From: Saprospiraceae bacterium | GTDB lineage: Bacteria > Bacteroidota > Bacteroidia > Chitinophagales > Saprospiraceae | DNA length: 64,000 nucleotides | NCBI GenBank assembly: GCA_020627535.1 | Contig: JAHDGU010000012.1 | Location: 62,001 to 126,000, forward strand | Direction: 5' to 3' | Part shown: one piece after another, positions 1 to 64,000 of the stretch | How the letters are laid out: each line of letters begins with the position of its first letter | How positions within the stretch are numbered: the stretch's first letter is position 1 | Notes under the pieces: generated by a model | Told to the model about the DNA's origin: nothing | What the model saw: the letters and a program-made list of their open reading frames with translations, nothing else | Databases searched by the model: none | Position numbers and translations under genes: made by a program

Positions 1-242
1 CCTTGCTTGATGGAGTGCCTACTCAAAACGTATTGGACGATGTGCGCTTTCTCAATTTTGGACTAGGTTTTGGGGCAGGCATCATTCCTGATTGGATCGA
101 GGGGGCTAGTACGAGGATAGGCCTGAGCTATCAGACCATCTTCACAGATCTGCTCAATGATGGCACATTTGAAGATGGCTCGGTCGAGGAGTCCAAAGCC
201 AAGCTGGGTTTGCTTTCCTTCAAGTTTGTGCTCATGCTATAG
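1..242 (+). CDS. C-terminal end of an outer-membrane beta-barrel protein (partial)
   Basis: The frame is open from the left edge, so only the last ~79 residues of a longer gene are visible. The residues alternate polar and hydrophobic in short strands, with a glycine-rich segment (LNFGLGFGAG) and a final strand (LGLLSFKFVLML) ending in hydrophobic residues, as in the closing beta-strand of Bacteroidota outer-membrane barrels. The family cannot be named from the tail. A structured 190 bp intergenic stretch follows before nadC. Confidence 0.6.
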   Translation, partial: LLDGVPTQNVLDDVRFLNFGLGFGAGIIPDWIEGASTRIGLSYQTIFTDLLNDGTFEDGSVEESKAKLGLLSFKFVLML

Positions 243-332
243 CGGAAGTCTGCGTCAGCGATAGGAGGAGTGCGAAGCAGTACCGTCATCCGCCTCAGTG
301 GATGATCGAGTACCGAGCTCCGGATAGCGCGG

Positions 333-363
333 CCCAGATATCGCCCACAGGCGATGATCTGGG
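333..363 (+). other. Strong stem-loop between the barrel gene and nadC
   Basis: The arms at 333-345 and 350-363 pair over 13 positions with one bulged C, around a CACA loop. No T-run follows on either strand, so it is not a classical intrinsic terminator. Just upstream, GTAC...TCATCC (about 280-293) can pair with GGATGA...GTAC (about 299-314), so the region is structured over about 85 bp. It lies upstream of the proposed nadC -7 box and therefore probably belongs to the 3' region of the barrel gene or to an unannotated RNA. Confidence 0.5.
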
Positions 364-406
364 AGACGCCCATATTCTCTTCCGTAGAATGAGCCTTGTA
401 TTGATG

Positions 407-414
407 TAATTTTG
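407..414 (+). promoter_or_regulatory. Candidate -7 box of the nadC promoter
   Basis: TAATTTTG matches the Bacteroidota consensus TAnnTTTG exactly and lies 19 nt before the nadC ATG, giving a predicted leader of about 13 nt. I see no convincing -33 TTTG at the normal distance. Confidence 0.45.
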
Positions 415-433
415 AAGGCACAGCACTAGACTC

Positions 434-1288
434 ATGATAGATAAGGAAGTACTCAGACAGTTTGTGATTGACGCACTCCAGGAAGATGTAGGCGATGGTG
501 ATCACACGACACTGGCGTGTATCCCAGCGGATGATCGAAGCCGCGCCAAGTTGCTCGTCAAGGATATCGGAGTGATCTCGGGCGTTGAGGTAGCGAAGAT
601 GATTTTTGAGCAGGTAGACCCTGGGCATGCATTTGACGAGAAGATCTCTGATGGGGCGGATGTGAGCAATGGTGATATTGTTTTTGAGGTGGAGTGCAAT
701 ACCCATGCTCTACTACAGGCTGAGCGACTAGTACTTAATATCATGCAGCGTATGAGTGGGATTTCCACGCTGAGCGCAAGATTTGCTTTTGAAGTAGAGG
801 GTACTGGTGTGACCATCTTGGATACACGAAAGACGACACCTCTGCTGCGCTTCCTTGAGAAGGAGGCTGTAGAAATCGGTGGTTGCGCCAACTATCGCAT
901 TGGTCTCTATGATCGTATCATGATCAAAGACAATCATGTCGAGGCTGCAGGTGGAGTGGCGGCAGCACTCATCAAGACCAAGGATTATCTGAAAGCTATT
1001 GGACGCCAACTGCCTGTGACGCTAGAGGTCAGAAATTTGGAAGAGTTGGGCGAAGCACTGGATACAGGTGGAATGAATCGCATCATGCTCGACAATTTTG
1101 AGACACCAATCATCCGTGAAGCCCTGAGGATCATCGACGGTAGCTATGAGACAGAGGCCTCTGGAGGTATTGATCTCAGCACGGTAAGACGGTTTGCAGA
1201 GACAGGTGTCGATTATATCTCAGTCGGTGCACTCACGCACAGCGCCGGCACACTTGATCTCAGTCTGAAGATCATAGAGGGTACTTGA
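434..1288 (+). CDS. nadC: Nicotinate-nucleotide pyrophosphorylase (quinolinate phosphoribosyltransferase)
   Basis: The enzyme converts quinolinate and PRPP to nicotinate mononucleotide, CO2 and PPi in de novo NAD synthesis in the cytosol. The 284-residue length is normal. Family signatures are clear: DALQEDVGDGDHT near the N-terminus, LNIMQRMSGIST (about 94-105), DTRKTTPLLR (about 129-138), IMIKDNHV (about 162-169), MLDNF and the C-terminal SGGIDLSTV and VDYISVGALTHS segments that form the phosphate site. The ATG at 434 gives the expected N-terminus. Neither nadA nor nadB is in the window. Confidence 0.97.
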   Translation: MIDKEVLRQFVIDALQEDVGDGDHTTLACIPADDRSRAKLLVKDIGVISGVEVAKMIFEQVDPGHAFDEKISDGADVSNGDIVFEVECNTHALLQAERLVLNIMQRMSGISTLSARFAFEVEGTGVTILDTRKTTPLLRFLEKEAVEIGGCANYRIGLYDRIMIKDNHVEAAGGVAAALIKTKDYLKAIGRQLPVTLEVRNLEELGEALDTGGMNRIMLDNFETPIIREALRIIDGSYETEASGGIDLSTVRRFAETGVDYISVGALTHSAGTLDLSLKIIEGT

Positions 1289-1454
1289 GGATCATGAAAA
1301 GCACGAGTAGGAGCACCAAGAGTACGGTCGTTCTCGCGCGGTAGTCGTCCCATATGCTATGTCCCTGTCTCTCCATCATAAGGTCTTTGGTCTTGTCAGG
1401 CAGGTATGATATCCTGTAGCCTGACGATATGCTCAAAGGCAAAAAGGATGCCAT
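1272..1454 (-). CDS. Possible small membrane protein
   Basis: A 60-residue minus-strand frame fills the gap between nadC and fni, overlapping the end of nadC by 17 bp. It is polar for about 40 residues (LPDKTKDLMMERQGHS) and ends in a single hydrophobic helix (TTVLLVLLLVLFMIL) followed by KYPL, so it would be tail-anchored. The ATG at 1454 is chosen; an in-frame TTG at 1508 would add 18 residues. The clean hydrophobic tail and lack of another gene in this gap favour a real gene, but I recognise no family and it may be a chance frame. Confidence 0.4.
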   Translation of the reverse strand: MASFLPLSISSGYRISYLPDKTKDLMMERQGHSIWDDYRARTTVLLVLLLVLFMILKYPL

Positions 1455-1556
1455 ATGGATTGTTTGTAATATGATCTCTATGACCGTCAAACTTCCCTCT
1501 GACGACAACTACGAGACCTGATCAGTGTTAGTATCTTCGTTTCTTGTGACAAATCC

Positions 1557-2576
1557 ATGAAGGAATCTCCTGACAAGTCTGCCCAGCGTAAAGAGGATCA
1601 CATAGATCTGGCTTTGAGATCTCGTACGACGAGTGATACTCGTGACGAGAGATTTCATTATGAGCCTGTACTTGGTGCTCATCCGAGATCTGGTGAACAG
1701 TGGCCCATCTTGCTGGCTGGAAAGCAGATGTCCTATCCGATCTGGGTGTCAAGTATGACAGGCGGTACAGGTAAGGCCGGACCCATCAATACAAATCTGG
1801 CGAGAGCTTGCGCCAAATATGGATTGGGCTTAGGTTTGGGCTCTTGCAGAAGCCTTCTCACAGATCGCTCATATTTGTCAGATTTTGATCTAAGACCCAT
1901 CCTTGGAGATGGGCTTCCCTTCTTTGCCAATCTAGGTATAGCCCAAGTGGAAGATCTGATCATGAATTACAATAGTGATCTGCTCACAGAGCTTTGCAAA
2001 ATGCTACAAGCAGATGGCCTGATCATCCATATTAACCCTCTTCAGGAGTGGTTTCAGGAAGAGGGAGATAAGTATCATACGGCACCGCTGGATCTCATCA
2101 AAAGAGTGCTTGACAGTTTTAGACTACCTCTGATCATCAAGGAGGTGGGTCAAGGCATGGGGCCTCGCAGTCTCGAAGCTTTGCTCGAGTTACCATTGGA
2201 GGCCATAGAGTTTGGTGGATTTGGCGGGACCAACTTTTCGAAGCTAGAGGTCCTGCGAAGAAAGTCCAATCTGCCCTCTGATCAGCTAGACCTGATTAAG
2301 ATAGGACACTCTGCTAGTGAGATGATGCAAATGTGCAGAGACATCGTCGCCAGCAATAGCAATATCCGCTGCAAGAGTCTCATCGCATCAGGCGGTGTCA
2401 AGAGCTTCCTTGACGGTTACCAATTGATAGATGATAGTCCCTTGCCAGCGATCTATGGCCAGGCCAGTGCTATGCTTGAGCCTGCCTCAAAAAGTCTAGA
2501 GGATCTACATGAGTACATAGAGGGTCAGATTCAGGGACTCATGCTCGCCAAACAGCTGCTCAAGGCAAGACCATAA
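1557..2576 (+). CDS. fni: Type 2 isopentenyl-diphosphate delta-isomerase
   Basis: This FMN- and NADPH-dependent enzyme interconverts IPP and DMAPP. The 339 residues carry the type 2 hallmarks: QRKEDHIDLAL near the N-terminus, WVSSMTGGTGKAGPIN (about 63-78), LGLGLGSCRSLL, FFANLGIAQ, IHINPLQEWFQ, IIKEVGQGMG, the glycine-rich FGGFGGTNF and a phosphate-binding IASGGVKS near 280. It belongs to the lactate-dehydrogenase-like flavoprotein TIM-barrel fold. It sits 15 bp before the HMG-CoA reductase gene, so the two isoprenoid genes are probably co-transcribed. Confidence 0.95.
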   Translation: MKESPDKSAQRKEDHIDLALRSRTTSDTRDERFHYEPVLGAHPRSGEQWPILLAGKQMSYPIWVSSMTGGTGKAGPINTNLARACAKYGLGLGLGSCRSLLTDRSYLSDFDLRPILGDGLPFFANLGIAQVEDLIMNYNSDLLTELCKMLQADGLIIHINPLQEWFQEEGDKYHTAPLDLIKRVLDSFRLPLIIKEVGQGMGPRSLEALLELPLEAIEFGGFGGTNFSKLEVLRRKSNLPSDQLDLIKIGHSASEMMQMCRDIVASNSNIRCKSLIASGGVKSFLDGYQLIDDSPLPAIYGQASAMLEPASKSLEDLHEYIEGQIQGLMLAKQLLKARP

Positions 2577-2591
2577 TTTTGACAGTGAATC

Positions 2592-3917
2592 ATGGAAGAT
2601 AAGAAAAGGACGATCTCGGGATTCTCGAAGCTGTCAAAGCGCAAAAAGATCAAGTGGATCGTAGAGAATTTTTTCAAGGATCCCGAGAAGGTCATGCATG
2701 AGCTCGTCAGCTACTGGCACAAGGATGAGAAGGAGCAGAAGATCCTGGATGAAATCAGTGAAAATACACTGAGCAACTATCCACTACCCTATGGTGTCGC
2801 GCCCAATTTTCTGGTCAATGCTGAGACCTATGCCATCCCGATGGTGACAGAAGAAAGCAGCGTAGTGGCTGCTGCGGCAAGTGCTGCCAAGTTTTGGCTG
2901 AGTCGGGGAGGCTTCAAGTGTGAGGTTCTAGGTACTGAGAAGTTGGGTCATGTCCATTTTTTTTGGCCTGGGTCCTTCTTTGAGCTGAAAAGTCATATGG
3001 TCAATCTCAAGCCTCAGCTGATGGCATCAGTGGCTCACATGACCGCCAATATGGAGAAGCGTGGTGGAGGAATACGGGAAATTACGGTGAGAGATTTCTC
3101 CGATGAGATGGATGATTATTACCAGCTCTTTGTAAGTTTTGAGACCTGTGACTCTATGGGTGCCAATTTTATCAATAGTATCCTAGAGCAATTTGCGCAG
3201 GAGATTGAGCGATACTTCCTCCATGCAGAGGGTGTATCCGCGGAGCATCGACAAGTCGAGATCTTGATGTCCATCCTCAGCAATTATACACCCGACTGCA
3301 TGGTCAGGGCCGAAGTAAGCTGTGATATTGAGGAGCTACGAGCGTGTGCAGATATGCCGGCAAAGGACTTTGCGGAGAGATTTTGCAAGGCGGTGAAGGC
3401 CGCATACATAGATCCGTATCGCGCTACTACGCACAATAAAGGCATCTTCAATGGAGTAGATGCGGTACTGATAGCCACGGGCAATGACTTCAGAGCGGTG
3501 GAGTCTGGCGCACACGCCTATGCGAGCAGATCTGGACGCTATCGCAGTTTGTCGCATTGTAGTCTCGAGGGTGATCGATTCAGATTTTGGATAGACTTGC
3601 CGCTAGCGCTAGGTACAGTAGGTGGACTGACGGCTGTGCATCCGATAGCCAAAAGATCTCTAGAGCTACTTGGGAAACCTAATGCTCAGGAACTGATGTG
3701 TATCGTCGCTGCTGCTGGATTGGCTCAGAACTTTGCCGCCGTGCGCTCACTAGTAACGACAGGAATCCAAAAAGGACACATGAAGATGCACCTGGGTAAT
3801 ATCCTCAATACACTCGGAGCCAGTGACCAGGAAAAAGAAAGGGCACAGTCACACTTCGCAGATCAGACTGTGAGCTTCCACGATGTAAAAAGTTTTGTGG
3901 AAGATCTCCGCCTCTAG
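2592..3917 (+). CDS. mvaA: Hydroxymethylglutaryl-CoA reductase, class II type
   Basis: The enzyme reduces HMG-CoA to mevalonate with NAD(P)H (or the reverse in degradative relatives). The 441 residues show YPLPYGVAPNFLVN (substrate loop), the catalytic-Glu segment TEESSVVAAAASAAKFW (about 84-100), CDSMGANFINSI (about 186-197), a catalytic-Lys region around HNKGIFNGVDAV, GNDFRAVESGAHAYASRSG with the catalytic Asp, ALGTVGGLTAVHP and the terminal KMHLGN segment. The soluble form without membrane spans and the EESSVVAAA type of motif indicate class II. Co-location with fni and a GHMP kinase argues for the biosynthetic direction. TAATTTTG at 2574-2581, overlapping the fni stop, could be an internal promoter. 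Confidence 0.95.
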   Translation: MEDKKRTISGFSKLSKRKKIKWIVENFFKDPEKVMHELVSYWHKDEKEQKILDEISENTLSNYPLPYGVAPNFLVNAETYAIPMVTEESSVVAAAASAAKFWLSRGGFKCEVLGTEKLGHVHFFWPGSFFELKSHMVNLKPQLMASVAHMTANMEKRGGGIREITVRDFSDEMDDYYQLFVSFETCDSMGANFINSILEQFAQEIERYFLHAEGVSAEHRQVEILMSILSNYTPDCMVRAEVSCDIEELRACADMPAKDFAERFCKAVKAAYIDPYRATTHNKGIFNGVDAVLIATGNDFRAVESGAHAYASRSGRYRSLSHCSLEGDRFRFWIDLPLALGTVGGLTAVHPIAKRSLELLGKPNAQELMCIVAAAGLAQNFAAVRSLVTTGIQKGHMKMHLGNILNTLGASDQEKERAQSHFADQTVSFHDVKSFVEDLRL

Positions 3918-3987
3918 AATATATTGTTAAAAAACATATAAGTTCGTCGTACTTTTATGGTTTAGACCGGTTACAAAAGAGCGAGCC

Positions 3988-4941
3988 ATCAAGAAGGTAT
4001 TCAAAGCAAACGGAAAACTGTTGCTCTGTGGTGAGTATGTCGTCCTAGACGGTGCTAAGGCTGTCGCTCTTCCCACCAAGCTCGGTCAGTCCTTAGAGAT
4101 ATCTGAGGGTTCTGGCATGGACATATTTTGGAAGAGCTTTGATCCAGAAGGGAAAAATTGGTTTGAAGCGAAGTATGATCTCTTTAATCTGGATGTCATG
4201 AAGACTACAGATGAAGACAAGGCCTCATATCTCAAAACTCTCCTAGAAAATTGCATCCGACTCAACTCTGATTTTTTGTCCAAGTGGAAAAAGTATCGTG
4301 TCTCCGCTTATCTCGGATTTAATCCAGCTTGGGGGCTAGGATCGAGTAGCACACTTATATCCTGTCTAGCACAGTGGGCGCAGGTGGACCCATATGATCT
4401 CCTTCAGAACTCCTTTGGTGGATCTGGTTACGATATCGCTTGTGCATCGAGCAACGAGCCGATCATGTATCAGCTGAAGGATTCTAAGCCAGAAATCAGT
4501 CGTTGCCAATTTGACCCGAGTTTCAAGGATGAGCTCTATTTTGTTTACTCCGGACAGAAACAGGACACTCAAGAGGGTATTGCATATTACCGTCAGGTGG
4601 CGGCTTCCGCCAAAAAGGATCTCGGCAAGTTTGACGAGCTTGCAGAGACAATCTGCAAGTCCAAGACCCTCGATGACTTTGAGGGTGCTGTGGATGAGCA
4701 TGACAAGCGTCTCTCATCTTTGCTCAAGATGCCAAGACTGGCAGATAAAGCTGAGCTCAAGGACTTTTGGGGGCAAGTGAAACCTCTCGGAGCCTGGGGT
4801 GGCGATTTCTTCTTGGCGACATCGCGTCAAGGCAAAGAAGAGACAGAAAGCTTTTTTCAGAGCAAAGGCTTCGATCAGATATTTGCCTATGAAGATCTCA
4901 TCATCAATCCGGTAGAGGTGGATGCCAAGGACATGGCATAA
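3988..4941 (+). CDS. GHMP kinase of the GYDIA family (mevalonate-kinase-like)
   Basis: This is a GHMP-superfamily sugar/mevalonate kinase. The N-terminal strand FKANGKLLLCGEYVVLDGA, the ATP-binding loop AWGLGSSSTLIS (about 117-128) and the family tag GGSGYDIACAS (about 149-159) are all present. Members lie beside HMG-CoA reductase in many Bacteroidota, so a kinase step on mevalonate or phosphomevalonate is likely, but the substrate is unproven. The start is odd. The frame is open from 3931, yet holds no ATG or GTG before 4021; TTG at 4021 would delete the NGKLLL strand. I place the start at ATC 3988 (IKKVFKANGK). It overlaps the next gene by 20 bp. Confidence 0.85.
   Translation: MKKVFKANGKLLLCGEYVVLDGAKAVALPTKLGQSLEISEGSGMDIFWKSFDPEGKNWFEAKYDLFNLDVMKTTDEDKASYLKTLLENCIRLNSDFLSKWKKYRVSAYLGFNPAWGLGSSSTLISCLAQWAQVDPYDLLQNSFGGSGYDIACASSNEPIMYQLKDSKPEISRCQFDPSFKDELYFVYSGQKQDTQEGIAYYRQVAASAKKDLGKFDELAETICKSKTLDDFEGAVDEHDKRLSSLLKMPRLADKAELKDFWGQVKPLGAWGGDFFLATSRQGKEETESFFQSKGFDQIFAYEDLIINPVEVDAKDMA
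4602..4616 (-). repeat. GNRA hairpin motif copy
   Basis: On the minus strand TTTTT-GGC-GGAA-GCC, inside the GHMP-kinase gene. Confidence 0.6.
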
Positions 4942-5644
4942 GGCGAGACTTATTCACTGGGAGCAGGCTGGTCCTCGGGTGCGAAGATTTTGGATACAAG
5001 CGCATCACTTAGATTCCTTTGATTATCAAGCAGGACAGTTCATCACTTTTGACCTCCCTACGGGTGAAAAGCGTATCGATCGGTGGAGATCTTACAGTAT
5101 CGCCAGCATTCCTGACGGCTCCAATGTTATAGAACTAGCCATACTCTATATGCCTGGGGGCAAGGCATCTGAGTACTTTTTTCATGAACTCAAGCCGGGA
5201 GATGAACTGAGTTTCAGAGGTCCTGTAGGCGCATTTACATTTGACGCAAGTCCTAGTTATCATCGGCATGTCATGATCTGCACGGGCACTGGAGTCGTGC
5301 CCTATCGTTCCATGATCCATCTCGGTCTACAACAGACAGATAAAAGGTTTCATCTCATATATGGGACGAGGCATGCCTCGGAGATATTATATCTTGATGA
5401 ATGGCAGTGGCTCAGCGAAGTGTACCCCGAGAGATTCCAACTAGACGTGTGTCTGTCGCGAGAAGAAAACGAAGCGTACAGGCATGGATATGTGCATCAA
5501 GTCTATGAGACTCACTATCTTCAGCCAGCGCCCGATCGTCTATTTTATCTGTGTGGATGGAGTGAGATGATCGACCAAGCGCAAAAAAAACTTGAAACAC
5601 TAGGCAACTCTTTGGCACAAATACGGGTCGAACTATATGGATGA
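4922..5644 (+). CDS. Ferredoxin-NADP+ reductase-like FAD oxidoreductase
   Basis: The 240-residue flavoprotein of the FNR superfamily has an FAD-binding barrel (about 1-105) with the flavin motif RWRSYSIAS (about 55-63), and an NAD(P)-binding domain (about 110-240) with GTGTGVVPYRSM and YLCGWSEMI near the C-terminus. It moves electrons between NAD(P)H and a one- or two-electron carrier; the partner is not evident. It overlaps the kinase upstream by 20 bp and the sigma factor downstream by 4 bp (ATGA). It may support the reductive steps of isoprenoid synthesis or simply share the transcript. Confidence 0.85.
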   Translation: MPRTWHKARLIHWEQAGPRVRRFWIQAHHLDSFDYQAGQFITFDLPTGEKRIDRWRSYSIASIPDGSNVIELAILYMPGGKASEYFFHELKPGDELSFRGPVGAFTFDASPSYHRHVMICTGTGVVPYRSMIHLGLQQTDKRFHLIYGTRHASEILYLDEWQWLSEVYPERFQLDVCLSREENEAYRHGYVHQVYETHYLQPAPDRLFYLCGWSEMIDQAQKKLETLGNSLAQIRVELYG

Positions 5645-6294
5645 CCACTTACAGTACCAGTATTCAACTCAAGACAGCTATGCGTAGCTCAGGCATAAGC
5701 TATATCTTAGGAGAAGGAGTAAGTTCGCGGGAGCAAAATCAACAGCGTATCGAGTCTTTGGATCGAGAGGAATTAGTGAAGAGATGTGCCGCTAAGGATG
5801 CGCTGGCACAAAAGGAGCTCTATGACAGATACGCAGCGAAGCTTTTTCCCATATGCATGAGATATGCTGGCAACAAGATGGATGCTGAGGATGTATTGCA
5901 AGAAGCGTTCATCAAGATTTTCGCACATATCAGCAAGCTCAAGTCTCCTGAGGCACTTGAAGGCTGGATGAAGCGGATTATCGTCAATACGTCATTGAAG
6001 CTCATCTCCAAGCGCAAGCGAGCCAAGGATAGTGCTGACCTTGACGACGTGATAGAATATAGCAAGGAAGTCGGACCGATAAGCGAGATGTCAGAACAAG
6101 AAATCCTCAATTTGGTCTCAAACTTGCCATCTGGATACAGAACTGTGTTTAACTTGTACGCCATAGAAGGATTTAAGCACAAGGAAATCGCAGAGATCCT
6201 TCAGATCGAAGAGAGTACCTCTAGGACTCAGCTACTGAAGGCGAGAAAACTACTTATGAAAAAACTCAGTGGCTGGTCTCGGCTACTTACATGA
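5641..6294 (+). CDS. ECF-type RNA polymerase sigma factor
   Basis: This is a group 4 sigma-70 factor. Region 2 (about 45-110) contains LYDRYAAKLFPICMRY and DAEDVLQEAFIKIF; region 4 (about 155-210) contains LPSGYRTVFNLY followed by a helix-turn-helix (HKEIAEILQI...STSRTQLLKARKLL). The 217 residues include a ~40-residue N-terminal extension before region 2 if the ATG overlapping the previous stop is used; a shorter start is possible. It overlaps the next gene by 4 bp, which encodes its probable membrane-anchored regulator. Confidence 0.93.
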   Translation: MTTYSTSIQLKTAMRSSGISYILGEGVSSREQNQQRIESLDREELVKRCAAKDALAQKELYDRYAAKLFPICMRYAGNKMDAEDVLQEAFIKIFAHISKLKSPEALEGWMKRIIVNTSLKLISKRKRAKDSADLDDVIEYSKEVGPISEMSEQEILNLVSNLPSGYRTVFNLYAIEGFKHKEIAEILQIEESTSRTQLLKARKLLMKKLSGWSRLLT

Positions 6295-7928
6295 TGCAAC
6301 CCATGAAGCAGATAGACAAGGACATAAAAAATAAGCTTGAAGGCATGGAGCTCGCCCCTGCTCCAGAGGTCTGGCAGCGTATTGCTGCTGCTCAGGCTGC
6401 AGTCAAGAGACAAAGGCGTCTCTGGATCATAGGGCTGAGTAGCCTCATCTTATTGCTCGGTGTCGCTACCGTGCTTTGGTATCAATCGGATCATGGACAG
6501 TCTGTGAGCCAGCAGATCGGCGCGTCTGATGCTCTTGCGGATCAGGTTTCGAATCCGTCCAGCGATATCGATGGATCGGTAACTACTTCGAAGACAGATG
6601 CACAAATGGCTTTGGCCACGGAATCAAATGAGACGCAAACTGAAGATGCCACTAGTTTCTCTCCAGCTGAATCTATTGGATCTCTAGAAGACCAAAAGAC
6701 TGCGGCATCCAAAAGTCAGGAGATCGATAGATCTACTCGTGTATCAGTCGCACAAGATCAGATCAGTACCACAGAATCTCGCAATTTCACGACAGACAGA
6801 TTCATCAGCAATCAGGCAGGTGAAGAGCAATCCTCAATCAGAAATCAAGAAGATCAAAGCCTACCCGCTACTTCTCAGCCTGATAATGTTAGTGAAGCAA
6901 GAAGTGCTACACCTGTAGAGGAGGTAGATCGAACGAAATTTCGCCTTGATGATATGACGACAGAGTCTCGTGTTGACATCGTAGAGCTTGCAGAAGAGAC
7001 GAACGCTGTCACAGACGACATCGACTATGCGATCCTGATGCCAAGGGTAGACGCATATCCATCAGCGCTCATTGCCAGCCCTCTGCAGTATCAGATGTCG
7101 GGATATGTGAGTGATGAGGCAAGGCTAGAAGCCACACTACAAAATATGTCTTGTGAGATGGGCTTGTTTGCCAGCTGCTACAAATTTGAACCACCGAGCT
7201 CGAGATTTTATGTAGACATGTACTACTCGACCAATCATGCTTGGTCTAATATCTCTAGTGATAATACAGATCTTGCTGAGCACGTATCTGATAGATCCGC
7301 TTCTGAGCGCATGAGGAGCAGTTATGGATTTGGAATGAGGTTTTCTAGCCACGTGATGAATAGTGTCATGCTTCGTACTGGTCTCGCTTATACGAGGGTC
7401 AATGAAGACTTTCTCCATGTCGAGGAACAAGTAGTAGATCGTATTCTCAACCGCATCGAAATAGATACCGTCATAGATCCTGGATCCATGGATACACTCA
7501 TCACAATGGATAGTATTTATACTGACGTCGTAGAGACCACACGCTATGATGCCGAAAATCACTACGAGTTTCTGGACATTCCACTTGAGATCGGTTACTC
7601 TTGGAGTAAGAGACGCTGGACGATGACAGCCTATGGTGGAGTCATCCTCAATGTGGCATTTGACCGACAGGGCACAATCCTCAATCCAGATGGTGAGCCA
7701 ATCAGATTCAATAATGGGGATATCGATAATCAGGTCATCTTCCGCACCAAGGTAGGCTTGAGTCTCACTGGAAGCGTGCAGGCAGCTTATGCATTGACGC
7801 CTAGTATCGATGTCTTTGCTGAACCACATATGCGCTATGTCCTGGCACCGATCAATCTAGACGTGCAGCCAGTAGATAAGAAGCTGAGGCTAGCAGGTCT
7901 GCAGACCGGTATCCGATTTAAGCTATAG
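6291..7928 (+). CDS. Membrane-anchored, probable anti-sigma protein with C-terminal barrel-like domain
   Basis: The 545-residue protein has a short cytoplasmic N-terminus (about 1-43, EGMELAPAPEVWQRI), one transmembrane helix (about 44-64), a long Ser/Thr/Asp/Glu-rich linker (about 65-230) and a C-terminal region (about 290-545) of alternating strands typical of Bacteroidota outer-membrane barrels (SSRFYVDMYYS, YGFGMRF, MRYVLAPINLDV, final LQTGIRFKL). The N-terminal layout and 4 bp overlap with the sigma gene suggest it binds that sigma factor. An inner-membrane helix joined through a flexible linker to a barrel-like domain could bridge the periplasm, but this is inference. Confidence 0.75.
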   Translation: MMQPMKQIDKDIKNKLEGMELAPAPEVWQRIAAAQAAVKRQRRLWIIGLSSLILLLGVATVLWYQSDHGQSVSQQIGASDALADQVSNPSSDIDGSVTTSKTDAQMALATESNETQTEDATSFSPAESIGSLEDQKTAASKSQEIDRSTRVSVAQDQISTTESRNFTTDRFISNQAGEEQSSIRNQEDQSLPATSQPDNVSEARSATPVEEVDRTKFRLDDMTTESRVDIVELAEETNAVTDDIDYAILMPRVDAYPSALIASPLQYQMSGYVSDEARLEATLQNMSCEMGLFASCYKFEPPSSRFYVDMYYSTNHAWSNISSDNTDLAEHVSDRSASERMRSSYGFGMRFSSHVMNSVMLRTGLAYTRVNEDFLHVEEQVVDRILNRIEIDTVIDPGSMDTLITMDSIYTDVVETTRYDAENHYEFLDIPLEIGYSWSKRRWTMTAYGGVILNVAFDRQGTILNPDGEPIRFNNGDIDNQVIFRTKVGLSLTGSVQAAYALTPSIDVFAEPHMRYVLAPINLDVQPVDKKLRLAGLQTGIRFKL

Positions 7929-7966
7929 TTGCCGTCTGTGATATGTAGCGAGACTCGATGTAGTCG

Positions 7967-8362
7967 TCAGTTTCGGAGCTCAAAACTGCTTGTGATCTTC
8001 ACAGATGCCTCGAGCATCTTGCTCACTGAGCAGTATTTATCCAGCGAAGAAGCGATCGCCTGTTGCACTTTGGATTCTTTGACTGGGCCGTGTACGATGT
8101 AGTGAAGCCTAATCTCTGTAAACACTCTTGGTATTTCTTCTCGGCGGATACCTTCAACCTCGACAGATATGTCCTTGAGCGGCTGGCGCATCTTATCCAT
8201 GATCATGACAATGTCTATGGTGCTGCATCCGGCCACTGCCATGAGCACTGATTCCATCGGACCTGTAGCTTTGTCATTGCCACTAAGCTGGATGGTATGT
8301 CCAGATTCATTCTTGAGTTCAAAGTGTGTGTCTTGATCCAGTCTTGAAAGGCTAATTTTCAT
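7967..8362 (-). CDS. OsmC-family protein
   Basis: The 131-residue protein of the OsmC/Ohr fold (thiol-dependent peroxidase relatives) contains [25 protein letters not shown], whose Cys corresponds to one redox Cys, and a second Cys in KYCSVSKML near the C-terminus. The ATG at 8362 matches the usual family N-terminus (MKISLSRLD). The frame continues upstream to 8455 with an earlier ATG at 8407, but that would add an atypical extension. Role: detoxification of organic hydroperoxides or an uncharacterised YhfA-type function. Confidence 0.88.
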
Positions 8363-8520
8363 GGTCTTGCTTTGATGATCGACATTTCTTGCTGCAATAT
8401 TTGACATTTTCCCAATCACGCTCCCACTTTTTTCGCCATCGAAATGGCAGTCCACAAGACAGGCAGATTTTTTCTGGAAGATTTTGTTTGTTGATATGTT
8501 TTCCCCGACGATCTTTCATG

Positions 8521-9087
8521 CTAGAGGTATATCAATCCTTCTGATTTTGATCCGATCACTTGACACTCGTTCTGAAGGAATCTTCGAGCAGTATACCAGC
8601 ACATACTTGCATCTAGTTCGTGCCAGTCTGCGGGCTTTCGCCCAAATGTCACTGAGCAAATCGTCTCCATCAATCCAATTGCCTCAATAAGAGAGTCTTT
8701 GGTTTTCTTCTTGATGCCGAGCAACTGCCGTACGTGGTGACTCGGGTAAGTCTCGATCCATGTACTATGTGGATGAGATTTGCATAGTTGTATCGCGCGT
8801 GCAGTCAATCCTCCCAGAAACATAGGCGACATGGCCCCCAATTCGCGGTCGCACTGCCGATACATATGATCCATGCCGTCGCCAAAGAATGCCTTTGGCA
8901 AGCTCAAGGGTGCATCAATCGCGACTACATTTGGACGACAGTCCGCAAGAAAATCCAAGACAAAGCGATCTGCATCCTGCTTGACTTCAGGCCTATGAAA
9001 GATCAATGACTCTCCGTCAGAGATAGAAATGACGGTCTTACCAGAAAATCTAGCCCCGTAATCTATGCCTATGATTTTTGTAATCAT
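8521..9087 (-). CDS. DUF429 domain protein (RNase H-like fold)
   Basis: The 188-residue protein opens with [18 protein letters not shown], an RNase H-like first strand with an acidic residue, followed by [11 protein letters not shown] (about 52-62), the [11 protein letters not shown] segment and [13 protein letters not shown]. These are the conserved blocks of DUF429, predicted to be nuclease-like but biochemically uncertain. A late [14 protein letters not shown] segment carries another conserved Asp. Its ATG overlaps the stop of the photolyase-like gene by 4 bp, so they form one minus-strand transcript. A DNA-repair link is only suggested by that context. Confidence 0.8.
8632..8647 (-). repeat. 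GNRA hairpin motif copy
   Basis: On the minus strand ATTT-GGGC-GAAA-GCCC, inside the DUF429 gene and in its sense strand (codons for FGRKP). Confidence 0.65.
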
Positions 9088-10535
9088 AAATTGTTGCGGA
9101 CGGGATTAGTGAGTGTGCGGAGGATCCTGCGCGAATCTTGAATCACCTCTGGATCTGATTGCATATCCCAGAGGATCTGTCGAGCTCGTCTACCTGTCTC
9201 TTCGATATCAATGATGCGATGCGGATAGTCACGTCCGAGTTGAAATCCTGCAAACTGCTGATCGATTTGAGTCATGCGCCATGGCTCACGAGCAAATGGA
9301 GCTGGAAGGCCACGAAGCTCAGGGATCCATCGAGTGATGAAGCTAGCATCAGGGTCGTGATCAAGTGCTTGCTTGATCGGGTTGTAAACTCGGATGGTAT
9401 TGATGCCGGTAATGCCTGCCTGCATCTGAAACTGAGGATAATGTATCCCTGGCTCAAAATCAAGAAATAGTGCTCCAAGGTGCTCTACTCCTAGGCGCCA
9501 GTCCATCCACAAATGATTGCAAAGGAAAGAGACGAGCATAGCGCGCATCCGAAAGTTGATGTAGCCAGTCTCTTGTACGCAGCGCATCGTGGCATCCACG
9601 AGAGGGTATCCGGTGTTGCCGTCTTTCCATGCTTGGAGCTGTGTCTCATTGGTATTATAAGCTAGCTTGCGATATCCTCGATTGTAACTTCGAAATTCCA
9701 TGCTGCATTCCATCTCAAACTTTTGTATGAAATGGCAGTGCCATCTCAATCGACTTCCAAAGGCTCTCTCAGATCGCGACAATTTTCTGCTTGGCTCGTG
9801 CTCCAGAGCTTGGTAGACTTGCCTGATGCTCAGACAGCCCCATGCAAGATACGGACTGAGCCTTGAGCAATACTCTCTGCTTGTCAGTGGTTTGGAGATG
9901 TGTCGCTGATATTGATGGATCTCTCGCCGCAAAAATCCAGCCATGCGCTCCTGGGCGACGGACTCTCCTCCTACTTGGAAGACGTGATCAGCTCGGACAC
10001 TGAGATCGGCTGGAGGCAATGCTAGTTCTGAGAGTAGAGGTGACGAATAGCTTCGCCATTGGGACCAGTCTGGATGCTGTTGAGGCTGATCCATATATTG
10101 ATGCCAGTCAGATGTCCAGGTGGCTCTGTGGCGGCGTCCTCGCTGTACACCATTAGATTGATATTCGCGCCACTTGATACCAGCCGATTTGAAGTATACT
10201 TGGAGTGCTCGATCGCGTCTGTAGGTGATATCAAGACCAGTTTCTTCCATGCTATACACGGTTTCAATCTTACATTGGCTATGAAGAGTCTGAAAGACTA
10301 AGAGAGGATCAGCGTGAAAGACAAGTAGTCTCACACTCAAGTCACGGAGAGAACTTTGGAGTTCTTTTATACTCTCGAGCATGAAATTCTTTTGCCGAGC
10401 TGAGCGAGCTGGATGCTCCCAGAGCTTTGGCTCTACGATGGCTATAGCAATGGAAGCACGAGGATCCTCTATGCACGCTGCAGCTGCTGGATGATCAGCG
10501 GTGCGTAGATCTCTTTTGTACCATAGCACATTCAC
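9084..10535 (-). CDS. Cryptochrome/photolyase-family FAD protein
   Basis: The 483-residue protein has an N-terminal photolyase alpha/beta domain (NVLWYKRDLRTADHPA, about 2-17) and a C-terminal helical FAD domain with SPYLAWGCLSIRQVYQ, TGYPLVDATMRCVQETGYINFRMRAMLVSFL (given as about 330-360) and TGINTIRVYNPIKQ. These place it in the family, with blue-light DNA repair or light sensing as possible functions. Where classical CPD photolyases have a DxDLAxN...WQWVAG block, this protein has DFEPGIHYPQFQMQAG, so it belongs to a divergent subgroup and CPD repair should not be assumed. It overlaps DUF429 by 4 bp. Confidence 0.88.
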   Translation of the reverse strand: MNVLWYKRDLRTADHPAAAACIEDPRASIAIAIVEPKLWEHPARSARQKNFMLESIKELQSSLRDLSVRLLVFHADPLLVFQTLHSQCKIETVYSMEETGLDITYRRDRALQVYFKSAGIKWREYQSNGVQRGRRHRATWTSDWHQYMDQPQQHPDWSQWRSYSSPLLSELALPPADLSVRADHVFQVGGESVAQERMAGFLRREIHQYQRHISKPLTSREYCSRLSPYLAWGCLSIRQVYQALEHEPSRKLSRSERAFGSRLRWHCHFIQKFEMECSMEFRSYNRGYRKLAYNTNETQLQAWKDGNTGYPLVDATMRCVQETGYINFRMRAMLVSFLCNHLWMDWRLGVEHLGALFLDFEPGIHYPQFQMQAGITGINTIRVYNPIKQALDHDPDASFITRWIPELRGLPAPFAREPWRMTQIDQQFAGFQLGRDYPHRIIDIEETGRRARQILWDMQSDPEVIQDSRRILRTLTNPVRNNL

Positions 10536-10569
10536 CCTATGCTAACGAGCTTGAATATCCGAGGTTCAC

Positions 10570-12924
10570 TCAGGATACTTTACTCAGTATAGCTGTGCTC
10601 TTAGGGACTTCTGAGACAAGAGACTTAAAGCTGATCGGTGCTCTCAAGGCTTGGAGTCCACTAGCACCCGGCATATCCTCTAGCTGTAGCACTTCCACAC
10701 CCGATTTGAGGTACTCTATGGACTGGAGATATTCGAAGTATTCGAGATACTCTAGTTTTTCTTTTTCCTGACTGAAGACGACGGTAAGGTGGTCGGTCTT
10801 GGTGAGGCGCTCTCCATTGCCTCTTACAATGGCCTTGTCTATGCGCTTCTTGACGATCTCATAGCGGATATTGTAGGCTCCGTCTACATCAAATTTCTTC
10901 TCGTCTACGCGAAACTTGATAGACATTGGATTGTCATGACAAAGTATCAATGTTCGGATATCTAAGTCCATAGGGAGCTCAGATTTTAATTCCTTGAAGA
11001 GATTCTCCTGTTCGCAGCTTGTCATCAACTGCCAGAGTCTCAGATTTTTGAGATGAAACTCATGGAAGCTGCGATTTGGCTGTATAGATTGGCCCAAGTA
11101 TAAATTATACTCCACGCCGTCTGTCTTGTAAAACTCACAGTAATGTGGAAAAAACTTCTGTGCCTCATCTTGACGATCCATGAAGTAGTCTGCCAGACGT
11201 TCATTGATCATGGCGACAGAATCTTCAAACTTGCCTCGCTTGTCATAGACAATCCCAAGCTCAGGATCGAGAAGTCTGTCGTAGCTGCGCATGACATCTG
11301 AGTAGGCTGTCTCTTGACGCATCCAGTCAAAGATTGGATTGAGCTGTTGATTCATAAAGTCCATCAATGTCAGCTCATCTCCGGCAAGCAGCTCTTTTTT
11401 GAGTCCAGATTGATGATGCTCTATTTCATACTGCATCTGTCGGAAGACAGGGAGTGCATTGATACTGACGGCTTTTTCTAAGACTTTTTTGGCTGCTCTG
11501 AGCTGTGTGATGATATCAGATTGGATTGCAGAATTTCTGATGCTACTGCTACTCTTGATATCTGACTGGCCAAAGAGTGGATAGACATTTTTAAAGACGA
11601 TGTCTACATCTTTTGCTTTATTACTCACATACTCCTCTGCAGCTTCCATAAATCTCCATGATATGGAAGGGTGTAGAGAGGTATAATTCTGCTGAATGAC
11701 GGCTTCGAGTTCTGTCTGATGGTTTTCCTTGTAAGAAAACAATGCAAGCGCCAATATTGGCAAGAGAGGCTCGACCATGGTGTAGGTGATAGGAGAGATG
11801 ACATCTTTGTCCTTTGACATCAACTCCAGTATACCGATTGTCTCACTACCATAGATCAGTGGTATGAAGATCAAGCTCTTGTAACCCTTGTTCTGCAAGA
11901 AAGACATGAACTCAGGCGCTTCTTCTGGAAGCTCATCACCAATTTGCCAAGTGGCATAAGCTCTACCACCGAACAGGTCTTCGGAGCTATTCATACCACA
12001 GGCAGACTTCATGTACGTAGAGTCATTGCCATGTACCATATAGCTCTTCCAGCCTTGGCCTCTATGCTGACTCAATTTCATTGAACTCGAGTCATAGTGG
12101 GTAAGGCCGACTTTGAAGTTGTCGTCTCCGAGAAAAATAGAAATTGCCTCTGTGATGAGCTCGCGACTCTTGCGCTGGTCTAGTGCGCTTCTTTTGAGCA
12201 AGAAAGACTTCAGTCGATCCAGCGTCTCGTCCATCGTCACATCAAACATGTTGACGATAGTAAACCCTTCCATCACGAAGCTCTTGGGAGGAATCATCTC
12301 TTTCCAGAGGTCTATGTCTTCTGGATTTTTGAGCAGAAGGGCGATATCTTCTTGACTCAAGCCTTTAAACTCTGGTTTTGGCGTAAACTCGCAGAAGTCC
12401 GCATTGATGAACATCCGCAGGATGGTGGTCTTGCCATTTTTGAGAGGCACATCCAGGAAAAATGGACGCGTCATCTTGGTATTGATACCATAGTAAAAGC
12501 CGAGAATGAAGAGACATGCTTGGATGTAGAACATATCCTCTTTGGGCACGCGGACATTGAGACCTTTCTTTTCGTCTGCTGCTGCCAAGATATTTTGAAG
12601 TCTGACCGTCGGGAATATATATTGATCAGAGTAGGGCAATGTGATCGTCTTGATCTCATTGGTCTGCAGTAATTCTGAAAAAATTGGGAAGACTAGCTCC
12701 TTGAGATTTTCTTCATAGTCAAGGATGATGGACTCATCTACTATTCTCTCGTATAGCGGAGCTTCGTCAAAGAATCGTAGTTTTTCTTGCCATTCTGGAA
12801 TGGATTCATAGCCTTTTTTGGCACCTTCTTGTAGGAAGTACTCACGGAGTCGCGAAAAATTGAAATAGCTCTCAAAAGGCAACTCCTTTTCCAAATCATT
12901 TCTTAGAGGTACATTGACGATCAT
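10570..12924 (-). CDS. Large GAF-domain-type cytosolic protein of unknown function
   Basis: The 784-residue protein has no signal peptide or membrane span. Residues about 335-395 (KGYKSLIFIPLIYGSETIGILELMS) look like the last strands of a GAF sensor domain. N-terminal parts are helical and acidic, and the C-terminus carries a Glu/Tyr/Leu-rich helix (EKLEYLEYFEYLQSIEYL). No output domain (kinase, cyclase, helix-turn-helix) is visible. It stands alone on the minus strand. I recognise the general Bacteroidota architecture but cannot give a function. Confidence 0.75.
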   Translation of the reverse strand: MIVNVPLRNDLEKELPFESYFNFSRLREYFLQEGAKKGYESIPEWQEKLRFFDEAPLYERIVDESIILDYEENLKELVFPIFSELLQTNEIKTITLPYSDQYIFPTVRLQNILAAADEKKGLNVRVPKEDMFYIQACLFILGFYYGINTKMTRPFFLDVPLKNGKTTILRMFINADFCEFTPKPEFKGLSQEDIALLLKNPEDIDLWKEMIPPKSFVMEGFTIVNMFDVTMDETLDRLKSFLLKRSALDQRKSRELITEAISIFLGDDNFKVGLTHYDSSSMKLSQHRGQGWKSYMVHGNDSTYMKSACGMNSSEDLFGGRAYATWQIGDELPEEAPEFMSFLQNKGYKSLIFIPLIYGSETIGILELMSKDKDVISPITYTMVEPLLPILALALFSYKENHQTELEAVIQQNYTSLHPSISWRFMEAAEEYVSNKAKDVDIVFKNVYPLFGQSDIKSSSSIRNSAIQSDIITQLRAAKKVLEKAVSINALPVFRQMQYEIEHHQSGLKKELLAGDELTLMDFMNQQLNPIFDWMRQETAYSDVMRSYDRLLDPELGIVYDKRGKFEDSVAMINERLADYFMDRQDEAQKFFPHYCEFYKTDGVEYNLYLGQSIQPNRSFHEFHLKNLRLWQLMTSCEQENLFKELKSELPMDLDIRTLILCHDNPMSIKFRVDEKKFDVDGAYNIRYEIVKKRIDKAIVRGNGERLTKTDHLTVVFSQEKEKLEYLEYFEYLQSIEYLKSGVEVLQLEDMPGASGLQALRAPISFKSLVSEVPKSTAILSKVS

Positions 12925-13014
12925 GACAGTGGTCTTACGCGGAGGAACTACTCAAATATCGTTCCGACTGGATTGACATAAGATGAGAATAGACCAAGGG
13001 TTCAAAAAAGTCGA

Positions 13015-13022
13015 TAATTTCG
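13015..13022 (+). promoter_or_regulatory. Candidate -7 box of the PfkB-kinase promoter
   Basis: TAATTTCG is one base from TAnnTTTG and is 16 nt from the ATG. The extended string TAATTTCGCGG recurs at 38698, also just before a start codon, suggesting a shared promoter variant. Confidence 0.35.
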
Positions 13023-13037
13023 CGGCAAAATGTCGCT

Positions 13038-13946
13038 ATGAGTCTACTGAGTGTCGGTACTGTTGCTTTTGATACCATAATAACGCCCACTGCGAGAGCA
13101 GAGAGGGTGATTGGCGGAGCAGGATCTTATTCTGCTTGGGCAGCTTCTTTCTTCTCTACGCCTGTCAATCTGGTGTCAATAGTAGGAGATGACTTCCCAG
13201 CATCTGAGATCAATGAGATGGAATCTCGAGGTATCGAGACAGAAGGTATCGATCGAGTCTTGGGGAAAAAGTCATTCTTCTGGGAGGGAGAGTATCTCGC
13301 AGATTTTAACAGCCGTGAGACACATAAGACTGAGCTCAATGTCCTGGCAGATTTTGACCCTCAGCTTCCCGATTTCTACAAAGACTCAGAGTACGTGCTA
13401 CTTGCTAATCTGACCCCATCCATCCAAAAATCAGTCATCCAGCAGATGAATGAGCGCCCAAAGCTCATCGTGCTTGATACGATGAACTTCTGGATGGATG
13501 TAGCTCTCGACGAGCTCAAGGAAGTCATCAGTATGTGCGATGTCCTCACCATCAATGACGAGGAAGCAAGGCAACTCAGCGGTGTGCACTCACTTGCCAA
13601 CGCTGCTACTAAGATCCTGCAGATGGGACCGAAATACCTGATCATCAAGAAAGGAGAGCACGGAGCACTACTGTTCGCCAATGATGGCATCTTTTCCTGC
13701 CCTGCCATTCCGCTGCAGAAGATCACCGACCCTACAGGAGCAGGTGACTGTTTTGCAGGAGGATTCCTGGGATATATAGCTTCTCAGGGTGATACAAGCT
13801 TCCAGACGATCAAGCGTGCCATTGTCTATGGTTCAGTCGTGGCAAGCTTCTGTGTAGAGGAATTTAGCTTGGATCGTCTTAAGTCTCTCCAGCGTGATGA
13901 GGTGGAGAAGCGCTACGAGATGCTTCTCGGTATGATGAGAATCTAA
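13038..13946 (+). CDS. PfkB-family carbohydrate kinase
   Basis: This 302-residue ribokinase-fold kinase has the N-terminal VIGGAGSYSAWAASFF (the glycine pair of the PfkB N-motif, about 27-42) and the C-terminal signature TDPTGAGDCFAGGFLGY (about 234-250), whose Asp in GAGD is the catalytic base. It phosphorylates a sugar, nucleoside or sugar phosphate; the substrate cannot be read from sequence. It converges on rlmN with a 4 bp overlap of stop codons. Confidence 0.92.
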   Translation: MSLLSVGTVAFDTIITPTARAERVIGGAGSYSAWAASFFSTPVNLVSIVGDDFPASEINEMESRGIETEGIDRVLGKKSFFWEGEYLADFNSRETHKTELNVLADFDPQLPDFYKDSEYVLLANLTPSIQKSVIQQMNERPKLIVLDTMNFWMDVALDELKEVISMCDVLTINDEEARQLSGVHSLANAATKILQMGPKYLIIKKGEHGALLFANDGIFSCPAIPLQKITDPTGAGDCFAGGFLGYIASQGDTSFQTIKRAIVYGSVVASFCVEEFSLDRLKSLQRDEVEKRYEMLLGMMRI

Positions 13947-14983
13947 TCCTGATTAGCGAGTTGCCCACAGGCCGCATCGATGTCTTTACCTCGTGAGCGA
14001 CGGACAGTCACCATGACATTTTGATCTCTTAGCCTTCTGGAAAATGCATCTAGCTGATCTTCCTTGCTCTTTTGCCAATCAAAGACGGCCACGGTGTTGT
14101 ACTCAATAATATTGACCATGACAGGAAATCGCCTAGTCCACTTGACGAGCTCATCAGCATCTCGGAGCTGATCATTGAAGTCGCGCAGAGCGATGTACTC
14201 ATAGCTGATCTTAGTGTATAGTGAGGTGTAGAAGTAGCTGATGGCGTCCATCAGTGTCTCCAAATCATTGGATTGATTGATCTCCATGATCTCGTTCCTC
14301 TTCTTGTCATTAGCTGCATGCAGGCTCAAAGCAAGATTGATCTTGAGGCCTTCATCTGCCAATTTTTTGATCATCTTGGCGATGCCAGCCGTACTTACGG
14401 TGATCCGTCGCGGACTGATGCCATCATACCGCTGATCACAGAGTATCCTGATGCTACGCACCACAGGTGCGTAATTGAGCAAAGGTTCTCCCATACCCAT
14501 ATAGACGACATTGGTCAATCCTCTTCCATACTGTTTCTCACAGTGCTCATTGACGATATCGTACTGATCTACGATCTCCTGGGCCGTGAGATTGCGAAGT
14601 CTTCCCATGGTGCCAGTCGCACAAAACTTGCAACTGAGACTACAACCTACTTGACTAGATACACAGACTGTATATCTAGACTCGGACATCACAGGTATGA
14701 GTACTGCTTCGATTTTAAATCCATCATGCAATACCAGGCGAAATTTCATCGTCCCGTCGCTGCTCTTTTGGATCAAGTCTACCGCCACCCGCCGAATACA
14801 ATATGACTCATCTAGCGCTGTCCTGAGCTTCTTGGGCACATTTGCCATTTGGTCGAAAGACCCTACCCGTCCTTGCCATAGCCAGCGATGCACCTGTTCG
14901 GCTCTGAATGCCTGCGATCCCATCTCTACGATTGCATCTTTGAGCTCATCGAAGCTCAGGTCTCTTATGTCCTTTTTCTCCAC
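13943..14983 (-). CDS. rlmN: 23S rRNA (adenine2503-C2)/tRNA (adenine37-C2) methyltransferase RlmN
   Basis: This radical-SAM dual-specificity methyltransferase is 346 residues long, with the iron-sulfur motif CSLSCKFC (CX3CX2C, about 113-120) preceded by SSQVG, the SAM-binding YMGMGEPLLN, RITVSTAG and LALSLHAAND blocks, and the catalytic Cys in AACGQLA at the C-terminus (the partner Cys of the RlmN mechanism). The start is GTG at 14983, giving the expected helical N-terminal domain. Confidence 0.96.
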   Translation of the reverse strand: MEKKDIRDLSFDELKDAIVEMGSQAFRAEQVHRWLWQGRVGSFDQMANVPKKLRTALDESYCIRRVAVDLIQKSSDGTMKFRLVLHDGFKIEAVLIPVMSESRYTVCVSSQVGCSLSCKFCATGTMGRLRNLTAQEIVDQYDIVNEHCEKQYGRGLTNVVYMGMGEPLLNYAPVVRSIRILCDQRYDGISPRRITVSTAGIAKMIKKLADEGLKINLALSLHAANDKKRNEIMEINQSNDLETLMDAISYFYTSLYTKISYEYIALRDFNDQLRDADELVKWTRRFPVMVNIIEYNTVAVFDWQKSKEDQLDAFSRRLRDQNVMVTVRRSRGKDIDAACGQLANQD

Positions 14984-15103
14984 CTTGCAAAGGTACTGGA
15001 GATCCGGTCTTAGCGAGATTGTTCGGGAATTGGCACATTTTGTGTCTTACTGGTTCGTAGAGCAATAAATCTCCAATTGCTACATTAGTACTCAGAGCCT
15101 GAG

Positions 15104-16336
15104 ATGGTGGAAATTTATACACGCAAGTCATGGTGGAAAACTTTCCTTGCGATCGCAGCAGTCATTGTGGTCGTAGTGTCTCTCGTATACTCAAACTTCC
15201 TGGCCAATAATCTCAAGGAAACAGAGCGACAGAAGGTAGAGCTGTTTGCTGCCGCCATGAAAGAGCTCAATCAGCAGCGCAGTCCTCAAGATGGACTATC
15301 GCAAGCTGAGTACGCCGCAGTCAACGACTACATTCTCAATCACTCTGACTACGGACTGGGCATATTCGTTACAGAAATCAGCTCTGCCGATATTCCGATT
15401 ATACTGGTGGACGATGCTGGTGAGATCTCAGATGCTGTCAATTTTGGCCATCATGATGACGACATTGCCTATCTCGAAAAAGAGCTCAAGAAAATCAAGA
15501 AGGACGGTAATCCACCGATTCAAGGTGATCCAGGATATGCTGCTGAAATCTACTACAAGAATTCTCGTTTTCTTCCCTTTTTGACGTGGTTCCCGATCCT
15601 ACAAGTGCTTCTGCTGGCCACCTTCATCTTGGTGGGTTACATGGGCTTTAGCAGTAGTCGAAGGGCCGAACAAAATCGCGTATGGGTGGGAATGGCCAAG
15701 GAGACTGCTCATCAACTTGGCACACCGATCAGTGCTCTTATGGGATGGATTGAGCATCTCAAGTTTCTATTGGAGGAGGATCCTGATGAAGAGAAGGAGC
15801 TCATCGTACAGGAACTTACCAAAGATGTCGATCGACTGAAGTTGGTCGCAGACAGATTCTCTAAGATCGGCTCAGAACCAGAGATGGAAGTACTTCCGGT
15901 CGCGCAGCTTCTCAGGTCAGTGCAGGGCTATATGCAGTCTCGCACACCGCGCAAGGTCGAGCTGCAATTTCCTCGTGCCTACAAGGAAGATCTTTGTGTA
16001 AGAGCCAATGCACATCTGATCGAATGGGTCTTTGAAAATCTGATGCGTAATAGCATCGATGCGATGGACGGAAATGGTCAATTGAAGGCAGAAGTCTCAC
16101 TAGACAACGAGTATGTTTGCATCGACTTTTCTGATACCGGAAAAGGGATCCCAAGCTCCAAGTGGAAGACCGTATTTCAGCCTGGTTACACGACCAAGAA
16201 GCGTGGCTGGGGTCTAGGTCTTTCCTTGGCGAAGCGGATCGTAGAGATATATCATAAGGGAAAAATCTTTGTCAAGAAATCAGCACCTAATGAGGGTACG
16301 ACCATTCGTGTCAAGTTGCCAGAAGTTCAGGCCTAG
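15104..16336 (+). CDS. Membrane sensor histidine kinase (orphan)
   Basis: The 410-residue kinase has transmembrane helix 1 (about 12-31), an extracytoplasmic region (about 32-156), helix 2 (about 160-181), a HisKA dimerisation helix with phospho-acceptor His203 (KETAHQLGTPISALMG) and an HATPase domain with N-box (NLMRNSIDAMDG), G1 (DTGKGI) and G2 (GWGLGLSLAKRIVE) motifs. No response regulator is adjacent. The end of the gene overlaps the TonB receptor start by 47 bp, suggesting translational coupling and perhaps a shared signal. Confidence 0.93.
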   Translation: MVEIYTRKSWWKTFLAIAAVIVVVVSLVYSNFLANNLKETERQKVELFAAAMKELNQQRSPQDGLSQAEYAAVNDYILNHSDYGLGIFVTEISSADIPIILVDDAGEISDAVNFGHHDDDIAYLEKELKKIKKDGNPPIQGDPGYAAEIYYKNSRFLPFLTWFPILQVLLLATFILVGYMGFSSSRRAEQNRVWVGMAKETAHQLGTPISALMGWIEHLKFLLEEDPDEEKELIVQELTKDVDRLKLVADRFSKIGSEPEMEVLPVAQLLRSVQGYMQSRTPRKVELQFPRAYKEDLCVRANAHLIEWVFENLMRNSIDAMDGNGQLKAEVSLDNEYVCIDFSDTGKGIPSSKWKTVFQPGYTTKKRGWGLGLSLAKRIVEIYHKGKIFVKKSAPNEGTTIRVKLPEVQA

Positions 16337-18818
16337 TCTGGTACTGAGCTTCTTTCTGTACCTGATTCTTGCACACGGGGCTTTCGCCCAAATGGACTGT
16401 GACCCGGGCGTGAACATCTGCTTGAAAATCATGACGACAGAGCAGGAAGCATTGATCGGCGTCAACGTCGTTATCGATGAAAAATACTACGCGAGTAGTG
16501 ATGCCGAGGGCAGATGTCAGATTCCTGTAACATACCGCTCGGATACCGCATCTATCAGCTTCGTAGGCTTCAAGACTCAGCGGATACCACTAGAGCGACT
16601 CACACGAAGACTGAATATCATTACGATGAAGTCAGACCTCAATGATCTGGGCGAAGTCGTCGTGATAGGTCGCAGAGAGGTGTCGAGGGACAATATAGCA
16701 CAGAAGGTCGAGCTCCTCTCTAGGCCGCAAATAGATCGTGTCCATCCGTCGTCAAGCACAGATATCCTGGAAAAATCAGGTGTCCTTTTTGTACAAAAAT
16801 CTCAGCTCGGTGGAGGTAGTCCAGTGATCCGTGGATTTGAAGCCAATCGAATATTGCTAGTAGTGGATAATGTCCGAATGAATAATGCCATCTACCGCGC
16901 AGGGCATCTACAAAATGCCATCACAGTTGATCCTTACCTGCTTAAGAGGACTGAAGTGCAATTGGGCCCGAGCTCACTGCTCTATGGGAGTGATGCTCTC
17001 GGAGGAGTCGTGCATTTTGTGAGCAAGGATGCTGGCATAGATGTGAGTCAGACAGATGCACGTAGTGAGCTCAGCTATGGCCTCAGCTATGGCTCGGCAG
17101 CTAATGAGCGTGGTGTGCATGTAGACTTCAATATGGGTCGGGCCAAGCTCGGGATACTGACATCGCTGAGCTATGTGGACTTTGATGATCTTAAAGCGGG
17201 CAAAAGATACAGCCGAGACTTTCCGGAGTTCGGGCGCAGAGCGTTTTTTGCCGACAGGCGTATGGGTCGAGATACGATCATTGGCAATGATCGGGATCAT
17301 GTCCAGATAGGTACTGCTTATCATCAGCTAGATCTGACACAAAAGTTTCGCTACTTATATAGCGATGACTGGACCTTCGGGGCCAACTTCCAATTCTCAA
17401 ACTCTAGTGATATTCCTAGATATGATGCGCTGACCGAGCCAGGAACTGCTGATCGATCTCTTCGATGGGCGGACTGGTACTACGGCCCGCAAAGAAGAAG
17501 TTTGACTTCCCTCAATGCTGACTGGCACCGTGCACAGCGATACTGGGACAATGCAAGATTTATCCTCAGCAACCAATTGATCACTGAAGAGCGCAATACG
17601 CGCAGATTTGATAGTGATATTCTCACGAGGAACCAGGAGCGCGTACGGGTGTGGTCGGCTACAGCTGATTTTGAGAAGCAGCTCGATACGATTTTGCTAG
17701 GATCATTGCTGAGATATGGTGCAGATCTGCAGTTCAATCGCGTAAAATCTCAAGTGCGTGAGATCAATATCACGGACTCTACGAGGATGACGCCAGGGCA
17801 GGGGCTCACGAGGTATCCAAGTGAAAAAGCCAATCTGAGCTCTTTTTCCGTCTACGGGATGGCCGAGAACAAGTTTTTGGAAGAGAAACTGCGTGTGCAG
17901 GCAGGCCTCAGACTGGGTGTAGAGTCAATAGCAGTTGCATATCGCGCACATCCGACCATCGAGTGGCCTACAGAGTACCTTGAGGGTGTGACAAGAACAG
18001 TTGGTGTCATCACGGCCAATGCAGGCGCAAAATATCGAATGGATGATCAGCGGACCCTGAGAGCGACCCTCGGCACGGCATATCGCAATCCCAATATCGA
18101 CGACCAGGGTAAGATCCGCATCCGCAACCAGCAGATTCTCATACCCAATCTCACTTTGAAACCTGAGCGCTCGGTCAGCCTAGAGATTGGAGGCGAGCAG
18201 AAACTGAGCTTGCCCTATCCCTTTGGCGCAAGCCGGATCCAACTAGATCTCTTCTATACCCTAGTACACAATGAAATCGTCCGGCAGGCTATGCCCCTTC
18301 CATCTGGCGACACAGTCATCATCAGTGAAGGAGAATCTCTCCAGACCATTGCGCAAGTCAACGCCAATACAGGTCGAATCAGAGGCTGGTTTTTGGGATT
18401 TGATACAGAGCTCATTGATCGACTCGATCTATCGATCCGCTTTAATGCGACGCGTGGGGTCTCAACACTTGAAGATGGCTCAAGACAAGCAGCGGCACAT
18501 ATCCCTCCATTTTTTGGCCTTGTAGAGCTCGGAACGTCATCAGAGAGAGACTGGGATGCGAGGTTGGCGCTGAGGTTCAATGGATCGAAGCGTGCAGAGC
18601 GATTTGCCCCCAATAGCTCTGATAATCTGGAGTTCGCGACAGCTGATGGCAGCCTTGGGTGGATGACATGGAATCTTTACTTCGATTATGATCTATCACG
18701 TAAGCTCAGCGTGTCCGCGGGTCTCGAGAATATTTTTGATCTGCACTATCGCACATTCAGTAGTGGGGTGAGTGCTCCAGGGCGCAACTTCAGTCTGAGA
18801 CTTAGAGGTACCCTCTGA
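16290..18818 (+). CDS. TonB-dependent outer-membrane receptor (haem/siderophore type)
   Basis: The 842-residue receptor has a signal peptide ending at GAFAQ, a carboxypeptidase-regulatory-like domain (about 20-105), a plug domain (SSSTDILEKSGVLFVQKS, GGGSPVIRGFEANRILLVVDNVRMN, RTEVQLGPSSLLYGSDALGG given in pieces at about 150-240) and a 22-strand-type barrel ending in FSLRLRGTL. The plug resembles receptors for haem or haemoproteins, but the ligand is inferred. An in-frame TTG at 16269 exists; ATG 16290 gives a better signal peptide. The start lies inside the histidine kinase gene. The signal-peptide codons contain a copy of the GNRA hairpin motif. Confidence 0.93.
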   Translation: MRVRPFVSSCQKFRPSLVLSFFLYLILAHGAFAQMDCDPGVNICLKIMTTEQEALIGVNVVIDEKYYASSDAEGRCQIPVTYRSDTASISFVGFKTQRIPLERLTRRLNIITMKSDLNDLGEVVVIGRREVSRDNIAQKVELLSRPQIDRVHPSSSTDILEKSGVLFVQKSQLGGGSPVIRGFEANRILLVVDNVRMNNAIYRAGHLQNAITVDPYLLKRTEVQLGPSSLLYGSDALGGVVHFVSKDAGIDVSQTDARSELSYGLSYGSAANERGVHVDFNMGRAKLGILTSLSYVDFDDLKAGKRYSRDFPEFGRRAFFADRRMGRDTIIGNDRDHVQIGTAYHQLDLTQKFRYLYSDDWTFGANFQFSNSSDIPRYDALTEPGTADRSLRWADWYYGPQRRSLTSLNADWHRAQRYWDNARFILSNQLITEERNTRRFDSDILTRNQERVRVWSATADFEKQLDTILLGSLLRYGADLQFNRVKSQVREINITDSTRMTPGQGLTRYPSEKANLSSFSVYGMAENKFLEEKLRVQAGLRLGVESIAVAYRAHPTIEWPTEYLEGVTRTVGVITANAGAKYRMDDQRTLRATLGTAYRNPNIDDQGKIRIRNQQILIPNLTLKPERSVSLEIGGEQKLSLPYPFGASRIQLDLFYTLVHNEIVRQAMPLPSGDTVIISEGESLQTIAQVNANTGRIRGWFLGFDTELIDRLDLSIRFNATRGVSTLEDGSRQAAAHIPPFFGLVELGTSSERDWDARLALRFNGSKRAERFAPNSSDNLEFATADGSLGWMTWNLYFDYDLSRKLSVSAGLENIFDLHYRTFSSGVSAPGRNFSLRLRGTL
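16378..16393 (-). repeat. GNRA hairpin motif copy
   Basis: On the minus strand ATTT-GGGC-GAAA-GCCC, in the signal-peptide codons of the TonB receptor (GAFAQM). Confidence 0.65.
18222..18234 (+). repeat. GNRA hairpin motif copy
   Basis: TTT-GGC-GCAA-GCC in the barrel-coding part of the TonB receptor. Confidence 0.5.
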
Positions 18819-18912
18819 ATTCCCTCGCCATAGCTCGCTATGACTCGTCAACGAAGCACCAGACTCTGTTGCACAAATCCACTATCCATCGAAGCCTAAT
18901 GCACGAATCGGG

Positions 18913-19800
18913 CTAGAAAAGAAACATCAGAGAAAACTGAAAGACCCTATTCTTGTCCTTGTCATCCGGCCTGAATATCAGCTCATCACCATCATCAATC
19001 TCAGCTTGAGAGATATCCACTTCGCCGTTAGTTACATCACTGAGTCCGTGATGATATCTCACACCCAGTGACAATCCTTTGTTGGGATAAAACTGCAAGC
19101 CCCCTACTAGAGCCATCTCAAATCTTTTGTAGAGACTGGACTGGGTAAACTGATTTTGTAATGGTGGGTAGTCAAAGTAGGCCAATGGTACACGTGGGAT
19201 CAGCACTTCTGTGCCATTTTGATCGACTCTGATGACTCCTTCGAGTTCATTGAACTCTTGGGGCTTGTCTCCGAGGTAGTTGTAGTTGAGTAACTGCTCA
19301 AATCTCTTGACCTCAGCACCACTACCTTCGGTAAATCCATTGAACTGACGGATTCCTGAAGCCTTGGAGCCGAGAAGCAAACCGACATTGATACCACCAT
19401 TGACCTCAAGCTTACCAAAGCGATAGTAGCTCATGATCGGAATGTCGAGGTAGGTGTTGTTGATGTCTAGCTCGATAAGCTTATTTCCTCTTGCTACAAG
19501 TTCTTCTGTAGGGATCAAGAAAAAGTACCCGAGTCCGTCATACTTGTACTTGCTGGATTTCTGGGAGTAAAGCAGCTCAGATCTGAAACCAAAGAGGTCT
19601 GTCACCTCGAAGTTGAAGACCACTCCAATCTGAAAGCCTGTACTAGAAGTGTACTCTTCAAGCAGCTCTGAGTCTACCATCTCTGATGGACCGTCCAGCT
19701 TACCGAGTGTAAGACCAGCTTTGAATCCCAGACCTATCTGGGCAGAGATCACTTGCAAGCTGCAAAGGAGTATGAGGATTACAACAAGGCTTTTTTTCAT
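18913..19800 (-). CDS. PorT-type outer-membrane beta-barrel protein
   Basis: The 295-residue protein has a signal peptide (MKKSLVVILILLCSLQVISAQ) followed directly by a first strand (IGLGFKAGLTLGKL), then alternating strands to a final FQFSLMFLF. This is the pattern of PorT/OmpW-like barrels of the phylum, which often have no known cargo. It stands alone, convergent with the TonB receptor; 94 bp separate them, with a small CATAG/CTATG stem at 18830-18843 and no T-run. Confidence 0.82.
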   Translation of the reverse strand: MKKSLVVILILLCSLQVISAQIGLGFKAGLTLGKLDGPSEMVDSELLEEYTSSTGFQIGVVFNFEVTDLFGFRSELLYSQKSSKYKYDGLGYFFLIPTEELVARGNKLIELDINNTYLDIPIMSYYRFGKLEVNGGINVGLLLGSKASGIRQFNGFTEGSGAEVKRFEQLLNYNYLGDKPQEFNELEGVIRVDQNGTEVLIPRVPLAYFDYPPLQNQFTQSSLYKRFEMALVGGLQFYPNKGLSLGVRYHHGLSDVTNGEVDISQAEIDDGDELIFRPDDKDKNRVFQFSLMFLF

Positions 19801-19870
19801 CTTTTTAGTTTTGCCAATTGACTTACGAAAATATCACAAGTTTTATTGAGTAACTCCAGGGCATTAAGAC

Positions 19871-20563
19871 ATGAGTACAAGAAACAAGCTTCAAAAATTT
19901 GCTGAAGTCCTCAGCTTCTCACAGGTGGTGCAGAGCTTTGATCCCTCCATTGATGTCCTCATCGGCAAGGATCACCAGGAGGTAAAGCGCAAAGGTGTAT
20001 GGTGTCCAGAGCAATATGGCAATGACAATCCGCTGGTCCTAGAGCTCGCCTGTGGTAGAGGAGAGTACGCGATAGGTCTGGCACAGCTGTATCCAGATAA
20101 AAACTTTCTCGGGGTCGATGTCAAAGGGGCAAGGATATGGCGCGGTGCCAAAAACGCTATCGAACTTTCGCTGGGTAACGTGGCATTTCTCCGGTGTCGC
20201 ATCGAAGGGATCTCCAAGTACTTTGGTGAGGCTGAGGTAGATGAAATCTGGATCACTTTTCCAGATCCATTTCTCAAAGACAAGAAGAGCAACCGGCGGC
20301 TCAGTTCGCCACATTTTCTAGATCAGTATCGCAAGATCCTCAAACCAGGAGGTATCATCCATCTCAAGACTGATGAGCCTGTGCTCTACGAGTACACACT
20401 AGAGATTCTTGCTGAGCAGTCTGACGTAGAATTGATATTTCACAGTCCGGATCTCTATGCGGAGAAGGAGCTGCATCCAGAGTGGCAGATTAAGACCTAC
20501 TATGAGCAGTTGCACATCGCGGATGGGCAACAGATCTGTCTGGTGGAGTGGAGATTCACCTAG
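19871..20563 (+). CDS. trmB: tRNA (guanine46-N7)-methyltransferase
   Basis: The enzyme transfers a methyl group from SAM to N7 of G46 in the tRNA variable loop. The 230 residues contain the SAM-binding LELACGRGEYAIGLA (about 57-71), the acidic strand FLGVDVKGARIWRGAK, the catalytic region WITFPDPFLKDKKSNRRL (about 136-153) and LKPGGIIHLKTDEP. Length and motifs are normal for TrmB. Confidence 0.95.
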   Translation: MSTRNKLQKFAEVLSFSQVVQSFDPSIDVLIGKDHQEVKRKGVWCPEQYGNDNPLVLELACGRGEYAIGLAQLYPDKNFLGVDVKGARIWRGAKNAIELSLGNVAFLRCRIEGISKYFGEAEVDEIWITFPDPFLKDKKSNRRLSSPHFLDQYRKILKPGGIIHLKTDEPVLYEYTLEILAEQSDVELIFHSPDLYAEKELHPEWQIKTYYEQLHIADGQQICLVEWRFT

Positions 20564-20607
20564 CTCATACAGCAACTAGAGATGACAAAGATCATATGTG
20601 AGGATGA

Positions 20608-21648
20608 TCATTCAGTATCATCAAAGTGTCTCCAGCCTTGAGCTTGGAGATCATGTTCATTGCCAGAGGACGTCACGAGCTTGAGACCATAGTCAGCAGG
20701 CATGATCTCTCCGATGACGCTGATATCATCAAGGTCATGGAGATCTTCCTCATACTTGCGATCTACTGTGAAGAGTATCTCGTAGTCTTCGCCACCATTG
20801 AGCGCACAGGTCGATGGGTCTATTTGAAACTTGAGCGCCATCATCTTGGCTTCTTCATGGATCGGAATCCACTCTTCTACGATCTTAGCTCCCACCTCAC
20901 TTTGTCTTGCGATGTGCATCAGATCTGAACTAAGACCATCTGAGACGTCTATCATGGAGGAGGGCAAGATGTTGAGATTTTGAAGGTTGATGCCCAGGTC
21001 CCGTCTTGCCATGGGCTTGAGTTGACGCTGGACGATGTAGGTCTGGCCTTCTAGATCGGGTTGTATCTCAGGATTTTCAAGATAGATTTGCTTTTCTCGC
21101 TCTAGCAATTGAAGGCCGAGGTAAGCAGCACCAAGATCGCCCGTGACACAAATGAGATCTCCGACCTTGGCACCATTGCGATAGACGAGTTTCTCGCGCG
21201 GGGCTTGACCGATCGCAGTGATGCTGATGATCAGTCCACTCATACTTGATGTGGTGTCACCACCGACGATATCAACGCCATATTCGTATGCAGCCGCTTG
21301 GATGCCTCTGTAGAGTTCCTCGACTGCCTCGACCGAGAATCTATTGGATAAGGCGAGCGAGACAGTGATTTGTGTAGCCATGGCATTCATGGCATAGAGA
21401 TCTGAGAGGTTTACCATTACAGCTTTGTAGCCGAGATGCTTGAGAGGAGTGTAGCCAAGATCAAAATGGATACCTTCGACAAGTAGATCTGTCGAGATGA
21501 CAGAGCAAAAACTGCCCATATCAAGTACTGCAGCATCGTCTCCTATCGACTTCACGGTACTTGATCGCAGCGCTGAGATTCCATCAGTGAGTTTTTCGAT
21601 GAGGCCAAATTCTCCAATGGCACCGATAGGGGTTGATTTATGATCCAT
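20608..21648 (-). CDS. thiL: Thiamine-phosphate kinase
   Basis: This enzyme phosphorylates thiamine monophosphate to the coenzyme thiamine diphosphate. The PurM/ThiL-type sequence of 346 residues shows SIGDDAAVLDMG near 40, DLLVEGIHFDL, a metal-binding VGGDTTSS (about 126-133), VTGDLGAAYLGLQLL, DVSDGLSSDLMHIA (about 241-254) and LNGGEDYEILFTV. No TPP riboswitch-like element or other thi gene is nearby. The DUF4834-like gene lies 33 bp upstream on the same strand. Confidence 0.95.
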   Translation of the reverse strand: MDHKSTPIGAIGEFGLIEKLTDGISALRSSTVKSIGDDAAVLDMGSFCSVISTDLLVEGIHFDLGYTPLKHLGYKAVMVNLSDLYAMNAMATQITVSLALSNRFSVEAVEELYRGIQAAAYEYGVDIVGGDTTSSMSGLIISITAIGQAPREKLVYRNGAKVGDLICVTGDLGAAYLGLQLLEREKQIYLENPEIQPDLEGQTYIVQRQLKPMARRDLGINLQNLNILPSSMIDVSDGLSSDLMHIARQSEVGAKIVEEWIPIHEEAKMMALKFQIDPSTCALNGGEDYEILFTVDRKYEEDLHDLDDISVIGEIMPADYGLKLVTSSGNEHDLQAQGWRHFDDTE

Positions 21649-21664
21649 GCTTGTGTGGTTTAGT

Positions 21665-21678
21665 ATTTTGGCGACAGC
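21665..21678 (+). repeat. GNNA-type hairpin motif copy
   Basis: TTTT then GGC-GACA-GCC on the + strand, in the gap between thiL and the DUF4834-like gene. The loop GACA departs from strict GNRA. Confidence 0.4.
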
Positions 21679-21681
21679 CTT

Positions 21682-21840
21682 TCAATCAACTTCTTCATAG
21701 TCGATGTAGTCGGCATCATCGGAGCTAGCTTGTTTGCCAGAGTTCTTGATGTTTCTTTTTGGGCTTTCGCCAAAAAGTGCTGATGGACGAACCAGCTTGT
21801 AGATAGCGTAAGCCACGACTAGCAATACGAGGAATTTCAT
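21682..21840 (-). CDS. DUF4834-like small membrane protein
   Basis: A 52-residue frame too short for most callers: a hydrophobic N-terminal helix (MKFLVLLVVAYAIYKLVRP), a polar middle and an acidic end (DDADYIDYEEVD). The single N-terminal helix and a terminal YxDYEE(V/I)D tail match the DUF4834 family of Bacteroidota; its function is unknown. It reads in the same direction as thiL, 33 bp upstream. The codons for FGESP contain a hairpin-motif copy. Confidence 0.75.
   Translation of the reverse strand: MKFLVLLVVAYAIYKLVRPSALFGESPKRNIKNSGKQASSDDADYIDYEEVD
21762..21775 (-). repeat. GNRA hairpin motif copy
   Basis: On the minus strand TTTT-GGC-GAAA-GCC, in the sense strand of the DUF4834-like gene. 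Confidence 0.65.
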
Positions 21841-21940
21841 AGCTGTCAGTTAAGTTGCGTTAAAGTAGTGCAAGGTCTGAGAAGCCATACTTTGTCCATG
21901 GTGGCTCGCTCTACTTTAGTGGTGTCAAAGGTACATTTAG

Positions 21941-21948
21941 TACTTTTG
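21941..21948 (+). promoter_or_regulatory. Candidate -7 box of the DUF2723 operon
   Basis: TACTTTTG matches TAnnTTTG and lies 52 nt upstream of the DUF2723 gene start, predicting a leader of about 45 nt. No clear -33 box. Confidence 0.45.
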
Positions 21949-21999
21949 CCGCTAGCTTATTGAATCAACAATCGTCCTTCATTTCCCAACCATAGAGAG

Positions 22000-24900
22000 A
22001 TGTCTCAATTCAAAAAAATTGTCAATCTGACAGGTCTGGTGGTTTTCGCCATCAGTATGGTCGTATACATCATGTCCGTCGAGCGATCCGGTAGTCTGTG
22101 GGACTGCGGAGAGTTTATCCTCGGGGCATACAAGATGCAAGTAGTTCACCCTCCGGGAGCCCCATTGTTTTTGATGACAGGACGACTATTTGCCTGGCTA
22201 GGTGATATCTTCTCGTCCAATCCTGAGCACATTGCATTTGCGGTTAATCTGATGTCTGGTCTCTTCTCCGCACTTGCTGCGATGATGATCGGATGGATCA
22301 CCATGATCCTAGGCAAGCTAAGTCTGGTCGGTCGAGATGGTGAGCTCACTGAAGGACAGCTGTATGCGCTTTCGGGAGCAGGACTTGCGGCAGGACTTGC
22401 GACTGCTTTTACCACGAGTATCTGGTTTTCAGCCGTAGAAGGAGAGGTATACGCGATGTCGACATTCTTCTCTGTACTCACTTTTTGGGCTATGGTGAAG
22501 TGGTACAATCTTGCTGATGAGCCACACAATGATCGCTGGGTCGTGTTTTCTATTTATGCCGCGGGACTCTCGCTTGGTGTTCACCTTCTGAGTTTGCTAG
22601 CATTCCCAGTACTTGCCGTATTGTACTACTTTAAAAAGTACAAGGAGACTACAGCAACTGGGGTTGTCCTTAGTTTCTTGGCGGGTGTGGCTCTTGTAGG
22701 ATTTGTACAGAAAGTGATCATCGTAGGATTGCCGATCATGTGGAGCAAGTTTGAGGTCTTGATGGTCAACAACTTTGGCCTACCACCTCATACGGGCTTG
22801 ATACCGACCATATTGCTCATTGCCGCGGCCTCTTGGGCAGTACTCAGATACTCGCATCAGACTAGAAATGCTATCCTCCAACAAGTGATGGTGGCAGTAG
22901 TCCTATTGATCATCAGCTTTAGTTCGATGGGCAGCGTCGTCATACGGGCCAATGCCAATCCTCCGGTGAATATGAATGCTCCTACCAATGTGATGAGACT
23001 CATTCCATATCTCAATCGTGAGCAATATGGAGAGAGACCACTTGTGTATGGACCGACATTCGAGGCATCCCCAGATAAGTATGATACCAAAGAGCGCTAC
23101 CAGCTGGTAGACGGTGAGTACAAGAAGATTGACAAGAAGATTACGCCGATCTACAAGAGTAGAGATAAACAGCTCTTTCCACGAATGGCTGATGGTAGTC
23201 AAGGGAGGCCTGGCCTCTATCGTCGATGGGTAAATAAGGAAAGAGGAAAAATCACTCTGGCAGATAATATCAAGTATTTCCTCAAGTATCAGGTAGGATG
23301 GATGTATGTCAGATATTTCATGTGGAACTTTTCTGGACGCCAAAATGGTGCTCAGGGCTACTACAGCTGGGATCCATCAGATGGAAGATGGATCACTGGA
23401 ATCGGTCCAGTAGATGGTTTTTTGACGCACAATCAATCCGATCTGCCGAGCAGGATGAAGGAGCACCAAGCACGCAATCGCTACTTCCTGCTTCCATTCA
23501 TATTCGGTTTCCTTGGTCTGCTATACCACTATCGCAAGCGCAAGAAGGAGTTCTTTGCACTTCTCGGTCTGTTTTTCATCACAGGTATAGGAATCATTCT
23601 TTATACCAATCAGCCACCTAATGAGCCTAGAGAGCGTGACTACGTGCTTGTAGGATCATTTTTCACCTACTGTGTCTGGATCGGTATGGGTGTATTGGCG
23701 ATCAAAGACCTATTGATCAAGCGTATGGCTAATCATAAGGTCGCTGCGCTGATCGCATCGGCAATTGTGCTCACAGCACCGATGGTGATGCTGGTGCAAA
23801 ACTTTGATGATCACACCAGAAAGGATCTCAAGGCGGCTCGTGACTACGCCAGTAATTTCCTCAACTCTGTAGAAGAGAATGCAATCATATTTACATACGG
23901 TGACAATGACACATATCCTTTGTGGTATGCACAAGAAGTGGAAGGCATACGTACAGATGTGCGAGTAGTCAATCTCAGCTTGATCGCGGTAGACTGGTAC
24001 ATCAATCAGATGAGACGACGGGTCAATGATAGCCCTGCGATCAAGCTCACCATACCAGAGAGATCCTATCTAGGGCCTGATCGCAACCAGATCTTCTATC
24101 CATACCCCGATACACAGCCAGATCGAGGGATGCTTGCCAAGGACGCTCTCAAGTTTGTAGGGGAATCCCATCCTAAGACTGTCGGAGGTTATAGCATGGT
24201 CTCCTATCTGAGATCAAGAAAACTTAGGATCCCTATTGATCAAAACTACGTAGACCGATCTGGGATGTTTAGCCCAGGCAACGATCAAGGTTTGGTCAAT
24301 GAGCTCATGGTGGATTTTGGCAATCGGAGCTATATCACCAAGGACGATCTTGCCATCTTAGATGTCATCGCTTCAAATATCAACGAAAGACCTATCTACT
24401 TCTCAGTCACATGTCAACCCAAGAAAATGCTTGGCTTGAGAGACTATATGCAGTTGGAAGGTCTCGCTCTCAGAGTCGTACCAAAGAAGACACCTACGGA
24501 GCAAAACCTCATCTACTTCTTCGGCGATATTGATGTCGCGAAGATGTACGACAATGTCGTCAACAAGTGGAAGTGGGGCAACTTCGATAAGAAGAAGATG
24601 TTTGCCACATCAAGCCTCAATGCTACATTGCAAGCGCACAAATTGACGATGTCAAGACTTGTAAGGGAATTGACACTGAGTGGTCAGCGACAGCAAGCTG
24701 CTACTGTGGCGCAGGAGTACTTCACAGCCTTCCCCCACATGAATTTTAAGTACGATAGCTACGCAGTACCCTTCATTGAGGCATTGATCAATAATGGTAA
24801 TCTTGATGAGGCCAAGAATCACATCAGACTGCTGGCTGGTGAGTTGCAAGAGTATATGGATTTCTACAGTTCGCTCGACCCAGATGATCTGACAGAAGGC

Positions 24901-25041
24901 TTCAGGAATGATTACACCTTTGATCTGCGAGCCGTGACAGAGTCTCTTCAGCTTGCTCGTGGTACACAGGATCAAGCCTTCATCGATGAGATTACAGGAC
25001 TCGTTGGCAGATATCAGAGTACGAATCTTCTAAGAGGCTAG
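22000..25041 (+). CDS. DUF2723 polytopic membrane protein (probable GT-C glycosyltransferase)
   Basis: The 1013-residue protein has about a dozen N-terminal membrane helices and a soluble C-terminal third. The conserved block after helix 1, ERSGSLWDCGEFILGAYKMQ then VHPPGAPLF (about 29-58), is the DUF2723 hallmark and contains the acidic pair expected of GT-C enzymes that use lipid-linked sugars. A role in protein or lipid glycosylation is inferred from family. The C-terminal region after about 600 (FTYGDNDTYPLWYAQEVEGIRTD) is also conserved. It is followed after 5 bp by a methyltransferase gene. Confidence 0.9.
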   Translation: MSQFKKIVNLTGLVVFAISMVVYIMSVERSGSLWDCGEFILGAYKMQVVHPPGAPLFLMTGRLFAWLGDIFSSNPEHIAFAVNLMSGLFSALAAMMIGWITMILGKLSLVGRDGELTEGQLYALSGAGLAAGLATAFTTSIWFSAVEGEVYAMSTFFSVLTFWAMVKWYNLADEPHNDRWVVFSIYAAGLSLGVHLLSLLAFPVLAVLYYFKKYKETTATGVVLSFLAGVALVGFVQKVIIVGLPIMWSKFEVLMVNNFGLPPHTGLIPTILLIAAASWAVLRYSHQTRNAILQQVMVAVVLLIISFSSMGSVVIRANANPPVNMNAPTNVMRLIPYLNREQYGERPLVYGPTFEASPDKYDTKERYQLVDGEYKKIDKKITPIYKSRDKQLFPRMADGSQGRPGLYRRWVNKERGKITLADNIKYFLKYQVGWMYVRYFMWNFSGRQNGAQGYYSWDPSDGRWITGIGPVDGFLTHNQSDLPSRMKEHQARNRYFLLPFIFGFLGLLYHYRKRKKEFFALLGLFFITGIGIILYTNQPPNEPRERDYVLVGSFFTYCVWIGMGVLAIKDLLIKRMANHKVAALIASAIVLTAPMVMLVQNFDDHTRKDLKAARDYASNFLNSVEENAIIFTYGDNDTYPLWYAQEVEGIRTDVRVVNLSLIAVDWYINQMRRRVNDSPAIKLTIPERSYLGPDRNQIFYPYPDTQPDRGMLAKDALKFVGESHPKTVGGYSMVSYLRSRKLRIPIDQNYVDRSGMFSPGNDQGLVNELMVDFGNRSYITKDDLAILDVIASNINERPIYFSVTCQPKKMLGLRDYMQLEGLALRVVPKKTPTEQNLIYFFGDIDVAKMYDNVVNKWKWGNFDKKKMFATSSLNATLQAHKLTMSRLVRELTLSGQRQQAATVAQEYFTAFPHMNFKYDSYAVPFIEALINNGNLDEAKNHIRLLAGELQEYMDFYSSLDPDDLTEGFRNDYTFDLRAVTESLQLARGTQDQAFIDEITGLVGRYQSTNLLRG

Positions 25042-25046
25042 TAGGC

Positions 25047-25949
25047 GTGCTGTTGACGAAAGGGGATAAATGTCCTGCATGTGGAGCCAATGACTGGACA
25101 CCAGAAGAGGTCATCATCGACCACTCTGTCTCAGGTAAGAAGTTTCATCTTCTGACATGTAACGCTTGCAATCTACGTGTGACCTCAGATGCCCCAGCTC
25201 AGGACGAGATCGGTCCGTACTATCAGTCTGAGGACTACATTTCCCACTCGGATGTCAAGAAAGACTTGAAGGATAAGCTCTATCATCGAGCGCGCTCCAT
25301 CATGCTAGGCGCCAAGGCGAGGTGGGTGGAATCTGCAGTGCCAGGAGGAAAGGCTTCAAGAAAGCTATTGGATGTAGGTTGCGGTACAGGATATTTTGCT
25401 CAGCATATGCAGGAGAGATCTTGGTCTGTGCTAGGTCTAGAACCTGATGATGGCGCTAGAGGCCTTGCGGCCAAACGTGGGCTAGAGGTAAAATCCGATA
25501 CAGCCCTCATGGATCTTCATGTCAAAGAATATGACGCCATCACGATGTGGCACGTCCTCGAACATGTCCATCGACTCGATGACTACTTACAGAAGTACCA
25601 AGATCTCTTACGAGATGATGGCGTACTTGTCATTGCCGTACCCAATCATACTTCGTATGATGCAAAATACTATGGCCTGGCATGGGCTGCCTATGATGTG
25701 CCCAGGCATCTATGGCATTTTAGTCCACAGAGTATGGAGTCCTTTTTGCGGAAGCATGGATTCAATCTCAAAGCCAAGAAGCGAATGCTCCTTGATCCAT
25801 TTTACGTAAGTCTACTGAGCGAAAAATATAAGAACGGCAGTCCAAGTCTTCTCAAAGCAGGTCTCAGAGGTCTGAGGTCCACGATGACTAGCTTTGCAGA
25901 CAAGGACAAGTCGAGTTCGCTTGTCTATATCGCACAAAAGCAATCATAG
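25047..25949 (+). CDS. Class I SAM methyltransferase with N-terminal zinc ribbon
   Basis: The 300-residue protein begins with a zinc-ribbon-like pair of CxxC motifs (CPACGA, about 9-14, and CNACNL, about 35-40), then a methyltransferase domain with LLDVGCGTGYFAQHMQ (about 105-120), VLGLEPDDGAR, and MWHVLEHVHRLDDYL. The WHVLEH motif is typical of the Methyltransf_23 type that acts on sugars or lipid-linked intermediates. GTG 25047 is the best start. Placement just after DUF2723 fits a glycan-modification role, unproven. Confidence 0.88.
   Translation: MLLTKGDKCPACGANDWTPEEVIIDHSVSGKKFHLLTCNACNLRVTSDAPAQDEIGPYYQSEDYISHSDVKKDLKDKLYHRARSIMLGAKARWVESAVPGGKASRKLLDVGCGTGYFAQHMQERSWSVLGLEPDDGARGLAAKRGLEVKSDTALMDLHVKEYDAITMWHVLEHVHRLDDYLQKYQDLLRDDGVLVIAVPNHTSYDAKYYGLAWAAYDVPRHLWHFSPQSMESFLRKHGFNLKAKKRMLLDPFYVSLLSEKYKNGSPSLLKAGLRGLRSTMTSFADKDKSSSLVYIAQKQS
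25461..25475 (-). repeat. GNRA hairpin motif copy
   Basis: On the minus strand TTT-GGCC-GCAA-GGCC; inside the methyltransferase gene. Four-pair stem with GCAA loop. Confidence 0.6.
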
Positions 25950-25952
25950 CAC

Positions 25953-26393
25953 ATGTCTAAGAGCTTTGCCCTCGCTTGTGATCACGCAGGATACGCATAC
26001 AAAGAGGCAATCACAGAAGTATTGCAGGAATACAAGATCAGCATAGCAGATTTTGGCTGTTTTGGACCAGAGTCCACAGACTATCCAGACTATGTACATC
26101 CAGCTGCCGACGCACTCAAAGATGGCTCAGCAGAGCTTGGAATCGTAGTGTGCGGATCTGGTAATGGAGTCGCCATGACGGCCAATAAGCACCAGCACAT
26201 CCGCGCTGCACTTTGCTGGACACCAGAGATCGCACGCCTGGCAAGACAGCACAATGACGCCAATGTCCTGGCCATACCTGCCAGATTTGTCAGCAAAGAC
26301 ACAGCTCAAGAAATTGTCAGAGCATTTGTGGAAACACCATTTGAAGGAGGAAGACACGCCAGACGTGTCAATAAAATCGCCATATCATCATGA
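25953..26393 (+). CDS. rpiB: Ribose-5-phosphate isomerase B
   Basis: RpiB/LacAB-family isomerase interconverting ribose 5-phosphate and ribulose 5-phosphate. The 146 residues show ACDHAGYAYKEAI (about 8-20), DFGCFGPESTDYPDY, the catalytic-loop VCGSGNGVAMTANK (about 67-80) and HNDANVLAIPARF with the conserved His. It starts 4 bp after the methyltransferase and overlaps the M28 peptidase start by 4 bp, so these genes share a transcript. Confidence 0.95.
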   Translation: MSKSFALACDHAGYAYKEAITEVLQEYKISIADFGCFGPESTDYPDYVHPAADALKDGSAELGIVVCGSGNGVAMTANKHQHIRAALCWTPEIARLARQHNDANVLAIPARFVSKDTAQEIVRAFVETPFEGGRHARRVNKIAISS

Positions 26394-28021
26394 TAGCAAT
26401 CAGATCAGTCGTCGGCACCCTTGCACTTTTCCTATGCGGTAGTCTTAGTGCCCAATACATCAGTGGAGTAATGTCTCCATCCAAAGCTAAAGTGGACTAC
26501 GATTCCATCAGGTTCACAGATATAGAGGCTTCTTTGGCCGCTACAATACAGGCATCACAGCTCAAGACTCATCTTTCTGTCATCGCGAGTGACGAAATGG
26601 GTGGACGTGAGCTAGGTACTGATGGTAATGCCAAGGCAGGTGAATATATCGCACAGCAGTTTGCCAGATTTGGTCTACCCAAGATCGGTGATGACGAGAG
26701 CTACTATCAGAAAGTGGCATTCAACTACACCAAATGGGAAGAGATCGGTATGAAACTCAATGGGGTAGAGTATAAGCATCTCAAGGATTACCTTAGCTTT
26801 CCTCTGCAAAATGAGAGCCGAGAAACCTATCTCACAGATGATATCATCTTCCTCGGCTATGGCATCAAAGATGGAAAATATAACGACTACGCCAAGAGAG
26901 ATGTAAGAGGTAAGACGATCCTCATCTATCGAGGAGAGCCTAGATCTGCCGATGGTGTGTCCAAAATCACAGGTTCTTCCGAGTCTTCGGACTGGAGTAT
27001 TGACGTAGACAAGAAGTTGAAACTTGCCTATGAAGAAGAAGCTAATCTAGTCCTCATCATTGATGACAGTTTGAAAACGAGGATCGCTGAGAATCGCAGA
27101 TCACTGCTGAGACCACAGATGACACTAGGAGATCCAGATAGTGGTGATAAGAGAGCCAATGCCGCTTTCATTTCCACCAATATCCTCAAGGACATGCTCG
27201 GAAAGAAGTACAAGAAGTTTATCAAAACGCGAGACAAGATCAATGCCAAGGGTAAGCCAAGATCTCTCGTACTTCCGGTAGCCCTAGAAATGAAGCAGAA
27301 GAAGTATGTCAACACAGTCTACGGCAATAATGTCATGGGCTATGTAGAGGGAATCGATCCGGAGCTCAAAGATGAAGTCCTCGTCGTGAGTGCTCACTAC
27401 GATCATATTGGGACACGAGGCGATGACATCAATAATGGAGCAGATGACAATGGATCAGGCACATCGACGGTACTTGAGCTGGCTCAGGCATTTGCCCAAG
27501 CCAAGCGCCTCGGTGAAGGGCCTCGACGCTCAGTGCTATTCTTGCTCGTCACGGGAGAGGAAAAGGGTCTACTAGGATCGTACTACTACGCTGAAAATCC
27601 AGTGTTTCCTATCGAAAATACAATAGCGAATGTCAACATTGATATGGTAGGTCGAGTGGATAAAAAATACCAAGACAATCCGCACTATGTATATGTCATC
27701 GGCAGCGATCGTCTCAGCACTCAACTGCACTACATCAACGAACAAAAGAATAGCCAGTACGTCAATTTGACAATGGACTATAAGTACAATGATGAAAAAG
27801 ATCCTAATCGGTTCTACTTCCGTTCGGACCACTACAATTTTGCCAAGGTGGGGATTCCAGCCATCTTCTTTTTCAATGGGACGCACCCTGATTATCACAG
27901 ACCAAGCGACACTGTCGAGAAGATCAACTTCGAGAAAATGGAGTCAATCGCTCGACACATATTTCACCTGAGTTGGGAGCTGGTGAATAGGGACGAACGA
28001 ATTGTCGTGGACCGAAGCTAA
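26390..28021 (+). CDS. Secreted M28-family zinc aminopeptidase
   Basis: The 543-residue exported peptidase has a signal peptide ending near LSAQ, an inserted PA-like domain (about 150-300) and the M28 catalytic domain. Zinc ligands and catalytic residues are visible: SAHYDHIG (His), NGADDNGSG (bridging Asp), TGEEKGLLGS (catalytic Glu and ligand Glu), NIDMVGR (Asp) and PDYHRPSDT (His). It likely works in the periplasm or at the cell surface, releasing amino acids from peptides. Confidence 0.93.
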   Translation: MIAIRSVVGTLALFLCGSLSAQYISGVMSPSKAKVDYDSIRFTDIEASLAATIQASQLKTHLSVIASDEMGGRELGTDGNAKAGEYIAQQFARFGLPKIGDDESYYQKVAFNYTKWEEIGMKLNGVEYKHLKDYLSFPLQNESRETYLTDDIIFLGYGIKDGKYNDYAKRDVRGKTILIYRGEPRSADGVSKITGSSESSDWSIDVDKKLKLAYEEEANLVLIIDDSLKTRIAENRRSLLRPQMTLGDPDSGDKRANAAFISTNILKDMLGKKYKKFIKTRDKINAKGKPRSLVLPVALEMKQKKYVNTVYGNNVMGYVEGIDPELKDEVLVVSAHYDHIGTRGDDINNGADDNGSGTSTVLELAQAFAQAKRLGEGPRRSVLFLLVTGEEKGLLGSYYYAENPVFPIENTIANVNIDMVGRVDKKYQDNPHYVYVIGSDRLSTQLHYINEQKNSQYVNLTMDYKYNDEKDPNRFYFRSDHYNFAKVGIPAIFFFNGTHPDYHRPSDTVEKINFEKMESIARHIFHLSWELVNRDERIVVDRS

Positions 28022-28065
28022 ACGCCAAAAACTTTCTTTATCACAGACACGTTATTCTCTACACT

Positions 28066-28689
28066 ATGAGTACAACTACAGAAGCCAAAGTCAAGAGTCC
28101 AGTAATGCTCTACACTGAGCAGACTCCCAATCCAGAGTCGCTCAAGTTTGTGACCAATCGCATGCTCTACAAGGGCACGGCAGATTTCAGAGAAGTAGCG
28201 CTTGCTGAAGAGTGGTCTCCGATGGCGACATTCTTGTTTGAGCAGCCATATGTAAAAGCAGTTTACATCTCCAATAACTTCGTCACGATCACCAAAGAGC
28301 TCAATTTCGGATGGCAAGACATCATGCTTCCGGCCAAGGAGCTCATCAAGAAGTACATAGAAGAGGGTCGTGATGTGATCAACGACGGCTTTGCAGAAGC
28401 AATGGAGGCAATCGAAGCTGAGAGAGGCGCAAGTTACGAGTATAGCGAAGAGGATGCCGAGCTGGTCAAGAAAATTAAAGAGTTGATTGATACCTATGTG
28501 AAGCCGGCTGTCGAGATGGATGGAGGAAACATAGAGCTCAAGTCTTACAAAGATGGTGTCGTGACTGTCATCATGCAAGGCTCATGCAGTGGCTGTCCAT
28601 CAAGTACGGTCACGCTCAAGGCCGGTATCGAAGGTATGCTCAAGCGTATGGTGCCTGAGGTCACAGAAGTGGTCTCTGAAATGGGCTAG
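28066..28689 (+). CDS. Nfu-type iron-sulfur scaffold protein
   Basis: The 207-residue protein has an N-terminal Nfu_N domain (about 15-105, TPNPESLKFV and SPMATFLFEQPYVKAVYI) and a C-terminal NifU-like domain (about 125-207) with the cluster-binding CSGCPSSTVTL. It assembles or carries [4Fe-4S] clusters to client enzymes. The order (Nfu_N then NifU-C) is as in mitochondrial NFU1. Confidence 0.94.
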   Translation: MSTTTEAKVKSPVMLYTEQTPNPESLKFVTNRMLYKGTADFREVALAEEWSPMATFLFEQPYVKAVYISNNFVTITKELNFGWQDIMLPAKELIKKYIEEGRDVINDGFAEAMEAIEAERGASYEYSEEDAELVKKIKELIDTYVKPAVEMDGGNIELKSYKDGVVTVIMQGSCSGCPSSTVTLKAGIEGMLKRMVPEVTEVVSEMG

Positions 28690-28695
28690 GCCAAG

Positions 28696-29502
28696 ATGAC
28701 CGAGCTGGATCACTATTTAGACATATTTGAGCGCGAAGCTCTCCCGATCATCCAAGAGACTGGGAAGTACATCTTCCGAGAGCTGCAAGGATTTGATCAT
28801 AGCAAGGTGGAGACCAAGGAAAAGAACAGTCTGGTTTCCTATGTGGATAAGATGGCAGAGAAGCGACTTGTCGCAGGGCTTGATAACCTGTATCCAGATG
28901 CAGGATACATCACAGAAGAGGAAGTTACTGAGACCAAACTCAGAGAGCTGACTTGGATCATTGATCCCCTGGATGGTACGACAAATTTTTTACAGGGGAT
29001 ACCCATTTTTTGTGTCAGTGTAGCGCTTCGGCATCATGATGAGATCATTGCAGGAGCCGTCTATGATCCTGCACGAGATGAGATGTTTTGGGCCTTGAGT
29101 GGTCATGGGGCTTATGTCAATGAGTCTAGGATAGAGGCTTCCGCCAAAAAGATACTCTCAGAAGCCATCATCGGTACAGGATTTCCCTATCACGATATGT
29201 CTCAGCTCGAAGGCCATCTAGACATGCTAGCAGATATGCTCAGAAGAGGAAGAGGAATGAGACGCCTGGGTAGCGCTGCCCTAGACATGGCATATGTGGC
29301 TGCAGGGCGTCTCGATGTATTTTATGAACACACACTCAATATCTGGGATATTGCTGCAGGGATAGTTTTGGTGCAAGAAGCCGGTGGGGTGGTCACGGAC
29401 TATGAAGGTGGTCAACAAGCTGGAACGACAGGCATGGTCGTAGCAAGTAACAAAGCTCTGCATCCTGTGATCTTGGATGCAATTCGAACACATATCCTTT
29501 AG
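28696..29502 (+). CDS. Inositol-monophosphatase-family protein
   Basis: This 268-residue Mg2+-dependent phosphatase has the metal-binding EEEVTE (about 74-79), DPLDGTTNFLQGIP (about 92-105) and the C-terminal WDIAAGIVLVQEAGG (about 216-230). Substrates in the family include inositol phosphates, PAP/PAPS and fructose bisphosphate; the sequence does not decide. It starts 6 bp after nfu. Confidence 0.92.
   Translation: MTELDHYLDIFEREALPIIQETGKYIFRELQGFDHSKVETKEKNSLVSYVDKMAEKRLVAGLDNLYPDAGYITEEEVTETKLRELTWIIDPLDGTTNFLQGIPIFCVSVALRHHDEIIAGAVYDPARDEMFWALSGHGAYVNESRIEASAKKILSEAIIGTGFPYHDMSQLEGHLDMLADMLRRGRGMRRLGSAALDMAYVAAGRLDVFYEHTLNIWDIAAGIVLVQEAGGVVTDYEGGQQAGTTGMVVASNKALHPVILDAIRTHIL
29136..29150 (-). 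repeat. GNRA hairpin motif copy
   Basis: On the minus strand TTTTT-GGC-GGAA-GCC; inside the inositol-monophosphatase-like gene, in the same form as the copy at 4602. Confidence 0.6.
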
Positions 29503-29592
29503 GATCATTCCTTCATCGATGATTTTGGCTCGAAGCTCCAAAATAGCTTCCCTTGCCATCAGAAAGAATGTACTTTAGACACTAAGCACCGC

Positions 29593-30834
29593 ATGCAAGT
29601 CTTAGAGAACATCCGAGTAGCACTGAGATCTATCAAGAGCAATATGCTCCGTACGATCTTGACTCTACTGATTATTGCCCTGGGCATCTTCGCTTTGGTC
29701 GGTATTCTTGCCATCATTGATATTATGATCAATTCCATGAATGAGAGCTTCAGTGGAATGGGTGCCAATACCTTTGCCATCGAGCGCAAATCCACTTCAT
29801 TCAAATCTGGTGGTGGGCGTCGAGTCTGGAAAGTCTCTGATCCTATATCCTATCGGCAAGCAACCGAATTCAAAGAAAAATTTGAAGTAGCAGGAAGGAC
29901 AGCGCTGTATTTCTACTGTAAGGGACGAGGAATCGCAAAGTATAAGGACAAAAAGACCAATCCGAATATTGACATCTACGGCGTGGATGCGGACTATTTT
30001 CAAGTCAAGGATCTAGAGGTGATCAAGGGAAGGTCTTTTTCGCAGAATGAAATCAGCTATGGACGCAATACTTGTGTGATCGGCCAAGATGTGGCCAAGC
30101 GCCTTGTCGGTAGTCAGCTGGAGACTGTTGTTGGCAAGGAGATTACCGTAGATAATCGCAAGTTTGTCGTCATTGGACTACTGGAGAAGAAGGGGAGCTC
30201 CATGAATCAAGAAGCGGATAAGGTCATCTACATCCCACTGCTTACCTCCAAGGTCATATATGGTAGTCAGCGCACCAATTATAATATAGACGTACAACTC
30301 AGTACTACTGGAATCGGCATGGACGAAGCGATTTCCAATGCAATTGGGCTCTTTAGGAATATCCGTGGACTTAGGACAGTAGAGGAGAATGACTTTGAGA
30401 TAGAGAAAAGTGACGCTGTGCTTGGTATGATCAAGGAAAGCACCATGAGCCTGCAATTTGCAGCCATATTCATCGGAGGCATCACACTCATAGGTGCAGC
30501 GATTGGTCTCATGAATATCATGCTAGTATCAGTGACAGAACGCACCAGAGAGATCGGTGTCCGCAAGGCATTGGGTGCGACTCGGCGTAATATTCGACTT
30601 CAGTTTTTGACAGAGGCGATCGTGATTTGCCAGATTGGAGGTCTGGTAGGTATCTTGTTCAGTGTACTACTTGGCCTCGGATTGACTCGTCTTATGGGTG
30701 GTGTATTTGTGATGCCTTGGAAGTGGGTGATCATCGGCATGACGATCTGTACAGTCGTCGGATTGATCAGCGGTCTATATCCTGCACTGAAGGCATCCAA
30801 ACTTGATCCGATCGAGAGTTTGAGATTTGAGTAG
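29593..30834 (+). CDS. MacB-like ABC transporter permease
   Basis: The 413-residue permease has one N-terminal helix (about 18-45), a large MacB periplasmic core domain (about 46-280) and three C-terminal helices within an FtsX domain (about 285-405; TERTREIGVRKALGA). This is the topology of type VII (MacB/LolCE) exporters that couple ATP hydrolysis to periplasmic work. No ATPase gene is adjacent, so its NBD partner must be elsewhere. TACTTTAG at 29571-29578 is a plausible -7 box. Confidence 0.92.
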   Translation: MQVLENIRVALRSIKSNMLRTILTLLIIALGIFALVGILAIIDIMINSMNESFSGMGANTFAIERKSTSFKSGGGRRVWKVSDPISYRQATEFKEKFEVAGRTALYFYCKGRGIAKYKDKKTNPNIDIYGVDADYFQVKDLEVIKGRSFSQNEISYGRNTCVIGQDVAKRLVGSQLETVVGKEITVDNRKFVVIGLLEKKGSSMNQEADKVIYIPLLTSKVIYGSQRTNYNIDVQLSTTGIGMDEAISNAIGLFRNIRGLRTVEENDFEIEKSDAVLGMIKESTMSLQFAAIFIGGITLIGAAIGLMNIMLVSVTERTREIGVRKALGATRRNIRLQFLTEAIVICQIGGLVGILFSVLLGLGLTRLMGGVFVMPWKWVIIGMTICTVVGLISGLYPALKASKLDPIESLRFE

Positions 30835-30840
30835 GCCAAG

Positions 30841-32880
30841 CTACCAACTAGTAATCAACTTCACGAAGAAACTTCTCCCAGGAGAAATGAGCCGCGAGCT
30901 TCCCATGACGTGATTGCCCACGACAGAAGTATTTTGTACGTTGGCAAGCTGGAAATCTGCTAGATTTTTCACACCGGCACTCAGCTGAATCTTGTCATTC
31001 CAGAGTGTCTTGTTGAGGCCAATGTCAAGCAAGTGTATAGGGTCCAGAATCGTATTGACAACTTCTCCGTTCTCAAAGAGGAAATTGTTTTGTGCAGCTG
31101 TGAATCTATAGTTGACATTTGCATTGAGACCAAGATTATCCCAGGTGTATGCAATGTTCTGATTGAGATTGAAACTGCTATTGAGCTCATCTTCTACAGT
31201 GAAGGGTAGATCAGCTTTCCACAAAGAGAAATTTGAGCTGTGAATGAAGCTCCAGTTTTTGAGATCTTGTTGCCATTGTACCTGAGCACCGGTAACGCGA
31301 TACTCATCGATGTTCCGATACTGGAATTTGAGATTTTCAAACTCCACCAAGATGATTTGATCTTGGATTCTTGTGTGATAGGCATTGAATGACAACCGCG
31401 TATCCTGACGATTATCGAAGTCAAAGGTGAGTTGATAGTCAGCAGACAATTCTGGTCGTAAAGCTTGATTGCCAACCACAAAATGATTGATATCTATAAA
31501 TTCAAGGTATAGCTCCTTGAGTGATGGTGTGCGATAGCCTTGTGCGATGGTCGCACGTGCTTGCCATTTTGGCGAAAGCCTGTATCTCATCATCAGGCTT
31601 GGTGTGAGCCGATTGGTATTGGCACTATGCAGGGCATATCGTCCAGCCGCACTGAACTCTAGTCTATCCGCAAACTCATGTCTGAAGTCAACGAAAACAG
31701 CATGCTCGCTGATCTGCGCTACGCTGCTATCTTTTCGCTCTTCAGATAGGATATTGTCGCCACGCGCAGTTTCTATGGAGCTCGTCAGGCCCATCATGAG
31801 CTTGCTCTTGTCGCTCAACTGCCTAGAGGCCACCAACCTGCCAAACCATTGCCTGAAGACGCTACTATCCGAAGGCAAGAGCTCTGGCTGTATCTCTTGG
31901 GTCTCGTGGAAAAAGCGATTATAAGATCTTACGCGATGAAGATCATTGTAGGAAAGCACGCCCTCCCAGTAAATCTCATTCCCTGACTGCCCCTCATAGT
32001 TCAGAGATACTCTTGTCCTGCGATTCTGGAAGACTTGATCATCACTGTAGGGATTAAATTGAGGACGACGCAGTACCCCATAGTCTTGCAGCTCCTCAAA
32101 GGTGTGCTCAGCATTGACAGAGATGAGATCATCTTGAGAGAGTTGGTAAGCAAGATATGTGCCTCCGGAGTATTGCTGTTTGGGATTCCAAGGATAGCGA
32201 TTGAGCGTGAGAAATGTGCCATTGTCTTGCTCGATGCGATCAAATATGCGAAGGCTGTCTATAGGGTACTGATCATAGTCAAAGATGCGTCCGTAGATGC
32301 TTCCGTGAAATGCCTTGTCTGCGAATCCTATTCGCAGTTGATTCTGGAGAATCCCGATCGACTCGTACTGATGATCTGAGAGGATCTCAAATGACTTGCG
32401 CTGGAGTTTTTTGGTGATGACATTGATGACACCTCCAGCGGCATTGTTTCCGTAGATCACTGATAGAGGTCCCTGGATGATTTCAATCCTTTCTATGTTC
32501 TGGACTGGAATCTGCGAGATATCTAGCTTCCCATCCAGGCGGCCTGTCAGAGGTGCTCCGTCTATAAGTATGGCGATATTATTCCCACCCAAGGTTCTCA
32601 TACCAACTTCTGTACCCAAGATGGGATCATCTGTGATACTCACAGAGCTGAGTGTGCGCAGAGCTTCTTGCAACTGGACTACGCCTCTCTCATCGAGCAG
32701 GTCTCGATCAATGAGCTCGACATGGTGCATAGCCTCAGTGTAATGCGTCGGTCTGTGCTGAGCTGTGAGAACTACATCTGGTAGATCAATGGACCAAACT
32801 GCCGTATCAGCATCTTGAGCCAGCAGTGTAGTTGCTGTCATGAGAGTCAAGAGGCCATATGTGAGGCTGCGTAGTTTCAT
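30841..32880 (-). CDS. TonB-dependent receptor, HmuR-like
   Basis: The 679-residue receptor has a signal peptide (LLTLMTATTLLAQ), a short linker, a plug domain (VQLQEALRTLSSVSI, MRTLGGNNIAILIDGAPL, IERIEIIQGPLSVIYGNNAAGG at about 55-155) and a barrel closing at SFFVKLITSW. It lies 35 bp downstream of the HmuY-like gene on the same strand. In Porphyromonas HmuY (haem-binding) and HmuR (receptor) form such a pair, so haem uptake is the likely role. No start-of-family CarboxypepD domain is present. Confidence 0.9.
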   Translation of the reverse strand: MKLRSLTYGLLTLMTATTLLAQDADTAVWSIDLPDVVLTAQHRPTHYTEAMHHVELIDRDLLDERGVVQLQEALRTLSSVSITDDPILGTEVGMRTLGGNNIAILIDGAPLTGRLDGKLDISQIPVQNIERIEIIQGPLSVIYGNNAAGGVINVITKKLQRKSFEILSDHQYESIGILQNQLRIGFADKAFHGSIYGRIFDYDQYPIDSLRIFDRIEQDNGTFLTLNRYPWNPKQQYSGGTYLAYQLSQDDLISVNAEHTFEELQDYGVLRRPQFNPYSDDQVFQNRRTRVSLNYEGQSGNEIYWEGVLSYNDLHRVRSYNRFFHETQEIQPELLPSDSSVFRQWFGRLVASRQLSDKSKLMMGLTSSIETARGDNILSEERKDSSVAQISEHAVFVDFRHEFADRLEFSAAGRYALHSANTNRLTPSLMMRYRLSPKWQARATIAQGYRTPSLKELYLEFIDINHFVVGNQALRPELSADYQLTFDFDNRQDTRLSFNAYHTRIQDQIILVEFENLKFQYRNIDEYRVTGAQVQWQQDLKNWSFIHSSNFSLWKADLPFTVEDELNSSFNLNQNIAYTWDNLGLNANVNYRFTAAQNNFLFENGEVVNTILDPIHLLDIGLNKTLWNDKIQLSAGVKNLADFQLANVQNTSVVGNHVMGSSRLISPGRSFFVKLITSW
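31567..31580 (+). repeat. GNRA hairpin motif copy
   Basis: TTTT-GGC-GAAA-GCC, the consensus form, within the HmuR-like gene but on its antisense strand. Confidence 0.65.
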
Positions 32881-32915
32881 TGATATTGATCCCTGATAAG
32901 ATTGAGCTTGTTCTC

Positions 32916-34160
32916 TTACCGTTGTATTCTTACTGGAAGGATGGCCGACTTTTCGCCATCCATCACACGAAGATAGTACTGGCCGGAAGTCAAGTCAAGC
33001 GGAATGGTCTGCGCTGTATTGCTCAGGATATTATTGTGGCTTTGTAAACGACCGTCAGTACTATACCACTCGATCTGAAGCTCTTGTAGCTCAGGAGTCT
33101 CGATCTCATATCTGTCAGAGGCAGGATTAGGATAAATGCTGATTCCCCACTTCCATAGGTCATCAGTCGCTACGATACCGAGATCCGTCTTCTCCAAGGT
33201 CGTAGTTCCTGTACTTGCTCCTTCAAAGTCTAAGAAGACGATCTTGTAGACTCGATCATCTGAAGTCTTGACGAACTGCGCACGCTCCAAGTCCATGATC
33301 CATCCTATGGTAAAGTCAAACTCTTTCCAATCATATCCTATCGTATTCACTTGATCAGTGTACTGATCTGAGTAATCAGCTTCGTTGACGTCATCTGGAT
33401 TGACATCTCTCGCTACGACCGCCCTTGTGCCTGGTCCTAGAAGGACCCCAGTGACCATGTACTCTAGTGTGTCTGGTGATTGTTGTGGAAAGAAAGCCGG
33501 AGTTGTGTAGCGCTGGAAGATGAGATCATAGTCTCTTGGCATATCGACCACATCACTGCTGGCAAACGAAAAGTGCATCAAGACATCAGCTTCAGCACTT
33601 TTTGAAATTATCGCGGTCTGCTCATTGGCGCCATCAAGATCTGCCCATTTGATGTGATAGTCAGTGATCTCGAGCTTCTCGATCATAAACTTGATCCATG
33701 ATTCGTCTCTCAATCTGATCACATAGACTTGATTCCCTACGACCGTATTGAGCATAGGGCTGTACCGACCCCATCCATAGTCAAATGGATCCATGAGGGA
33801 TCGTGTAGAATTGAAAACACCATTGGTCCAGTCAATCTCAGGATTGTGCATCTGTGTCTCTTCTGTAAACTGATCCGTATCAGTGATGATGTCATCGAAG
33901 TTGGCCGTAGGTGCCAGGTGCACTTGTAGACCAGCTCCTTCAAGAGGAGCTGACTCATTGATAAACACGCCAGCATCTTGCAAGCCATCATTGGAGAAAG
34001 CCAGATCCCATGCGTCATTGTCGACCACCTGGACCTCGCCAGTCGATAGGGTGTAGTATGCTTGTTGGCCATATGCCGGCGAGACCGATACCTGTTCGAT
34101 ATCTTGTGCGTTGAGGCTTACGCCCAAAAAGAGGATAAGAAATGTGTAAATCGTCTTCAT
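32916..34160 (-). CDS. HmuY-like secreted protein with T9SS sorting domain
   Basis: The 414-residue protein has a signal peptide (MKTIYTFLILFLGVSLNAQ), a HmuY-like core (YYTLSTGEVQVVDNDAWDLAFSN in pieces, about 37-58; YDWKEFDFTIGW) and a C-terminal type A T9SS sorting domain (WGISIYPNPASDRYEI, GQYYLRV, final PVRIQR). The sorting domain predicts secretion through the type IX system and attachment to the cell surface. ATG 34160 fits the signal peptide; a frame extension to 34214 is unlikely. Probably binds haem for the HmuR-like receptor downstream. Confidence 0.85.
   Translation of the reverse strand: MKTIYTFLILFLGVSLNAQDIEQVSVSPAYGQQAYYTLSTGEVQVVDNDAWDLAFSNDGLQDAGVFINESAPLEGAGLQVHLAPTANFDDIITDTDQFTEETQMHNPEIDWTNGVFNSTRSLMDPFDYGWGRYSPMLNTVVGNQVYVIRLRDESWIKFMIEKLEITDYHIKWADLDGANEQTAIISKSAEADVLMHFSFASSDVVDMPRDYDLIFQRYTTPAFFPQQSPDTLEYMVTGVLLGPGTRAVVARDVNPDDVNEADYSDQYTDQVNTIGYDWKEFDFTIGWIMDLERAQFVKTSDDRVYKIVFLDFEGASTGTTTLEKTDLGIVATDDLWKWGISIYPNPASDRYEIETPELQELQIEWYSTDGRLQSHNNILSNTAQTIPLDLTSGQYYLRVMDGEKSAILPVRIQR
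34115..34130 (-). repeat. GNRA hairpin motif copy
   Basis: On the minus strand TTTTTG-GGC-GTAA-GCC, coding for part of the HmuY-like signal peptide. The only GTAA loop found. Confidence 0.5.
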
Positions 34161-34211
34161 GTCTTGAAAAACCAGTAAGTCTTTGTAAAAGTTGAGTGCT
34201 CCAAAGCGACC

Positions 34212-34238
34212 CAAAACTACTTTTATAACACTTGCAAA
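34212..34238 (-). promoter_or_regulatory. Candidate promoter of the HmuY/HmuR-like operon
   Basis: On the minus strand TTTG (34238-34235) is followed after 15 nt by TAGTTTTG (34219-34212), a perfect -7 box. Initiation would be near 34205, giving a ~45 nt leader to the ATG at 34160. The spacer is a little short for the phylum. Confidence 0.5.
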
Positions 34239-34320
34239 GTAGCCTTAGCTGCGCTAGTACAAAGGTAAATCGCCCGAATAGGGCAGATTTTTGACTGGGT
34301 GACATTTTCGACGAATACAG

Positions 34321-34343
34321 TTGTTTAGATTGAGTCTAAACAA
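34321..34343. other. Nine-pair perfect hairpin downstream of asnB
   Basis: TTGTTTAGA and TCTAAACAA pair perfectly around TTGAG. A ten-base palindrome (GCAGGCCTGC, 34357-34366) lies between it and the asnB stop. No T-run follows on either strand, so an RNA 3'-end or processing structure is possible but a standard terminator is not shown. Confidence 0.4.
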
Positions 34344-34369
34344 GCGGAATTTGGGTGCAGGCCTGCTTT

Positions 34370-36031
34370 TTAGAGGCTTGCAGAGTGAACTCCGATGGCG
34401 CGTCCCGATGGCTCATTTTGTGCTCGGAATGCTTCATCCCACTCAAGTGCGATCGGTGAGCTGCATGCGATCGATGGCAGGGATGGTACTGCTTTGGCGG
34501 CAGAGTCGCTTGGAAAGTGTTCTTCGAAGATGCTGCGGTAGTAGTATTCCTCTTTGGTGAGAGGTGGATGGATGGGGAATCGCTCGGATGCCAGAGCAAA
34601 TTGCTCATCGCTTATAGCTTTATTTACCAGTGCCTTCAGTTGATTGATCCAGTCATATCCGACACCATCAGAAAACTGTTCTTTCTGGCGCCAAAGGATC
34701 TCTTCAGGAAGCAAGCCCTCTCCTGCTTGTCGCAGGACGTGTTTCTCGATCTTGCCTGATCCACACATTTTCTGTTTTGGAGATAGATGCATCGCTACTT
34801 CCATGAACTCCTTATCGAGAAACGGCACTCTTCCTTCTACGCCCCATGCCGCCAGTGACTTATTGGCTCTGAGACAATCATAGAGATGCAGGCTTTCCAG
34901 CTTGCGCACACATTCTTCATGGAAGGACTCTGCATCAGGAGCCTTGTGGAAATACAAGTATCCGCCAAATATCTCATCTGAGCCCTCTCCGCTGAGCACC
35001 ATCTTGAATCCCATCGACTTGATCACTCGGGCCAATAGGTACATGGGTGTAGACGCTCTGATGGTGGTGATGTCATAGGTCTCGAGATGATAGATGACAT
35101 CTCGCAGAGCATCAAATCCTTCTTGGACCGTGAAGTGGATCTCATGATGCACGGTGCCTATGTGGTCGGCAGCTTTTTTGGCGGCAGCCAGGTCTGGAGA
35201 GCCTTTCAGCCCAATAGCAAAGCTGTGGAGTTTGGGAAACCATGCGGATTCACTGTTACCTGATTCGATTCGCCTTTCGGCAAAAAGTCGTGCCATCGCA
35301 GTCACCAGTGATGAGTCTAGTCCTCCACTGAGCAAGAGTGCAAAGGGTACATCTGACATGAGCTGTCTTTTGACGGCTGATTTCAGGGCAAGCTGGATAT
35401 CTCTGGCCCCGATGCCATTTGAACAAAGTCGATCATAAGACTGCCAGCTAGGATCGTACCACTTGTGCAAGATCGGATCAGGTCCCTGAGCATAGTGTCC
35501 GGGCAAGAATGGCTCATAACTGGAGCAGATACCTTCTAGTGCCTTGAGTTCTGAGGCTATGAAGTAGTGTCCTTGAGCATCATGGCCGTGATACAATGGG
35601 ATGATGCCCATGTGGTCTCGAGCTATCAGATAAGTCCCATTCTCAGCATCATAGAGAGCAAAGGCAAACATGCCATTGAGCAGAGAAATACAATCGCTGC
35701 CATACAATTTGTACAAGGCAATGATGACTTCACAGTCAGATTCTGTCTGGAAGTCATAAGCTTGACAGTGATTCTTCCTTAGCTCTTGGTGGTTATAAAT
35801 CTCTCCGTTGACGGCCAGGACGATCTGTCCATCTGAGCTATACAGAGGCTGACGACCAGAGGCTGGATCGACGATTGCAAGCCGCTCATGGGCCATGATA
35901 CAATCCTCGGACATGTAGATGCCACTCCAGTCTGGTCCACGATGACGAAGCTTGCGTGCTTGACTGAGAATTTGAGTTCTATACTTAGTAATTTCCTCTT
36001 TGACTTCAAACATTGCCACTATTCCACACAT
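34370..36031 (-). CDS. asnB: Asparagine synthase (glutamine-hydrolysing)
   Basis: The enzyme makes asparagine from aspartate, ATP and glutamine. The N-terminal glutaminase domain starts with the catalytic Cys2 (MCGIVAMF) and has LRHRGPDWSG, HERLAIVDPASGRQPL and VNGEIYNH; the synthetase domain has the PP-loop LLSGGLDSSLVTA (about 235-247), VLSGEGSDEIFGGY and RVPFLDKEFMEVA. The 553 residues are the normal AsnB length. It diverges from an AsnC/Lrp-type regulator, 78 bp away. Confidence 0.96.
   Translation of the reverse strand: MCGIVAMFEVKEEITKYRTQILSQARKLRHRGPDWSGIYMSEDCIMAHERLAIVDPASGRQPLYSSDGQIVLAVNGEIYNHQELRKNHCQAYDFQTESDCEVIIALYKLYGSDCISLLNGMFAFALYDAENGTYLIARDHMGIIPLYHGHDAQGHYFIASELKALEGICSSYEPFLPGHYAQGPDPILHKWYDPSWQSYDRLCSNGIGARDIQLALKSAVKRQLMSDVPFALLLSGGLDSSLVTAMARLFAERRIESGNSESAWFPKLHSFAIGLKGSPDLAAAKKAADHIGTVHHEIHFTVQEGFDALRDVIYHLETYDITTIRASTPMYLLARVIKSMGFKMVLSGEGSDEIFGGYLYFHKAPDAESFHEECVRKLESLHLYDCLRANKSLAAWGVEGRVPFLDKEFMEVAMHLSPKQKMCGSGKIEKHVLRQAGEGLLPEEILWRQKEQFSDGVGYDWINQLKALVNKAISDEQFALASERFPIHPPLTKEEYYYRSIFEEHFPSDSAAKAVPSLPSIACSSPIALEWDEAFRAQNEPSGRAIGVHSASL
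35174..35189 (+). repeat. GNNA-type hairpin motif copy
   Basis: TTTTTT-GGC-GGCA-GCC on the antisense strand of asnB. The GGCA loop is outside strict GNRA. Confidence 0.35.
35273..35287 (-). repeat. GNRA hairpin motif copy
   Basis: On the minus strand TTTTT-GCC-GAAA-GGC in asnB. The stem is swapped relative to GGC/GCC copies yet still pairs. Confidence 0.6.
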
Positions 36032-36050
36032 AATTCTTTAATTTTCTTAT

Positions 36051-36071
36051 TGAATAGCACAATGATATTCA
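36051..36071. promoter_or_regulatory. Candidate operator between asnB and the AsnC/Lrp gene
   Basis: Inverted repeat TGAATA-N9-TATTCA in the very A/T-rich 78 bp divergent region. The spacing and A/T richness suit a Lrp/AsnC dimer site, but the family consensus is loose. Confidence 0.4.
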
Positions 36072-36109
36072 TAAAATAAATCAAAGTCAAGTCATTATTA
36101 AATAAATAA

Positions 36110-36568
36110 ATGAGAGATAGTATTGATCTTAAGATATTAAATGCGCTTTTGGCCAATAGTCGGCAAAGCACCAAAGCCATTTCCGAGCTTGTAGATATTT
36201 CCAATGTAGCAACGCAGCAGCGGATCCGTAAGCTCGAGGACAAGGGTATCATCAAAGCATACACTGCGGTGCTAGACTATGCAAGTCTTGGCGTCAAGAC
36301 AGTCGCGTATGTGGGCATCTTCCTCGAGAAAGCCAAGAACTACAAAGAAGTAATCTCTCAGCTAGCGCGGGTGCCTCAGATTACAGAAGCGCACTTCACG
36401 ACGGGGAACTACTCCATTTTTGCAAAAGTCTATGCCCGGGATAATCAACATCTCATGGAAGTTCTCAATGAGCACGTACAGAGTATCGATGGCATTGCCA
36501 GGACAGAGACTTTTATCTCCTTAGATCTTGGTGTCACGAAAGCCATAGATCTGGAGGATTATCGGTAA
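36110..36568 (+). CDS. Lrp/AsnC-family transcriptional regulator
   Basis: The 152-residue regulator has an N-terminal winged helix-turn-helix (LKILNALLANSRQSTKAISELVDIS...ATQQRIRKLEDKGIIKAY in pieces, about 6-55) and a C-terminal RAM/AsnC effector domain (about 65-145, VAYVGIFLEKAKNYKEVI, HFTTGNYSIFAKVYA). Divergent transcription from asnB suggests it controls asparagine synthesis, as AsnC does for asnA in enteric bacteria. Confidence 0.93.
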   Translation: MRDSIDLKILNALLANSRQSTKAISELVDISNVATQQRIRKLEDKGIIKAYTAVLDYASLGVKTVAYVGIFLEKAKNYKEVISQLARVPQITEAHFTTGNYSIFAKVYARDNQHLMEVLNEHVQSIDGIARTETFISLDLGVTKAIDLEDYR

Positions 36569-36653
36569 GCACAGATAAAGTAGCATGAGGTGACAATCTG
36601 AGATTTCTCCTCATAGGAGTGTAAAACTCATACGGCTTGAAAAGTGAAAAACG

Positions 36654-36727
36654 TGGGCCCTGCAGGGCTCGAACCTGCGACCCTCTGATTATGAGTCAGA
36701 TGCTCTAACCAACTGAGCTAAGGGCCC
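36654..36727 (-). tRNA. tRNA with CAT anticodon (Ile2 or elongator Met)
   Basis: A full cloverleaf: 7 bp acceptor starting GGGCCC, D-arm TAGCTCAGTTGGTTAGAGC, anticodon arm TCTGA-CTCATAA-TCAGA and a T-arm with GGTTCGAGCC. The discriminator is A and no CCA is encoded. CAT could be elongator Met, or Ile2 whose C34 is changed to lysidine. The acceptor pairs C4-G69 and C5-G68 match known TilS determinants and the 3' half resembles E. coli ileX, favouring Ile2. An initiator is unlikely because the first acceptor pair is matched. Confidence 0.93.
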
Positions 36728-36835
36728 GACTTTAACAGAGATGTCAAAGTATGTCTCCTTTAAAGTTACCCGAACTATCTCTCATTCGCACAGCTGCGAA
36801 GGCATTGAGACTGTCATACTTGTAACTCGGTGTAG

Positions 36836-36910
36836 TGGGCGATGAGAGATTCGAACTCCCGACCCCCTCGGTGTAAACGAGGTGCTCTGAACCAGCTGAG
36901 CTAATCGCCC
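36836..36910 (-). tRNA. tRNA-Val (TAC)
   Basis: A full cloverleaf: acceptor GGGCGAT pairing with ATCGCCC, D-arm TAGCTCAGCTGGTTCAGAGC, anticodon arm CCTCG-TTTACAC-CGAGG with anticodon TAC, and a T-arm with AGTTCGAATCT. The discriminator is A and CCA is not encoded. It lies 108 bp upstream of the CAT tRNA on the same strand, so the two are probably co-transcribed. Apart from the tRNAs the 36569-37028 gap shows nothing else. Confidence 0.95.
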
Positions 36911-37028
36911 TTATTTCAATAACGGGGCGCAAATATACAGCCTTTCACTTTTGCTCCAAGAGATTTTATAAGCGATTTGATGTCTAGGGCTTTTTTGTAT
37001 TTTGCACACCAATTCAAGCCCTTCTTGC

Positions 37029-38480
37029 ATGAAGCCAATTTTTACCAATGACGCTGTCGTTCTAGGACTCCTCTTACTGGTACTTGCCTTTGTCTTTTAT
37101 ACTTCTCACTCGGAGAAAGACGGGTGGAAAAAGTTTTACACCTACGTTCCGGCTCTCTTGCTGTGCTACTTCCTTCCTGCACTTCTGCACTGGCCTTTGG
37201 GACTGATTGCAGCTCATTGGTATGACCCAGAGCTGATTGATCATCTTTCTAAACTGGGCTTGAGCCTGCCGGAGTCTGGTATGAGCTTCAGTGAGATTGA
37301 GCAATGGATCAAGGAGAACAAGGTACCCGACACGGAGCAATTTGAAGGGCATTCACGACTTTATTTCGTGGCTTCGAGGTACTTGCTGCCAGCGAGCTTG
37401 GTTCTTCTCTGCATCAACATCGACATCAAAGGTCTCATCAATCTCGGTCCCAAGGCACTGATCATGTTTTTTGCAGCGACACTGGGTATTGTTATCGGTG
37501 GTCCTATTGCACTTTTTCTTGTCCTCAAGTTTGCTCCAGGGATCATAGCTGCAGAAGCAGATGAGCTCTGGCGGGGACTCTCTACGGTCGCTGGCAGCTG
37601 GATCGGTGGTGGTGCCAATCAAAATGCCATGGCGGAGATCTATGAGGTCGTGGATCGCCCCATCTTCCCGACCATGATCATCGTAGACGTCGTAGTGGCC
37701 AACATATGGATGGGTTTCCTCCTCTATGGCGCCAATATTTCTAAGCGAATGGATAAGTGGTTGAAGGCAGATTCGAGTGCTATAGATGCGCTGCAGCAAA
37801 AGATGGCTGACTACAAATCAACAGTCTCGGAGATGCCGACGACTACGAAGCTCTTTGGTATGTTGGCAGTTGCCTTTGGCGCAGTGGCTCTTGCTCACTG
37901 GTGTGCTGATGGCATAGGGCCATACTTCCAAGCCATCAATGAAAATGGGCGGGAGATCATCAATACTGCAGCAGATGGTACACCAGTCTACGGCATAGGC
38001 AAGTTGGATAGATTGGGTCTCAGCTCCCTCATGTCAGGATTCTTTTGGCTGATAGTAGTATCCACAGTCGTAGGAGTGGCACTGTCTTTTACCAAGGCTA
38101 GGCGCTATGAGGGCATTGGCGCATCCAATTGGGGGAGCATTTTCATCTTCATCTTGGTGGCCACTATTGGTATGAAGATGAATCTGGGCGAAGTGTACAA
38201 GAACTTGGGGCTTTTTGCTATAGGAATCATATGGATGATCGTGCATGTGCTGGTACTACTTCTTGTTGCCAAACTGATCCGAGCACCATTCTTTTATGTG
38301 GCGGTAGGTAGTCAAGCCAATGTGGGAGGCGCAGCTTCAGCTCCTGTGGTTGCGTCTGCATTTAGTCCCTCACTTGCGCCTGTCGGTGCTCTCATGGCTG
38401 TTCTGGGCTATGGTGTTGGTACCTTGGGTGCTATAGCCTGTGCAGAGATCATGAGGTCGATAGCGACGGCTATTGGGTGA
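37029..38480 (+). CDS. DUF819-family membrane protein
   Basis: The 483-residue protein has about ten membrane helices and the family blocks GSWIGGGANQNAMAEIYEV (about 195-213) and VGSQANVGGAASAPVVASAF (about 425-444). The repeated Gly/Ala-rich re-entrant-like segments suggest a transporter, related to YjcL-type proteins, with unknown substrate. ATG 37029 is used; TATTTTGC just upstream (about 36998-37005) is a near-match to a -7 box. Confidence 0.88.
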   Translation: MKPIFTNDAVVLGLLLLVLAFVFYTSHSEKDGWKKFYTYVPALLLCYFLPALLHWPLGLIAAHWYDPELIDHLSKLGLSLPESGMSFSEIEQWIKENKVPDTEQFEGHSRLYFVASRYLLPASLVLLCINIDIKGLINLGPKALIMFFAATLGIVIGGPIALFLVLKFAPGIIAAEADELWRGLSTVAGSWIGGGANQNAMAEIYEVVDRPIFPTMIIVDVVVANIWMGFLLYGANISKRMDKWLKADSSAIDALQQKMADYKSTVSEMPTTTKLFGMLAVAFGAVALAHWCADGIGPYFQAINENGREIINTAADGTPVYGIGKLDRLGLSSLMSGFFWLIVVSTVVGVALSFTKARRYEGIGASNWGSIFIFILVATIGMKMNLGEVYKNLGLFAIGIIWMIVHVLVLLLVAKLIRAPFFYVAVGSQANVGGAASAPVVASAFSPSLAPVGALMAVLGYGVGTLGAIACAEIMRSIATAIG

Positions 38481-38501
38481 TGTAGTGCATTGACTAGGAG
38501 T

Positions 38502-38515
38502 GGCTTTCGCCAAAA
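38502..38515 (-). repeat. GNRA hairpin motif copy (intergenic)
   Basis: On the minus strand TTTT-GGC-GAAA-GCC, 22 bp after the DUF819 stop. Confidence 0.65.
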
Positions 38516-38547
38516 TGAGCAGCAGACGAGTGCAAGACATGTGAGTA

Positions 38548-38562
38548 TTTGGCCGAAAGGCT
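38548..38562 (+). repeat. GNRA hairpin motif copy (intergenic)
   Basis: TTT-GGCC-GAAA-GGCT, with a G-T wobble in the outer pair. Opposite orientation to the copy at 38502. Confidence 0.65.
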
Positions 38563-38593
38563 GGATGACATCATCAACTCAGACCACCGATGA

Positions 38594-38608
38594 CTTGATC
38601 AAATCAAG
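38594..38608. other. CTTGAT/ATCAAG stem-loop in the DUF819-glycogen-synthase-like gap
   Basis: CTTGAT-CAA-ATCAAG forms a six-pair hairpin, and CAAGCTTGATC follows at 38615. The 257 bp gap holds this and three copies of the GNRA motif but no gene I can support. Confidence 0.4.
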
Positions 38609-38636
38609 AGTGGTCAAGCTTGATCGAAGTAGCACA

Positions 38637-38651
38637 TTTGGCCGAAAGGCC
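38637..38651 (+). repeat. GNRA hairpin motif copy (intergenic)
   Basis: TTT-GGCC-GAAA-GGCC with a full four-pair stem, third copy in this gap. Confidence 0.65.
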
Positions 38652-38697
38652 TAGGCTCTGATCACACGCCAACAGGGTCATTCCCAATTAATTATCG

Positions 38698-38705
38698 TAA
38701 TTTCG
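38698..38705 (+). promoter_or_regulatory. Candidate -7 box of the starch-synthase-like gene
   Basis: TAATTTCG, 33 nt before the ATG, is the same variant as at 13015, followed by CGGG. Confidence 0.35.
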
Positions 38706-38737
38706 CGGGCGTTTTTTGCGAAACTTAGACTGGAGGC

Positions 38738-39544
38738 ATGAGTAAGAAAAGAGTACTATTTATCACCCAAGAAATGGGTCCATATACCGCACTGGGTGAT
38801 ATCTCGGCGATGTTGAAAAGACTGCCGAAGCATGTCCAAGAAAATGGATATGAGATCAGAGTCTTGATGCCAAAGTTTGGTACCATCAATGAGCGACGAC
38901 ACAGACTTCATGAAGTCGTACGACTTTCTGGTATGAATATCATCGTTGATGATGACGACTTTCCGTTGATCATCAAGGTGGCTAGCTTTCCAGGAGCTCG
39001 CATGCAGGTTTATTTCCTCGACAATGAGGAGTTCTTCTCGCGCAAGCAGATATTCGAAGACACCAAAGGAAAGAGATTTGATGACAATATGGAGCGAATG
39101 GTCTTCTTCTGCAAAGGAGTACTTGAGACTGTCAAGAAGTTTGGCTGGGCACCGGATATTGTCTCTTGCCATGGGTGGTTTACTTCATTGATTCCACTCT
39201 ATCTCAAGACTGTCTACAAAAACGAACCCATTTTTGAAAATGCGAAGCTGCTTTATACTGCCTACCAAGATGAGTTTGAAGGTGGTGATGCTGAGAAGTT
39301 TTTGCGTATCGCAGCGATTAATGATCTAGGAGGTGAGGATCTACAAGACTATATTCACGAGGACGCTATCAATCTCCAGAGAGGAGCGATACTACAGTCT
39401 GAAATGGCAGTCAGTGGAAGCGAGGCTCTGGCTGATGCGGTCGCTGGAGCGATGGAAGGCAAGGAGAATCTTCCGTTCAGTCCACTAGATGATGCGCTTG
39501 CCGATCATCTTACGTTCTACAACAAAATATTGGACCAGGAGTAA
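38738..39544 (+). CDS. Starch-synthase catalytic-domain protein (GT5 half only)
   Basis: The 268-residue protein matches the N-terminal Rossmann half of glycogen/starch synthases: VLFITQEMGPYTALGDISAML (first strand, normally with KTGGL), YEIRVLMPKFGTI, MQVYFLDNEEFF, PDIVSCHGWFTSLIPLYL. The second GT-B half, which binds the nucleotide sugar, is absent and not in the next gene. The N-terminal acceptor motif is also altered (TALGD for KTGGLGD). Bacteroidota commonly pair this shortened gene with DUF4270; it is probably not a stand-alone glycogen synthase. Confidence 0.85.
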   Translation: MSKKRVLFITQEMGPYTALGDISAMLKRLPKHVQENGYEIRVLMPKFGTINERRHRLHEVVRLSGMNIIVDDDDFPLIIKVASFPGARMQVYFLDNEEFFSRKQIFEDTKGKRFDDNMERMVFFCKGVLETVKKFGWAPDIVSCHGWFTSLIPLYLKTVYKNEPIFENAKLLYTAYQDEFEGGDAEKFLRIAAINDLGGEDLQDYIHEDAINLQRGAILQSEMAVSGSEALADAVAGAMEGKENLPFSPLDDALADHLTFYNKILDQE

Positions 39545-39559
39545 GCGTTTTCTCTGCCA

Positions 39560-40963
39560 ATGCAACACCTTTTGACCCGACACTTTTTCTTTGCCCTGAT
39601 TGGATTCATTGCGATCTCGACCTCTTGCACTCGTGGTATAGAGTTTGGCGAAGAGATCATCGCAGAGGAGTTTGTCTCCCTTAGGAGTGTAGACACCTTT
39701 AGTTTATCGGCTAAGACGATAGCCAACGATAGTACAAGAACTTTTTCACCCACCAATATTCCGATACGGCAGTTGGTAGGAAGCCTCGACGATCCCATCT
39801 TTGGTAAGAGTTCAGCTGCGTCATACTTTCAGCTTGGTGTCGTGACGACCTCGACTGACTACCGGCGATTTGAAAATGCTACATTGGACTCAATTACTCT
39901 GACCATGCTTTGGGATAGTGCGGGTTTTTACGGTTCCTATGATAATGGGATGACCATCGACGTATTTGAAGTCAGCGAGGATATCGACATGGCAGGAACG
40001 GATGGAGATATCATGAATCACTTTGCAGATGAGAGCCCGGCGTTTTTTTCTGATCCGATCGGGAGTTCCGGTTTTGTGGTGGCTCGCACGACTGACAAGG
40101 TCACCTTTCGCAATCCCGTCCAAGCGGCGGATAGTACGATCATACTGACGGATACGGTGAGGAGCGCTATACAGATTAGGCTCGATGACGCATTTGGCCA
40201 AAAAATCATAGATGCAGATACAGTCACCCTGCAGACGCAGACTGCCTTTCGTGAATTCATCAAAGGCATGCGGATAAGTTCTCCAGATGCTGAAGGGATG
40301 GTCGGCATCAGTATGGCCAATAATGCTCAGATTGATCTCTACTATAGCTATGTAGATACTGCTGGCATCAGCCGATCTGATAATTATATCATCGACGTCA
40401 CAGACTTCTGCAATGATGTCTTTATCGGTGAGAATCCGTCTTGTGTCATCTTCAATAGCTTTGAACATGACTACACGGGTACAGCCCTAGAGAATATCAG
40501 GACAGAAGATCTAGATGGAGACAGTCTTCTATATCTACAAGGGATGATCGGGACGAGTATCGAGCTAGAATTGCCTTCTAGCTTTGATCCAGGGACCGAT
40601 ATCCTGGTCAATAAAGCAGAGCTGCTCTTCACTGTTGATGCAGCGTCTGTTTCTGGATCATTTGAAGCTACAGATCAGATCATCGCAAGCTACAGAAATG
40701 ACGATGATGAGCTATCACCGATCTCAGATTTGGTGAGACCGGAGTTTTATGATGGAGTACTGACTGATGATCCTGATACGAATGAAGAAACATTCACTCT
40801 CAACATCACTTCGCATATGCAGTCCGTACTGGACGGAGAGCTCTCTTCGACCATGGTGCTGATACCTAGTTCGAGAGCAGCATCCGCGGCGCGAGTTGTA
40901 CTGCGAGGTACGGAAGCCAGTGAAGGAAAAGTGGGCTTGAGGATCATTTATACTGAGCTCTGA
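39560..40963 (+). CDS. DUF4270 lipoprotein
   Basis: The 467-residue exported protein has a lipoprotein signal (FFALIGFIAISTSC, Cys about 24) and the early segment SVDTFSLSAKTIANDSTRTF followed by VGSLDDPIFGKSSAASYFQL, characteristic of DUF4270. The rest is beta-rich. Function is unknown; its position right after the starch-synthase-like gene is conserved in the phylum. Confidence 0.88.
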   Translation: MQHLLTRHFFFALIGFIAISTSCTRGIEFGEEIIAEEFVSLRSVDTFSLSAKTIANDSTRTFSPTNIPIRQLVGSLDDPIFGKSSAASYFQLGVVTTSTDYRRFENATLDSITLTMLWDSAGFYGSYDNGMTIDVFEVSEDIDMAGTDGDIMNHFADESPAFFSDPIGSSGFVVARTTDKVTFRNPVQAADSTIILTDTVRSAIQIRLDDAFGQKIIDADTVTLQTQTAFREFIKGMRISSPDAEGMVGISMANNAQIDLYYSYVDTAGISRSDNYIIDVTDFCNDVFIGENPSCVIFNSFEHDYTGTALENIRTEDLDGDSLLYLQGMIGTSIELELPSSFDPGTDILVNKAELLFTVDAASVSGSFEATDQIIASYRNDDDELSPISDLVRPEFYDGVLTDDPDTNEETFTLNITSHMQSVLDGELSSTMVLIPSSRAASAARVVLRGTEASEGKVGLRIIYTEL

Positions 40964-40999
40964 TAGTGCTACGAAAACCTATTAAAAATACAGCGTGAT

Positions 41000-42841
41000 A
41001 TGTGTGGTATCATGGCATACTTGGGCAATCAAAAGGCTGCCCCTATCATACTTGAAGGCCTCAAGCGTCTAGAGTATCGTGGATATGACAGTGCAGGCAT
41101 GGTCATGATCCCTGATGATAGTCTTGTCCTCTTCAAGAAAAAGGGGAAGGTCTCTCAGCTGGAAGCAGCCATGAAAGATCATCAACCCAAGGCTACGATC
41201 GGTATGGGTCATACACGATGGGCCACCCACGGTGTTCCTGATGATATCAATGCTCATCCACATATCACTCACTCAGGTCGTCTTGCGATCATACATAACG
41301 GAATTGTAGAGAACTATAGCGAGCTCAAGACGGCACTGCTTAAGGAGGGATACACATTCAAATCAGAGACAGATACCGAGGTATTTGGTAATCTAGTCGA
41401 CTACTACATGCACCGCGATGAGACATCTTTGGAGATTGCCATGTCAAAGGCTTTGAAGAAGATTCACGGTGCCTACGCATTTGTGATGATGGATCGTCAA
41501 GATCCAGACAGGCTGATCGTGGCGAAGAGACAGAGTCCAATTGTCATCGGTATTGGTGACGAGGAGTTTTTTGTCGCTTCCGATGCGACACCTATCATCC
41601 AACATACCAATAAGGTGATCTATCTGGAAGACAATGAGATTGCGGTGATTGATCGTTCGCAAGGACTGATCATCAAGAACTATGACAATCGTGTCCTGAG
41701 TAAGGAAGTGCACCAACTAGATCTTAAGCTAGAGGAGCTTGAAAAAGGTGGCTACGAGCACTTTATGCTCAAAGAAATCTACAATCAGCCCCAGTCTATC
41801 TCAGACTGTATGCGTGGACGTGTCAATAGTGATGAGTCGTGGATCGTGCTAGGTGGCTTGAAGAGTTCACTGGACAAGATTTTGGACTGTCGACGTATCG
41901 TGATGATTGGCTGTGGTACTTCTTGGCATTCTGCCTTGATTGGAGAGTATCTATTTGAGGATTTGGCTCGTATTTCGACGGAAGTCGAGTATGCCAGTGA
42001 GTTCCGATACAGAAATCCGGTCATCGATAGCAATGATGTCGCCATCGTCATCTCGCAGTCTGGAGAGACGATTGATACCCTTGCTGCGGCAGAGCTTGCC
42101 AAGAGCAGAGGTGCTTTTGTCTATGGCGTGGTCAATGTGGTGGGCTCGTCCATAGCAAGAATGACCGATAGTGGCAGTTACATCCATGCCGGCCCAGAGA
42201 TCGGAGTGGCTAGTACCAAGGCATTTACTGGTCAAGTGACGCTCTTGACCCTCATGGCTCTCATGCTGGGTCGCAAAAAAGGCAATATATCCCAGAAGAC
42301 ATACAAAAAGCTCATCAGCGAACTTGAGAAGATACCGAGCTACGTATCTGAAGTACTAGAGCTGACGGAACAAATCAAGTATATTGCATCGGAGATCAAG
42401 GACTGCCCCAATGCGCTGTATCTAGGTCGAGGGTATAACTTCCCTGTGGCACTCGAGGGGGCACTTAAGCTCAAGGAGATTTCCTACATCCATGCGGAAG
42501 GCTACCCGGCTGCTGAGATGAAGCACGGTCCTATCGCCCTCATTGACGAAAATATGCCTGTCATCGTCATCGCTACCAATGGCAGCGACTACGACAAGGT
42601 GGTCAATAATATCCAAGAAGTCAAGTCTCGAAAGGCCAAGATCATAGCCATAGTCAATCGTGGCGATCATGTGGTCAAAGGTCTTGCCGATCACGTGATC
42701 GAAGTTCCTGAGACACTTGATCCACTGACACCACTTGTCTCAGTGATACCTTTACAACTATTATCTTACTATGTAGCAGTCATGCGAAACTGCAATGTAG
42801 ATCAACCACGCAATCTGGCCAAGTCGGTCACGGTGGAATAA
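41000..42841 (+). CDS. glmS: Glutamine-fructose-6-phosphate aminotransferase (isomerising)
   Basis: The enzyme makes glucosamine 6-phosphate for cell-wall and LPS synthesis. The 613 residues have an N-terminal Ntn glutaminase domain with Cys2 (MCGIMAYLG), YRGYDSAGM, GHTRWATHG and NGIVENY, and two SIS isomerase domains (about 290-425 with GCGTSWHSA and SQSGETIDT; about 460-600), ending in the conserved LAKSVTVE tail. It is followed after 8 bp by DUF4290 and then murA, grouping amino-sugar and wall genes. No glmS ribozyme-like element is visible in the short leader. Confidence 0.97.
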   Translation: MCGIMAYLGNQKAAPIILEGLKRLEYRGYDSAGMVMIPDDSLVLFKKKGKVSQLEAAMKDHQPKATIGMGHTRWATHGVPDDINAHPHITHSGRLAIIHNGIVENYSELKTALLKEGYTFKSETDTEVFGNLVDYYMHRDETSLEIAMSKALKKIHGAYAFVMMDRQDPDRLIVAKRQSPIVIGIGDEEFFVASDATPIIQHTNKVIYLEDNEIAVIDRSQGLIIKNYDNRVLSKEVHQLDLKLEELEKGGYEHFMLKEIYNQPQSISDCMRGRVNSDESWIVLGGLKSSLDKILDCRRIVMIGCGTSWHSALIGEYLFEDLARISTEVEYASEFRYRNPVIDSNDVAIVISQSGETIDTLAAAELAKSRGAFVYGVVNVVGSSIARMTDSGSYIHAGPEIGVASTKAFTGQVTLLTLMALMLGRKKGNISQKTYKKLISELEKIPSYVSEVLELTEQIKYIASEIKDCPNALYLGRGYNFPVALEGALKLKEISYIHAEGYPAAEMKHGPIALIDENMPVIVIATNGSDYDKVVNNIQEVKSRKAKIIAIVNRGDHVVKGLADHVIEVPETLDPLTPLVSVIPLQLLSYYVAVMRNCNVDQPRNLAKSVTVE

Positions 42842-42849
42842 ATACAATC

Positions 42850-43509
42850 ATGGAAGCACTTCAAACCAAATTTGACTATAACTCTACCAGAGATATCCTC
42901 ATCATATCTGAGTACGGCAGACATATCCAGAAGATGGTGGCCGAGATCCGAGGCATGGAGGACAAGGAAAAGCGTCAGCGCCTTGCAGAGCAAGTGATCC
43001 AGTTGATGTACCAAATGGTACCGACTGACAAGCATATTGATGAGCAGCTAGATACGCTCTGGAAGCATTTCTTTCGTATCGCCGGACATGACATAGACGT
43101 GACACCTCCTCCAGGTGTGAATATCATTCCTCCTGAGGAAGCTGTAGCTCATGACAAGATGGACTACCCGACACGCAACAATCGCTACCGACATTATGGT
43201 CAGCTCATCCAACGACTGTCTCAGAAGGTCAAGGATATGCCAGAAGGTCCCAAGCGTGAAGAGGTGATCACGCTCATCTTGAGTTATATGAAGATGGCAT
43301 ATCGTACATGGAACAAGGAGCACTTCATCAATGATGATCTGATCAAGTCTGATCTCAAGGCAATGTCAAGAGGTACTCTAGAGGCGACAGAGTCAAGTCG
43401 ACTCAACTATCTCGCGAGTAAAAAGAAAAAACACCCGGTCAACACCGTCAGCTTGAAAAAAGGCAAAAAGCGCAAAGGCCACAGCAACAATCGAAGACGT
43501 AGAAAATAA
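42850..43509 (+). CDS. DUF4290 protein
   Basis: The 219-residue protein of the Bacteroidota family DUF4290 has FDYNSTRDILIISEYGRHIQKMV (in pieces, about 8-30), PEEAVAHDKMDYPTRNNRYRHYG (about 94-116) and a strongly basic tail (KKKHPVNTVSLKKGKKRKGHSNNRRRRK in pieces). The tail suggests nucleic-acid or ribosome binding, but the function is unknown. Its position between glmS and murA suggests an operon. Confidence 0.85.
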   Translation: MEALQTKFDYNSTRDILIISEYGRHIQKMVAEIRGMEDKEKRQRLAEQVIQLMYQMVPTDKHIDEQLDTLWKHFFRIAGHDIDVTPPPGVNIIPPEEAVAHDKMDYPTRNNRYRHYGQLIQRLSQKVKDMPEGPKREEVITLILSYMKMAYRTWNKEHFINDDLIKSDLKAMSRGTLEATESSRLNYLASKKKKHPVNTVSLKKGKKRKGHSNNRRRRK

Positions 43510-43514
43510 ACCCA

Positions 43515-44831
43515 ATGGCTCAGGAGTACTTCAAAGTTCAAGGAGGGCATAGACTATCAGGTGATCTGCAGCCTCAAGGGGCCAAAAATGAAGCACTCCA
43601 AATCCTTTCTGCTGTCTTACTGACATCAGGTGTCGTGGTGATCAATAACCTTCCTGACATCCTTGACGTGAGGAAGATGATCGGACTCCTAGAAGGTCTA
43701 GGTGTCAAGGTGAAGAAGCTCGGAGCCACCAGCATGAGTTTTCAAGCTGATGAGATAGATCTGGATTATCTCTACAGCGATGAGTATGTACGCAATGCCG
43801 CCAAGATCAGGGGAAGTGTTATGCTTCTCGGTCCCATCTTGGCACGATTTGATCGAGCCTTCTTGCCCAAGCCTGGTGGTGACAAGATCGGTCGTCGTAG
43901 GCTAGATACACACTTCAATGGATTTCAGAAACTTGGTGCTGAGTTTCGCTTTGAGAAAGATACCAATCACTTCTTTCTAGACGGATCAAAACTAAAAGGT
44001 GCGCATATCCTCATGGATGAGATATCCGTGACTGGCACAGCCAATATGGTCATGGCCGCCAGCCTCGCAGAGGGTACGACTCAGATCTACAATGCTGCTT
44101 GCGAGCCTTACCTGCAGCAGCTATGTCGGATGCTTCAATCCATGGGGGCAGACATCACTGGATTAGGGAGCAATCTTTTGACCATCACAGGTGTCAAGTC
44201 ACTTGGCGGGACTACTCATACGATCCTACCGGATATGATTGAGATCGGCTCTTTTGTGGGACTAGCAGCGATGACTCAATCTGACATCACGATCAAAAAT
44301 GCACGCATCGATCAGTTAGGAGTGATCTTGCCTACCTTCCGTAAGCTAGGGATTCAGATTGATGAAGTCGGAGATGATATCCATATCCCGAGGCAGGAGC
44401 ACTACGAGATTGATACCTATATCGATGGATCCATTCTCACGATTTATGATTCGCCTTGGCCTGGGTTTACCCCTGATCTTTTAAGCATATTGCTAGTCGT
44501 GGCCACTCAGGCTAAGGGTAGTATTCTCATTCATCAAAAGATGTTTGAGAGTCGGCTCTTCTTTGTAGATAAGCTTATTGATATGGGTGCTAAGATTATT
44601 CTGTGTGATCCCCATAGAGCTACTGTCATTGGCATAGATAGAGACTATGCTTTGCGCGGAATCACGATGAGTTCGCCAGATATAAGAGCTGGCGTATCGC
44701 TCCTCATCGCCGCGATGAGTGCGGAAGGTGAGAGTACCATCCATAATATCTCTCAGATTGATCGTGGCTATCAGAACATCGATCTGCGCCTCAATGCGAT
44801 CGGGGCAAAGATTGAGAGATACCAAGATTAA
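43515..44831 (+). CDS. murA: UDP-N-acetylglucosamine 1-carboxyvinyltransferase
   Basis: The first committed enzyme of peptidoglycan synthesis adds PEP to UDP-GlcNAc. The 438-residue EPSP-synthase fold shows GAKNEALQILSAVLL (about 22-36), NAAKIRGSVMLLGPIL (about 94-109) and a late RAGVSLLIAAMSAEGES. At the flexible-loop position of E. coli Cys115 it reads PGGDKIG, with Asp123 in place of Cys. This change is known to give fosfomycin insensitivity in other MurA enzymes. Five bp separate it from the DUF4290 gene. Confidence 0.96.
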   Translation: MAQEYFKVQGGHRLSGDLQPQGAKNEALQILSAVLLTSGVVVINNLPDILDVRKMIGLLEGLGVKVKKLGATSMSFQADEIDLDYLYSDEYVRNAAKIRGSVMLLGPILARFDRAFLPKPGGDKIGRRRLDTHFNGFQKLGAEFRFEKDTNHFFLDGSKLKGAHILMDEISVTGTANMVMAASLAEGTTQIYNAACEPYLQQLCRMLQSMGADITGLGSNLLTITGVKSLGGTTHTILPDMIEIGSFVGLAAMTQSDITIKNARIDQLGVILPTFRKLGIQIDEVGDDIHIPRQEHYEIDTYIDGSILTIYDSPWPGFTPDLLSILLVVATQAKGSILIHQKMFESRLFFVDKLIDMGAKIILCDPHRATVIGIDRDYALRGITMSSPDIRAGVSLLIAAMSAEGESTIHNISQIDRGYQNIDLRLNAIGAKIERYQD

Positions 44832-44898
44832 CGGATTCGTCTTTTTTTCTTTCGTTACGAGTCCTTGATGCAACCCTAGATTTTTTTACCAGTCTATA

Positions 44899-45489
44899 TT
44901 GGTGACTCTATTACGCAAGACCAATAGAAGATTGGAAAGTAAAGAAGAAGATATCCGGTATACGCATCGCGCTCTGATAGAAAGCTGTAAGCAAAAAGAT
45001 CAGCGCGCATATCAAGAAGTCTATGGACTCTATGCCTCTGCCATGTATAATACGGCAAAGAGGATGCTGGCGAATCCACAAGACGCTCAAGATGCCATAC
45101 AAGAAAGCTTCTACAAGGCATTTGCCAGACTCGGACAGTTCAACTATCAATCTTCCTTTGGCGCTTGGCTCAAGCGGATCGTGATCAATCACTGTCTCGA
45201 TCAGCAGCGTAAGCGTTCCTTGGTCTTTGAAGATGTCGATGAAAGAACTATGGGAGAGATGCATACAGATCATTCAGAGCAAGAGCCACAGTACAGCGTA
45301 GAGACTGTGAAGTCTGCGATGAGCTCATTGCCCAATGGCTACAGAGCGATTTTAAACCTGTATCTCTTTGAAGGATATACGCACGATGAGATCGGTGAGA
45401 TTTTGAATATATCAGCTCAGACTTCCAAGAGCCAATATCATCGAGCCAAGAAAAAATTGAAAGAACTCATAGCACAAAGCAATGGATAA
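44899..45489 (+). CDS. ECF-type RNA polymerase sigma factor
   Basis: The 196-residue group 4 sigma factor has region 2 (about 25-95) with YQEVYGLYASAMYNTAKRM and DAQDAIQESFYKAFARL, and region 4 (about 130-185) with LPNGYRAILNLYLFEGYTHDEIGEIL and a final SKSQYHRAKKKLKEL. The start is TTG 44899 or GTG 44902; no ATG is available upstream of region 2. It overlaps the next gene by 8 bp. Together with the sequence at 5641 it makes two ECF cassettes in the window. Confidence 0.93.
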   Translation: MVTLLRKTNRRLESKEEDIRYTHRALIESCKQKDQRAYQEVYGLYASAMYNTAKRMLANPQDAQDAIQESFYKAFARLGQFNYQSSFGAWLKRIVINHCLDQQRKRSLVFEDVDERTMGEMHTDHSEQEPQYSVETVKSAMSSLPNGYRAILNLYLFEGYTHDEIGEILNISAQTSKSQYHRAKKKLKELIAQSNG

Positions 45490-46003
45490 TCTAGAGAAGT
45501 TTATCAGAGAGCACAGAGACGAGTTTGAGGAGAGATTTGATCCGTCACTCGCACCACTAGACCTATCCAAGATAGGTACTAGCAAGCCTCCTCAGCAGGG
45601 ACAGAAGCGCCGTATGTGGTGGTGGGGTCTCTTTGGGTTGATACTGGTCACAGCGATCGTGTTCTTTGCGGGCTTTCGCCCAAATGCTACAGAAGTGCAA
45701 ACTGCACAGTTTGCAGAGCTCCAAGATATGAAAACTCACTATGCACAGGTCATGCAAGTGAGACTGCAGAGTCCTGAGTTACAGAAGCGTCTAAGTCCAG
45801 ATGATCAGGAGCAATTACAAGCCCTGATCAAGGCACTAGATCTAGAAATAGAAGATCTCATGTCAGATCTCAAGACCAGTCCTGACCAAGCCGCCATACT
45901 AGAGAAGATTGCAATCAACTATAAAATGCGCGTCGATATCCTAGATGCCATCTTGATTTCATCACCTAAGAAAGAAGACAACAATGAAAGAGTATATATG
46001 TAA
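45482..46003 (+). CDS. Probable anti-sigma membrane protein
   Basis: The 173-residue protein has a ~43-residue cytoplasmic acidic N-terminus (LEKFIREHRDEFEERFDPS), a single membrane helix (about 44-67, MWWWGLFGLILVTAIVFFAGF) and an extracytoplasmic helical domain (about 70-165). No zinc-binding His/Cys motif of the ZAS type is present. The 8 bp overlap with the sigma gene and the topology make it the likely anti-sigma factor. The codons at the end of the membrane helix contain a GNRA hairpin-motif copy (45670-45685). Confidence 0.75.
   Translation: MDNLEKFIREHRDEFEERFDPSLAPLDLSKIGTSKPPQQGQKRRMWWWGLFGLILVTAIVFFAGFRPNATEVQTAQFAELQDMKTHYAQVMQVRLQSPELQKRLSPDDQEQLQALIKALDLEIEDLMSDLKTSPDQAAILEKIAINYKMRVDILDAILISSPKKEDNNERVYM
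45670..45685 (-). repeat. GNRA hairpin motif copy
   Basis: On the minus strand ATTT-GGGC-GAAA-GCCC, four-pair stem, inside the anti-sigma gene. Confidence 0.65.
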
Positions 46004-47057
46004 ATCATCTCTCCTTTTGCTTGCCATGATGGCGAGTCTTGGACTCTCTGCGCAGAGCGCTAAGGACTACGAAGGGTCTATGGATCTCGATCGAGGTCAG
46101 TACATCGAGATCATCTCCAAATATGGAGAAGTACAGATCATGGAGCACGATGAAAACGTCTTGAGATATGAAGCTCATGTAGAGACTCAAGGTAAGGATT
46201 ATAGTGCAGCCCAAAAGTTGCTCGATCGTATCAATATAGATGCGCTTGAGAGCAGTACCACACTCAGACTAGAGACCAGTATTGGGGCTGCCAATCGCAG
46301 TCGATTTTCCAGATTCTTCCGAGATGCAGATCCTTTTGATCATGGAAATGTCAATATCGCGCTCAAGATATGGGTGCCAAAAGATCAAGACATAAGCATC
46401 GAGAGTAAATACGGCGATATTAAGCTAGAGGTAGATGTGGATGAGCTTGACATCAAACAAGGCCACGGAGTCACAGAGATTATCGCCGTCTGTCAAGCTC
46501 TAGACTACAAGGCGGACTTTTCAGATCTCATCGCAGATAGTCTGCCCAAGGCTAACCTGCATCTAGACTTCAGTCGTCTGGATCTCTACAAGGTCGGTAC
46601 TCTTGACTTGAATAGCAAAGGGTCGCGGATTGATATAGCACACGGCCAAGACCTCTACATCAAGAGTCTCAGAGACAATATCAAGGTCAAAAACGCAGTC
46701 TCGCTCAATCTCAATAGCACGCTGTCAGACGTCGAAGTTGATCATCTGCAAAGACGTGCAGACATGAGCTTGTCCAATGGATCTCTTGAACTTTCCCATA
46801 TCTCAAAAGACTTTGAAGACGTTTTCGTAGATCAGAAGAGAGCCGATGTCGAACTCTCGATAGATCATGAGCACTTCGCACTAGATATGAATGTAGAGGA
46901 CACTGATCTTAGCTTTCCAAGATCTATGGTCGATCAGATCACCAAAAAGGAGATGGGAGAGGACGATGTCAAGATCATTGAGTATCAAAAAGATTCCGGC
47001 CATTCGCTCATACGAGTGAGAGGCCTCAAAGGCGAAATCAATTTCTACAGGAATTAG
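45984..47057 (+). CDS. Exported beta-solenoid protein (DUF4097-like)
   Basis: The 357-residue protein has a signal peptide (LLLLAMMASLGLSAQ) and a run of short strand repeats of the type IEIISKYGEVQI, ISIESKYGDIKLEV, LDLNSKGSRIDI, SLNLNSTLSDVEV, the rung pattern of DUF4097/GIN-type beta-helices. It overlaps the anti-sigma gene by 20 bp and is likely under the ECF sigma factor. Role at the envelope is unknown. Confidence 0.75.
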   Translation: MKEYICKSSLLLLAMMASLGLSAQSAKDYEGSMDLDRGQYIEIISKYGEVQIMEHDENVLRYEAHVETQGKDYSAAQKLLDRINIDALESSTTLRLETSIGAANRSRFSRFFRDADPFDHGNVNIALKIWVPKDQDISIESKYGDIKLEVDVDELDIKQGHGVTEIIAVCQALDYKADFSDLIADSLPKANLHLDFSRLDLYKVGTLDLNSKGSRIDIAHGQDLYIKSLRDNIKVKNAVSLNLNSTLSDVEVDHLQRRADMSLSNGSLELSHISKDFEDVFVDQKRADVELSIDHEHFALDMNVEDTDLSFPRSMVDQITKKEMGEDDVKIIEYQKDSGHSLIRVRGLKGEINFYRN

Positions 47058-47105
47058 ATCGCTGCCAGCACAGACAATTTATTTCAACACGGAAAATACA
47101 TTACA

Positions 47106-47720
47106 ATGAAAAAGCACATTTTTCTTCTAGGATTGCTATGTCTCATGATGACTACAATAGACGCCCAGTCTGAAGGGCCGGGTGACTATACCCAAGAGGA
47201 CCAAGTATATCTCAGCCAGAATAGATCCAATGGATTTTATCTCTCCCTTGGCATGAAGTATGGTCAGGTTGACAAATCTGATGCTGCCATCTTTCGGAGT
47301 AATCTTGCCTTTGTCAGACATGATAAGCTTGAGATCGGTCTCACGGGGACGGCAATTATTACTGACGAACTAGCGGATGCTTCACCGAGAAGGGAGCATC
47401 TCTTGGCGAGCTATGGAGGGATGTTTATCGCTCCGATCATTCCCCTTACGACTGATCTGTCGCTCACGGTCCCACTGAGCCTTGGGGTGGGAGTGGCTAC
47501 AGTGGATGATACCGACTTTGATTTTCATCGCAATGATTATGACCTGCTCTTTGTCCTAGAGCCTGGTGTAACTCTTGACTACAAGCTCGGCAAGATCGTA
47601 AAGGTTGGACTAGCGGTAGACTATCGCATTACCAATACGCTTCAACTCGACCAGACCTCCATTGATCGTCTCAATGGAATATCAGGAGGAATCGTCTTGA
47701 AGATAGGACTACACGAGTAG
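47106..47720 (+). CDS. Small outer-membrane beta-barrel protein
   Basis: The 204-residue protein has a signal peptide (MKKHIFLLGLLCLMMTTIDAQ) and strand-turn-strand repeats (NGFYLSLGMKYGQV, LSLTVPLSLGVGVATV, LVLEPGVTLDYKLGKIVKVGLAVDYRI in pieces) ending in GIVLKIGLHE. It is an eight- to ten-strand-type barrel of unknown cargo, fourth gene of the second ECF cassette. Confidence 0.78.
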   Translation: MKKHIFLLGLLCLMMTTIDAQSEGPGDYTQEDQVYLSQNRSNGFYLSLGMKYGQVDKSDAAIFRSNLAFVRHDKLEIGLTGTAIITDELADASPRREHLLASYGGMFIAPIIPLTTDLSLTVPLSLGVGVATVDDTDFDFHRNDYDLLFVLEPGVTLDYKLGKIVKVGLAVDYRITNTLQLDQTSIDRLNGISGGIVLKIGLHE

Positions 47721-47729
47721 AAGGCAAGA

Positions 47730-48704
47730 TCACTTACTCCGAGAGGATACAAACTCAAGGAGCTGCCCAAAGGATTTTTTGTATGGGCTATCAGGAAACT
47801 GCTGGAGTAGATCTGCTGCGATTTTCTGATAGTCCATCATCTTTTGATGGGTGTAAGACATTCCATCTGTCGTATGCACGAAGTCTATAATCTCACGGAT
47901 CTTGTGCTTTTTGTTCTTGTGATTATTGATCAGTCTGCGAATGCGCTTTTGGGTCTTTCGATCAGACACATCGAGGGCTCTTATCAGAGGGAGCGTCAAT
48001 TTGCGCTCTTGTATATCAATGCCTTTGGGCTTACCGATCTGGGCTTCTCCATAGTCGAAGAGATCATCCTTGATCTGAAATGCCATACCCATGTTGTAGC
48101 CCACTTGATGCATAAGTTGCTTCTGCTCCTCAGTAGCTTTGGCGCTTGCGGCTCCGGCCTCACATGCAGCTGCAAGAAAAGAGGCCGTCTTGGCTCCTAT
48201 GATATCATAGTAGACAGGCTCGGTGATATTGAGCTTGCGTGTCTTGTCCATCTGCAGAAGCTCACCTTCGCTCATGCATTTGACAGCGTAGTTGAGGATC
48301 TGCAGGAGCTCATACTCTTTGTGATCAGTGGCCAAGAGTAGACTTCGAGAAAAAAGATAATCTCCCACAAGGACGGCAATCTTATTTTTCCATAGTGCAT
48401 TGATCGAAAAGAAACCTCGCCTCAAGTAGGATTCATCAACCACATCATCATGTACCAAGGTAGCCGTATGGATCATCTCCACAAATGAAGCCGCAGTATA
48501 GCTCGACTCGGTAATCTTGCCACAAGTGGCAGCACTGAGGAGTACTAGCAAAGGTCTGAGTTGCTTACCCTTCTTTTGGACGATATAGTGGGTGATCTTA
48601 TCGAGCAATGGCACCTCGCTCTTCATCGATTCTCTGAACTTTCGTTCAAATTCTTTGAGCTCGGCCTGTATCGGCGCCTGTATGTCTTTTAAATTCGTGG
48701 ACAT
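47730..48704 (-). CDS. Long-chain polyprenyl diphosphate synthase
   Basis: The 324-residue all-trans prenyltransferase extends an allylic diphosphate with IPP for quinone side chains or carriers. It has the first aspartate-rich motif DDVVD (LVHDDVVDESYLRRG, about 83-97), GKQLRPLLVLLSA and the second DDLFD (FQIKDDLFDYG, about 211-221). A residue-level chain-length call is unsafe; octaprenyl- or similar length is usual. ATG 48704 is preferred over TTG 48707. It links functionally with fni/mvaA at the left of the window. Confidence 0.92.
   Translation of the reverse strand: MSTNLKDIQAPIQAELKEFERKFRESMKSEVPLLDKITHYIVQKKGKQLRPLLVLLSAATCGKITESSYTAASFVEMIHTATLVHDDVVDESYLRRGFFSINALWKNKIAVLVGDYLFSRSLLLATDHKEYELLQILNYAVKCMSEGELLQMDKTRKLNITEPVYYDIIGAKTASFLAAACEAGAASAKATEEQKQLMHQVGYNMGMAFQIKDDLFDYGEAQIGKPKGIDIQERKLTLPLIRALDVSDRKTQKRIRRLINNHKNKKHKIREIIDFVHTTDGMSYTHQKMMDYQKIAADLLQQFPDSPYKKSFGQLLEFVSSRSK
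48636..48651 (-). repeat. GNRA hairpin motif copy (A/T-containing stem)
   Basis: On the minus strand ATTT-GAAC-GAAA-GTTC inside the polyprenyl-synthase gene. It keeps the architecture with a stem that is not G/C only. Confidence 0.5.
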
Positions 48705-48730
48705 CAAATAGGCGGTCGCCCGCCGTATCT

Positions 48731-49579
48731 ATGATCATAACAAAGCACAAAGTTATTGAAGGTTCATCTCCGCGCCCTATTGCGCTGGATATTCGCTATG
48801 ATGAAGATCAGGAGCAGAAAGGAGTGTTTATTTTCTGCCATGGCTTTAAGGGGTTCAAGGACTGGGGTCACTGGTCGTTGGTGGCCGATACATTTGCCCG
48901 ACAGGGCTATGCATTCCTGAAGTACAATCTGTCTCACAATGGTGTCAGCCTCGATGCGCCGACTGAGTTTGCCGATCTTGAGGCATTTGGCGACAATCGC
49001 TTCAGCATAGAGGTATCTGATACTCATGCCGTGCTTGACTGGTTACATAGCACTGAGTCTCTGGACGATAGCTTGCAGGCATTGCCATGTCATCTCATAG
49101 GTCACAGTCGCGGGGGACCGATCGTCATCGCTGCAGCTCATCAAGACCATCGTGTGAGCTCCTGTGTCTGTTGGGCTTCTGTACATCGGCTTGATTACGC
49201 CTGGGGTGCTCCTGGTATACTAGACCAATGGCGTAAGGATGGAATCTATCATGTGATCAATGGGCGCACTCAGCAGAAAATGCCCCTCAAGTACAGCCTC
49301 TATGAAGACTATGTCGAAAACGAATCTATGTTAGATACCAAAATCAATCTTCAAGCCATGAGCAAGCCCACACTTTTTATTCATGGTACGAGGGATCTAG
49401 CCATACATCATCGCGCATCTGAGTTGCTCGCCGAGTGGTCTAGAGATGGTGAGCTTGTCTTGATTAAAGATGCCAATCATGTCTTTGGTGCTCAACATCC
49501 TTGGACACAAGACATCTTGCCTGCGCACAGTCAGCAGATGGTCGATGAATGTATCCGATTTGTCAATGCCAAGTTCTAG
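48731..49579 (+). CDS. Alpha/beta-hydrolase
   Basis: The 282-residue hydrolase has an oxyanion region FCHGFKGFKDWGHW (about 34-47), nucleophile elbow GHSRGGP (Ser in about 123-129), an acid in GTRDLAIHH and the catalytic His in NHVFG (about 255-259). It resembles peptidase S9/dienelactone-hydrolase-like proteins; the substrate is unknown. It diverges from the polyprenyl synthase by 26 bp. Confidence 0.85.
   Translation: MIITKHKVIEGSSPRPIALDIRYDEDQEQKGVFIFCHGFKGFKDWGHWSLVADTFARQGYAFLKYNLSHNGVSLDAPTEFADLEAFGDNRFSIEVSDTHAVLDWLHSTESLDDSLQALPCHLIGHSRGGPIVIAAAHQDHRVSSCVCWASVHRLDYAWGAPGILDQWRKDGIYHVINGRTQQKMPLKYSLYEDYVENESMLDTKINLQAMSKPTLFIHGTRDLAIHHRASELLAEWSRDGELVLIKDANHVFGAQHPWTQDILPAHSQQMVDECIRFVNAKF
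48893..48907 (+). repeat. GNNA-type hairpin motif copy
   Basis: TTT-GCCC-GACA-GGGC in the hydrolase gene. Loop GACA as at 21665. Confidence 0.4.
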
Positions 49580-49638
49580 AGCTTGTAGAGGTAGCGAAAG
49601 AGATACCTTTGAGTGTCACCATGAGAGAGTATCAGTAA

Positions 49639-50619
49639 GTGCTAGCACTGTTCAGACACAATACCTTGATCAATAGCCTTGCGCTACTAGCGTATACTGT
49701 GCTATTACGCTCATTTTCTTTCTTTCAGACGGAGGCCTATGCATCTACATCTCAGGGTGTGTTGTCCGATTGGTTCTTTGGACTCTTGGATCGTAGCCAT
49801 ATTGGGGCTGATGTCATTGGCATTTTGCTTGTGTTTTTTCAAGCTGTGATGATCAATCGCTATGTGATTGTACACCGTCTCGCTCAGCGCATCACTCTTT
49901 TCCCAGGGGTGCTCTATGTGCTTTTCACTGCCATGCTTCCTTGCTATCAGCAGCTATCTCCAGAGCTATTGGCTAACACTTGTGTGATTGCAATCCTGCC
50001 TATACTTCATAAAACGTACAGGCAAAAGCAGATCGCACTGCAAGTTTTCAATGCCGGCCTCCTCATAGGTCTAGCATCACTTTTTCAGTCGGCCTATCTA
50101 ATTCTATTTGTGTGGGTGATCATCTGCATCGTCATTATGAATAGCGTCAATCCCAAGCGTGTGGTCCAAGGGCTTCTTGGTGCGGTGGTCCCCATGGTCT
50201 GGAGTCTGGTTATCTGCTACTGGTATGACTCACTGTCGTCTTGCCGGTTGCGATTTGGGCAGGGTTTTGGCTTTCTGTCATTTGGCTCTACACTACCTGG
50301 TACATACTGGTGGGTGATGGTCATCATGGCACTGCTGCTCATATGGGGGCTATTGAGTTTTGGGAGCAGCTTATCCAAGAGACTGATCAAATCACGTAAG
50401 GGCAACGAAGCGCTGTACTGGCTCTTGCTCATGAGCGGGGTGGTGGTCTTATTCACTGCTGGCGTCAATGAGTACGGCTTCTTGTTGCTTCTGATACCAT
50501 TGTCGGTGATCTTATCTCATAGATTTTCTGACTCGAGCTATGAGAGTGTCGCAGAACTTGGACATTTTAGCCTTTTTGTCTTGCTTGTCTTTCTCAATGC
50601 CTACCAGTACTTTGGTTAA
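49639..50619 (+). CDS. DUF6427-like polytopic membrane protein
   Basis: The 326-residue protein has about nine membrane helices and a FRHNTLINSLALLAYTVLL start, resembling the DUF6427 family of Bacteroidota (function unknown). The start is GTG 49639, placed directly after a stop. It immediately precedes purQ, with 25 bp between. Confidence 0.65.
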   Translation: MLALFRHNTLINSLALLAYTVLLRSFSFFQTEAYASTSQGVLSDWFFGLLDRSHIGADVIGILLVFFQAVMINRYVIVHRLAQRITLFPGVLYVLFTAMLPCYQQLSPELLANTCVIAILPILHKTYRQKQIALQVFNAGLLIGLASLFQSAYLILFVWVIICIVIMNSVNPKRVVQGLLGAVVPMVWSLVICYWYDSLSSCRLRFGQGFGFLSFGSTLPGTYWWVMVIMALLLIWGLLSFGSSLSKRLIKSRKGNEALYWLLLMSGVVVLFTAGVNEYGFLLLLIPLSVILSHRFSDSSYESVAELGHFSLFVLLVFLNAYQYFG

Positions 50620-50644
50620 TTTTACTTACGCAAAAACCAGGTCT

Positions 50645-51361
50645 ATGAAGTTTGGAGTAGTGGTCTTTCCAGGATCCAATTGTGATGATGACATGATCCA
50701 TGTACTGTCTGAGGTGATGGGCTGTAAAGCAGAAAAGATCTGGCACAAGGAATCGTCTCTAGATGGCTACGAGCTCGGAGATTGTATCATCGTGCCAGGT
50801 GGATTTTCGTATGGTGATTATCTCCGAGCAGGCGCGATTGCCAAGATGAGTCCTGTGATGAGTGCAGTGACCGCTTTCGCGAAAAAAGGGGGACATGTCT
50901 TTGGCATTTGCAATGGATTTCAAGTGCTGTGTGAAGCAGGTCTACTGCCTGGCGCATTACTTCGCAATGAGAAGCAGAAGTTCATCTCTAAGAATAGCTA
51001 CCTCAAGACGATTAGTACCAATTCTGCGCTTACCAGTCATTGCTCGACTGATCGAGCACTGCAGATGCCAATCGCGCATGCAGAAGGGAGGTACTATTGT
51101 GACGCCGGTACGCTGGCTGAGCTTAAGGCAAATGATCAGATCCTTTTCAAATATGCGAGCCCAGATGGTGAGCTAGACGTCTCATACAACTGGAATGGCA
51201 GCGTAGAGGCTATTGCAGGGATATGTAACAAAGGCAGAAACGTCTTTGGCATGATGCCTCACCCAGAGCGCGCATCAGAGAGTATATTGGGTTGTGAAGA
51301 TGGCAAGGCACTCTTCGATAGCTTGGTCTCCCATCTGGCATCACTAGCCCCTGTGTCCTAG
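50645..51361 (+). CDS. purQ: Phosphoribosylformylglycinamidine synthase, glutaminase subunit
   Basis: PurQ supplies ammonia to PurL in purine synthesis. The ~238 residues start KFGVVVFPGSNCDDD and contain the class I glutaminase Cys in FGICNGFQVLCEAG (about 85-98) and the His/Glu pair in MPHPERASE near the C-terminus. The frame is open upstream to 50540, but the motif-proven N-terminus is at ATG 50645. PurL and PurS are not in the window. Confidence 0.93.
   Translation: MKFGVVVFPGSNCDDDMIHVLSEVMGCKAEKIWHKESSLDGYELGDCIIVPGGFSYGDYLRAGAIAKMSPVMSAVTAFAKKGGHVFGICNGFQVLCEAGLLPGALLRNEKQKFISKNSYLKTISTNSALTSHCSTDRALQMPIAHAEGRYYCDAGTLAELKANDQILFKYASPDGELDVSYNWNGSVEAIAGICNKGRNVFGMMPHPERASESILGCEDGKALFDSLVSHLASLAPVS
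50872..50887 (-). repeat. GNRA hairpin motif copy
   Basis: On the minus strand TTTTTT-CGC-GAAA-GCG in purQ. The stem differs from GGC yet pairs. Confidence 0.55.
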
Positions 51362-51470
51362 TGATGGCTAAGCATCGTTAAGCATAGGTTAATATTCCAA
51401 AATGCTGGAAATTTTGACTTGTCAAGAGCATTAACTATACATCAGCAAAACAACAAAAGCAAAATCAAGG

Positions 51471-51920
51471 ATGAAATCTATTCTCACATTCGCACTTGTT
51501 CTTTCCAGCGCCTACGTCATGAGCGCTCAGATCTTTACTCCCGTCAAGTGGGACAGTTCTATTGAAAAAGTTGGAGATAATGAGTATGCTCTGACCTTCA
51601 CAGCTATGATTGATGAAGGCTGGTTTGTCTACAGCGCAAATATGAGTGACGAAGGACCGGTTCCTACCACGATAGAATTTGATACAGAATCCGGATGGGA
51701 GCGCAGTGGCAAGATCGGAGAAGAAGGCAAGCTCAAGGAGGGCTACGATGCGCTTTTTGATATGGATGTGAAAAAGTATGCCAATAAGGTGGTCTTCTCT
51801 CAAAAGATCACGACTGATGGCTCGATCGAGGAGATCGAAGGATATCTCACGTATATGACCTGTAACAATGAGAGATGTCTTCCTCCTACCGATGTGGACT
51901 TCACATTTGAGCTGGAGTAG
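51471..51920 (+). CDS. Stand-alone DsbD N-terminal (alpha) domain protein
   Basis: The 149-residue exported protein has a signal peptide (ILTFALVLSSAYVMSAQ) and a DsbD-alpha-type immunoglobulin fold with the redox motif CNNERC (in YMTCNNERCLPPTDVDF). It matches the first ~130 residues of the full-length DsbD encoded next, including the VP TT/S block before the DxE region, so it is a recent or ancient duplication. It could act as an extra reductant carrier in the periplasm. Confidence 0.85.
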   Translation: MKSILTFALVLSSAYVMSAQIFTPVKWDSSIEKVGDNEYALTFTAMIDEGWFVYSANMSDEGPVPTTIEFDTESGWERSGKIGEEGKLKEGYDALFDMDVKKYANKVVFSQKITTDGSIEEIEGYLTYMTCNNERCLPPTDVDFTFELE

Positions 51921-51938
51921 GCTCTGAGCTACAGTATA

Positions 51939-51953
51939 TTTGTCCGAAAGGAC
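51939..51953 (+). repeat. GNRA hairpin motif copy (intergenic)
   Basis: TTT-GTCC-GAAA-GGAC between the two DsbD-type genes. The stem shows a compensated pair relative to GGCC. A separate TCGAGT-ACG-ACTCGA hairpin lies at 51967-51981. Confidence 0.65.
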
Positions 51954-52001
51954 TAGACCTATGATATCGAGTACGACTCGAGTCATCACCCATCCAATGC
52001 T

Positions 52002-54104
52002 ATGAAATCAATCGCACGCACACTGTGTGGCATGCTTCTCGTATGCATCTCACACTTCACTTACGGCCAAGTAGATAATCCTGTAAGTTGGAAAATCTCC
52101 CTCAACCCTCTCTCAGAGACAGAATATGAAATCGTCTGCGATGCGACGATAGAGGATGGATGGAAACTCTACAGTTCCAATGAAACATGGGATGATGGTC
52201 CGGTGCCTACTTCGATAACTGTCGAATCAACAGACGGTCATGCCATCAAAGGTTCAGTGACTGAATCGGGTAAGTTTGATAAAGTCTTCGACCCCTTTTT
52301 CAATTCGGAGATTACTTCAGTCAAAAAGAAAGCGCAGTTTAGGCAAGTAGTGAGTGTAAAGGATCTGGACAATCCGATAAAGGGATTTGTAAGCTGGATG
52401 GTTTGTAATGATGAAACTTGTAAGCCTCCTACGGACAAAGAGTTCAGTCTTACTCCTGGACAGGGAGCTCAGTCCGCAAAAGAGGATAAGAAAGAGCCAA
52501 TTTCGAGAGGTTTTACCCAAGACCCAGAAGTCCTTACTTGGGAGTATCATCCTGATCACCCGCATGCGAGATTTGATGGTGACAAGACCATCTCTCAAGG
52601 GATACCAAATATGCAGAAGACCTACGTAGAGCCACTGGCTGACTGCGGAGAAGAGAATCTGGGCGGGAAAAAGAATCTGTTGTTGACATTTATTGGTGGT
52701 TTTGCGGGAGGCTTGATTGCCTTGCTTACACCTTGTGTATTTCCGATGATACCCTTGACAGTGAGCTTCTTTACCAAAGGAAGTAAGGATCGTGCATCTG
52801 GGATCAAAAATGGTTTGATTTATGGTCTATCAATCATTGGGATATATGTGGCCATCGGATTGATCATCACAGCTTTCTTTGGAGCAACAGCCTTGCAGGC
52901 TTTGTCCACGAGCTGGATCGCCAATACACTCTTTTTTGTCCTCTTCGTTATTTTCGCATTTAGCTTCTTTGGCTTTTACGAGATCACCCTGCCAAGTAGT
53001 TGGACGACCAAATCTGATAGTATGGCTAGCAAAGGTGGTTTGATTGGAATTTTCTTCATGGCCTTCACCCTTGCTCTCGTGAGTTTCTCATGTACCGGTC
53101 CAATTATCGGAACGGCACTGGTGCAGTCGGCAACGAGCAAGATCGGTCCGGCTGTCGTGATGCTAGGATTCTCCACTGCATTGGCTCTGCCATTTGGCTT
53201 GTTTGCAGCTTTTCCGGGGTGGCTCAATTCACTTCCAAGATCTGGTGGCTGGATGAACAGCGTGAAAGTGGTCCTTGGATTTGTCGAGCTTGCATTGGCT
53301 CTTAAGTTTTTGTCAGTCGCAGACTTGACCTCGCACTGGGGTTTATTGAAGTACGAATTATTCCTAGGGCTCTGGGTGATCATTTTCGCTGCGACCACAG
53401 CTTATCTCTTAGGATTTATCAAGTTTCCACATGACAGCCCTAAAGTAAAGATGTCTCCAACGAGGTGGATTTTTGCGGCACTATTTGCAGCCTTTACGGT
53501 CTACTTAGCACTAGGGTTTAGTGTCAACAAGCGTACAGGAAACTACAATACGCCAAAGCTAATGAGCGGCCTCCTCCCACCGGCCAATTACAATTGGTTT
53601 CTACCTCCAGGCAAGGTGAATGAAACGATCAAGGCACAGTACCCATCCTACAGCAAGTGCGCCAATAATATTAATTGCTTCAAGGATTACTCAGAAGGAT
53701 TGGCTTATGCCAAAGAGGTGAATAAGCCTGTATTCATAGACTTCACGGGACATGGCTGTGTCAATTGTCGCAAGGTTGAAGACTCGCATTGGATCCAGCC
53801 TCAAGTTTGGCAGAAGCTCAATGATGATATGGTCTTGATCTCGCTGTACACAGATGATCGAAAGAAGCTGAAGAAGCGACTTGTCTCAAAGAATACAGGC
53901 ACAAAAATTCGCAACGAAGGAAATCTATGGGCAGAGTTTCAGATCGAAAATTTTGATCAGAATTCTCAGCCTCTGTATGTCATAATGAATACAGACGAGG
54001 AGGTGATAGCCTCTCCCAAAAGCTATGAAGCTGACGAATCATGGGAGGAATATCTCGCCTATGTCAAGTGCGGTTATGACAATGCTCGTCAGACGATGAG
54101 GTAG
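52002..54104 (+). CDS. dsbD: Thiol:disulfide interchange protein DsbD
   Basis: DsbD passes electrons from cytoplasmic thioredoxin across the membrane to periplasmic thiol proteins. The 700 residues comprise a signal peptide, alpha domain with CNDETC (about 131-136), eight membrane helices (about 225-510) with redox Cys in LLTPCVFPMIPL (about 245) and VSFSCTGPIIG (about 366), and a C-terminal thioredoxin-like gamma domain with GHGCVNCRKVED (about 585-596). The beta helices carry both conserved Cys. The gamma motif CVNC differs from the usual CVAC. Confidence 0.94.
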   Translation: MKSIARTLCGMLLVCISHFTYGQVDNPVSWKISLNPLSETEYEIVCDATIEDGWKLYSSNETWDDGPVPTSITVESTDGHAIKGSVTESGKFDKVFDPFFNSEITSVKKKAQFRQVVSVKDLDNPIKGFVSWMVCNDETCKPPTDKEFSLTPGQGAQSAKEDKKEPISRGFTQDPEVLTWEYHPDHPHARFDGDKTISQGIPNMQKTYVEPLADCGEENLGGKKNLLLTFIGGFAGGLIALLTPCVFPMIPLTVSFFTKGSKDRASGIKNGLIYGLSIIGIYVAIGLIITAFFGATALQALSTSWIANTLFFVLFVIFAFSFFGFYEITLPSSWTTKSDSMASKGGLIGIFFMAFTLALVSFSCTGPIIGTALVQSATSKIGPAVVMLGFSTALALPFGLFAAFPGWLNSLPRSGGWMNSVKVVLGFVELALALKFLSVADLTSHWGLLKYELFLGLWVIIFAATTAYLLGFIKFPHDSPKVKMSPTRWIFAALFAAFTVYLALGFSVNKRTGNYNTPKLMSGLLPPANYNWFLPPGKVNETIKAQYPSYSKCANNINCFKDYSEGLAYAKEVNKPVFIDFTGHGCVNCRKVEDSHWIQPQVWQKLNDDMVLISLYTDDRKKLKKRLVSKNTGTKIRNEGNLWAEFQIENFDQNSQPLYVIMNTDEEVIASPKSYEADESWEEYLAYVKCGYDNARQTMR

Positions 54105-54125
54105 GCTGTATTACTTGACAGGAGC

Positions 54126-54156
54126 GACAAAAGTCGTTATATTTAGGACAAAAGTC
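54126..54156. promoter_or_regulatory. Twin operator and promoter of the Xre-RES pair
   Basis: GACAAAAGTC occurs at 54126-54135 and 54147-54156, 21 bp apart, i.e. two helical turns, with TATATTTA (54138-54145, a near -7 box) between. Each copy is a GAC/GTC inverted repeat around AAAA. The position just upstream of the antitoxin ATG fits autoregulation by the Xre antitoxin. Confidence 0.6.
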
Positions 54157-54161
54157 TCTAT

Positions 54162-54566
54162 ATGTCCATTGCGAGCTACGAATCTAAGTTGTCAGATACA
54201 TTTGAATTGATGCTTATGTCTAGAGAGGGCTTATCAATCGAGCTATTTGTCCAGATTATGTCGTCAAGTCCTTACACACTCAAGCAATGGAGCCAGTTTC
54301 TTCACCTTACGGAGCGAACCATTCAGAGATACAAGAAAGAAGGGCAGAAGTTTGAAGCTCTACAAAGTGAGAGAATCATGGAGATTTCTCGCTTGAGATT
54401 CTATGGTTCAAAGGTATTTGGCTCTGACCGCTTATTTGACGAATGGATGAATTCGAAGATCGTTTCTTTAAGAAATGTGAGACCTGTAACTCTTCTTGAT
54501 AGCTCCTTCGGAATTGATATGATCTATGACACGCTAGGACGTATCGAACATGGCATATTGGCATGA
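54162..54566 (+). CDS. Xre/MbcA/ParS-type antitoxin
   Basis: The 134-residue protein has an N-terminal helix-turn-helix-like region (about 40-75, LKQWSQFLHLTERTIQRYKK) and a DUF2384/MbcA-ParS C-terminal domain (about 75-134) with SKVFGSDRLFDEWMNSK and DTLGRIEHGILA. It pairs with the RES toxin downstream (4 bp overlap, ATGA). It should neutralise the toxin and repress its own promoter through the twin operators. Confidence 0.88.
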   Translation: MSIASYESKLSDTFELMLMSREGLSIELFVQIMSSSPYTLKQWSQFLHLTERTIQRYKKEGQKFEALQSERIMEISRLRFYGSKVFGSDRLFDEWMNSKIVSLRNVRPVTLLDSSFGIDMIYDTLGRIEHGILA

Positions 54567-55021
54567 GGGTTTATTGCTTGACCGGCTTGCGGTACAAGAA
54601 TCAATTGAGTGGTAAGGGGGCTGAAATCTTTGGTGGTCGTTGGAATAGTAAGGGAGTATCAATGGTATATACCAGTGAGAGCAGAGCATTATGCACTGCC
54701 GAAGTTGCAGTGCACGTTCCATTTGGTGTACTTCCCAAGCAGTATTATCTACAGACAATTGAACTGCCGGATCAGTTTATCTTGACACTTAATGAGGATG
54801 CTCTTGGTCAGGACTGGCGGAGTTTTCCGCATCTGCCGAGCACAAAGCGCGTTGGCGACGATTTCGTAAAAAAAAGCAAGTACATGTCACTGAAAGTCCC
54901 TTCAGCCATCGTGCAAGATGAGTACAACTATTTGATCAATGATCAGCACCAAGATTTCCCTCTTGTCAAGCTCATGATGGTAGAGGAATTTCGATTTGAT
55001 CATCGACTCTTTAGAAAGTAG
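54563..55021 (+). CDS. RES-family toxin (NAD+ phosphorylase type)
   Basis: The 152-residue protein has the RES signature residues: Arg26 in GGRWNSKG, Tyr36 in MVYTSES, Glu47 in LCTAEVAVH and Ser114 in VPSAIVQDEYNYLIN. Related toxins (MbcT, Rv1989c-type) degrade NAD+ by phosphorolysis. Together with the upstream antitoxin it forms a complete type II RES-Xre system. It converges on the TetR gene. Confidence 0.9.
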   Translation: MRVYCLTGLRYKNQLSGKGAEIFGGRWNSKGVSMVYTSESRALCTAEVAVHVPFGVLPKQYYLQTIELPDQFILTLNEDALGQDWRSFPHLPSTKRVGDDFVKKSKYMSLKVPSAIVQDEYNYLINDQHQDFPLVKLMMVEEFRFDHRLFRK

Positions 55022-55036
55022 CTAAGCAGTATATTT

Positions 55037-55714
55037 TCAACCCTTTAGCGCTGAGAGCATCAAATGATTAGCGATCTTTTCGAGACGTTGTTTTGGTGCA
55101 TCACTGTAGTCTATGTCAGATAGCCTCGGTAAGTGCTCAGCATAGTAAAGCTGATTGGTGCACATCTCAAAAACTGTGGTACAAAGCGTTCTAGGATAAG
55201 GAAATTTGGGGTTGAGCTGAAGGGCAATTTCAGCAAGCCGCTTGATCATCTGCTTGTATGGCATGAAAAGCCCATGAGCATTCTCCTCGTCGATGTCGTG
55301 GATGTGATAAGACTTGGAGCTCTCTTTCATCATGATCTGCCGTAGCTTTTGCGCATCTATGTAATCCGTCGTTTCTGATTCGTCTGAGGCGTAGATAAGG
55401 CAGTGTATAGCTCGTCGGAGCCGCTCCTCTGGATCATCAATATTGAGCGTGCGCCGCTCCATGAGATAGTTAATCCACTCCCAGTACCAGCAGTTCAGAT
55501 ACAAGAGCAATAGATGCTTATTGGTAAAGTATCTGTAGATGGACACCTCTGAAGAGCCCATGTGCTCAGCACATTTTTTGAAGGTGAATGCCTCAAATCC
55601 GATCGAGTCCATGAGCGCAATGGCAGATGCCAAGAGTCTCTTTCCAAAGGATGTTTCCTGTGGATCTCTCAAGTACAGTTTGTCGGGAAGGAGAAATTTA
55701 AATTCCAAGGACAT
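55037..55714 (-). CDS. TetR-family transcriptional repressor
   Basis: The 225-residue regulator has an N-terminal helix-turn-helix (LLASAIALMDSIGFEAFTFKKCAEHM, given in pieces, about 27-75; SSEVSIYRYFTNKHLLL) and a C-terminal helical ligand domain. It diverges from the exporter operon starting at 55997; an identical 15 bp element occurs in both halves of the divergent region. It is the likely repressor of that operon, released by an unknown ligand. Confidence 0.92.
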   Translation of the reverse strand: MSLEFKFLLPDKLYLRDPQETSFGKRLLASAIALMDSIGFEAFTFKKCAEHMGSSEVSIYRYFTNKHLLLLYLNCWYWEWINYLMERRTLNIDDPEERLRRAIHCLIYASDESETTDYIDAQKLRQIMMKESSKSYHIHDIDEENAHGLFMPYKQMIKRLAEIALQLNPKFPYPRTLCTTVFEMCTNQLYYAEHLPRLSDIDYSDAPKQRLEKIANHLMLSALKG

Positions 55715-55742
55715 GGCTGAAAACGTGGTTAACTCAGGTGTG

Positions 55743-55750
55743 CAAAACTA
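55743..55750 (-). promoter_or_regulatory. Candidate -7 box of the TetR gene
   Basis: TAGTTTTG on the minus strand matches TAnnTTTG; initiation near 55735 would leave a ~20 nt leader before the ATG. Confidence 0.45.
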
Positions 55751-55791
55751 TAGCCAAACACAATATGAAAGTAACTAATATACCATTTTGT

Positions 55792-55806
55792 TTAGTAATA
55801 CTTACA
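55792..55806. promoter_or_regulatory. Candidate TetR operator, left copy
   Basis: TTAGTAATACTTACA, an imperfect palindrome with core GTAA-N3-TTAC at 55795-55805. It is identical to the right copy at 55957. Confidence 0.6.
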
Positions 55807-55956
55807 AGTAGATGGGTGGCTCTGTACAAAGATTATACAGAGTATTGGGCTGATTGATCAACTTTCGCTGTGCAATCACGTTTTGATTGCTCGTGGACGC
55901 AATGGAAATCAGCAAGAGTAAAACAAAATTGTTTCGAAGTAGTTATACAAATAATG

Positions 55957-55975
55957 TTAGTAATACTTACATTTG
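55957..55975 (+). promoter_or_regulatory. Candidate TetR operator (right copy) overlapping exporter -7 box
   Basis: TTAGTAATACTTACA (55957-55971) overlaps TACATTTG (55968-55975), a perfect -7 box; the ATG of the exporter operon is at 55997. A repressor here would block the promoter directly. Confidence 0.6.
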
Positions 55976-55996
55976 TAGAACATTCAATCAACAGAC

Positions 55997-56275
55997 ATGA
56001 AGATCGTCATCAATAATGCGGCAAAAATTACCAAGAGACCTATACGCTGGCTACGCTGGAAATGCTATCAGCACATGGCGAAGTTTAGAGACATCGACTA
56101 TCTCGAGGTGCATATCCAAGCACATGGTCAACAGCCGACTACCTACTCGGCGGTGGCAAAGCTCGGGGTGCCGGGTCATGACTTGATCGTCAAGACCAAA
56201 AGTGAGCAAGCTACGAGTCTTACCAAGGACTTGTTTGATTCGATACTAAGGGCAGTGCGACGAAATCGCAAGTAA
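55997..56275 (+). CDS. HPF/RaiA-like small protein
   Basis: The 92-residue basic protein has a pattern like short HPF ribosome-associated proteins: a first strand and helix (MKIVINNAAKI...LRWKCYQHMAKF), strands YLEVHIQAH, YSAVAKLGVPGHDLIVKTKS and a C-terminal helix ending RAVRRNRK. Similarity is distant, so a ribosome role is tentative. It is the first gene of the TetR-controlled exporter operon, an unexpected place for an HPF. Confidence 0.6.
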   Translation: MKIVINNAAKITKRPIRWLRWKCYQHMAKFRDIDYLEVHIQAHGQQPTTYSAVAKLGVPGHDLIVKTKSEQATSLTKDLFDSILRAVRRNRK

Positions 56276-56315
56276 TTTTCCGATTACTAGAAGATCAAAA
56301 CAAGAAAACCTTTAC

Positions 56316-57962
56316 ATGAACACACCGATCCAGCGATTTCGTCGCCTGCTTCGCGTTGATCGCAAGGACATCACTCAGGTGTATGTCTATGCATTATTCA
56401 ACGGAGTCGTCAATCTGTCCTTACCCCTTGGTATCCAAGCCATCGTCAATCTCATACAGGGTGGCGAAGTGTCCACTTCATGGATGATTCTCGTGGCATT
56501 TGTCATCGGAGGGATAGCACTTACAGGCATCCTGCAGTTGTTACAGCTGCGGATCGTGGAAAACATTGCCCAAAAGATATTTAGCAGAGCCTCTTTTGAG
56601 TTTGCTTATCGCATACCCAATATTCAATACGGTGCACTGCACAACTACTACGCGCCAGAACTAGCCAATCGATTTTTTGATACGATGACGATCCAAAAAG
56701 GATTGCCCAAGATTTTGATTGACTTTAGCTTGGCGCTCTTCCAGATTGTCGTAGGACTCCTGCTTTTGAGTTTTTACCATTCCTTCTTTATCATTTTCAG
56801 TTTTCTGTTGCTGATCTTGATCTGTTTGATTTTCCTTCTCACAGGGCCGGTGGGCCTACGTACGAGTCTCCAGGAGTCTAAGTTCAAGTACAAGATTGCC
56901 TTCTGGCTCGAAGAGATAGCGCGTACCAAGCTGTCTTTCAAACTAGTGGCCAATTCAGACCTCAACCTTCAGACCTCAGACTATCATGTCAATAACTACC
57001 TTGACTCACGGGAGCAGCACTTTCGTGTTCTCATCAGGCAAGGGCTATACCTTATAGGATTCAAAGTCATTATTGCCGCCGGTCTGCTTATCACAGGAAG
57101 TATTCTTGTATTCAATGAGCAGATGAATATCGGTCAGTTTGTCGCCGCAGAGATCATCATCATATTGATCATCTCATCTGTCGAGAAACTCATCAAGTCG
57201 ATGGACAGTATCTATGATGTGCTGACGGCTTTGGAGAAGATTGGTTATGTCACGGACATGCCGCTTGACAGTGATGAGGGCATGGATCTCGGAAGCTTTG
57301 AGCAGGGTATAGACATCTCTATAGATTCCGTGCGCTTTCAGCACCAAGACTCTGCAGAGGATACGCTCTGTGGCCTATCTCTCGATATACCTGCCGAGGA
57401 GTCAGTCTTCATCACAGGTCCATCGAGTGCAGGAAAATCTACCCTACTGCAGCTTCTCTCTCGGGTCATTGATCCCAAGTCAGGGGTGATCAGATTTAAC
57501 GGCCTTCCGGCCAAAAGTCTCAGCCTAGAGGCACTGCGCAGCCATATAGGTTACGCCCTCAGCAACAATGATATCTTCCAAGGCACTGTCATGGAAAACA
57601 TCACCATGAATCGACCAGAAGCTACAGCGGAAAATATCAAGCTAGCCATCGAGATCACAGGACTTGATAAGTACCTCAGTACGGCACCCATGGGTCTCAA
57701 AACCTTGCTTGACCCAGAGGGGAGTACGATTCCGCGCAATATCAAAAATCGCATCATCCTCGCTAGGGCTATCGTGACGATGCCTACCAGATTGATACTA
57801 GAAGATCCACTTGATCACGTCAATCATGAGGAGAAAGAAGAGATCATCAGGAAGCTGACATCAGCTGGTAGACCATGGAAAATCGTCGTGACCAGCGTCG
57901 ATATGCTGTGGAAGAAGTACACAGACAGAACTTATAATATACAGCAAGGCGTCATTGTCTGA
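56316..57962 (+). CDS. ABC exporter-type protein with degenerate nucleotide-binding domain
   Basis: The 548-residue protein has six membrane helices (about 25-300, ABC exporter fold without N-terminal peptidase) and an NBD (about 335-545). Walker A is intact (GPSSAGKST, about 368-376). Other motifs are lost: Q-loop YALSNNDIF (Gln absent), signature IPRNI in place of LSGGQ, Walker B LILED with the acidic order reversed, and Ser527 where the H-loop His should be. It is followed by HlyD, thioesterase and TolC genes, so it is the inner-membrane part of an export system, possibly with weak or no ATPase. Confidence 0.85.
   Translation: MNTPIQRFRRLLRVDRKDITQVYVYALFNGVVNLSLPLGIQAIVNLIQGGEVSTSWMILVAFVIGGIALTGILQLLQLRIVENIAQKIFSRASFEFAYRIPNIQYGALHNYYAPELANRFFDTMTIQKGLPKILIDFSLALFQIVVGLLLLSFYHSFFIIFSFLLLILICLIFLLTGPVGLRTSLQESKFKYKIAFWLEEIARTKLSFKLVANSDLNLQTSDYHVNNYLDSREQHFRVLIRQGLYLIGFKVIIAAGLLITGSILVFNEQMNIGQFVAAEIIIILIISSVEKLIKSMDSIYDVLTALEKIGYVTDMPLDSDEGMDLGSFEQGIDISIDSVRFQHQDSAEDTLCGLSLDIPAEESVFITGPSSAGKSTLLQLLSRVIDPKSGVIRFNGLPAKSLSLEALRSHIGYALSNNDIFQGTVMENITMNRPEATAENIKLAIEITGLDKYLSTAPMGLKTLLDPEGSTIPRNIKNRIILARAIVTMPTRLILEDPLDHVNHEEKEEIIRKLTSAGRPWKIVVTSVDMLWKKYTDRTYNIQQGVIV
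57501..57516 (-). repeat. GNRA hairpin motif copy
   Basis: On the minus strand TTTT-GGCC-GGAA-GGCC in the NBD-coding part of the ABC gene. Confidence 0.6.
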
Positions 57963-57982
57963 TCAAGGATAAGAAGAAAACT

Positions 57983-59353
57983 ATGCTCAATATAAGTCCA
58001 CAATCCATCAGTCACAAGGTAGAGCGCAATCGCTACCAGGCCTTCAATAAGCTAGAGAATAGATCAGTTTCCTCAGCTTTGGTTAAGGTCATTGTGATCG
58101 TCTTCTTGATATGTCTTTTTGGGATGTTCTTGCCCTGGACTCAAAACATACGCTCTTACGGCTATGTAACAGCTCTCAGTGCTCAAGATAGACCTCAAGA
58201 GGTACAGGCTATCGTAGGAGGTAGAATTGATCAATGGTTAGCCAACGAAGGTGACTTCGTCATGGCAGGAGATACCATTCTGCTGCTCTCAGAGGCCAAG
58301 GATGAATATCTCGATCCAGAAATTCAAGAACGCACGAAGGCACAGCGGGAGGCCAAGCTCGGCGCAGCAGAGTCATATTCTCAAAAAGCACAACAGATCT
58401 CCCAGCAGATCACAGCACTCAATCAAAACTTCGAGAACAAGCTTGCGCAAAATGAGCTTGCGATCCGACAGACTAAGTTGAAAATCAGCACAGATAGCCT
58501 AGAGCTCATTGCTGCTGAGCTTCTTGTACAAAACAGTGACAACCAATTCAAACGATCGCAGGAACTCTTTGAGAAGGGAATCAACTCCCGCACCGAACTT
58601 GAGCAGAAAAACAACAAGCTTCAGGATGCAATTGCCAAGACGCAGCTATACGAAAACAAGATACTCGAGCATCGTGCGGAGATCGAAAACTACAGACAAA
58701 AAGCCCAAGCACTAGAGGCTGAGCGAAGAGAAAAGGTCGCTAAGCTAAGAGGTGAGATCGCCAGTGCACAGAGTGATCAGTACACGGCCTTGGGTGAATC
58801 GGACAAGTTACAGTCTACGATCAACAAGCTCCAGCGACGTCAAGCATCCTTCGCAGTCATCGCTCCGATCAATGGATATGTGACCAAGGCTCTCGTCACT
58901 GGAATCGGGGAGTTGGTCAAAGGTGGTCAGGGTATCTGCACGATCATCCCAGCAGAGTACGACCTTGCAGTGGAGCTCTATGTACGACCGAGAGATATGC
59001 CACTCATCAAGAAGGGCAAACAGGTCAGAATCCTCTTTGATGGATGGCCTGCGATTGTATTCAGTGGCTGGCCAAACAACTCTTTCGGCACCTTTGAAGG
59101 TCAGGTCTACGCCATCGATAATGATATCAGTGACAATGGACTTTACCGCCTACTCGTCGTAGAATCCAATCCTGAGAAACCATGGCCAGAGGAGCTCCGC
59201 ATCGGTGGTGGTGCCAATGGGCTCCTGCTACTCAATCGTGTCCAAGTCTACTACGAGATCTGGCGACAGCTCAATGGATTTCCACCAGACTACTACGACG
59301 AGCCTATCGAAAAGGCCAAAAAATCTAAAGCGCCGATCCGAAAACTCAAGTAA
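57983..59353 (+). CDS. HlyD-family membrane-fusion protein
   Basis: The 456-residue adaptor has one N-terminal membrane helix (about 33-53), a lipoyl-like half (GGRIDQWLANEGDFVMAGDTIL, in pieces about 78-100), a long coiled coil (about 115-275) and a beta-barrel (INGYVTKALVTGIGELVKGG onward). It connects the inner-membrane ABC protein with the TolC homologue two genes later. Its stop overlaps the ATG of the thioesterase by one base. Confidence 0.93.
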   Translation: MLNISPQSISHKVERNRYQAFNKLENRSVSSALVKVIVIVFLICLFGMFLPWTQNIRSYGYVTALSAQDRPQEVQAIVGGRIDQWLANEGDFVMAGDTILLLSEAKDEYLDPEIQERTKAQREAKLGAAESYSQKAQQISQQITALNQNFENKLAQNELAIRQTKLKISTDSLELIAAELLVQNSDNQFKRSQELFEKGINSRTELEQKNNKLQDAIAKTQLYENKILEHRAEIENYRQKAQALEAERREKVAKLRGEIASAQSDQYTALGESDKLQSTINKLQRRQASFAVIAPINGYVTKALVTGIGELVKGGQGICTIIPAEYDLAVELYVRPRDMPLIKKGKQVRILFDGWPAIVFSGWPNNSFGTFEGQVYAIDNDISDNGLYRLLVVESNPEKPWPEELRIGGGANGLLLLNRVQVYYEIWRQLNGFPPDYYDEPIEKAKKSKAPIRKLK

Positions 59354-59745
59354 TGAAGTACTTCAGCAGAAAACTCATACGCCCAGCAGATCTCAATGCA
59401 AACGGTACACTATTCGGGGGTTCACTGCTCAAGTGGATCGATGAAGAGGCAAGTATCTATGCGATGAGTAAGCTCGAAAATCGTGGTGTCGTCACCAAGT
59501 TCATTTCCGAGATAGACTTTGTCAATAGCGCTGAGGCTGGAGATATCGTGGAGATAGGACTAGAGTTTGTAGCTATCGGAAGGACCTCCATTACTTTCAA
59601 GTGCAAGGCGCGATGTCTGTTCAGTAAGAAAGTCATCATCAGCATTGACAAGCTAGTGTTTGTTAAGATCAACGGCAGCGGAAGACCAGAGCCACATGGC
59701 AAGACGATTCACAATCTTGATTTAGCCCACAGAGAGTATTCTTGA
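59353..59745 (+). CDS. Acyl-CoA thioesterase of the YciA/BFIT hotdog type
   Basis: The 130-residue hotdog protein has the motif NANGTLFGGSLLKWIDEEASI (in pieces, about 15-35) that places the catalytic Asp, and the second block VNSAEAGDIVEIGLEFVAIGRTSITF. It hydrolyses acyl-CoAs. Its 4 bp overlap with the TolC gene and 1 bp overlap with hlyD put it within the exporter operon, hinting that the exported substance or its modification is acyl-linked. Confidence 0.88.
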   Translation: MKYFSRKLIRPADLNANGTLFGGSLLKWIDEEASIYAMSKLENRGVVTKFISEIDFVNSAEAGDIVEIGLEFVAIGRTSITFKCKARCLFSKKVIISIDKLVFVKINGSGRPEPHGKTIHNLDLAHREYS

Positions 59746-61142
59746 TGCTACGGACTTTATATACGATCTCCGCAGTCCTGATCTGTGCTATGACTATGTC
59801 TGCTCAGTCGGGCGACTTACTCAGCTACGAGCAGTACATCCGTCAAGTGCTCATGCATCATCCTGTGGCCATTCAGTATCAGATGCTCGATCGGCAGTCT
59901 GAGCTTTATAAACTCAAGGCAAGAGGTGAGTTTGACCCCAAGCTGGCAGCCTACTACGATGAGAAAGAGTTTAAAGCAGAAAACTACTATGAGACTTTTG
60001 ATGCGCAGTTGAGCGTGCCCACAGCGACGGGCATAGACTTTAAGCTAGGCTATGAGATGACAGATGGAGCGTTTCTGGATCCCAATCAAAGCCTTCCGGC
60101 AAATGGATTGATCAATATCGGTGCCGAACTACCATTGCTGCAAGGCCTGATGTTTGACGAGAGGAGGCAGGTCCTGCGCCAAGCGGAGTTGCTCATAGAG
60201 GGTAACGAAGTAAAGCAAAGAGAAGGCTTGGCCAAGATACAGTGGGAGGCATCCAAGGCATACCTTGACTGGCAAGTTGCCCAGCAGTCAGTGCTCATCA
60301 ATCTCACTGCAGAGGAGCTGGCAGAGATACGTCTGGAAAACGTGATTGTGAGCTTTCGCACCGGCGAAGGCAGAGGGATAGACACAGTAGAGGCCAAGGC
60401 TAATTTGCTCAATCGGCAGCAACTTGTTCAGGAGTCACAGCTCATTTTGGCGCAAGCCAGAAGACAAGTAGAGCTCTATCTCTGGGCCAATGGACTCCAG
60501 CCGCTTGTCCTAGATCCACAAGCCAAGGCACAAGCACTGCAGGCAGAGTCCGCAGAGGCTCTCTTGGTCGAGATCAGAGCCAACAAGGATTCACTTCTCC
60601 GCAGAGTGCCAGCTATCCAGAGTATCGATATCGAGCGCAGATCCCTCGAGATTGATGAGCGACTAGCGAAGCAATATATGCTTCCAGACCTCAGAGTCAA
60701 GTGGAATACGCTCGTCACACCAGGAAGTGAAAAGTCTGTTCTCTCCTCTGTCAATGACTACAAAGTAGGTGTGAGTCTCTCCTATCCGCTTCTCAATAGG
60801 AAGGCACGAGGTGAGCTAGCTCTCAATCGACTAGACCAAGAGATGCTCGCCAATGAAAGCGTCTTTGTACAACAGAGTACCGAGATCTTGCTAGATCAAT
60901 TGATGCTAGAGATCAGTTCGCTCGCAGAGCAGGTAAGAATCCTCCAAGTATCTGTCGCTGAGATGCAAAAACTTCTCGAAGCGGAGCAAATCAAATTTGA
61001 AATTGGGGAGAGCTCCATCTTCCTCGTTAACTCTCGAGAGCTGAAGCTGCTCGAGACACAAATCAAGCTGCTGAAACTGCAAAAAGATTACAGTCTAGCC
61101 ACCTTTGATATCCGAGGACTCCTTGCGCTCGACTGGATCTAG
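59742..61142 (+). CDS. TolC-family outer-membrane efflux protein
   Basis: The 466-residue protein has a signal peptide (LYTISAVLICAMTMSAQ) and two OEP repeats with long helices (about 60-230 and about 260-440; EEMLANES, QVRILQVSVAEMQKLLEAEQIKFEIGES in pieces). It is the outer-membrane channel of the exporter. It converges on the sugar-isomerase gene with a 4 bp overlap. Confidence 0.9.
   Translation: MMLRTLYTISAVLICAMTMSAQSGDLLSYEQYIRQVLMHHPVAIQYQMLDRQSELYKLKARGEFDPKLAAYYDEKEFKAENYYETFDAQLSVPTATGIDFKLGYEMTDGAFLDPNQSLPANGLINIGAELPLLQGLMFDERRQVLRQAELLIEGNEVKQREGLAKIQWEASKAYLDWQVAQQSVLINLTAEELAEIRLENVIVSFRTGEGRGIDTVEAKANLLNRQQLVQESQLILAQARRQVELYLWANGLQPLVLDPQAKAQALQAESAEALLVEIRANKDSLLRRVPAIQSIDIERRSLEIDERLAKQYMLPDLRVKWNTLVTPGSEKSVLSSVNDYKVGVSLSYPLLNRKARGELALNRLDQEMLANESVFVQQSTEILLDQLMLEISSLAEQVRILQVSVAEMQKLLEAEQIKFEIGESSIFLVNSRELKLLETQIKLLKLQKDYSLATFDIRGLLALDWI
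60091..60104 (-). repeat. GNRA hairpin motif copy
   Basis: On the minus strand ATTT-GCC-GGAA-GGC in the TolC gene. Confidence 0.5.
60445..60458 (+). repeat. GNRA hairpin motif copy
   Basis: TTTT-GGC-GCAA-GCC in the TolC gene, second copy within this gene and on the opposite strand from the first. Confidence 0.55.
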
Positions 61143-61999
61143 ACATCACAGATTGCAATGGCCTCTTGCAGTGAGCCAAGCTTGTCTTCTGCCTTTGGGA
61201 TAAACTCCTGTGCTACGTAGCCCTTGAATCCTGTCTTGACGATGGCTTCCATGATGGCTGGGTAGTATAGCTCTTGTGTAGTGTCTATCTCATTGCGACC
61301 GGGCACACCAGCTGTATGATAGTGGCCAAAGTACTGGTGATGATCCTGTATGGTCCGTATGATATCACCTTCTTGGATCTGCATGTGGTAGATGTCGTAG
61401 AGCAACTTGAAGTTGTCTGAGCCAAGCTCTTTGCAGAGTTGGACTCCCCAGGCACTAGAATCACACATGTAGTCAGCGTGATCTACTTTGGAGTTGAAGA
61501 GCTCCATCTGTATGATGACGCCATGCTGCTCGGCCAATGGCATGATTTGTTTGAGTCCTGAGACACAGTTTTGCAGACCTACTTGATCATCCATGCCACG
61601 ACGATTGCCAGAGAAGCAAATGAGATTTTTGTATCCGGCTGCAGCGACCTTAGGAATCTGATCTGTGTATTTTTTAATGAGCTCTGGGTGATACTGAGGA
61701 TCATTCCAGCCTTCTGTGAGGCTGATCTCGGCACCATTGCACATACTGCATTCGATACCATGCTCTTTGAGGATAGGCCATTCTTTCTCTCCAATCAGAT
61801 CGATGGCGTGAATGCCCATATCCTTGAGTGCTGGTAGTAGCTCCTCAAGTGGAATATTATTGAAGCACCATCGACATGTCGAGTGATTGATATTGCCTTT
61901 GAGCACTGCATTCGCACTGTCTTGAGTGGAGCTAGCGCAAGATGCGACTGTGACTGCTGGAATGGCTGCACTTGTGAGTAAAAAATCTCTTCTTTTCAT
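61139..61999 (-). CDS. Tat-exported hydroxypyruvate-isomerase-like sugar isomerase
   Basis: The 286-residue TIM-barrel protein of the AP-endonuclease-2/sugar-isomerase type has a Tat-like lipoprotein signal (KRRDFLLTSAAIPAVTVASC) and motifs HAIDLIGEKEW, VIIQMELFNSKVDHADYM, KLLYDIYHMQIQEGD and GYVAQEFIP with metal-binding Glu, Asp and His. The exported location fits a periplasmic step on an oxidised sugar made by the adjacent oxidoreductase. Confidence 0.85.
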   Translation of the reverse strand: MKRRDFLLTSAAIPAVTVASCASSTQDSANAVLKGNINHSTCRWCFNNIPLEELLPALKDMGIHAIDLIGEKEWPILKEHGIECSMCNGAEISLTEGWNDPQYHPELIKKYTDQIPKVAAAGYKNLICFSGNRRGMDDQVGLQNCVSGLKQIMPLAEQHGVIIQMELFNSKVDHADYMCDSSAWGVQLCKELGSDNFKLLYDIYHMQIQEGDIIRTIQDHHQYFGHYHTAGVPGRNEIDTTQELYYPAIMEAIVKTGFKGYVAQEFIPKAEDKLGSLQEAIAICDV

Positions 62000-62017
62000 A
62001 ATGAAATCACTTGGATT

Positions 62018-62659
62018 TTATTCAGCCCATGCAGCGCCTACTTCTTCATATGGTAGACAACCGACCCATTCTCCTGGTACAGGTGCATAGGCGAGATGCT
62101 CTGTACCGATGAGCTCAGAGCAGAAGTATCCGGCTATGGCTTGCTCCTTTACCGACTTCAAGAATGCCATCATATGGTATCCATCGCGCGCCTTTGGATC
62201 CTCTGGAGCATCTCCCCAAAGTTGGTCGAACTTCTCTTTGAGTTCCTCCTTGTTCCATTTTCCTAGATGCTCCTGAAGTAGTCCTGTAAGTTCTTCGCGA
62301 TTGATATCATATTCTTCTTCCCCGGCATCGTTCTGCGAGTAGCTTGAGATCATCCTCTTGAAGACAGAGAGTCCAGCATTGAACTTGTCTTTCCCATTCT
62401 GATCATAAAAGTGGCCGATGATATCATCCATACGACGTATGGCGCCGGCTTCTTTTGCACCTGGTGTCTCCGTGGGAGGGAGTATGATGTCTGCCATCTC
62501 TTCGACCAAGGCTGCATCTTTTCCGTTAAAAAAGCTTGGCACCCAATCTGGTGCAGCGACCTCAGTTTTACATGATTGTAAGAATCCCATGAGCGCTGTT
62601 CCACTCACTGCGACACCCATTCCTAGTCCTATTGATTTTATCGCTGTTCTTCTCTTCAT
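62018..62659 (-). CDS. Gluconate-2-dehydrogenase subunit 3-family protein
   Basis: The 213-residue Tat-exported small subunit has a twin-Arg signal and lipobox (MKRRTAIKSIGLGMGVAVSG then FLQSC) and the family core DIILPPTETPGAKEAGAIRRMDDI in pieces (about 56-80). In this family it partners the GMC flavoprotein; the gene lies 3 bp after the oxidoreductase and 18 bp before the isomerase, all minus strand. Confidence 0.9.
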   Translation of the reverse strand: MKRRTAIKSIGLGMGVAVSGTALMGFLQSCKTEVAAPDWVPSFFNGKDAALVEEMADIILPPTETPGAKEAGAIRRMDDIIGHFYDQNGKDKFNAGLSVFKRMISSYSQNDAGEEEYDINREELTGLLQEHLGKWNKEELKEKFDQLWGDAPEDPKARDGYHMMAFLKSVKEQAIAGYFCSELIGTEHLAYAPVPGEWVGCLPYEEVGAAWAE

Positions 62660-62662
62660 CTT

Positions 62663-64000
62663 CTAGAGGTTTTGCTTATTGAGTTCTTCTACTGCGTGGT
62701 TAGCTGCCCTGGCTGTTAGAGCCATGTAGGTCAGTGATGGATTTTGGCAAGCAGCACTTGTCATACAAGCGCCATCCGTGACGAATACATTTTTGCAAGT
62801 GTGTACTTGATTCCACTTATTGAGCACAGAAGTTTTCGGGTCTTTCCCCATTCTAGCTGTTCCCATTTCATGGATTCCTAGACCCACGCCATAGGAATTG
62901 TCAAAGGTGTAGATATCCTTGAATCCTGCAGCTTCACACATCTCAGCTGCTTGCTCCTTCATGTCCTGACGCATCTTGAGTTCATTTTCTCTGATGCTTG
63001 TAGAGAATGTGATGGTTGGGAGTCCCCACTTATCCACTTTGTCATAGTTGAGCTCCATCATATTGTCATAGTATGGCAGCATCTCACCAAAGGCATTGAT
63101 GCCAAAGCTCCAATCGCCTGGATCGAATAGGCTATCCTTGAGTGCTCCTCCGATTCCTGCCTCAGCTACACCTCTCATCCAGTTGCCTCTCGAGGCACCT
63201 CCTTGATAGCCGTATCCTCTGAGAAAATCCACCTTGCCTGGAATGCCATCAATATTTCTAAATCGCGGGATGTAGATACCATTGGGCCGACGGCCTTTGT
63301 AGTACTTATCATGGTGACCCTCCCATCGTCCACCGGCTCCTACTTGGAAGTGGTGGTCCATAATATTGTGGCCTAGTTGCCCGCTCTGATTGCCCAAGCC
63401 ATCGGGATGTGCATCTGACTTGGAGTTCATCATGATCCAAGTAGAAGCTATTGCGGAGGCATTGAGGAAGACGATACGAGACTTGAAGTCATAGGTCTTC
63501 TTGTTCTCTGCATCGATGATGCGAACACCAGTGGCTTTTTGGGTATCCTTATCGACGATGACTTCAAAGACGATACTATTCGGCCTAAGCGTCATATTAC
63601 CAGTAGCCTCAGCTGCTGGTAGGGTAGAGGCATTACTACTGAAGTAGGCGCCAAAGGGGCAGCCTCTCATACAACGATTGCGAAACTTGCAAGTGCCACG
63701 ATCTCCGATGCCTTTGTCTCCTGTGATATGAGCTACACGGCCTATCGTCACGTTGCGACCCTTGAAGTTGGACTCCATGCCTTTTTTAAATTCTTCTTCC
63801 ACACATGTCAAGTCCATTGGTGGAAGAAACTTGCTATCAGGAAGTTGCTTGTAGCCTTCTGCTCTTCCACTGATACCTGCAAAGGACTCCACATGATCAT
63901 ACCACGGTGCTAGATCATCATAGCGGATAGGCCAGTCGATGCCTACGCCGTCTTTGGCATTGGCTTCAAAGTCTTGAGGTCCCCAGCGATAGCTCTGTCG
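62663..64000 (-). CDS. GMC-family oxidoreductase (N-terminus beyond the window)
   Basis: The frame runs off the right edge, so the FAD-binding N-terminus is missing. Visible parts are a Cys-rich region (GTCKFRNRCMRGCPFGAYFS), FLNASAIASTWIMMNS, GLGIHEMGTARMG with a catalytic-type His and NPSLTYMALTARAANHAVEEL. This is the large subunit of gluconate/glucoside-type dehydrogenases. With subunit 3 and a sugar isomerase it suggests oxidation of a sugar or glycoside in the periplasm (glucoside 3-dehydrogenase-like route is possible). Confidence 0.9.
   Translation of the reverse strand, partial: RQSYRWGPQDFEANAKDGVGIDWPIRYDDLAPWYDHVESFAGISGRAEGYKQLPDSKFLPPMDLTCVEEEFKKGMESNFKGRNVTIGRVAHITGDKGIGDRGTCKFRNRCMRGCPFGAYFSSNASTLPAAEATGNMTLRPNSIVFEVIVDKDTQKATGVRIIDAENKKTYDFKSRIVFLNASAIASTWIMMNSKSDAHPDGLGNQSGQLGHNIMDHHFQVGAGGRWEGHHDKYYKGRRPNGIYIPRFRNIDGIPGKVDFLRGYGYQGGASRGNWMRGVAEAGIGGALKDSLFDPGDWSFGINAFGEMLPYYDNMMELNYDKVDKWGLPTITFSTSIRENELKMRQDMKEQAAEMCEAAGFKDIYTFDNSYGVGLGIHEMGTARMGKDPKTSVLNKWNQVHTCKNVFVTDGACMTSAACQNPSLTYMALTARAANHAVEELNKQNL

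Follow-up and report, generated by a model that had tools for sequence, protein, structure and literature searches.

We propose, with a probability of roughly 0.55, that the ABC gene described here encodes the inner-membrane component of a HlyD/TolC-type tripartite exporter in which ATP hydrolysis has been lost, the dimer of transmembrane domains (TMDs) is probably driven by ions, and the nucleotide-binding domain (NBD) has a structural or regulatory role. The gene lies in a window of 64,000 nucleotides, i.e., the whole stretch of DNA that was analyzed, and its features are collected in Table 1.

Table 1. Features of the exporter gene and of its neighbors in the window; fractions refer to related loci or to members of the family
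Feature	Coordinates	Strand	Basis or remark
TetR-family regulator, divergent	55037..55714	-	TetR at most 2.5 kb upstream in 86/160 loci
ABC-exporter half-transporter with degenerate NBD	56316..57962	+	ATG start, 548 aa, ORF intact
Transmembrane domain of six long helices, aa 1-318; the part that the family conserves	56316..57269	+	AlphaFold2 model, conservation
Asp136 in TM3	56721..56723	+	acidic in 233/235 members; controls without conserved acid there
Lys250 in TM5	57063..57065	+	basic in 232/235 members; controls Asn/Ser/Thr or Gly
Glu279 in TM6, candidate ion-coupling residue	57150..57152	+	acidic in 234/235 members; controls Gln or Ile/Leu
Degenerate nucleotide-binding domain, aa 332-548	57309..57959	+	Pfam, phmmer alignment
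Walker A GPSSAGKST, aa 368-376, intact	57417..57443	+	phmmer alignment
Q-loop position, Ser416 replaces Gln	57561..57563	+	phmmer alignment
Signature position, IPRNI (aa 472-476) replaces LSGGQ	57729..57743	+	phmmer alignment
Walker B Asp and catalytic Glu positions, Glu496-Asp497	57801..57806	+	phmmer alignment
Switch-His position, Val528	57897..57899	+	phmmer alignment
HlyD-type periplasmic adaptor, 456 aa	57983..59353	+	next gene in 143/147 related loci with room
4HBT thioesterase inserted between HlyD and TolC	59353..59745	+	in 11/160 related loci
TolC-type outer-membrane efflux protein	59742..61142	+	HlyD and TolC in 141/147 loci with room

Architecture of the protein and state of its ATP site

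The AlphaFold2 model of the protein (pLDDT 87.7) has the full exporter fold, with a six-helix TMD fused to an NBD. Its structural matches are headed by TmrAB chain B and include HlyB, PrtD, and PCAT1 (Z 27-29); with TmrAB chain B and HlyB the model aligns across 543-544 of its 548 residues at a Z of about 29. The six-helix TMD plus NBD that defines an ABC exporter of the type IV fold is thus present, both in the model and in the full-length matches. The protein scores 59 bits with PF00005 (cut-off 25) and 25.8 bits with PF00664, slightly below the cut-off of 28. In the same Pfam scan, ABC_membrane was the sole membrane-domain family at E ≤0.001 and the SbmA family was not matched.

The phmmer alignment with P-glycoprotein (search against the PDB) is free of gaps through every NBD motif, and Walker A is the only one that is intact. 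The first-pass annotation of this DNA had read a retained Walker A, IPRNI in place of LSGGQ, and ED in place of DE, and the alignment bears out all these readings. It had also reported the loss of the Q-loop Gln and of the switch His, which is confirmed, but it placed the former only near 414, the exact position being Ser416, and the latter at Ser527, one residue away from Val528. A shift of the motifs, which it had named as a finding that would overturn its view, is ruled out by the gap-free alignment, by the structural match, and by the recurrence of the changes in relatives. A competent catalytic ATP site is composed of Walker A and B, Q-loop, signature, Glu, and His, and the sequence of the protein does not contain this set. 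At the sequence level, the loss of catalysis in this protein is well supported, and the expectation that a homodimer would hydrolyze ATP poorly is strongly supported and extends to the whole family, whose members very probably have no normal ATPase activity.

Genes around the exporter

The HlyD adaptor and the TolC channel that characterize tripartite or type 1 secretion systems are both found in the operon. The gene order was surveyed in 160 related loci with flanks, 147 of which have more than 3.5 kb downstream; the exceptions to the HlyD/TolC order are L150, L152, L158, L176, L221, and L232, although a separate ORF mapping showed L158 to have a TolC ORF as well as a HlyD ORF that overlaps. 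The 4HBT thioesterase is hinting at an acyl substrate.

Further upstream, a Xre/MbcA/ParS-type antitoxin (134 aa) and a RES-domain toxin (152 aa) are encoded at 54162-55021 and are likely a toxin-antitoxin pair. Just 5' of the ABC gene, at 55997-56275, there is a conserved 92-aa protein that matched no Pfam or NCBIfam family and whose relatives have a similar position in several loci of Saprospiraceae.

Occurrence of the family and decay of its motifs

Among 60 genomes (its own and relatives), the orthologous group comprises 38 rows in 38 genomes at 296 bits or more, with ordinary exporters scoring at most 112 bits. A full-length profile search of 395 genomes from the phylum found a member in 97, and a TMD profile search of 395 genomes from the class found one in 196. 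The carriers include Saprospiraceae MAGs, Lewinella, Polaribacter, Maribacter, Aquimarina, Tenacibaculum, Winogradskyella, and Flavobacterium; the best matches to our protein are from Saprospiraceae MAGs (60-65% identity), and no relative was found in the viral contigs searched. Five of seven plasmid-borne relatives are annotated as "ABC transporter ATP-binding protein", a name that may mislead for a common Bacteroidota exporter.

To compare the motifs we have used 237 non-redundant proteins from 250 loci that were best-ranked or hand-chosen and hence are not a random sample; L029 (a normal 577-aa NBD-bearing member) and L211 (cut by a contig end) were left out of the motif table. The motif count covers the 225 relatives with an NBD and a full TMD, one NBD-bearing row with a short TMD being omitted. 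The Walker A Lys is present in 212 of them, the Q-loop Gln in 8, a consensus-like signature in 4, and the catalytic Glu together with the switch His in 14, while in 147 the Walker A Lys is the only one left of the six key features. Across the 237 rows, the Walker B/catalytic pair is most commonly ED (102), with KD in 26, DE in 23, and other pairs as well. The members that have DE together with His belong mostly to a single clade of longer proteins, referred to below as the DE-and-His clade. Many longer members (about 690-830 aa; e.g., L147, L134, and L149) bear an N-terminal extension of 130-250 aa, in which no Pfam match was found in these three members, and which is perhaps a decayed C39-like domain.

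The tree was a quick one of 93 representatives out of 234, with SH-aLRT as the only support. The P-loop is wholly destroyed in 8 of its 84 NBD-bearing rows, which amounts to six changes on the TMD tree, and the loss of the Walker A Lys alone amounts to about nine. These parsimony counts are without direction; we read them as losses and not gains because catalysis is ancestral to ABC proteins, the branch that attaches the PCAT-type outgroup being very long (5 on either side). In L167 and L237 there is a C-terminus of NBD length in which the P-loop has been replaced altogether.

Members without an NBD

Nine relatives (L141-L146 and L212-L214) end directly after the TMD, at 332-339 aa. They form one clade (SH-aLRT 99), i.e., one change on the tree, and in all nine loci the HlyD and then the TolC genes are found downstream of the TMD gene. 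In the six mapped loci there is no room for an NBD remnant, because the HlyD ORF, if its earliest start is assumed, shares 8 bases with the TMD gene (L142-L145) or begins after a gap of 34 (L141) or 66 bases (L146). The absence is not caused by assembly breaks, because L141 and L145 are on contigs of 7.0 and 4.3 Mb, respectively. In the stretch examined, another NBD gene is present in two of the nine loci, several kb distant. A relocated NBD of the family type was not found among the matches listed when the nine whole genomes were searched with the NBD of the nearest relative; the best match, a frame of ordinary exporter length, scored 101 bits versus 500 bits for the NBD-bearing relative itself. 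As far as sequences can tell, the NBD is dispensable in this lineage.

The TMDs of these nine proteins are also informative about the members that have an NBD. Residues R203, F208, and K209 are conserved in 93-96% of the NBD-bearing members, and each of them is kept in at most one of the nine NBD-less ones, in which none of the 15 conserved positions of stretch 101-135 has been lost. The three residues sit near a short helix (205-210) of the AlphaFold2 model, a region that we take, from exporter anatomy, to be coupling helix 2. They fade only where the NBD is missing, and therefore the dead NBD probably still docks on the TMD in members that have one.

Conservation of the two domains

In 30 of the 38 orthologues, the mean pairwise identity is 58.4% for the TMD and 36.2% for the NBD, and the NBD is the better conserved domain in none of 435 pairs. 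Two control families from the same genomes, in both of which consensus NBD motifs were found, have the opposite pattern: 49.2% (TMD) and 60.3% (NBD) for an MsbA-like control (30 rows; NBD better in 413 of 435 pairs), and 55.1% and 62.6% for a PCAT-type control (23 rows; 241 of 253 pairs). In the wider set, the pairs in which the NBD is the better conserved domain number 1 of 21,736 among derived members (209 rows) and 37 of 136 in the DE-and-His clade (17 rows), an intermediate state.

The NBD dN exceeds that of the TMD in 30 of 30 close pairs, and the median dN/dS, calculated for the 23 pairs in which both dS values are below 2, is 0.075 for the NBD and 0.037 for the TMD. Judged by these ratios, the NBD is under purifying selection and does not drift freely. 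A sequencing error or a decaying pseudogene is ruled out, since the changes are common to relatives and the domain is under this selection.

Transmembrane charges

Apart from the residues in Table 1, position 290 (E290) is acidic in 234 of 235 members, and positions 132 and 291 are basic in 232 and 231 of 235, respectively. The signs of the charges at 132, 136, 250, 279, 290, and 291 are not shared by the two control families. An acid ladder in the TMD is a mark of proton-driven SbmA/BacA-like transporters; the acids of the family that may be compared with it are D136, E279, and E290. However, with TM spans set by hand from the AlphaFold2 helix bounds, the family has 6 conserved TM charges, against 3 for the PCAT-type control and 6 for the MsbA-like one, and the TM acids are also found in the DE-and-His clade, so that they do not track the decay of the NBD. 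As a proof of ion coupling, the acids are weakened by both observations.

Search for a partner NBD

The first-pass annotation had also considered that the protein might work with another NBD, a suggestion that found no support, as none is linked, a search of its own genome found no second member of the TMD family, and the signature is lost. A linked partner ABC gene was not found at the 160 related loci with flanks, and canonical-type NBD ORFs occur at 20 of them. Large ABC-like ORFs lie directly upstream in L156, L157, L159, and L180, all of them loci of the DE-and-His clade, and at first resembled adjacent heterodimer partners, a reading that was set aside when the one scanned with Pfam, that of L157, turned out to be UvrA. 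The ORFs of L156 and L159 are similar to it in length and place, and that of L180 is truncated by the end of the contig. Upstream of L152 and L177 there are RecG-like genes. As described in an excerpt of PMC7756269, one half contributes the Walker motifs to an ATP site and the opposite half contributes the signature, and the degenerate halves of heterodimeric exporters keep the signature, so that one consensus site remains. A canonical partner would give no consensus site here, because the signature of the window protein is lost too.

Proposed mechanism and alternatives

In the mechanism that we propose, the TMD dimer would still alternate between inward-open and outward-open states, would draw its energy from an ion gradient (secondary transport), as SbmA does and as NBD-deleted MsbA and LmrA are reported to do, and would hand its substrate over to HlyD/TolC. 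The retained NBD would dock on the coupling helices and would bind ATP without burning it, as a stabilizing or regulatory part; with the signature lost, ATP would be unable to clamp the two NBDs shut and lock the pump. The signature may have been lost along with catalysis because a dead full-length NBD with a signature would lock the pump, as the comparison with an MsbA mutant suggests. According to a portion of PMC4979069, ethidium was exported in cells by the NBD-deleted form of MsbA but not by a full-length mutant with a dead ATPase; a dead attached NBD can therefore block transport, which also counts against the ion-driven reading.

That the members of the family are active transporters is likely, and that they are driven by ions is evenly balanced. 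Somewhat more tentatively, a little short of even odds, the family might record how, in nature and step by step, an ATP-driven exporter became a secondary (ion-driven) transporter within a HlyD/TolC machine, apart from the SbmA lineage and with all its stages extant, i.e., near-canonical NBD, dead NBD, shattered P-loop, and absent NBD.

The purifying selection on the NBD and the presence of the Walker A Lys in 212 of 225 relatives argue that most members still need the domain, and perhaps its binding of nucleotide. The first-pass idea of ATP as a structural or regulatory switch agrees with most NBD-bearing members; it does not cover the family as a whole, which has lost the Lys about nine times and has one clade without the NBD. 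The selection and the retained Lys, together with the HlyD/TolC order kept in 141 of 147 loci, would also suit a non-transporting or passively gated assembly, in which the TMD dimer would serve HlyD/TolC as a scaffold or ligand-gated channel, with ATP binding, in members that have it, as the regulatory switch. We consider this unlikely, since the NBD-less members and the repeated Walker A loss are unexplained if ATP is the switch, and the full six-helix exporter TMD is strongly conserved.

It is more improbable that the protein is a slow or unorthodox ATPase in which Glu496-Asp497 takes over the role of Asp-Glu and export is still powered by ATP. ED is certainly the commonest pair of the family, and Asp at the catalytic position is a conservative change common in degenerate sites (PMC7756269, in part), so that slow hydrolysis could persist; but KD, DE, and other pairs occur as well, the signature, Q-loop, and His are also lost, one clade has no NBD, and the NBD diverges faster than the TMD. 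Least probable, by a shade, is energization in trans by an unlinked canonical half-exporter or, in NBD-less members, by a recruited free NBD (multitasking ATPase): heterodimers with one degenerate site are common (passages of the review PMC7756269) and other ABC exporters are present in the genomes, but an ATP site also requires the signature from the opposite half (same passages), consensus-like in only 4 of 225 relatives, the genome of our protein has no second TMD-family copy, canonical-type NBD ORFs are found at only 20 of 160 loci, and the adjacent L157 ORF is UvrA.

Comparison with known systems

The window protein resembles the type 1 secretion ABC transporters (HlyB, PrtD, and PCAT1) in its fold and in its HlyD/TolC operon, and it differs from them in the loss of the catalytic motifs. 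No NCBIfam model of a type 1 secretion permease/ATPase reached its cut-off with the window protein (LssB, 140 bits versus 693). An NHLM-type system was also rejected, the best NCBIfam match being the NHLM bacteriocin exporter ABC2 (TIGR03797) with 161 bits for a cut-off of 709.

With the heterodimeric exporters (TmrAB, TM287/288, and TAP) the protein shares the change of Glu to Asp in a degenerate Walker B and the loss of the switch His. Heterodimeric exporters with one degenerate site retain one consensus site, and the signature is kept in the degenerate half. In contrast, the window protein has IPRNI at the signature, no consensus site is possible, and no partner was found at the related loci, nor a second copy of its TMD family in its own genome.

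SbmA is a natural ABC-exporter-like TMD that lacks an NBD and is run by protons, and an origin by NBD loss from full-length ABC transporters has been proposed for SbmA/BacA (SbmA-like peptide transporters, SLiPT) (excerpt of PMC13316013). The likeness is that of an ABC-exporter-like TMD dimer that works without an NBD, nine relatives of our protein being NBD-less, whereas SbmA imports peptides and is described in the same excerpt as having no coupling helices (PMC13316013). Unlike SbmA/BacA, the window protein keeps a dead NBD, and intermediates survive in its family. To our knowledge, SbmA has no HlyD or TolC partners.

In the open-licence literature we have found no description of this exporter family or of a natural NBD-less exporter linked to HlyD/TolC. 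The support so far found for ion-gradient pumping by ABC-exporter TMDs consists of SbmA and of laboratory truncations of MsbA and LmrA. In MsbA-MD and LmrA-MD, the TMD left after deletion of the NBD is reported to transport on a proton gradient (parts of PMC4979069 and PMC6155054), and it is the same deletion that is observed in the NBD-less relatives; the former are engineered truncations, whereas here we have a natural lineage. The family is a natural test set: it is present in many genomes, its partners are conserved, and NBD-bearing members have close relatives that lack the domain. Its parts are all of known kinds, and what seems to be new is an NBD that is dead across the family and absent from one clade in an exporter linked to HlyD/TolC.
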